IMG/VR virus record: IMGVR_UViG_3300029448_000399
Coordinates: 273-25,267 of that record
DNA from: a virus
Strand: one strand, 5' to 3'
Length of the DNA: 24,995 nt
Shown: positions 1 through 24,995 of the stretch, one piece after another
Position numbering within the stretch: the stretch's first letter is position 1
Layout: the number at the start of each line of letters is the position of its first letter
Program-made: the position numbers and the translations under genes
The notes under the pieces: model-generated
What the model was told of the DNA's origin: nothing
Seen by the model: the letters and a program-made list of their open reading frames with translations, nothing else
Database searches by the model: none

Positions 1-2
1 TT

Positions 3-2489
3 AGTATTAATTTAATAGACACTTTTGACACAAATAGTACTACAAGTATTGCAACATCAGATTTAGATGCAAGTTTTGTTATTCCTAGTGGAGCATTTAC
101 AGTACAAAATAGTGTACCTGATATGAAAGTTTTAGATTTTCTAAGTGGCTTATTTAAAATGTTTAATCTTACAGCTACAACTAAAAATGGTTTAACTACA
201 GTAGACACACTAAATAGTTTTTATACTAACGGAACTGTTACAAATATTTCAGAGTTTGTAGACAACACAACAAAAACAGTTGACAAAGCTTTACCGTATA
301 GAGCAATCAATTTTAGATATGAAGACACAGGGAACATATTAGCTAAACAACACAACGAACAATTTCAATCGGATTGGGGCAGCATAAGTTATGATGATGA
401 CGGAACATTAGATAGTAATAATAATACTTATGAAGTAATTGTACCATTTCAACATATGAAGTTTGAAAGATTATATGATGGATCTACAGCTAAAAATATA
501 CAAGTAGGACATTTGTTAGATGACAAACAAGAAGCATATTTAGGAAAGCCGTTATTGTTTTATCCTATACATACAACGGAGATACCGTCACCAACATCAT
601 TTAATTTAGTAACAGAAATATCAGGTTATGACGCAGGATCTAATAATACAGAAGCAACACAATCTGCATATTGGATTCCTAGCAATACTCCTGCATTATT
701 AAATAACGATACTGGATATCCTGAAACAATACATTTTGGTTTAGAAGAAAACGAATGGAATGCTCCTGATACTACTTGGACAGACTCAATATTTGAAAAA
801 TATTACAGATCGTATATAGAAAATGTTTTTAGAACTAATGAAAGGTTAACAAAAATAAAAGCAAAATTACCTTTAAAGTTTTTACAGAATTATAGTCTAG
901 CAGATGAATTACAAATAAATGATCTTACATATAGAATAAATAGCATAACAACTAATTTACAAACTGGAGAAGCGTCATTAGAATTATTAAATGGTAGAGA
1001 AGCTATTGCAGCGACAGGAGCAGCTACAGTTAGCACAACAATTTCTTCTACTAATAATGCGAACGCAAATACAGCGTGTGGGCTTACATTAAACACTACA
1101 GTGCATTATTCTGGATCTTTAGGTAATACTACTCGATTATTTACATCAAGTGCTTTAACGACAGCGTATACAGGTTCTGGAAATTATCATAGATTTCCTG
1201 GTAATTATTATGCAACTATAGATAGCAACGGATATGTTTCTAATTATAATCCGTGTCCAACACTTTCGCCAGTAGTTACAACAAGTACAGCTAGTAGTGT
1301 AACATATTCATCATTTACATTAAACGGTAATTTAAACACAGCAAATGGTACAGTATCTGCAAGAGGGTTTTATTGGGGTACAAATGCTTCGTATGCAAGT
1401 AATACAAAAGAAGCAGTATCAGGAACAAGTACTGGTGTATACAGTTTAAGCAAATCTTCAGGAATTGTAGCTAATACACCTTATTATGTAACAGCATATG
1501 CTATTAATCAACACGGAGAAGGAGTAGGATCAACTATAAGTTTTACTACAAACAATCAACCAGTAGCACCGACAGTTACAGCAGAGCCTGAAGATAATGT
1601 AGGAGAAACAAGTTTTACTGCAGAATTAGAAATAACAGCAGACGGTGGTGCAACAATAAATGGAGCAGGATTTTATATGGGTACAAATAGTTCTAGTGCA
1701 ACTGCAAATACACATTATGATATATCTCCTGCACCTACAAGTACTGGTACAAAACAATATGATTTTACAGGATTAACTGGGAATACAAATTATTATTATT
1801 GGGGAACAGCAACAAATACATTTAGTGCTACAAAAGGTGTATCTAGTTCTTATACACAAGTTACAACAAATGCAGCACCAAATTGGACAACACATACACC
1901 TATACAGTATCACGCTACTGATTCTTATTTAGCTTGTGTATCTTCAGCAGGACAACAAACATTATATTCGTCAGGTACTAATAATACATTTGGAGCAGGT
2001 CTAACACTATACACTAATAATGGTTTAACAAATTTAGCTGCTAACGGTTATTATTCTTATCAAAATTATGTATATCAAATATCAGGTGGTAATGGTGTAT
2101 TAGGAGCACAAACAGCTTGTAATTTATCGATCTACAGACTAAGGTTAAGTGCAGGTTATCCTTCTACATCTTATACGAGTTCTGCTGCAGCGTGTTCGTC
2201 ATCTCTAGGATCTGTTTACGCATACTATAACGGAGCATTAAGTACAGGGAAACAGTTATGGACATCAACAGCATTAACAACTAAGTTTACAGGTGCAGGT
2301 ACACAGGGCTATCCACAATATTTAACACCAACACAATATGCAGTAAAAGCACAAAGACAACATTTTGTATCAGGTTATAACTTATGGTTAGACTTAGGAT
2401 CTACAGTTTATGTTGGATTAATAGATACGACAGGATTATGGAAGCTAACTTATTATGATTATGCAAACGGAACATTAGGTTGTCCATAA
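3..2489 (+). CDS. Tail hub/tip structural protein with FN3-like and Cys-bounded modules (5' partial)
   Basis: The reading frame is open from the window edge, so the true start lies upstream; the first in-frame ATG (123) is internal. The N-terminal third, with a DFLSGLFKMFNL segment near residue 45 and a later PFQHM segment, resembles a tail hub or tip protein repeatedly found beside tape measure genes in Bacteroidetes phages. Two fibronectin-III-like domains follow (about bases 1258-1555 and 1558-1878), with the YWGT..., TPYYVTAYA and NYYYWGTAT strands typical of the fold. Three Thr/Ser/Tyr-rich modules bounded by cysteines lie around them (about 1070-1262, 1913-2125 and 2188-2489). FN3 and Cys modules suggest a surface-exposed adhesin role at the tail tip, probably contacting host glycans. 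The tape measure gene lies just downstream, which supports a tail role. The family match is from memory; the modular layout is seen directly. Confidence 0.7.
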   Translation, partial: SINLIDTFDTNSTTSIATSDLDASFVIPSGAFTVQNSVPDMKVLDFLSGLFKMFNLTATTKNGLTTVDTLNSFYTNGTVTNISEFVDNTTKTVDKALPYRAINFRYEDTGNILAKQHNEQFQSDWGSISYDDDGTLDSNNNTYEVIVPFQHMKFERLYDGSTAKNIQVGHLLDDKQEAYLGKPLLFYPIHTTEIPSPTSFNLVTEISGYDAGSNNTEATQSAYWIPSNTPALLNNDTGYPETIHFGLEENEWNAPDTTWTDSIFEKYYRSYIENVFRTNERLTKIKAKLPLKFLQNYSLADELQINDLTYRINSITTNLQTGEASLELLNGREAIAATGAATVSTTISSTNNANANTACGLTLNTTVHYSGSLGNTTRLFTSSALTTAYTGSGNYHRFPGNYYATIDSNGYVSNYNPCPTLSPVVTTSTASSVTYSSFTLNGNLNTANGTVSARGFYWGTNASYASNTKEAVSGTSTGVYSLSKSSGIVANTPYYVTAYAINQHGEGVGSTISFTTNNQPVAPTVTAEPEDNVGETSFTAELEITADGGATINGAGFYMGTNSSSATANTHYDISPAPTSTGTKQYDFTGLTGNTNYYYWGTATNTFSATKGVSSSYTQVTTNAAPNWTTHTPIQYHATDSYLACVSSAGQQTLYSSGTNNTFGAGLTLYTNNGLTNLAANGYYSYQNYVYQISGGNGVLGAQTACNLSIYRLRLSAGYPSTSYTSSAAACSSSLGSVYAYYNGALSTGKQLWTSTALTTKFTGAGTQGYPQYLTPTQYAVKAQRQHFVSGYNLWLDLGSTVYVGLIDTTGLWKLTYYDYANGTLGCP

Positions 2490-2505
2490 AAAAAACAGAA
2501 TTAAG

Positions 2506-2521
2506 TTATTATATATTTATG
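2506..2521 (+). promoter_or_regulatory. Repeated promoter-like motif, copy A
   Basis: The sequence TTATTATATATTTATG ends in the ATG at 2519. An A8 run ending in ACA lies 8 bp upstream and overlaps the stop of the tail hub gene. The same arrangement occurs at 4431, 5832 and 8575. If transcription starts at or near the A of ATG, TATTAT falls at the -10 position. Promoter function is inferred from repetition and spacing. Confidence 0.55.
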
Positions 2522-2668
2522 ATACATAGCATTATCGAATTATTAAAATATTCTAAGAGCAAAAGCGAAATAGTGCAAATAGCTAAAGGCAAGTATAAAT
2601 TGCCAAATAGTGTAAAGGAAGCGTTTAACCAAATTAAAACCGAAATCAAGTGGCAGTCAAAAAAGTAA
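2519..2668 (+). CDS. Small basic protein of unknown function before the tape measure gene
   Basis: A 49-residue Lys-rich protein with no recognised domain; it looks helical, with a hydrophobic N-terminal stretch and a charged remainder. I chose the ATG at 2519 because it terminates a promoter-like motif seen at three other gene starts. A TTG at 2480 in the same frame would start inside the tail hub gene. It overlaps the first 19 bases of the tape measure gene in another frame. In many siphophages the slot before the tape measure holds tail assembly chaperones, but this protein is far shorter than those and shows no clear slippery site, so that role is only a possibility. Confidence 0.5.
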   Translation: MIHSIIELLKYSKSKSEIVQIAKGKYKLPNSVKEAFNQIKTEIKWQSKK

Positions 2669-4413
2669 TTGAGTTAGAAGTAGATCTTAAAAAAGCACAA
2701 CAAGACATACAAGATATTCGTGAACAATTTGTTGATCTACAAAAATCTGTAGAGGGCGTAGAAAAACAAGGTAAAAAAACTAATAGCAATCTTAAAAAAG
2801 GTTTTAAAGGTTTAAAGGGTGCTGTAGATAAAATTAAAAAAGGATTTAGCTCTATGGGTATGGCGTTAAAAGCAATACCTGTTTTATTAGTAGTAGAAGC
2901 ATTTAATGTATTTAAACAAGTACTAGGAGAAAATCAAAGGGTGTCAGACGCTTTTGCAGTAGCATTTGGTACAGTATCAAATATATTTAATGACTTTATA
3001 AATTTTGTATTAGATAATTCAAGTACTGTAGTAGAATTTTTTAAAGCAATATTTGAAGATCCATTACAAAGCATTAAAGATTTAGGTAGTGCTATAAAAG
3101 CAAACATTATAGAAAGATTTGAATCTGCATTAGAAGCAATAGGATTTTTAGGTGACGCAATAGTAAAAGTATTTAAAGGAGACTTTGCAGGAGCAGCAGA
3201 ATCAGCAAAAGAAGCAGGTAAAGAATTAATTGACTCTGTTACTGGTGTTGATGATACATTTGACAAAGTAGCTAATACTGCAGAAAAAGTAGTTAAAACA
3301 ATAAAAGACGTTGCTACAAGTGCATTCGAAGGTGCAAAAGCAGAAGTAGAGTTAGCAAAAGCTGCAGAGATAGCATCGGCAGAACAAGAGAAATTAAGAT
3401 TAGTAAACCTTAAAGCTGCAGAAGAACAAAGACAAATTCGTGATGATGTTAGTGAAACAATAGATAATAGAATTGCAGCTAACAAAAAATTAGGTGAGAT
3501 ATTAGAAGCAGGAATACAACAAGAATTAGAATTAGCACAAATACAAGCAGACGCAGCAGCTGCAGCACTAGCAAATAATAGTACAAAAACAGAACTAATA
3601 GCAGCAGATATTAGAGCACAAGCTGCACTATTAGAAATAGAAGAAAGATTAGGTGGTCAGAGATCTGAACAGATAGTTAATGAAACTAGTTTATTAAGAG
3701 AAAAATTAGATCTACAAAACGCTGAAGCTATAGCAGGTAGCGAAGAAACATTGCGTGTATTAGAAGGGCAGAAAATGATCGAAGATGGTATATTAGATCG
3801 TTTAGCTTTAGAAAGACAAGTTGCAGAAGAACAGAAACGAATAGCACAAGAACAATTTGATAATACGGCTGCAATATTTAAAGAAGGTACTATTGAATAT
3901 GAAAACGCTTTAAAAGAAAGAAATGCAGCAGAAGAAAATTTTAACAATATAAATGTATCTTTAAAGAAACAAGAAGAAGAAGCAAAACTTGCAATAGTAT
4001 CTGACGGTTTAAGTGCAGTTGGATCACTATTAGGAGAAGCGTCTGTAGCAGGTAAAGCAGTAGCTGTAGCACAATCTATTATAAATACATATCAAGGTAT
4101 GACAAAAGCATTAGGACAGACAGGTATATTCGGTGTTGTAGCAGCAGCAGGAGTATTAGCGTCAGGTATGGCTTCTGTAAAAAAGATAATATCTACTAAA
4201 GTACCAGGTGCTAATGATAATGTAGGTGGTGGTGCTATGAGTAATACTGTAACAGAAACAGCACAAATACCTGCGTTTAATGTAGTAGGAGCTTCGCCAA
4301 TTAATCAAATAACAGAAGCATTAAATAAACCACAAAGAGCATTTGTAGTATCTAGTGACGTAACAACAGCACAACAATTAGACAGAAATATTATAAACGA
4401 AAGTGGAATATAA
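2650..4413 (+). CDS. Tail tape measure protein
   Basis: A 587-residue protein starting at GTG, overlapping the upstream small ORF by 19 bases. The N-terminus (IELEVDLKKAQQDI and following) is a long amphipathic helix. A hydrophobic segment near residue 75 (AIPVLLVVEAFNVFKQV) is followed by long Ala/Glu/Gln-rich coiled coil between about residues 220 and 450. A second hydrophobic Ala/Gly-rich stretch near residues 490-515 (GVVAAAGVLASGMASV) precedes a disordered tail. This helix-membrane-coiled coil-membrane pattern is typical of tape measure proteins, which set tail length and help DNA enter the cell. At roughly 1.5 angstrom per residue it would suit a short siphovirus tail of about 90 nm. 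A podovirus-type internal ejection protein is the main alternative. Confidence 0.75.
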   Translation: MAVKKVIELEVDLKKAQQDIQDIREQFVDLQKSVEGVEKQGKKTNSNLKKGFKGLKGAVDKIKKGFSSMGMALKAIPVLLVVEAFNVFKQVLGENQRVSDAFAVAFGTVSNIFNDFINFVLDNSSTVVEFFKAIFEDPLQSIKDLGSAIKANIIERFESALEAIGFLGDAIVKVFKGDFAGAAESAKEAGKELIDSVTGVDDTFDKVANTAEKVVKTIKDVATSAFEGAKAEVELAKAAEIASAEQEKLRLVNLKAAEEQRQIRDDVSETIDNRIAANKKLGEILEAGIQQELELAQIQADAAAAALANNSTKTELIAADIRAQAALLEIEERLGGQRSEQIVNETSLLREKLDLQNAEAIAGSEETLRVLEGQKMIEDGILDRLALERQVAEEQKRIAQEQFDNTAAIFKEGTIEYENALKERNAAEENFNNINVSLKKQEEEAKLAIVSDGLSAVGSLLGEASVAGKAVAVAQSIINTYQGMTKALGQTGIFGVVAAAGVLASGMASVKKIISTKVPGANDNVGGGAMSNTVTETAQIPAFNVVGASPINQITEALNKPQRAFVVSSDVTTAQQLDRNIINESGI

Positions 4414-4430
4414 AAAAAACACTAAATAAA

Positions 4431-4446
4431 TTATTATATACTTATG
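4431..4446 (+). promoter_or_regulatory. Repeated promoter-like motif, copy B
   Basis: TTATTATATACTTATG ends in the ATG of the protease gene at 4444. An A8 run ending in ACA, which overlaps the tape measure stop codon, lies 9 bp upstream. It differs from copies A and D at one base. The spacer 4414-4443 contains nothing else, so this is the only candidate signal for the head gene block. Confidence 0.6.
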
Positions 4447-5613
4447 AGAATAGTTGAATTAATATTAGATGAAGAACAAGAGTATTCTGGAATAGAAGCA
4501 ATATCTATAGTAGAAAAACCTGCAATCGAAGAAGATTTTATTACACTTAATAAAGATGTAGAGTATAAACTTGCAGAAGTAGATAATGAAAAAAGAATAC
4601 TACTAGGGGCATTATTAATACCTAATAAACCTATTTTACGAATGGGAGAAGATGGAGAGTATTATATTTATTTTTCTAAAGACACGGTGCGTAAAGCAAG
4701 TGAATTATATTTAATGGAAGGTAATCAGAATAATGCAACACTAGAACATCAAATGCAATTAAAAGGTTTAAGTCTAGTAGAGTCTTGGATTGTAGAAGAT
4801 CAAGAAAAAGATAAAACTGCATTCTACGGTTTAAAATATCCTGTAGGTACTTGGGTAGGATCTGTTAAAGTAAACAGCGATAAAGTATGGCAAGAGTTTG
4901 TAAAGAGTGGTGCTGTTAAAGGTTTTTCAATAGAAGGCTATTTTCAAGATAAGTCTGCAAAAAAAGAATCTAATCTTTCTGCTATAGAAATGCAAGAAGC
5001 AGAACACTTACTATCAAACATAAAAGACATTGTATCAGGAGTTAAAGTAACACTAGAATCTTATAACGATTATCCTGCTTCTGTAAAGAGTAATGCAAAG
5101 AGAGGTATTGAGTTAAATGCAAAAGTAAATAATAAATGCGCAACAGACGTTGGTAAAATAAGAGCACAGCAATTAGCAAAGGGAGAAAATATAAGCGTAG
5201 CTACTATTAAAAGAATGTACAGCTATCTATCAAGAGCAGAAGAATACTATGATCCAAATGATTCTAAAGCGTGTGGTACAATATCATATTTATTATGGGG
5301 TGGACTATCTGCAAAGAATTGGGCAAGAGGTAAAATGAATGAACTTAATTTATATACCGAAAAAATAAATGACGAGTATGCAATAATTGATGATCGTTTA
5401 GCATATAGTACTCCTGAAAAAGCAGAAGAAATAGCAAAGAACATAGGTTGCGAAGGACATCATACACACGATTTCGAAGGACAAACTTGGTATATGCCGT
5501 GTGACGCACACGAAACAGCATTAAAAAAACCTTGTTGGAATGGTTACGAGCAAATCGGAACTAAGATGAAGAACGGTAAAAAAGTACCAAACTGTGTACC
5601 TATAAAAAAATAA
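4444..5613 (+). CDS. XkdF-like prohead serine protease with mosaic C-terminal domains
   Basis: A 389-residue protein whose first ~165 residues match the XkdF-like phage protease family (Peptidase_S78_2 type), beginning with the typical EEQEYSGIEAISIVEKPAI segment. The likely catalytic His102 lies in LEHQ and Ser162 in KGFSIEGYF, the arrangement of HK97-type prohead proteases that trim capsid and scaffold during assembly. Three more units follow: a helical module at about 205-300 (SYNDYP... VGKIRAQQLA... SYLLWGG), a Cys/His unit at about 330-357 (GCEGHHTH... YMPCDAH) and a short tail at about 361-389 (CWNGYEQIG... KKVPNCVP). Similar units recur at the ends of other phage head proteins; their function is unknown to me. 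The gene leads the head block and is preceded by promoter-like motif copy B. Confidence 0.75.
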   Translation: MRIVELILDEEQEYSGIEAISIVEKPAIEEDFITLNKDVEYKLAEVDNEKRILLGALLIPNKPILRMGEDGEYYIYFSKDTVRKASELYLMEGNQNNATLEHQMQLKGLSLVESWIVEDQEKDKTAFYGLKYPVGTWVGSVKVNSDKVWQEFVKSGAVKGFSIEGYFQDKSAKKESNLSAIEMQEAEHLLSNIKDIVSGVKVTLESYNDYPASVKSNAKRGIELNAKVNNKCATDVGKIRAQQLAKGENISVATIKRMYSYLSRAEEYYDPNDSKACGTISYLLWGGLSAKNWARGKMNELNLYTEKINDEYAIIDDRLAYSTPEKAEEIAKNIGCEGHHTHDFEGQTWYMPCDAHETALKKPCWNGYEQIGTKMKNGKKVPNCVPIKK

Positions 5614-5615
5614 CT

Positions 5616-5651
5616 ATGAATTGTAACTGCGAATATTGTATTTGTAAATAA
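5616..5651 (+). CDS. 11-residue Cys-rich micro-ORF (MNCNCEYCICK)
   Basis: A tiny ORF two bases after the protease stop, ending in a TAATG that also starts the next gene. Four of its eleven residues are cysteine, spaced C-x-C-x2-C-x-C, which would suit metal or Fe-S binding. It may be a real micropeptide or just a translational bridge between neighbours. No family is known to me, so confidence is low. Confidence 0.3.
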   Translation: MNCNCEYCICK

Positions 5652-5794
5652 TGCCAAAAAAAGAAAACTACTTTAAAACACCTAGTAGAACGTCACCCAA
5701 AAGCAGTAGACGTGCTTGTCTATGTGCTGACAATACTTATAGTCGTAAATGCTGTGACGGATCTATGGAAGCGCAAGGCATAGGGCGTGTATAA
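5651..5794 (+). CDS. Small Cys-rich phage protein (RACLC...KCCDG type)
   Basis: A 47-residue protein sharing one base with the preceding stop codon (TAATG). The N-terminal half is basic and Ser/Thr/Pro-rich. The C-terminal half has the compact motif RRACLCADNTYSRKCCDG and ends in AQGIGRV. I recognise this pattern as a small conserved ORF found near the head genes of many Bacteroidetes phages, but no function is established that I know of. Four cysteines as C-x-C and CC could bind metal. The position between protease and scaffold suggests a virion or assembly role. The compact conserved motif makes it more credible than a chance ORF. Confidence 0.65.
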   Translation: MPKKENYFKTPSRTSPKSSRRACLCADNTYSRKCCDGSMEAQGIGRV

Positions 5795-5831
5795 AAAACA
5801 GCGTTTAAAAATGTCAAAAAATATATAGTAT

Positions 5832-5847
5832 TTATTATATATGTATG
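5832..5847 (+). promoter_or_regulatory. Repeated promoter-like motif, copy C
   Basis: TTATTATATATGTATG ends in the ATG at 5845 of the scaffold-like gene. The nearest A-tract (AAAAAATA) lies about 8 bp upstream, matching the spacing of the other copies though the CA is replaced by TA; a true AAAAAACA lies farther back at 5793. It is the most divergent copy. Confidence 0.5.
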
Positions 5848-6471
5848 AATGCTACAGAAATTTTATCAAAGGTCAAAACTTTATTAGGGGTTGATCCTAG
5901 TAATGTAGACGTAAAGCTTGAAAGTGTTTCTTTAGAAGAAATGACTTTAGAGAATGGTACTGTATTATCTGCAGAGAAGTTTGACGCAGGTAATGAAGTA
6001 TTTATTAAAACAGATGACGAAAACGTACCATTACCAATGGGAGAGTATGAGTTATCAGACAATAGAATATTAATCGTTAAAACAGAAGGTATGATAGAAG
6101 ATATCAAAAATTCAGAGGAAGTAGTGGAAGAAACTGCAGAAGCAGTAGAAGACACAAACTTAGAAGAAGCACCTGTTCAAGAAGAAGAAAAATCAGAAAT
6201 GAACTATGCAACTAAGGAAGAACTTACAGCTTTAGCAGAATCTGTGGAAGAAGTTAAGGGACAACTACAAGAAATCATTGACACAATCGGTGGTGAAAAA
6301 AAGGAAAAAGAAGAAATGGCTAAGCAAGAAGAATTATCAAAACCTGCTTCAGAAGGAATTAAACATTCTCCTGAAACAAGTGAAACAAAACTTGGTGCTA
6401 GATATGCTACGAATTCGAATCAGAATACTACTTACAACAGAGTATTACAAGCAATAACTAATAATAATTAA
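5845..6471 (+). CDS. Capsid scaffold-like head assembly protein
   Basis: A 208-residue acidic protein two genes before the major capsid. The N-terminal ~75 residues form a beta-rich unit (LENGTVLSAEKFDAGNEVFI, PLPMGEYELSDNRILIV) that recurs before capsid genes in Bacteroidetes phages. The middle is a Glu-rich helical region (about 90-155) likely to form coiled coil, as expected of a scaffold. The end (QNTTYNRVLQAITNN) is Asn/Thr-rich. Scaffolds guide capsid assembly inside the prohead and are usually removed by the prohead protease, which here lies just upstream. The call rests mainly on position and composition. The N-terminal unit could instead serve in capsid binding or decoration. Confidence 0.6.
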   Translation: MNATEILSKVKTLLGVDPSNVDVKLESVSLEEMTLENGTVLSAEKFDAGNEVFIKTDDENVPLPMGEYELSDNRILIVKTEGMIEDIKNSEEVVEETAEAVEDTNLEEAPVQEEEKSEMNYATKEELTALAESVEEVKGQLQEIIDTIGGEKKEKEEMAKQEELSKPASEGIKHSPETSETKLGARYATNSNQNTTYNRVLQAITNNN

Positions 6472-6483
6472 AAATAATTTAAA

Positions 6484-6900
6484 ATGTCAACAACAACAAC
6501 TATTTCAAATGACGTTACTAGAATTTTTTCTAAACAAGAAACGTTAACTGCTGCACAAACATTAGCTGCTGCAGATTCAGGAAAGACATTCCTAATAAGT
6601 GGTACAGGTTATACTGTAACATTACCTGCTCCTACAGCAGGGTGGAGTGCAAAGTTTATCGTAGCTGCTGCATTTACTACTGACTGTGTTGTACAAACAC
6701 CTGCTGATAATAGAGATATCTTAAACGGTGGTGTAATTGTAAACGGTGCAATCGTAGAAGCTGACGCAGTAGATCAAGTAACTTTTGAGGACGGTGCAGA
6801 GAGCATAGGAGATCACATTGAAATTTCAAGTGATGGTACTAACTATTACTTATCAGGTAATGGTAATGCAGCTTCATCAATAACAGTAGGGGAACTATAA
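6484..6900 (+). CDS. Probable head decoration or minor capsid protein
   Basis: A 138-residue protein, Ala/Thr/Gly-rich and predicted to be almost entirely beta, with no cysteine pairs or charged helices. Motifs such as GYTVTLPAPTAGWSAKFIV and NYYLSGNGNA resemble the small beta-sandwich domains found in tail fibres and capsid decoration proteins. It lies 12 bases after the scaffold-like gene and 24 before the major capsid gene, the usual slot for a decoration or head-stabilising protein. Starts with an A-rich leader (ATTTAAAATG). I do not recognise a named family, so the function is inferred from context. Confidence 0.5.
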   Translation: MSTTTTISNDVTRIFSKQETLTAAQTLAAADSGKTFLISGTGYTVTLPAPTAGWSAKFIVAAAFTTDCVVQTPADNRDILNGGVIVNGAIVEADAVDQVTFEDGAESIGDHIEISSDGTNYYLSGNGNAASSITVGEL

Positions 6901-6924
6901 TAATAATAAATAATAAATTTTAAA

Positions 6925-7854
6925 ATGGCAACAACTAATAATTTAACAACAACATATGCAGGAGAGTTTGCAGGTAAGTATATCTCTGCAGCATTATTGA
7001 GTGGTAAAACTTTAGCTGAAGGAAATATTACAGTAGTTCCTAATGTAAAGTTTAAGCAAGTAATGAAAAAAGTTTCTACAAATGGTATCGTAAAAGATTC
7101 TACTTGTGACTTTGATCCAACTTCGACACTTACTTTAACAGAAAGAATTTTACAACCTGAAGAATTTCAAGTAAACCTACAGTTATGTAAGCAAGACTTT
7201 CAATCAGACTGGGAAGCAGTACAAATGGGTTATTCTGCATTCGATAATTTACCACCACAATTTAGTGACTTTTTAATTGCACACGTTGCAGATAAAGTTG
7301 CTCAAAAAATGGAGCAAAATATTTGGGCAGGTACTAACGCTAACGCAGGAGAATTTGACGGATTTAAAACAACACTACTAGCAGACGGTGATGTAGTTGA
7401 CGTTGCAGGTCAAGCAAGTACTTCTGCTAACGTTGCAGCAGAAATTGGTAAAGTAGTAGACGCTATTCCATCAACAATTTATGGAGATGAGGATCTAGTT
7501 GTCTATGTACCAAATAACATTTACAGAAACTACATTAGAAGTTTAGGTGGATATGGTGCTAACGGTTTAGGTGCAGCAGGTACAAACAACGAAGGTAACC
7601 AATGGTATAATATGGGTAATGCAGTATCTTTTGATGGTATTCAGTTAGTGTTAGCTACTGGATTAGCAAGTGATACAATGGTAGCTGCTCAAAAATCAAA
7701 CTTGTTCTTTGGAACTGGTCTAATGGCAGATCAAAACGAAGTAAAAGTAATTGATATGGCAGACATAGATGGAAGCCAAAACGTTAGAGTAGTAATGAGA
7801 TTTACTGCAGGAATACAGCACGGTATCGGATCTGATATTGTACTTTATTCATAA
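6925..7854 (+). CDS. Major capsid protein
   Basis: A 309-residue protein resembling the HK97-fold major capsid proteins of Bacteroidetes phages. Supporting segments are an N-terminal arm (TYAGEFAGKYISAALLSGKTL), a spine-helix-like stretch near residues 105-140 (FSDFLIAHVADKVAQKMEQNIWAG) and a C-terminal beta region with VVYVPNNIYRNYIRSLGG and NVRVVMRFTAGIQHG. Length fits the family. The leader ATTTTAAAATG is the usual A-rich flavobacterial start context. A strong terminator follows 22 bases after the stop, as expected for a highly expressed gene ending a transcript. It may be cleaved by the XkdF-like protease at 4444-5613. Confidence 0.85.
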   Translation: MATTNNLTTTYAGEFAGKYISAALLSGKTLAEGNITVVPNVKFKQVMKKVSTNGIVKDSTCDFDPTSTLTLTERILQPEEFQVNLQLCKQDFQSDWEAVQMGYSAFDNLPPQFSDFLIAHVADKVAQKMEQNIWAGTNANAGEFDGFKTTLLADGDVVDVAGQASTSANVAAEIGKVVDAIPSTIYGDEDLVVYVPNNIYRNYIRSLGGYGANGLGAAGTNNEGNQWYNMGNAVSFDGIQLVLATGLASDTMVAAQKSNLFFGTGLMADQNEVKVIDMADIDGSQNVRVVMRFTAGIQHGIGSDIVLYS

Positions 7855-7876
7855 TAAATAATTGTATAACAATAAA

Positions 7877-7911
7877 GGGTAGGTGGCACTATACTACCTA
7901 CCTTTTTTTTT
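7877..7911 (+). terminator. Rho-independent terminator after the major capsid gene
   Basis: GGTAGGT (7878-7884) pairs with ACCTACC (7896-7902), extended by a G-T and G-C pair inside and A-T pairs outside, followed by an uninterrupted run of nine T. This is one of only two clear GC-containing hairpin plus T-run structures I found in the window. Confidence 0.85.
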
Positions 7912-7923
7912 AAAAAATAAGAT

Positions 7924-8496
7924 ATGGCTTGTACATTAACAACAGGAAGAAAATTACCGTGTAAACAGTCGGTCGGTGGATTAGGCAAAGTATATATGGC
8001 GAAGTATGGTACATTAGGTGCTGCAACTATTTCATCAGGAAATATTTCTGCATTATCTGGAACACCTACATTTTTTCAGTATGACTTAAAAGGTGCTACT
8101 AGTTCTATGACAACTAACATTATTAGTTCAAGAGATACTGGTACTACAGTTTATGAAACAACTTTAGAATTAACTTTTACACATTTAGACGCAGCAACGC
8201 AAGAAGAAATAAAATTAATAGCAGCTGCAAGACCACACATTGTAGTACAGGACAACAATAGAGTAATGAGCTCTAGTGTCAATCCTGATACTGATAATAG
8301 TGCTAATCATTTTATGATCGGATTCCATCAAGGAGCTGAAGTAACTGCAGGAACTATTGTTAGTGGTGCAGCATACGCAGATTTAAGTGGATTTACGTTA
8401 ACATTTACAGCAACGGAAGTAATACCACCTTTATTTATTTCAGGATCGGTAGTTACTGCGTTAGAAAGTGCAACGCAAATAGATCCAACAGCATAA
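7924..8496 (+). CDS. Major tail protein (tail tube)-like protein
   Basis: A 190-residue, beta-rich protein starting MACTLTTGRKLPCKQSVGGLGKVYM. Its segments (GTPTFFQYDLKG, SSRDTGTTVYETTLELTF, ARPHIVVQDNN, GAAYADLSGFTLTF) match, as I remember it, a conserved structural protein of Bacteroidetes phages usually read as the tail tube subunit. Two cysteines near the N-terminus (3 and 13) are notable. The gene is enclosed by a terminator on each side, which suggests its expression is set separately from its neighbours, fitting a protein needed in high copy. An alternative is a second capsid-associated protein. Confidence 0.6.
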   Translation: MACTLTTGRKLPCKQSVGGLGKVYMAKYGTLGAATISSGNISALSGTPTFFQYDLKGATSSMTTNIISSRDTGTTVYETTLELTFTHLDAATQEEIKLIAAARPHIVVQDNNRVMSSSVNPDTDNSANHFMIGFHQGAEVTAGTIVSGAAYADLSGFTLTFTATEVIPPLFISGSVVTALESATQIDPTA

Positions 8497-8521
8497 CAAT
8501 TTTTTGTTTTTGTGTGTTTAG

Positions 8522-8550
8522 AAAGGGGGGTTTTTTAATTCCCCTTTTTT
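8522..8550 (+). terminator. Rho-independent terminator after the tail-tube-like gene
   Basis: AAAGGGG (8522-8528) pairs with CCCCTTT (8541-8547), with a T-rich loop, followed by further T. It lies 25 bases after the stop and just before promoter-like motif copy D. Confidence 0.8.
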
Positions 8551-8574
8551 ATTATGCAAAAAACATCTTTTTTT

Positions 8575-8590
8575 TTATTATATATTTATG
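8575..8590 (+). promoter_or_regulatory. Repeated promoter-like motif, copy D
   Basis: TTATTATATATTTATG, identical to copy A, ends in the ATG at 8588. AAAAAACA lies 9 bp upstream. The copy sits directly after a terminator, the clearest argument that it restarts transcription: without it the portal and fibre genes would depend on read-through. Confidence 0.65.
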
Positions 8591-9019
8591 AAGATTCTAA
8601 CAACAAGTAATGCTGCTCAAACATTAACATTTACACCGAGATCATATCCGTCAAGTGTTACTGTATCTATAAGAGATAACAGCACTAACACAACGACTAG
8701 AACACAAAATGTAACATTAACAAGAGTAAAAGATAATGCTACAGTATCTACTACATACACATTAGTAGAAGGTAGATTTTATGATTTAAAAATTATAGAA
8801 GGTATAGGTGCGTTATGGAATCAATTTACAACAAAATGGGAAGCAGCTACAGATAACTGGGAAAATATAATTTCATCTGAAAAAGATGTATATTTAGATA
8901 AAGTATTTTGTACTGATCAAACAATAGATCAAAGTGATAATAAATATTACACAATAAACAACGGAGAATATACAGAAACAACAAGTTATCCTAATGATGA
9001 CTATATAATAATAAGCTAA
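8588..9019 (+). CDS. Probable virion-associated protein before the portal gene
   Basis: A 143-residue protein whose first ~75 residues are beta-rich and Thr-rich (FTPRSYPSSVTVSIRDNST, VSTTYTLVEGRFYDLKIIE) and whose second half is aromatic and acidic (LWNQFTTKWEAATDNWENI, DVYLDKVFCTDQT). Similar ORFs lie in the structural region of other Bacteroidetes phages, without an assigned role that I know. Its stop overlaps the portal start (TAATG), so the two are probably translated together. It could be a connector, collar or tail protein. It starts from promoter-like motif copy D. Confidence 0.5.
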   Translation: MKILTTSNAAQTLTFTPRSYPSSVTVSIRDNSTNTTTRTQNVTLTRVKDNATVSTTYTLVEGRFYDLKIIEGIGALWNQFTTKWEAATDNWENIISSEKDVYLDKVFCTDQTIDQSDNKYYTINNGEYTETTSYPNDDYIIIS

Positions 9020-10785
9020 TGAGTAAAATTAGAGTAGTAAATTTAAGCACATACACAGCACCAAAGATTACAGAAAGTAAACAAAAAGAGTGGGTAGCAT
9101 ATGGAGAGGACAATGATTACTATCAATACCTAATAGATCAATATCAAGGTAGTCCAACAAATAATGCTATAATAAACGGTATAACAGAAATGATATACGG
9201 TAAAGGTTTAGGAGCAACTAATAGTGACAAAAAACCTATGGAATATGCAGAGGCAATAACATTATTTAAGAAAGAAGATTTAAAAAAGATTTGTTCTGAC
9301 TTTTATTTATTAGGACAAGCTACTTTACAAATTTATTATAATGTTGATCGAAGCAAAATAGTTAAGGTAGAGCATTTTCCCGTACAAACTTTACGTGCAG
9401 AAAAAGCAGACAAAAACGGTGAGATAAAAGGTTTTTATTATTTTCACGATTGGTCAAAATTTACACCTAGAGATAAAGCAAAAAGAATACCTGCTTACGG
9501 ATCAGGCAATAATGCAATAGAGATCTTATGTATAAAACCATATAGAGCAGGGTATTTTTATTATACACCTGTAACATATCAAGGAGCATTACCTTATTGT
9601 GAATTAGAAGCAGAGGTTGCTAATTATCACATTAATAATATACAAAACGGAATGGCACCTAGTATGTTAATGAATTTTAACAATGGTACACCTGATGAAG
9701 AAAGCAGAGAATTAATAGAGAGAAGAATATATGAAAAATTTTCAGGATCTAGTAATGCAGGTAAATTTATACTAGCATTTAACGACAATGCAGAAAGTGC
9801 TGCAACTATAGATCCAGTACAATTATCAGACGCACATAATCAGTATCAATTTTTAAGTGATGAAGCTACAAATAAAATTCTCGTAGGGCATAGATTATCT
9901 TCGCCATTACTCTTAGGTATTAGAACAGGAAATAATGGCTTAGGATCGAACGCAGACGAGTTAAAACAAGCAAGTATACTCTTTGATAATATGGTTATTA
10001 GAGTACAGCAGGAATATATACTTGACGCATTAGATTCTATACTAGCATTTAATAATGTATCACTTAATTTATACTTTAAAACATTACAACCTTTAGAATT
10101 TACAGATTTAGAAGGTAACATTGTAGATGACGAAACAAGAGAAGAAGAAACAGGAGTAGAAGATAAAGATGAGTTGTCAGAGGTTACAGAATTAAGTCAA
10201 TTTATTTCTTTAGGAGAAGAAGAAGATTTAGATGAATGGGAGTTAGTAGAATCTGCACCTGTAGATTATGACATAGATGATGAATTAAACGAAAAACTAG
10301 AATTAGCTTCTACTGGTGCTGCAAGACCAAATGCTAAAAGTAAACAAGACGGAGAAAATAAAAAAGGTTGGAAGTACAAAGTAAGATATCAATATGCACC
10401 ACAGCAATTTGATGGAGATAGTAGAGAGTTTTGTAGAAAAATGATACAAGCAAATAAATTGTATCGTAAAGAAGATATACAACAGTTAACAACTAAACCT
10501 GTAAACAAAGGTTGGGGCAAAGGTGGATCAGATACTTATGATATATGGTTATATAAAGGTGGTGGATCTTGTAGACATTATTGGGAACGCAGAGTTTATA
10601 TGAGTAAGACAGTTACACCTGATCCAAAAAATCCTAGATCAAAATCAAGTGTAAGTAAAGCTACAAAAGAAGGATTTAAACCAGAAATTAACGATCCGAA
10701 GGTTGCAAAAAGACCAAGAGATATGGATAACAGAGGTTTTATAAAGAAAAAAGATTTTAAAACACCGAAAGGTAAAGCATTTTAA
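9019..10785 (+). CDS. Portal protein with fused C-terminal domain
   Basis: A 588-residue protein. The first ~370 residues match the portal family: an early PTNNAIINGITEMIYGKGL, a stem-like region, LGQATLQIYYN, and the C-proximal EATNKILVGHRLSSPLLLGIRTG helix-loop characteristic of Bacteroidetes phage portals. The portal forms the twelve-subunit DNA gate at one capsid vertex. An acidic linker (about 370-430) joins a distinct basic C-terminal domain (about 435-588) with SREFCRKMIQANKLYRKEDI, SDTYDIWLYKGG, CRHYWERRVY and a final RPRDMDNRGF. I have seen this extra domain on other Bacteroidetes phage head proteins. Its function is unknown, though fused MuF-type domains on portals are known elsewhere. 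The connector gene follows after two bases. Confidence 0.75.
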   Translation: MSKIRVVNLSTYTAPKITESKQKEWVAYGEDNDYYQYLIDQYQGSPTNNAIINGITEMIYGKGLGATNSDKKPMEYAEAITLFKKEDLKKICSDFYLLGQATLQIYYNVDRSKIVKVEHFPVQTLRAEKADKNGEIKGFYYFHDWSKFTPRDKAKRIPAYGSGNNAIEILCIKPYRAGYFYYTPVTYQGALPYCELEAEVANYHINNIQNGMAPSMLMNFNNGTPDEESRELIERRIYEKFSGSSNAGKFILAFNDNAESAATIDPVQLSDAHNQYQFLSDEATNKILVGHRLSSPLLLGIRTGNNGLGSNADELKQASILFDNMVIRVQQEYILDALDSILAFNNVSLNLYFKTLQPLEFTDLEGNIVDDETREEETGVEDKDELSEVTELSQFISLGEEEDLDEWELVESAPVDYDIDDELNEKLELASTGAARPNAKSKQDGENKKGWKYKVRYQYAPQQFDGDSREFCRKMIQANKLYRKEDIQQLTTKPVNKGWGKGGSDTYDIWLYKGGGSCRHYWERRVYMSKTVTPDPKNPRSKSSVSKATKEGFKPEINDPKVAKRPRDMDNRGFIKKKDFKTPKGKAF

Positions 10786-10787
10786 AA

Positions 10788-11288
10788 ATGGCGCAAGTAT
10801 TATTTATAAAAGTAACGGATTTAAAAAAGAATACAGTACTAGATGGTAATGTAGATGTAGATAAATTATTGCCATATATTAAAATATCGCAAGAAATACA
10901 TATACAAAATTTTTTAGGTACAAAACTATATCAACAGATTGAAACAAAAATTACAAATAATAATCTAACTGGTCATTATCTAACGCTTGTTAATAGTTAT
11001 GTACAACCTGCATTAATACACTATGCTATGATGGATTATTTACCATTTGCAGCGTATCAAGTAAAAAACGCAGGAGTTTTTAAACATATTAGCGAGAACG
11101 CAGAGAGCGTATCTAAAAATGAAGTTGATTATTTAGTAAATAAAGAAAGAGAGTTTGCAGAATATTATATAAGAAGAATGATCGATTATTTAAGTTTTAA
11201 TAATACTAATTTTCCTGAATATAACGCAAACACAAATGAGGATGTATATCCTGATAAAGATAATTTATTTAATGGTTGGGTACTATGA
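10788..11288 (+). CDS. Head-tail connector-like protein
   Basis: A 166-residue mostly helical protein placed directly after the portal. It has DVDKLLPYIKISQEIHIQNFLGTKLYQQI near the N-terminus, a central hydrophobic helix (PALIHYAMMDYLPF) and SENAESVSKNEVDYLVNKERE with FAEYYIRRMIDYL toward the end. This pattern is shared by gp6-like adaptor proteins and the DUF6712-type family of Bacteroidetes phages, which bind under the portal and complete the head-tail junction. The match is from memory; gene position supports it. The stop codon overlaps a possible ATG of a tiny ORF (ATGA at 11285). Confidence 0.6.
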   Translation: MAQVLFIKVTDLKKNTVLDGNVDVDKLLPYIKISQEIHIQNFLGTKLYQQIETKITNNNLTGHYLTLVNSYVQPALIHYAMMDYLPFAAYQVKNAGVFKHISENAESVSKNEVDYLVNKEREFAEYYIRRMIDYLSFNNTNFPEYNANTNEDVYPDKDNLFNGWVL

Positions 11289-11392
11289 TAAAAAGATACA
11301 AGATAAAAGACAAAAATTTAACAAAATTAAAAAAATATATAAATAATAAATTAAAAAAGAATGGCGACATTAACTGGAAACTCAATAAGTAG
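11285..11392 (+). CDS. Possible 35-residue Lys/Asn-rich ORF
   Basis: Its ATG overlaps the connector stop by four bases (ATGA), the kind of junction used for coupled translation elsewhere in this window. The product is 35 residues, mostly Lys, Asn and Ile, and ends 32 bases inside the fibre gene. In so A-rich a stretch the composition is what any open frame would give, so it may simply be leader sequence for the fibre gene. Confidence 0.25.
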   Translation: MIKRYKIKDKNLTKLKKYINNKLKKNGDINWKLNK

Positions 11393-14132
11393 CACATATA
11401 CGTCACTGCTAAAAGTAGGCGATAATGGTACTCTAGCTTCTGCATTACAAGCTATAACAGATGGTGCAGGAAACAGCTCTGGATTAAGTATGAATACAGG
11501 CGGTGATCTAACTGCTACTGGAACTGTGACTGCAAATGCTTTTAGTGGAGCATTGACAGGTAATGTTACAGGTAATGTTACAGGAAATTTAACTGGTAAT
11601 GTAACAGGTAATGTTACTGGAAATGTAACAGGAACATCAGGATCTACAACAGGCAATGCTGCAACTGCAACAGCTTTACAAACTGCCAGAACTATTGGTG
11701 GTACATCATTTGACGGAACTGCTAATATAGCTGTCGCTTTAGCTGCAACTGCAACAGCGTTAGCAAATGCAAGAACAATAGCAGGAGTTAGTTTTGACGG
11801 TACAGCAAATATATCATTAGACACAGATAATATTACAGAAGGATCAAACAAATATTATACGAACGAGAGAGTAGACGATCAAGTAAATGCATTATTACAA
11901 GCAGGTACTGGTATTACAAAAACATACGATGACGCAGGGGGATCATTAACAATAACAAATAGTGCACCTGATCAGACAGTAGCACTAACAGGGGGCACAA
12001 GTATTTCTATCAGCGGTACATACCCAAATTTTACTATAACTAACGCTGCTCCTGATCAAACAGTAAGTTTAACTGGGGGTACAGGTATAGGTGTTAGTGG
12101 AACATATCCAAATTTTACAATAGCAAATACTGGAGCAGGAATATCATTAACAGATTTGTCAGCTACGGACGCAGGTGGATTAGGAAGTTTTAGTTATAAT
12201 AGTGGTACTGGTGTTTTTACATACACAGGACCAAGTAATTCTGATGTTAGAGGATTAATTAGCGTTACAGATTCAGGTGGAGACGGATCTCTAGCATACA
12301 ATAATTCAAGTGGAGTCATAACATATACTGGACCGAGTCAGTCAGAAGTTAGGGCACATATAACTAAATCCTATGTAGACGGATTAAGTATTGCTGCGTC
12401 CACAGCAACAACATTAGAAACAGCTAGAAATATAAACGGTGTATCATTTAATGGTAGTGCTAATATTACATTAGATACAGATGATATTGGAGAAGGTAGT
12501 AGTAACCTTTATTACACAACAGCAAGATTTACTTCTGCATTAGCTACAAAAACTACTGCAAATTTAACAGAAGGATCTAATTTATATTTTACAGACGAAA
12601 GAGTAGATGATAGAGTTGCAAATTTAGTTGTTGCAGGAGCTTCAATTAGTAAAACTTATGATGACGCTGCAGGAACATTAACGATTGCTAATACAGCACC
12701 TGATCAGACAGTTGCACTTACAGCAGGAAGCAATGTATCAGTTAGTGGTACATATCCGAACTTTACTATAGCTGCGACAGATACGCAAACAGATTCATTT
12801 AAAACAATTTCAGTAAGTGGACAATCTGATGTAGTGGCAGATAGTGCAACAGATACTTTAACTTTAGCAGCAGGTAGCAATATGACATTGACTACAGCAG
12901 CAGGATCAGACACAGTAACTTTTGCAGCAACTGACACAAATACTACTTATTCAGCAGGAACTGGATTAAGTTTAGGTGGAACAACATTTAGTTTAAATGC
13001 AGGTTTAAATAATCTAACAGACACAACAATTACATCACCTGCAGCAGGACAGGTATTAATATATGATAATACAAATTCAATATTTGAAAACGCATTATTA
13101 ACTGCAGGATCAAATGTAAGCATAACTAATGCAGATGGTGCTATAACTATTGCAGCTACAAATACAAATACAGACAGTTTTAAAACAATAGCTGTATCAG
13201 GTCAAGATAACTTAGTAGCAGATAGTGCTACTGATACGCTTACCATAGCTGCAGGATCAAACGTAACATTAACGACAACAGCTGCAAGTGATACTTTAAC
13301 AATCGCTGCAACAGATACAAACACTACATATACAGCAGGTAGTGGATTGACATTAGCAGGTACAGAATTTTCTTTAACTAATAATGCAGTTACTATAGGT
13401 GGTACATCTGTAGCATTAGGTGCAGCATTAACTGCAACATCAGGAGCATTAACAATAGGTGGCAATGGATCTTCAGGTGGTGTAACAATAAATGACGGAT
13501 CTATTCAGGTTAGAACTGGTACTGGAAATGTAGCAGAAATGAGAATGTATTGCGAATCAAGTAATGCACATTATCAAACTATAAAAGCAGCACCACATAG
13601 TGCAGCGAGTTCAGCAGTATTAACTTTACCAACTGCAACAGGTACATTTGTAGCAACAGGAGACACAGGAAGCGTAGCGACTGCAATGATAGCTGCAGAC
13701 GCAGTAACACAAGCTAAGATTGCAGATGACGCAGTAGGTGCAGATCAATTAGCAGCAAGTGCTGTAGTTACAGCTTCTATTGTAGACTCAAATGTTACGA
13801 CTGCAAAAATTGCAGATAATAATATTACTTATGCAAAATTAGGTGTTGAGTTTACAGAAGCAGCAGCATTAAGTGGAACATCTGTAGATTGGGCAACAGC
13901 AACAACATTTACTAAAACATTAGGTAGTAATACAACACTAACATTTTCTAATGTATCAACAGGTATGCAGATTAATTTAGTTATAAGTGGTAACTATACA
14001 TTAACTTTACCTTCAAGTGTAAAAGAATTAGAAAACGCAGACAGTTATGACGGAAGTGGTACAAATTTAATTAGTATTGTTTCAACAAACGGAAATACTG
14101 AACAATTTGCAACTATAAATAAAGTAGCTTAA
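11361..14132 (+). CDS. Large tail fibre protein
   Basis: A 923-residue, Thr/Ala/Gly-rich, repetitive protein typical of a trimeric phage fibre. After a short N-terminal attachment region, a run of six GNVT repeats appears near residues 67-90. Then come tail-fibre units of the form ARTIGGTSFDGTANI (three copies, the third as ARNINGVSFNGSANI), NITEGSNKYYTNERVDDQV (also as NLTEGSNLYFTDERVDDRV), and repeated PDQTVALTGGTS-like and TIAATDTNTTY-like beta strands. These are common in marine phage fibres. The C-terminal ~100 residues (VDWATATTFTKTLGSNTTLTF... GNYTLTLPSSVKEL) form a distinct beta domain that may bind or end the fibre. No catalytic motif is visible. Receptor binding is the probable role. 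Confidence 0.75.
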   Translation: MATLTGNSISSTYTSLLKVGDNGTLASALQAITDGAGNSSGLSMNTGGDLTATGTVTANAFSGALTGNVTGNVTGNLTGNVTGNVTGNVTGTSGSTTGNAATATALQTARTIGGTSFDGTANIAVALAATATALANARTIAGVSFDGTANISLDTDNITEGSNKYYTNERVDDQVNALLQAGTGITKTYDDAGGSLTITNSAPDQTVALTGGTSISISGTYPNFTITNAAPDQTVSLTGGTGIGVSGTYPNFTIANTGAGISLTDLSATDAGGLGSFSYNSGTGVFTYTGPSNSDVRGLISVTDSGGDGSLAYNNSSGVITYTGPSQSEVRAHITKSYVDGLSIAASTATTLETARNINGVSFNGSANITLDTDDIGEGSSNLYYTTARFTSALATKTTANLTEGSNLYFTDERVDDRVANLVVAGASISKTYDDAAGTLTIANTAPDQTVALTAGSNVSVSGTYPNFTIAATDTQTDSFKTISVSGQSDVVADSATDTLTLAAGSNMTLTTAAGSDTVTFAATDTNTTYSAGTGLSLGGTTFSLNAGLNNLTDTTITSPAAGQVLIYDNTNSIFENALLTAGSNVSITNADGAITIAATNTNTDSFKTIAVSGQDNLVADSATDTLTIAAGSNVTLTTTAASDTLTIAATDTNTTYTAGSGLTLAGTEFSLTNNAVTIGGTSVALGAALTATSGALTIGGNGSSGGVTINDGSIQVRTGTGNVAEMRMYCESSNAHYQTIKAAPHSAASSAVLTLPTATGTFVATGDTGSVATAMIAADAVTQAKIADDAVGADQLAASAVVTASIVDSNVTTAKIADNNITYAKLGVEFTEAAALSGTSVDWATATTFTKTLGSNTTLTFSNVSTGMQINLVISGNYTLTLPSSVKELENADSYDGSGTNLISIVSTNGNTEQFATINKVA
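11559..11630 (+). repeat. Six tandem 12-bp repeats encoding GNVT
   Basis: Six consecutive 12-bp units, all variants of GGTAATGTTACA, encode Gly-Asn-Val/Leu-Thr. Third-position and synonymous differences between units show that the protein repeat is kept while the DNA drifts. Such arrays often form beta-helical shafts and can change in number by slippage. Confidence 0.8.
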
Positions 14133-14133
14133 T

Positions 14134-14361
14134 ATGTACGCAAATAATATAAATAACGAAATAAAAGTATTTAATCAATTGCCAACATATTGGGACGGTG
14201 TAAATTTATATACATATAATTTTGCTAGTTCTCCAGTAGAAGTGTTAGAAGAAGAAGGTTTTTTTCCTATAGTAGATCCACAAATAGATGAAGAAACAGA
14301 AGAATTAGGAGACTTATATTTAGAAGAAAATAAATATTATTATATAGTAATACAGAAATAA
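14134..14361 (+). CDS. Small fibre-linked protein, paralogue of the next gene's N-terminus
   Basis: A 75-residue acidic protein beginning one base after the fibre stop. It aligns along its length with the first ~75 residues of the next protein: N..I..F..LPT, a middle Leu/Tyr strand, an acidic helix followed by G-F/L-F, D..DE....LG..Y, and a closing N..Y/F...I strand. This suggests tandem duplication with loss of the C-terminal half. Its role is unknown. By position it may be a fibre-associated chaperone or a small capping protein. Confidence 0.55.
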   Translation: MYANNINNEIKVFNQLPTYWDGVNLYTYNFASSPVEVLEEEGFFPIVDPQIDEETEELGDLYLEENKYYYIVIQK

Positions 14362-14363
14362 TT

Positions 14364-14846
14364 ATGAAAGCAGTAAATAACAACGGAATAATAACATTTT
14401 ACCCAAATTTACCTACGAAGTTTAGATCTTCAACAGGTTTACATTTAAACATACAAAATTGGTCTGAACAAGATATGAAAGATCACGGACTATTTGATGT
14501 AATAATAGATGATAACTTTGATGAAAGAATACACGATTTAGGAGAAATATATTGGGACACAGATAATACTGTATTTAGAAAAGATATAATAAACAAAACT
14601 TTCATTAAATCTTTAGAAGAATATAAAGAACAAGCAATACATAATTTTAACAGTAGAATTGGAAGTAAACTTGCACAGAGTGATTGGTATATTATAAGAG
14701 AAATGGAAAATGGTACAGAAGTACCTAGCGAAATTACAAGTAGACGACAAACATTAAGAGATATAGCAAATTCAACAGAAATTGAGTTAAATGAATTAAC
14801 AAGTATAGAAGAAATTATTACATTTGACTATCCAAACTTAGACTAA
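14364..14846 (+). CDS. Fibre assembly chaperone-like protein
   Basis: A 160-residue protein between the two fibre genes. Residues 1-75 are paralogous to the preceding small gene. Residues 80-160 contain RIGSKLAQSDWYIIREMENGTEVPSEITSRRQTLRDI, closely matching the pattern L..SDW...R..E.G..VP..I...R..LR seen in phage tail fibre assembly proteins. Such chaperones help fibres trimerise or attach and are often encoded next to them. The gene ends by overlapping the start of the second fibre gene, which fits. The call rests on the C-terminal motif and on position. Confidence 0.6.
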   Translation: MKAVNNNGIITFYPNLPTKFRSSTGLHLNIQNWSEQDMKDHGLFDVIIDDNFDERIHDLGEIYWDTDNTVFRKDIINKTFIKSLEEYKEQAIHNFNSRIGSKLAQSDWYIIREMENGTEVPSEITSRRQTLRDIANSTEIELNELTSIEEIITFDYPNLD

Positions 14847-17800
14847 TGCTAAATAAAAGATTAATTGGTGCAGGTGCAGCAGGTGGTGCAGTAGTACCAA
14901 CTGAAAATTTTAAAATAGTTACTTATACAGGAACTGGTGCTCCTCATTCTATTACAGTAGGATTTCAACCTGACTTTGTTTGGATAAAAGATAGGAGTGG
15001 AACTGGATCGCACTCTTGGACAGATTCTACTAGAGGAGATAATTTAGTTTTACAATCCAATGAAAACTCTGCTGAAGCAAGTGGACAAATAACTTTAGAT
15101 AGTAATGGATTTACGATAGGTAATAATAATGCTTTAAGAAATTCTAGTGGTGTCGAATATGTAGCTTGGTGTTGGAAAGGTGGCGGTGGACCAACAAGCA
15201 ATAGTGACGGAAGTATAACAGGTACAGTAAATGCAAATAAAGCTGCTGGGTTTTCTGTTGTTAAATATACTGGAAGTGGATCTAGTGCTACTGTGGGACA
15301 CGGTTTAAGCTCTGCCCCAACATTAATAATTCAAAAAAGAATATCAAGTGCTTCAGATTGGTTAGCAGGAGCATCAGATTGGACAAAATATTTAGAACCA
15401 AATGGTACACCACCTTTTAGAACTGCTGCTGTTTGGAATGGAGCACCGACAAGTACGACTTTTGGAGTAATAAATAGCACAAGTACAAGTAGCGTAGATT
15501 ATATAACTTATTGTTTTGCAGATGTTGAAGGTTATCAAAAAATTGCAACCTATACTGGTAATGGCTCTACCAATGGACCGATTGTTGATGTCGGTTTTGA
15601 GCCTGCGTTTGTTTTAGTTAAAAATTTAAGTAGTACTGAACAATGGCTAATAATTGACAATACAAGAAATACAGTAAATCCTAGAAACAGTTTATTACAA
15701 ATGAATTTGAATGCTGCTGAATCTACAGAAGCAGGTGCAGTTATGAATTTTTATAGTACTGGGTTTCAATCAGTAGGTACTGGTGGTGGTGGTGGATCAG
15801 GACAAATTAATAGTAATGGCGATACTTATTTATATTGGGCAATCGCTACAGATCCTGACACAGAAGCACCAACACTTACTAATAGTTTTGATATGACAAC
15901 TTATACTGGTAATGGTAATACAAAATCTATAACACAAATAGGTTTTTCTCCTTCTTTAACTTGGACTAAAAAAAGAGACGGTGCTGATGATCAAGCGTGG
16001 TTTGATTATGTAAGAGGTGCTAATAAAGAAATATTAAGTAATTCAACAGCAGCAGAAGCTACAAAAACAGGTGCAATAAGTTCTTTTGACGCAAATGGAT
16101 TTACCACTGGTGCTAATGGTGCTCTTAATGCAAGTAACGATACATATATTTCTTGGACTTGGAAAGCAAATGATGATGTGCCAACAGTTAATGAAAATGG
16201 AAGCATAGATTCAATAGTTAGTGCAAATGCTAATGCAGGATTTAGTATTGTAAAATGGAATGGCGATGGAAGTGCTTCTGCAACTGTTGGTCACGGTCTT
16301 TCATCAAAACCAGATATGGTTATTGTAAAAGATTTAACAGACGCAGGTGGTTGGAATGTAGCTAGTGTAGGTATAGCTTCTAACGAAGGAATAAGTTTAC
16401 AATCTAATGGAGCTGCTTTTACAAGTATGGGTAACAATGGTGGTATAACTTATGGCAATTTAACTGCTACAACATTTGGGTTTGCGACTGGTGCAGTTGG
16501 TGTTGATAGTGTAAATAAAAATGGTAATTACTATATAGCATATTGTTTTCATTCAGTAACAGGATACCAAAAGTTCGGAAGTTATAGTGGAAGTGGAAGT
16601 GACAGCAATGCAATTACTGTAGGTTTTAAACCTGACTTTGTTATGGTAAAAAGAACTAATGACTCAGGTGGGTGGTTAGTATTTGACACAAAAAGAAGTA
16701 ATGGTAATCCCGTTAATGACAGATTAGAAGCAAATAATAATCAAGCTGAACAAACTAATAGTGGAGATAAGCATATTAGTATTACTGCAACAACTTTTGA
16801 AGCAAATGGATCTGATACTGAACTTAATGCAAGTGGAAGCACATATTTATATTGGGCAGTAGCACAAAATGTAACAAACAATACAACATTAGCAAGTAGC
16901 TTCGGTGCAGTATTTTATGCAGGTAGTTCAGATAGTGATTCATCAACAACAGAAAGAACAATAAGTGGTCTTGGTTTTAAACCTGATCTATTATGGATCA
17001 AGAGAACTGACGGTAGTGAAGCACATTTTTTACAAGACAATCTTAGAGGAAGTGAATATACTGTTTATTCACAATCAAATGCAGCAGAATATTTTGAAGT
17101 AAATGGTGTACAATCTTTCGATTCAGACGGATTTACTGTAGCAGGTTATAATGGTACTAATAAATATCGTGAAGCATTTGTTGGGTATGGGTGGAAAGCA
17201 GGTAATACTTGGAAATCTAACATTGATGGTAGTGGATCTAGTTTGGTAAACGCAAATACTGCAAATGGTTTTAGCATAGTAAAATATATAGGTACAAGAC
17301 CAACTGTACAAACATTAGGTCACGGATTAAATTCTGCTCCTGAGTGGATACTTATAAAAAATGTAGATACAGCAGGAGATGATTGGGAAGTTTATCATAG
17401 TGCTGTAGGTGCAACAAAGAATTTTGTATTAAACGACACAGCTGCACCTGCAACTAATTCAGGATTTATGAACGATACTGCACCAACATCAACAGTTTTT
17501 ACAGTAGGAGCAGACGCATACACAAATAGATCAGGAGATAATTTTATAGCTTATTGTTGGCATAGTGTTTCTAATTATAGTAAAATTGGAAGTTACACAG
17601 GGGACGGTAACGCAGGTAAAACTATTACTACTGGATTTAAACCTGACTGGATATTAATTAAGTCTACAGTAGGTGCTGATAACTGGAGATTGTATGATAA
17701 TTTAAGAGGTGTAAAAGAAGGTGGTTATTTAGAGCCAAATAGAACTGACGGTAACGATACAAGTAATGCACCTAATCTTACAATTACATCAACAGGTTTT

Positions 17801-18865
17801 ACAATAACAGCAGGTGGTGGATCAGTAGGAAATAATGTAAACGGTAATTTATATACATACGTTGCTTTTGCTAAAAATGCAACAAATAACAATACTCTTG
17901 CTGATAGTTTTAAAGTAAAAACTTACACTGGTAATGGTACTACACAAGAATTTGACGATATTGGTTTTAAAGCCGATCTAGTTTGGATAAAGGAGAGAGA
18001 CGGTACAAACCCACATAATATATGGGACACAACAAGAGGTGCAGGTAAACTTTTAAAAGTAAATGCTTCTGACGCTGAATCAGGTAATGCAGGAGATCTA
18101 TTAGGTTATTTTACAGATGATGGATTTCAAATTAATAGAAATTATGATGTACACTCTGCTTATGACAACACAAATTATTCAGGATCTAGTTATGTAGCGT
18201 GGGCGTGGAAAGCAGGTAATGGGTGGCAAAGTAATTTAGACGGTACAGTTCAATCATTAACTAATGCAAATACTGCAAATAGATTTTCAGTAGTCAGATA
18301 TGTAGGTAATGGATCAGCTACGACTATTGGTCACGGATTAGGATATGCACCAACTTTTATGATTGTTAAAACATTAGAAAGTTCAGCAAAGTGGAGAGTT
18401 TATCATTCAGTACTAGGTGGTACAAAAGCATTAAATTTAAATGACAGTTATGGTCAAGGAGTATCAGCAAATTATTGGAATGACACAGCACCTACTACAT
18501 CTGTATTTAGTGTAGGTGCAGATCTTTCAGTAAATGGAGAATCGCATATTGCTTATTGTTGGAATGATGTTACAGGGTACAGTAAGTTTGGATCATATAC
18601 TGGTAATGGAAATAGCACAGGACCGTCTGTTGATGTTGGGTTTAAGCCTGACTTTGTAATGATAAAAAGATATGATGGTGTTTCAAACTGGAATATATAT
18701 GATAGCGTTAGAAATAGTCAGCCATTATATCCTAACTTAAGTAATGCAGAAGGGGGAAGTCAAGCTATTAATTATATAACATCAGGATTTCAACCAGCTT
18801 ATGCAGGTGGTGATTTAAATGAAAATGGTGGAAATTATGTATATATGGCATTTAAAATGAATTAA
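14846..18865 (+). CDS. Giant tail fibre/spike protein with A-B-C modular repeats (DUF7483-like)
   Basis: A 1339-residue protein built from twelve related beta-rich modules of about 110 residues. Three module types alternate in strict order. Type A has YTGNG, F.PDLVWIK.R, RG, and ends with a YVAW.WK motif. Type B has FSIVKY.G.G and VGHGL..AP, and ends with YIAYC. Type C has YQK.G.YTGNG, GFKPDFVMIKR and ends with YLYWA or YVYMA. A begins near residues 22, 348, 684 and 1020; B near 135, 464, 807 and 1145; C near 228, 572, 909 and 1244. The modules resemble the DUF7483-like repeats of marine phage fibres. Receptor or glycan binding is inferred. Its start overlaps the chaperone stop (TAATG). Confidence 0.75.
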   Translation: MLNKRLIGAGAAGGAVVPTENFKIVTYTGTGAPHSITVGFQPDFVWIKDRSGTGSHSWTDSTRGDNLVLQSNENSAEASGQITLDSNGFTIGNNNALRNSSGVEYVAWCWKGGGGPTSNSDGSITGTVNANKAAGFSVVKYTGSGSSATVGHGLSSAPTLIIQKRISSASDWLAGASDWTKYLEPNGTPPFRTAAVWNGAPTSTTFGVINSTSTSSVDYITYCFADVEGYQKIATYTGNGSTNGPIVDVGFEPAFVLVKNLSSTEQWLIIDNTRNTVNPRNSLLQMNLNAAESTEAGAVMNFYSTGFQSVGTGGGGGSGQINSNGDTYLYWAIATDPDTEAPTLTNSFDMTTYTGNGNTKSITQIGFSPSLTWTKKRDGADDQAWFDYVRGANKEILSNSTAAEATKTGAISSFDANGFTTGANGALNASNDTYISWTWKANDDVPTVNENGSIDSIVSANANAGFSIVKWNGDGSASATVGHGLSSKPDMVIVKDLTDAGGWNVASVGIASNEGISLQSNGAAFTSMGNNGGITYGNLTATTFGFATGAVGVDSVNKNGNYYIAYCFHSVTGYQKFGSYSGSGSDSNAITVGFKPDFVMVKRTNDSGGWLVFDTKRSNGNPVNDRLEANNNQAEQTNSGDKHISITATTFEANGSDTELNASGSTYLYWAVAQNVTNNTTLASSFGAVFYAGSSDSDSSTTERTISGLGFKPDLLWIKRTDGSEAHFLQDNLRGSEYTVYSQSNAAEYFEVNGVQSFDSDGFTVAGYNGTNKYREAFVGYGWKAGNTWKSNIDGSGSSLVNANTANGFSIVKYIGTRPTVQTLGHGLNSAPEWILIKNVDTAGDDWEVYHSAVGATKNFVLNDTAAPATNSGFMNDTAPTSTVFTVGADAYTNRSGDNFIAYCWHSVSNYSKIGSYTGDGNAGKTITTGFKPDWILIKSTVGADNWRLYDNLRGVKEGGYLEPNRTDGNDTSNAPNLTITSTGFTITAGGGSVGNNVNGNLYTYVAFAKNATNNNTLADSFKVKTYTGNGTTQEFDDIGFKADLVWIKERDGTNPHNIWDTTRGAGKLLKVNASDAESGNAGDLLGYFTDDGFQINRNYDVHSAYDNTNYSGSSYVAWAWKAGNGWQSNLDGTVQSLTNANTANRFSVVRYVGNGSATTIGHGLGYAPTFMIVKTLESSAKWRVYHSVLGGTKALNLNDSYGQGVSANYWNDTAPTTSVFSVGADLSVNGESHIAYCWNDVTGYSKFGSYTGNGNSTGPSVDVGFKPDFVMIKRYDGVSNWNIYDSVRNSQPLYPNLSNAEGGSQAINYITSGFQPAYAGGDLNENGGNYVYMAFKMN
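14909..18865 (+). repeat. Four tandem A-B-C super-repeats of about 1 kb
   Basis: The module order A-B-C recurs four times with starts about 326-336 codons apart. Sequence differs between copies by far more than recent duplication would allow, yet each module keeps its type-specific motifs. The period of three modules suggests the triplet, not the single module, was the unit last duplicated. Confidence 0.7.
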
Positions 18866-18878
18866 AAAAATAGAAATA

Positions 18879-19028
18879 ATGAATAATGGATTTGAACCTA
18901 CATTGTTAGGGATAGTAACTTTAGTAATTACAGTATCAGATATAAATTCTGTATTGCAAGGTCTACTAATTATAGCGACTTTAGTTTACACGATAATTAA
19001 GATCGTACAGCTATTAAAGAAAAAATAA
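18879..19028 (+). CDS. 49-residue two-helix membrane protein, holin-like
   Basis: A short ORF 13 bases after the fibre gene. It encodes MNNGFEPTLLGIVTLVITV, a short SDINSVLQG turn, then LLIIATLVYTIIKIVQL and a KKK end: two hydrophobic helices with a positive C-terminus. That is the usual design of a small class II holin, and the endolysin gene is less than 200 bases downstream. A second holin candidate lies after the endolysin, so this one might be an antiholin or another inner-membrane partner. No named family assigned. Confidence 0.55.
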   Translation: MNNGFEPTLLGIVTLVITVSDINSVLQGLLIIATLVYTIIKIVQLLKKK

Positions 19029-19052
19029 TTAACTTTAATAAAAATAAATATT

Positions 19053-19202
19053 ATGAAAAACTTTTTAAATAAAATTTGGGAAGGTATTAAAGAGGCGTTT
19101 TGGGCTCAAGTACCTTATATAATTTACTCAACAGTATGGTTATTTTTAACTATGTTTTGGGCAACGGTATTCTTAAAGTGGTTTATGAATAAATATTACT
19201 AA
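19053..19202 (+). CDS. 49-residue aromatic membrane protein next to the endolysin
   Basis: An ORF starting 24 bases after the previous small gene and ending one base before the endolysin ATG. An amphipathic start (MKNFLNKIWEGIKEAFWAQ) leads into a Trp/Phe/Tyr-rich membrane segment (VPYIIYSTVWLFLTMFWATV) and a basic end. It could be a second holin subunit, an antiholin or a pinholin. Its tight spacing in the lysis cluster is the main evidence that it is a real gene. I do not recognise a family. Confidence 0.5.
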   Translation: MKNFLNKIWEGIKEAFWAQVPYIIYSTVWLFLTMFWATVFLKWFMNKYY

Positions 19203-19203
19203 A

Positions 19204-19779
19204 ATGAAACTATCACAAAACTTAACATTAGCAGAAGCGTGTAGATCTGAAACTGCAAAGCGTAAAGGAATAGATAATACGCCAAGTGGATCTATATTAG
19301 ACAATTTAAAACTTACAGCAGAAAAATTATTTCAACCTATACGAGATCATTTTAAAAAACCTATATATGTATCAAGTATGTATCGTTGCGAACGATTAAA
19401 CAGTTTAGTAGGTGGAGTATCACACAGTAAACATATAACTGGGCAAGCTATCGATATAGATAATGATACAACAGACGTTTCTAACAAAGACATATTTAAT
19501 TACATAAAAGACAACTTAGATTTTGATGTATTAATATGGGAATTCGGTGATGACAAACCTAATTGGGTGCATTGTACTTATGTAGAAGGTTTAAACAGAA
19601 AACAAGTTTATCGTAATTCTATAGAAGAAGGTATGCAAATGTATACAGAGCCGAAAGTTGCACAACCTAAAAAAGTAAAATATGAGCAAAAACCGAAAAA
19701 AGTTCAAGGAAACAAAACTGGGAAAGTTCCTGCTAGGGAAATCAGGGGTGTTTCAGACATTAGCAGAGACGATTCCTGA
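19204..19779 (+). CDS. Endolysin, M15-type peptidoglycan peptidase
   Basis: A 191-residue protein with the Peptidase_M15_3-type zinc peptidase core over residues 1-130. The zinc ligands are visible: His77 and Asp84 in SHSKHITGQAIDID, and His123 in NWVHC, with a likely catalytic Asp/Glu before it. Such enzymes cut peptide cross-links in peptidoglycan and act as phage endolysins. There is no signal peptide, so it needs a holin to reach the wall; candidates lie on both sides. Residues from about 160 on form a Lys/Arg-rich tail with low complexity that is overlapped in another frame by the holin gene, so that tail may exist only because of the overlap. Confidence 0.8.
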   Translation: MKLSQNLTLAEACRSETAKRKGIDNTPSGSILDNLKLTAEKLFQPIRDHFKKPIYVSSMYRCERLNSLVGGVSHSKHITGQAIDIDNDTTDVSNKDIFNYIKDNLDFDVLIWEFGDDKPNWVHCTYVEGLNRKQVYRNSIEEGMQMYTEPKVAQPKKVKYEQKPKKVQGNKTGKVPAREIRGVSDISRDDS

Positions 19780-20098
19780 CAAAGGGGTTTTAGGCGTTTT
19801 AAAGAACTTAATTATTACGGACGATAGTTTACCTAAAACAGACAAAGAAACTGCTTTAAAGATGTTAGAAATCGAAATAGAGGAACTTGACGCTGTAACT
19901 AGAAGATGGGAAGCAGATTTAATGTCAGATTCTTGGCTTAGTAAAAATGTTAGACCAATATCACTAGTATTTCTAACTTTAGTTTATGCAACAGGTTTTT
20001 TTATGGAATACGATCTAAATATTATAAATCAACTTATGCTTTTAGTTTATGGTGCATACTTTGGAAGTCGTGGGTTGGAAAAGATTCGAAAACTTTAG
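19682..20098 (+). CDS. 3TM-type holin-like protein
   Basis: A 138-residue protein starting 98 bases inside the endolysin gene in another frame. The N-terminal half is charged and helical (KTDKETALKMLEIEIEELDAVTRRWEAD). It is followed by SDSWLSKNVRPISLVFLTLV and NIINQLMLLVYGAYFGSRGLEKI, two hydrophobic helices at about residues 92-132. The motif RWEADLMSDSWLSKNVRP resembles the Holin_3TMs family. Holins form inner-membrane lesions that release the endolysin. It is the last gene before the palindromic spacer, so it closes the late block. Confidence 0.7.
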   Translation: MSKNRKKFKETKLGKFLLGKSGVFQTLAETIPDKGVLGVLKNLIITDDSLPKTDKETALKMLEIEIEELDAVTRRWEADLMSDSWLSKNVRPISLVFLTLVYATGFFMEYDLNIINQLMLLVYGAYFGSRGLEKIRKL

Positions 20099-20104
20099 TA
20101 TTAT

Positions 20105-20157
20105 ATTGTAATTTTATTATATTATAATTATACAATATTGTACAATTACTATATAGT
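20105..20157 (+). promoter_or_regulatory. Cluster of palindromes, operator candidate
   Basis: The 78-bp spacer between holin and NinG holds overlapping perfect palindromes: TACAATATTGTA (20131-20142), ATTGTACAAT (20137-20146) and ACTATATAGT (20148-20157). A further ATTGTA at 20105 forms a wider inverted repeat with TACAAT at 20131. Four half-sites of one sequence in 42 bp suggest binding of a dimeric regulator. There is no GC stem, so it is not a terminator. Confidence 0.5.
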
Positions 20158-20167
20158 ATTATGTTTA
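20138..20167 (+). promoter_or_regulatory. Bacteroidetes-type promoter candidate before NinG
   Basis: TTG at 20138-20140 and TATGTTTA at 20160-20167 are 19 bp apart, close to the Bacteroidetes -33 TTG and -7 TAnnTTTG elements. Transcription would start just before the ATG at 20177. The palindromes overlap it. A weak match in A+T-rich DNA, so tentative. Confidence 0.4.
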
Positions 20168-20176
20168 TAGTGTGTT

Positions 20177-20569
20177 ATGCGTAGAAAACTTATTAAAAAA
20201 ATTGACAGAATATTTAGTAAGTATATCCGACTAAAACACGCTGATCACGCAGGTAATTGCACCTGTATTACTTGTGGTAAAAAAGCTAAATGGGATAGTG
20301 GACAAATACACGCAGGACATTTTGTTAGTAGAAGATATTTAGTTACAAGGTTTGACGAAACTAATGTTTATCCTCAATGTGCGTACTGTAATAATTGGCT
20401 TCAGGGGAATCAGTATACTTTTGGAAAAGCAATTGACAGAATACACGGAGAAGGTACTGCAGATGATTTAATGATACTATCAAAGAAAACAATTAAGATC
20501 GAAAACTACGAATTAGAAGATATTTTTTGCAAAATTAAAGATGGTTTATTAACTTTATCAAATAAATAA
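20177..20569 (+). CDS. ninG: NinG/Rap-like recombination nuclease
   Basis: A 130-residue protein matching the NinG family, known from lambda as Rap, a nuclease acting on branched recombination intermediates. The metal-binding cysteine and histidine pairs are all present: Cys30-x2-Cys33, His45-x2-His48 (HAGHFVSRR) and Cys68-x2-Cys71-Asn72. This is the HNH-like core. The following WLQGNQYTF and the C-terminal DDLMILSKK region also fit. It is the first gene after the palindromic spacer and opens the DNA metabolism block. It may resolve recombination or replication intermediates before packaging. Confidence 0.85.
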   Translation: MRRKLIKKIDRIFSKYIRLKHADHAGNCTCITCGKKAKWDSGQIHAGHFVSRRYLVTRFDETNVYPQCAYCNNWLQGNQYTFGKAIDRIHGEGTADDLMILSKKTIKIENYELEDIFCKIKDGLLTLSNK

Positions 20570-20587
20570 CACAAAAATAATATCATT

Positions 20588-20905
20588 ATGAGTATCGAAA
20601 ACACGATTACAAATACAAAAACAGTCGCTGATAGTTTCGTAAACGACCAACTAATATGGCGCAGAGAACGTATAGAAACATTAACAAGAGAAATAAAAGA
20701 TCTTAAAGAGCAAAACAATCAATTAAGACAATTATTTACAAACGAAGTAGATTTCGTTAAGTTAATGAAAGGTTGCATAGAAGATTTATTACAAATAGAA
20801 GGTGCAAACGAATTAGATTCTGCTAAAAAAGCAATGGAACAAATAGACAGACATATTTATAGTCAGGAACAGTATATAATTCGTAACTTTTTAAACAAAA
20901 AATAA
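20588..20905 (+). CDS. Coiled-coil protein of unknown function
   Basis: A 105-residue, charged, helical protein. Residues 25-50 (WRRERIETLTREIKDLKEQNN and after) show heptad spacing of Leu and Ile and should form a coiled coil. The rest is helical with KLMKGCIEDLLQIEGANELDSAKKAMEQIDRHI. It shares one base with the next gene start (TAATG), so the pair is likely co-translated. No domain is recognised; its place among replication genes suggests a partner or accessory protein. Confidence 0.5.
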   Translation: MSIENTITNTKTVADSFVNDQLIWRRERIETLTREIKDLKEQNNQLRQLFTNEVDFVKLMKGCIEDLLQIEGANELDSAKKAMEQIDRHIYSQEQYIIRNFLNKK

Positions 20906-21450
20906 TGGCACTAGCAATAAACGAAGAAAGAAAAGCTACTATAGATTGGATCGAAGAAGGCAAGATTTGGTCAGGAGCAGACAATACATCTATGAAAGAA
21001 CATAGAGTATCATTTAAAAACGGTGACATAGCAGTATTTAATTATCCTGCAAGTAAAGTTTATCCTTTTCAAAAAGGTGATGTAGTTACATATTTATTAA
21101 ATGAACGAGAAGATAAGTTCACAAAAAAAGTTAAACAAAACGGAAAACAAATGAAAAAAGTAGAAGAACAACCACCTGCACCTACAGCAAGTACACAAAA
21201 TAATGTATCTTTAACACAACAACAAAGTATTGCATTATCTGTTGCTAGTAAATTAGGTTTCGAAACTGTAACATCAACACCTTGGCAAGAAACATTAAAA
21301 ATAAAAGCTAAGAAAGATCAAATACAGAAAGACGAAACACCTGATACAGCGTCAGCTAGATTACAAGCAGAAGCACAACAGAAATTATTAACGTCTATTG
21401 CGCAGATATCGATTGCATACTATAATCTATTAACAACTAAACCACAATAA
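20905..21450 (+). CDS. Unrecognised replication-region protein
   Basis: A 181-residue protein with two parts. Residues 1-80 are beta-rich (WIEEGKIWSGADN, EHRVSFKNGDIAVFNYPA, FQKGDVVTYLLNERED) and could be a small barrel such as an OB-type fold. A Pro/Ala/Thr linker (about 88-100) leads to a helical, Ala/Gln-rich C-terminus (QQQSIALSVASKLG, ARLQAEAQQKLLTSIAQISIAYYN). Starts at a TAATG junction and ends two bases before the SSB-tail gene. The neighbourhood makes nucleic acid binding plausible, but there is no decisive motif. Confidence 0.45.
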   Translation: MALAINEERKATIDWIEEGKIWSGADNTSMKEHRVSFKNGDIAVFNYPASKVYPFQKGDVVTYLLNEREDKFTKKVKQNGKQMKKVEEQPPAPTASTQNNVSLTQQQSIALSVASKLGFETVTSTPWQETLKIKAKKDQIQKDETPDTASARLQAEAQQKLLTSIAQISIAYYNLLTTKPQ

Positions 21451-21451
21451 G

Positions 21452-21745
21452 ATGGCACAGAAAACAGATACAGTATTTATAAACGGTCTTTACACATATC
21501 TAAATGATAAAAGTTTTATAGTCTGCAAAAGCAGTCTAAACGTAGAGAAATTTTTAGAACAATTAAAAGATCCTGATGTACAAAAACACATTAGAGAAAA
21601 CGAAGGTTACTTAAAATTTGTTACAATGCTTGGAAAGTCAGGCAAACCATATAGCAAATTAGAAAACAATAATTACAAAGAAGTAACAAGCAAGGAACAC
21701 AGTCCTGATCGAAATTCTACAGACGATGACGGACTACCGTTCTAA
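21452..21745 (+). CDS. Small protein with SSB-like acidic C-terminal tail
   Basis: A 97-residue protein. The first ~70 residues have short beta and helix segments (VFINGLYTYLND, FIVCKSSLNVEKFLEQL, GYLKFVTMLGKSGKPYSKLEN). Then comes a polar linker and the ending STDDDGLPF. This ending closely matches the acidic tip of bacterial single-stranded DNA-binding proteins (DDDIPF in E. coli), which recruits replication and repair proteins. The body is shorter than a standard OB-fold SSB and I cannot confirm the fold. The last 20 bases also encode the start of the helicase gene, so the two are physically linked. Confidence 0.6.
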   Translation: MAQKTDTVFINGLYTYLNDKSFIVCKSSLNVEKFLEQLKDPDVQKHIRENEGYLKFVTMLGKSGKPYSKLENNNYKEVTSKEHSPDRNSTDDDGLPF

Positions 21746-22646
21746 TACAGTCTCTTTAAAATCTCAAGTTAGTAGACTAAATGATATTCGTAATGGAAAG
21801 ATAAAAGAAGGTTTACGACTTGGGATTGATGAGATAGACGAGTACTGGAGATTTAAATTTAACAGTTTTAATCTAGTACTTGGACACGCTTCAACAGGAA
21901 AAACTACAACACTACTTTATTTATTGCTTTTATATGCACGTAAGTACGGACTTAAATTTTTAATTTATAGTGCAGAAAACGAAGCATCAAGTATTAGTAA
22001 AAAACTTTGTGAGTTTCTTGTTGGATTACCATTTAATAAAATAGAACAAAATGTTTGGAAAGAAAAGATTGAATGGATACACGAACACTTTAGATATATT
22101 GACATAGACGAAACTTTTACATCTAGCGAATTGCTTACAAAAGCAGAAGTAATTAAAAACGAATTCGACTTTCACGGTTTTGTTATAGATCCATATAATT
22201 CATTAGTTAGAGACAGAGAGTTAATGAGATCATACGGATCACACGAGTACGACTATGCAATAATGTCAGATATGCGACTATTTACAAGACGAAATAAATG
22301 TTCGATCTATTTAGTAACACACGCTGTTACAGAAGCACTAAGACATAAACACCCTAACGGACATAAATTTGAAGGATATATACAACCCCCTAGTGCAGGA
22401 TCTGCAGAAGGTGGTGGGAAGTTCTTAAATAAAAGCGACAATTTTATGATTTTGCATAGAATGACAAACCACCCTGAATTATGGACACATACATATATAG
22501 CTATAATTAAGATAAAAGAGATCGATAGCGGTGGCAGACCAACACCATTAGATAATCCCATAGAATTAAAATCACTACCTAACAATGTAGGTTTTAGTTT
22601 AAATAGCAGAAATTTATTACATTTGGTAAAAAAGATTGATTCTTGA
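21726..22646 (+). CDS. DnaB-like replicative helicase / RecA-fold ATPase
   Basis: A 306-residue RecA-fold ATPase. Walker A is GHASTGKT at residues 53-60. The catalytic glutamate is probably Glu84 in SAENE, Walker B ends at Asp155 in HGFVIDPYN, and a sensor-like LVTHAVTEALRH lies near residue 200. The PPSAGSAEGGGKFLNKSDNFMILHR stretch matches the late DnaB motif region. It contains only the C-terminal helicase domain; the N-terminal primase-binding domain of DnaB is missing, as in many phage helicases. No primase gene is seen nearby. It overlaps the SSB-tail gene by 20 bases and the sigma-like gene by 11, so the three are probably translated together. Confidence 0.75.
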   Translation: MTDYRSNTVSLKSQVSRLNDIRNGKIKEGLRLGIDEIDEYWRFKFNSFNLVLGHASTGKTTTLLYLLLLYARKYGLKFLIYSAENEASSISKKLCEFLVGLPFNKIEQNVWKEKIEWIHEHFRYIDIDETFTSSELLTKAEVIKNEFDFHGFVIDPYNSLVRDRELMRSYGSHEYDYAIMSDMRLFTRRNKCSIYLVTHAVTEALRHKHPNGHKFEGYIQPPSAGSAEGGGKFLNKSDNFMILHRMTNHPELWTHTYIAIIKIKEIDSGGRPTPLDNPIELKSLPNNVGFSLNSRNLLHLVKKIDS

Positions 22647-23223
22647 AATAGCATATAAGAAACATAAGGATTGGTTAAGAATATGTAAATCTTTCGACTG
22701 CAGTAATGACGACTGCCAAGATATTGTCAGCGAGATGTATCTTAAAATAGATGACTTAACAAAAAAAGGCAAGGATCTAAGGTACGGTGACAACGACATA
22801 AATTATTGGTATTTATATAAAATGATCTTTCACGCTTGTTTAAGAACAAAACAAATGAACAACAGGCGAAGTGATGTTATATTTTCTGCAAGTTTAAATA
22901 GTCCAAGTAATCACACTAATAATGATATGCAGTCTGATTTAGGTTGTACTGTATCGATTCATAATATAACTGCAAATATTAACGACAACATATTGCAAAA
23001 TAAATTGCAAGATTTTACAGCACATTATGAAAGTAAATTAGTGTGGTATGATATTGCAATATTTGAATTAATTACAGATGGTAAAAAAATATCACAGCTA
23101 AGCAGAGAAACAAACATTAGTTACAAATCATTAAGAAATACATATTTAAAAGTAAAAGAATTTATAAAACAAGAATATGAAAAATACGATTGGATTAGGG
23201 GACATAGTGGAAAAGATAATTAA
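22636..23223 (+). CDS. Putative sigma-70-family-like transcription factor
   Basis: A 195-residue protein starting at TTG: an in-frame stop at 22627 and the lack of an earlier start codon leave TTG (22636) as the first usable start, and the conserved-looking segment begins soon after. Residues 22-50 (SNDDCQDIVSEMYLKIDDL) resemble sigma region 2, where bacterial factors have an acidic D-x2-Q/D-I-V helix. Residues 145-182 (IAIFELITDGKKISQLSRETNISYKSLRNTYLKVKEFIKQ region) read as a helix-turn-helix like sigma region 4. Length fits a small ECF-type factor. It could direct polymerase to the repeated motif before structural genes. Alternatives are another HTH regulator. The match is moderate and by eye. 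Confidence 0.5.
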   Translation: MILEIAYKKHKDWLRICKSFDCSNDDCQDIVSEMYLKIDDLTKKGKDLRYGDNDINYWYLYKMIFHACLRTKQMNNRRSDVIFSASLNSPSNHTNNDMQSDLGCTVSIHNITANINDNILQNKLQDFTAHYESKLVWYDIAIFELITDGKKISQLSRETNISYKSLRNTYLKVKEFIKQEYEKYDWIRGHSGKDN

Positions 23224-23344
23224 TATTATTACATTAGGTTATGGAAAACGCATAGCAACTTGGGTAGCTAAATTATTTGGTTACAAAGATTGTGGTTGCG
23301 ATAAAAGAAAAGAAGATCTAAATAAAATAAAAATAAAAAGATGA
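23177..23344 (+). CDS. Small phage protein with GLGD...DCGC motif
   Basis: A 55-residue protein starting inside the sigma-like gene in another frame (47-base overlap). It has GLGDIVEKIINIITLGYGKR, a hydrophobic AKLFGY segment, then DCGCDKRKEDLNKI. GLGD near the start and DCGC-x-x-R-x-x-LN near the end recur in small Bacteroidetes phage proteins I have seen, without a known function. The middle helix is amphipathic and might sit on a membrane; the Cys pair may bind metal. The end overlaps the lipoprotein gene start (ATGA). The conserved motif supports it as a real gene. Confidence 0.65.
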   Translation: MKNTIGLGDIVEKIINIITLGYGKRIATWVAKLFGYKDCGCDKRKEDLNKIKIKR

Positions 23345-23496
23345 AACGTTTGTTAATTGTATTGTTGTTGCTTACAAGCTGTGCAACTTACAAGTTACCA
23401 AACACAAAAGTAAAAGTAGAAAAAAAAATTAAAGTAGATAAAAGTAAAAGAATAACAGATGACACAAAAAGTACAAATGTTAAAAGTAGACTATGA
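23341..23496 (+). CDS. Small phage lipoprotein
   Basis: A 51-residue protein starting in an ATGA overlap. MKRLLIVLLLLTSC is a classic lipoprotein signal peptide: basic start, Leu-rich core and a lipobox LTSC with Cys14 as the lipidated residue. After cleavage only about 38 residues remain, Lys/Val/Thr-rich (YKLPNTKVKVEKKIKVDKSK). The mature form would be anchored in the inner or outer membrane. Phage lipoproteins of this size act as outer-membrane spanins or block superinfection. Its place among early-type genes, away from the lysis cluster, favours exclusion, but that is inference. It overlaps the next gene by 38 bases. Confidence 0.6.
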   Translation: MKRLLIVLLLLTSCATYKLPNTKVKVEKKIKVDKSKRITDDTKSTNVKSRL

Positions 23497-23701
23497 TCAA
23501 TGGTCAAAATTTAAAGGAGTAAAAAACAACACAATAGCAGAAAGCGAATTAAGATTAATCGAAAATTTACACGCAAAGTATTTTAATCACCCACTAGAAA
23601 GTTTATGTACTTGTAGGGGTGAACATATTAAAGGACAAATACAGTTGTTTGTAAATGAGCTAAATGTTATTTATAAAAATGGGTATAAAAGAAGTACATA
23701 A
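23459..23701 (+). CDS. Unrecognised small protein with CxC motif
   Basis: An 80-residue protein overlapping both neighbours (38 bases with the lipoprotein, 38 with the nuclease candidate). The middle has ELRLIENLHAKYFNHPLESLCTCRGEHIKGQIQLFVNELN, with a His and a Cys-x-Cys pair that could bind metal. Similar small proteins with LHA.YF and LCTC signatures occur in related phages as I recall, without assigned function. Dense overlap suggests tight co-translation. Confidence 0.55.
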   Translation: MTQKVQMLKVDYDQWSKFKGVKNNTIAESELRLIENLHAKYFNHPLESLCTCRGEHIKGQIQLFVNELNVIYKNGYKRST

Positions 23702-24110
23702 GTGGGAGCAAGTAGTAGTAGATATATTAAACATAGACGGTTGGAATATAGAATGGTCAGGTGGCAGTTATAAACATTATGACGCAGTTGGTTATACGAG
23801 AAAAGGAGCAAAGTGTGTAATAGAAATGAAGTTTAGGCATAAGTATTATGAAACTAAAATGCTAGAAAAAGGCAAGTATGCAAGTTTAATGGCAATGGAT
23901 AAAGATATACATAAATTATATTTAGTATTTGATCCTAAAGGAATGTATATTTTTTGGTTAAATAATTTAGAGTTGCCAATACTAGACAAAATAAATTGTC
24001 CAGATACTACGTTATGGACTAAGACAAAAAAAGAAAAAGAAGTATATTTGTTAGAAGAATCACAAGCAAGTTATATAAACAATGAATCAAAATTTAATAG
24101 ATGCTTATAA
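23664..24110 (+). CDS. PD-(D/E)XK-type nuclease candidate
   Basis: A protein of 148 residues from the first ATG; a second ATG at 23679 would give 143 and overlap less. The order of motifs fits the PD-(D/E)XK fold: a helix with Glu15 (KWEQVVVDIL), a beta strand with Asp40 in HYDAVGYT, then Glu54-x-Lys56 in CVIEMKFRHKYY. A following helix with LASLMAMDK-like residues and the strand LYLVFDPKGMYIFW also fit. Such enzymes include resolvases, restriction and recombination nucleases. The gene lies in the DNA metabolism block with NinG and a helicase. Active-site residues are all present, but the family is diverse, so the exact role is unknown. Confidence 0.55.
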   Translation: MLFIKMGIKEVHKWEQVVVDILNIDGWNIEWSGGSYKHYDAVGYTRKGAKCVIEMKFRHKYYETKMLEKGKYASLMAMDKDIHKLYLVFDPKGMYIFWLNNLELPILDKINCPDTTLWTKTKKEKEVYLLEESQASYINNESKFNRCL

Positions 24111-24390
24111 AAAGCTAGACGCAATAAAAGAGTTCGAGAACGATAGTAACATACAGATTGTTTTAGAACAACTAGGAAAGTGGAAAGGTAAAGCGCAAGA
24201 TAATAAAGAATTAAAACAAGTAATAGAAGCATTTCTTGATATACAATGGCATATAATAGAATTAAAAAGAGACAGAGATCTAGCATTAAAAGCAGTAATG
24301 CAATATAAGTTTCAAAGAGATAACGCAGTAAACGAAAGAAACGAAGCAAAGGAACAATTAAAAAAGTATGAGGATTCACATTTTAACTGA
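24082..24390 (+). CDS. Coiled-coil protein of unknown function
   Basis: A 102-residue, strongly charged helical protein overlapping the nuclease candidate by 29 bases. The second half is rich in Lys/Glu/Arg with regular Leu and Ala (IIELKRDRDLALKAVMQYKFQRDNAVNERNEAKEQLKKYED), a likely coiled coil. No domain recognised. Its end overlaps the next gene by 23 bases. Confidence 0.5.
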   Translation: MNQNLIDAYKKLDAIKEFENDSNIQIVLEQLGKWKGKAQDNKELKQVIEAFLDIQWHIIELKRDRDLALKAVMQYKFQRDNAVNERNEAKEQLKKYEDSHFN

Positions 24391-24619
24391 TATTGTAGGA
24401 CAACAACCAAGCGAAGAAGTAGAAGACAAGTTATTAGATACTGTTAATACTTTATGGATGCGATTAGATTCTGTACCTGAAGTAGGAAGTCTAGTTGAAA
24501 TAGAATTGTATACTTTTATTTTTAGACTAGAAATGGAGAATAAAAAATATCAATTAATAGATCAAGACAACGTACACATAACATTAATATATAGAATGAT
24601 ATATGAAGAATATGACTAA
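24368..24619 (+). CDS. Small acidic protein of unknown function
   Basis: An 83-residue acidic protein with alternating strand and helix segments (SVPEVGSLVEIELYTFIFRLEM, NVHITLIYRMIYEE). No recognised motif and no cysteine. It overlaps the preceding gene by 23 bases and the following one by 17, so it belongs to a tightly packed co-translated run. Reality is supported mainly by spacing and by even codon use. Confidence 0.5.
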   Translation: MRIHILTDIVGQQPSEEVEDKLLDTVNTLWMRLDSVPEVGSLVEIELYTFIFRLEMENKKYQLIDQDNVHITLIYRMIYEEYD

Positions 24620-24914
24620 ACACGAACAACGTAAACAAATGCCAGTTTACTCTGGAGTATTAAAATTTTTTCCAACTGCTTTATTTGAAGTCTCTAAAAT
24701 TAGTAACATAGGAACACAACAACATCACCCTGATAAAGAATTACATTGGGATAAAACAAAAAGCAAAGATCATTTAGATGCAGGAGTAAGACATATAATT
24801 GATCACAGTAATCACCCGATAGATGATGACGGAATGCTACATTTAGCAAAAGCAGCTTGGCGAATACTAGCAGCATTACAAGAATACAAAGACACACACA
24901 TAACAAAAACATAA
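24603..24914 (+). CDS. dATP/dGTP diphosphohydrolase-like protein (DUF5664 type)
   Basis: A 103-residue protein resembling the dATP/dGTP diphosphohydrolase N-terminal-type family (DUF5664). Matching features are VLKFFPTALFEVSKISNIG, QQHHPDKELHWDKTKSKDHLDAGVRHI and the late DGMLHLAKAAWRILAALQ. His-rich acidic segments would bind metal and nucleotide. Phages encode such enzymes to adjust nucleotide pools during replication. It is unclear whether it cleaves dATP, dGTP or another substrate here. The start at ATG 24603 overlaps the previous gene by 17 bases; a second ATG at 24612 (MTKHEQ) is possible. Confidence 0.65.
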   Translation: MKNMTKHEQRKQMPVYSGVLKFFPTALFEVSKISNIGTQQHHPDKELHWDKTKSKDHLDAGVRHIIDHSNHPIDDDGMLHLAKAAWRILAALQEYKDTHITKT

Positions 24915-24918
24915 AACA

Positions 24919-24995
24919 ATGAACACACAAGTACAATTATTAGACGGTAAAAATTACAATCAAACAGAACTATTATCTAAAATGGTAGACGATAA
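24919..24995 (+). CDS. Start of a gene running off the window
   Basis: An ATG four bases after the previous stop opens a frame that stays open to the window end. The 25 visible residues begin MNTQVQLLDGKNYNQTELL and continue with SKMVDD. The beginning, ending in ELLSKMVDD, resembles N-termini of phage RecB-like exonucleases I have seen in Bacteroidetes phages, but too little is present for a firm call. Confidence 0.45.
   Translation, partial: MNTQVQLLDGKNYNQTELLSKMVDD

Follow-up and report, generated by a model that had tools for sequence, protein, structure and literature searches.

What does the short AT-rich gap between the lysis genes and the NinG block do, and why is it filled with palindromes? 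The window analysed here, 24,995 nucleotides long, comprises bases 273-25267 of a 25,267-bp IMG/VR virus record, and a first-pass annotation had described this gap as overlapping palindromes on a host-type promoter where late and early genes meet. Our analysis leads us to describe the gap as a conserved array of four probable protein-binding sites heading the NinG block, in a phage group without close isolate in the phage collection searched. The flanking genes are, as had been proposed, a holin and NinG, and the locus is laid out as follows.

19682-20098, plus strand: holin (phrog_3427), upstream neighbour of the array and end of the lysis genes
20099-20176, no strand: intergenic slot with the array, 78 bp, 87% A+T
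20099-20110, no strand: unit 1, TATTATATTGTA, 11 of 12 positions as in TACWATATWGTA, directly 3' of the holin stop codon
20115-20126, no strand: unit 2, TATTATATTATA, 10 of 12 positions as in TACWATATWGTA
20131-20142, no strand: unit 3, TACAATATTGTA, 12 of 12 positions as in TACWATATWGTA, a perfect palindrome
20147-20158, no strand: unit 4, TACTATATAGTA, 12 of 12 positions as in TACWATATWGTA, a perfect palindrome
20138-20167, plus strand: earlier promoter candidate TTG-N19-TATGTTTA, weak (G at -9, no G at -5)
20177-20569, plus strand: NinG/Rap-like endonuclease (phrog_5034), first gene past the array
20588-22646, plus strand: genes 3' of NinG, encoding proteins of 105, 181 and 97 aa and a DnaB-type helicase
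22636-23223, plus strand: ECF-sigma-like protein, 195 aa, on weak structural evidence

The array consists of four tandem near-palindromic 12-mers with the consensus TACWATATWGTA, which start at 20099, 20115, 20131 and 20147 with a constant period of 16 bp and fit that consensus at 45 of 48 positions. Tandem Repeats Finder likewise detects a 16-bp period, which it places at 20099-20142, and no other part of the window fits the four-unit pattern at more than 31 of 48 positions. All the strings quoted in the first-pass annotation are present (ATTGTA at 20105-20110 and 20137-20142, TACAAT at 20131-20136 and 20141-20146, ACTATATAGT at 20148-20157), and the palindromic repetition it saw is a real array, but its parse into ATTGTA/TACAAT half-sites has to be given up: the repeat is TACWATATWGTA, and what had been taken for half-sites, like ACTATATAGT, derives from units 1, 3 and 4 together with a spacer. 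Similarly, ATTGTACAAT, the word it had suggested looking for elsewhere in the genome, is the right half of unit 3 plus spacer; in the whole 25,267-bp record it has a single exact occurrence, and with one mismatch allowed the window holds 5 against 3.57 expected, a near-chance frequency that rules it out as the repeat unit.

Conservation of the array was followed in relatives drawn from IMG/VR by NinG and helicase searches (29 loci, 41 loci, and the best 80 of 197), the gap itself being compared across 34 loci, the window included, that hold 21 distinct gap sequences. Tandem near-palindromic sites in fixed register, four units spaced 14-17 bp apart, are present in 20 of these 21 gaps, and in 20 of 21 unit 1 begins directly at the 3' side of the holin stop codon; the one gap without a significant array is that of L085, where 3 of 300 shuffles did as well. 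Could such an array arise by chance? The gap is 87% A+T and some half-sites come cheaply in such DNA, but dinucleotide shuffles of the window's gap reach at most 38 of 48 positions, with none of 5000 as good as the real array, and none of 300 shuffles matched the original in each of the 20 other-than-L085 gaps, so that this reading is already refuted and we give it practically no weight. The outer units are better conserved than the inner ones, and a number of gaps, L019 and L020 among them, have degenerate inner units. C3 is conserved in 68 of 84 units and G10 in 59 of 84, counts that lean towards the consensus since units were chosen by their fit to it, while A and T are about equally frequent at positions 4 and 9; the retention of C3 and G10 is the pattern expected of symmetric half-sites TAC/GTA.

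The exact word is similarly confined to this place. Across the 312,520 bases of 17 records, made up of 16 relatives and the window's own, it occurs 39 times, 38 of them in the array slot as assigned from coordinates and one outside it (G006:5464), and the reversed control word does not occur in the same 17 records. Among all viral contigs, two exact words at a 15-bp pitch are found in 10, every one a NinG relative with the array in the slot; the pair at a 16-bp pitch gave no match in IMG/VR, a search in which the window's own record may not be included.

More distant relatives retain an AT-rich, repeat-bearing slot upstream of NinG with different units, which were read by eye in 48 of the best 80 loci, some of them with mis-called starts. 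The unit is TATTATATAAGTA in G019, TATAACGTA in G025-G027, TTCTTATATATGA in G028 and TACTATAGTA in G023. Throughout G025-G028 and G030, one unit lies between constant TTGTTT and TATATA flanks upstream of NinG; TTGTTTAAGG and TATATA..TAGGC are retained and the distance between flanks differs by a few bases, while the unit itself varies. Constant flanks around a changing unit suggest the trace that a co-evolving DNA-binding protein would leave. G030 also has a 49-aa ORF between array and NinG.

At what level does the array act? RNA folding of the 21 gaps is close to that of shuffles (z from -2.1 to +1.4), the window's gap has no terminator-like match, and the window has no Rfam match at gathering score, which together rule out an RNA hairpin or terminator. 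Given this unremarkable fold, the array is a DNA-level and not an RNA element.

The host-type promoter fares less well. Its letters stand where the first-pass annotation placed them (TTG at 20138-20140, then N19, then TATGTTTA at 20160-20167), and the layout is that of the primary promoter of F. johnsoniae, TTTG/TAHHTTTG. In its -7 element, TAHHTTTG, G at -9/-10 is virtually absent and G at -5 is nearly invariant, and leaders exceed 10 nt in 87% of the predicted transcripts that have a probable promoter (PMC6847099). The window differs on each count: with its G at -9 and its A at -5, TATGTTTA breaks two near-invariant positions of this Flavobacterium element, and the leader of a transcript started from it would be about 5 nt long. 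None of the 21 gaps contains TAHHTTTG itself. TTG-N19-TANNTTT is present in 4 of 21, all from the window's subclade, against a shuffle mean of 0.14 and maximum of 2 for sequences that are related and not independent; for the looser TAHHTTTR the count is 18 of 21, with shuffles averaging 9.7 and reaching at most 17. With TATGTTTA off-consensus, TAHHTTTG missing from the gaps and looser forms present, a promoter within the slot is possible but would not be of the consensus type.

Downstream of NinG, the 97-aa protein has an acidic tail and appears SSB-like in our reading of its sequence, and the DnaB-type helicase occupies 21726-22646. The best relative of this helicase in the phage collection searched is 34% identical, and 3.5 kb of the sequence found no DNA match there, hence no close isolate in that collection. 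Nine of 12 phage records with related helicases infect Flavobacteriaceae (Cellulophaga, Maribacter, Tenacibaculum) and three are cyanobacterial; together with Shine-Dalgarno-like sites at about background level in 7 records, this leads us to infer a Bacteroidota host. Among the relatives, the 33,276-bp record G002 (L039/L040) ends in an ORF resembling the C-terminal part of a gene that G011 has in full, and is therefore probably a near-complete circular genome cut within one gene.

Does the array mark a boundary between late and early genes? The gene that follows the large terminase, a 143-aa head-region gene and a 207-aa gene all have a constant element a few bases upstream of their start codons, and in G025-G028 and G030 the small terminase has it as well. 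It reads CGTTATA in G023, G025-G028, G030 and G032, and YATTATAT in the window's class, G017 and G019, with an A-rich block upstream of either form; before two of these genes it often stands 3' of a hairpin and T run. In 7 records, 26 such elements end at an ORF start on the coding strand against none on the opposite strand, and for 11 records the figures are 35 and 0. The control for these counts is biased by nearly all ORFs lying on one strand, and the expressions were set after the elements had been seen; at least two matches look like chance by context (G002:26232, G032:23366). The window has such elements at 4432-4446, 5833-5847 and 8576-8590, and relatives at L041:11167-11181 and G025:15771 and 26564. 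Upstream of the gene after the terminase, L041:11118-11165 has a terminator-like hairpin (GGGAG..CTCCC and a T run) with TAAATTTG and the start element immediately behind it. Imprecise repeats also occur in a second AT-rich gap, at 11289-11360 of the window, upstream of the large fibre gene; in G011 and G037 this second gap has an 18-base period of the ATATAGTAAAAA.. type.

These start elements are likely an ECF-sigma promoter family with very short leaders or none, for which the protein encoded at 22636-23223 is a candidate factor: its model finds a best match at E 0.021, none below 0.001 and with low whole-length TM-scores, in a match list dominated by sigma factors, and the window's copy has no Pfam match up to E = 1. 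The NinG start is without the element in 17 of 18 records, the exception being G019, where TATTATATAAGTATG, at the start of NinG, is itself the last unit of the array. The presence of the element before structural genes and its absence before NinG make a late/early boundary plausible. The site that the first-pass annotation had singled out at the lysis/NinG junction does carry a conserved array resembling protein sites, and the NinG block looks like a unit of its own, probably an early one.

Array and start element are related in some of these phages. The array unit TATATAACGTA of G025-G027 is the reverse complement of the structural-gene start element TACGTTATATA, with 0 of 300 shuffles in each reaching this by exact 8-mers, and the array of G030 resembles the start element of the other class. 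No such link is seen in G028, G017, G023 and G032, and in the window's class it is at about the level of composition; identity of unit and element as a general rule was rejected, being significant in G025-G027 only.

Which protein might bind? The remark in the first-pass annotation that no repressor gene is visible agrees with our scan of 37 proteins (36 ORFs of at least 60 aa from G011 and one from G002), among whose listed families there is no known repressor or integrase and no MarR, Cro/CI or ribbon-helix-helix family; PHROG annotation gives no repressor family among the matches listed (25 of 58 families). For one scanned protein there is a match to DtxR at 4.7e-4, which falls in the SH3 portion and outside the DNA-binding one. 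Past the window's end, L041:8408-8836 encodes a stand-alone 142-aa protein that resembles DnaA domain IV, with a DnaA-signature-like helix and without the AAA+ motor. Its model (pLDDT 61) has DnaA domain IV 1j1v as best structural match at E 0.027, with none below 0.001, and Pfam Bac_DnaA_C at E 0.0026 falls below the family cut-off. The letters of its recognition helix are the same in G002, G017 and G019 and nearly identical in G026 and G028, despite differing units in both sets; in G030, which also has units unlike the others, the protein has diverged to an unusual degree. As a specificity factor it was set aside, because these letters do not track unit class.

Co-variation was compared through the identities of six proteins in 14 records and, in G025-G030, through the ORFs with homologues in the other four records. 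In G025-G030 the helicase and the ECF-sigma-like protein show a mosaic pattern that does not match unit class, which removes both as co-varying binders. The adjacent holin does track unit class there, as expected from linkage, as does a short, rapidly changing ORF (64-74 aa; G028:8076-8300), whose match in G030 spans just 33 residues.

Taken together, we lean, at somewhat short of even confidence, towards a multi-dimer operator array for the early block, and favour this over a lambda-type origin. A dimeric DNA-binding protein would occupy the near-palindromic 12-mers side by side, adjacent dimers lying about one and a half helical turns apart, and the bound dimers would switch transcription of the early block on or off from a cis-acting control site at the head of the NinG/replication block. 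Here we infer protein binding, the dimeric state, the early block and the effect on transcription. Promoter-like flanks surround the unit in G025-G030, but their spacing varies, unlike that of a fixed promoter, and there is no consensus promoter in the window's class nor a consensus host promoter in any of the 21 gaps. Against the operator also stand the lack of a cognate protein among the families listed for the 37 scanned proteins, the significance of array/start-element identity in G025-G027 only, the degenerate inner units of several gaps and the non-significant array of L085. A bolder version, which we regard as unlikely, would make the slot the early-to-late switch of a large uncultured phage group: the factor for the structural start element would also bind the arrayed copies, so that its build-up would silence the early genes, and element and array would drift together by lineage, as in G025-G027 and weakly in G019.

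The alternative that deserves most attention, and that we consider possible while leaning against it, is a lambda-type origin, in which the units would be iterons for a phage initiator, the AT-rich slot would open and the nearby-encoded helicase would be loaded; transcription from the slot may activate such an origin. Four tandem near-palindromic units and AT-rich DNA beside replication genes recall ori-lambda as described in PMC3349717, and the phages carry a DnaB-type helicase and the small DnaA-IV-like protein, the latter from a low-confidence model. The window's least stable 60-bp and 80-bp duplexes lie over the slot 20099-20176, and of the 13 records with T-, D-, E-, F- or H-type units, several of them partial, all but G002 and G011 have their least stable 80 bp at the slot (11 of 13). 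The lambda-type arrangement of about four iterons beside an easily opened AT-rich segment is thus found here, but its stability part fails in G025-G028 and G030, where the slot is the least stable 80 bp in 0 of 5 and the least stable 60 bp in G030, whose slot is framed slightly off. In 6 of 7 records the 6 kb beyond the slot show a higher third-position A/T skew than the DNA preceding it, a comparison confounded by the mostly fibre genes before the slot; cumulative GC skew makes no turn there, a weak test on a genome coded on one strand. The 14-17-bp pitch does not correspond to whole helical turns, and the recognition helix of the DnaA-IV-like protein stays constant across differing units. 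Words resembling the DnaA box show no enrichment in the gaps, and a search of 18 sequences for TTWTNCACA turned up no cluster of three, which speaks against a DnaA-box origin. Operator array and lambda-type origin are not mutually exclusive, and the evidence on both is computational.

A site for a host regulator or nucleoid protein, copied by the phage, is improbable in our view. It would account for the failure to find a phage binder among the scanned proteins, and the same word and pitch do precede MarR-type genes in Bacillota: the word pair at 15-bp pitch occurs in 13 bacterial genome stretches, 12 from Bacillota and one from Rhodobacteraceae, and the next gene is of the MarR family in all 8 scanned of the 12 Bacillota records. 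None of the 13 is from Bacteroidota, however, the host to which helicase relatives and the background level of Shine-Dalgarno-like sites point. The Rhodobacteraceae contig has the 15-bp unit TACAATATAGTACAA, nearly the phage-array unit, twice upstream of a ParA-like gene (L061:3754-3780). A partition or packaging site, for which this gene speaks, seems very unlikely, as the families listed for the scanned phage proteins include no ParA/ParB and, in G011 and G002, over 6 kb separate the slot from the terminase genes.

In the open library searched, none of the papers listed as containing one of the four 12-mers was relevant by title, no paper joined MarR with the word or a marine flavobacterial phage with NinG and DnaA, and searches for uncultured flavobacterial phages of this kind returned nothing, the phage/Flavobacteri/iteron papers being off-topic by title. 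The array gives a phage group without close isolate in the collection searched a concrete conserved cis-element, and marks the probable beginning of its early block. Combined with the phage-specific start element and the ECF-sigma-like gene it makes a gene-expression programme testable, and should the slot be an origin, such phages would come with a replication handle ready for use.

Among known systems, the array resembles the lambdoid OR/OL operators, where several dimer sites lie at an early promoter and the unit sequence differs between related phages; the phage array differs in its four evenly spaced sites and in having no repressor or integrase family among those listed. The Bacillota MarR genes (L050-L060, L062) share with it the 12-mer TACTATATAGTA and the 15-bp pitch, there at the start of a regulator gene, with two units in place of four and the regulator gene adjacent, whereas no MarR family is listed among the scanned phage proteins. 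Several of these pairs have, in our reading, a TTGACA-like -35 upstream, and their position points to binding by MarR; by analogy, winged-helix dimers can plausibly use this word and pitch, and a pair of them would fit the geometry. The iterons of lambda, like the units here, have internal symmetry. Ori-lambda has four 18-bp iterons inside the initiator gene, followed by a 38-bp AT-rich part, whereas the phage slot has 12-bp units at a 14-17-bp pitch in a gap that is AT-rich throughout, with no known initiator; common to both are four tandem units, AT-rich DNA and adjoining replication genes (PMC3349717).
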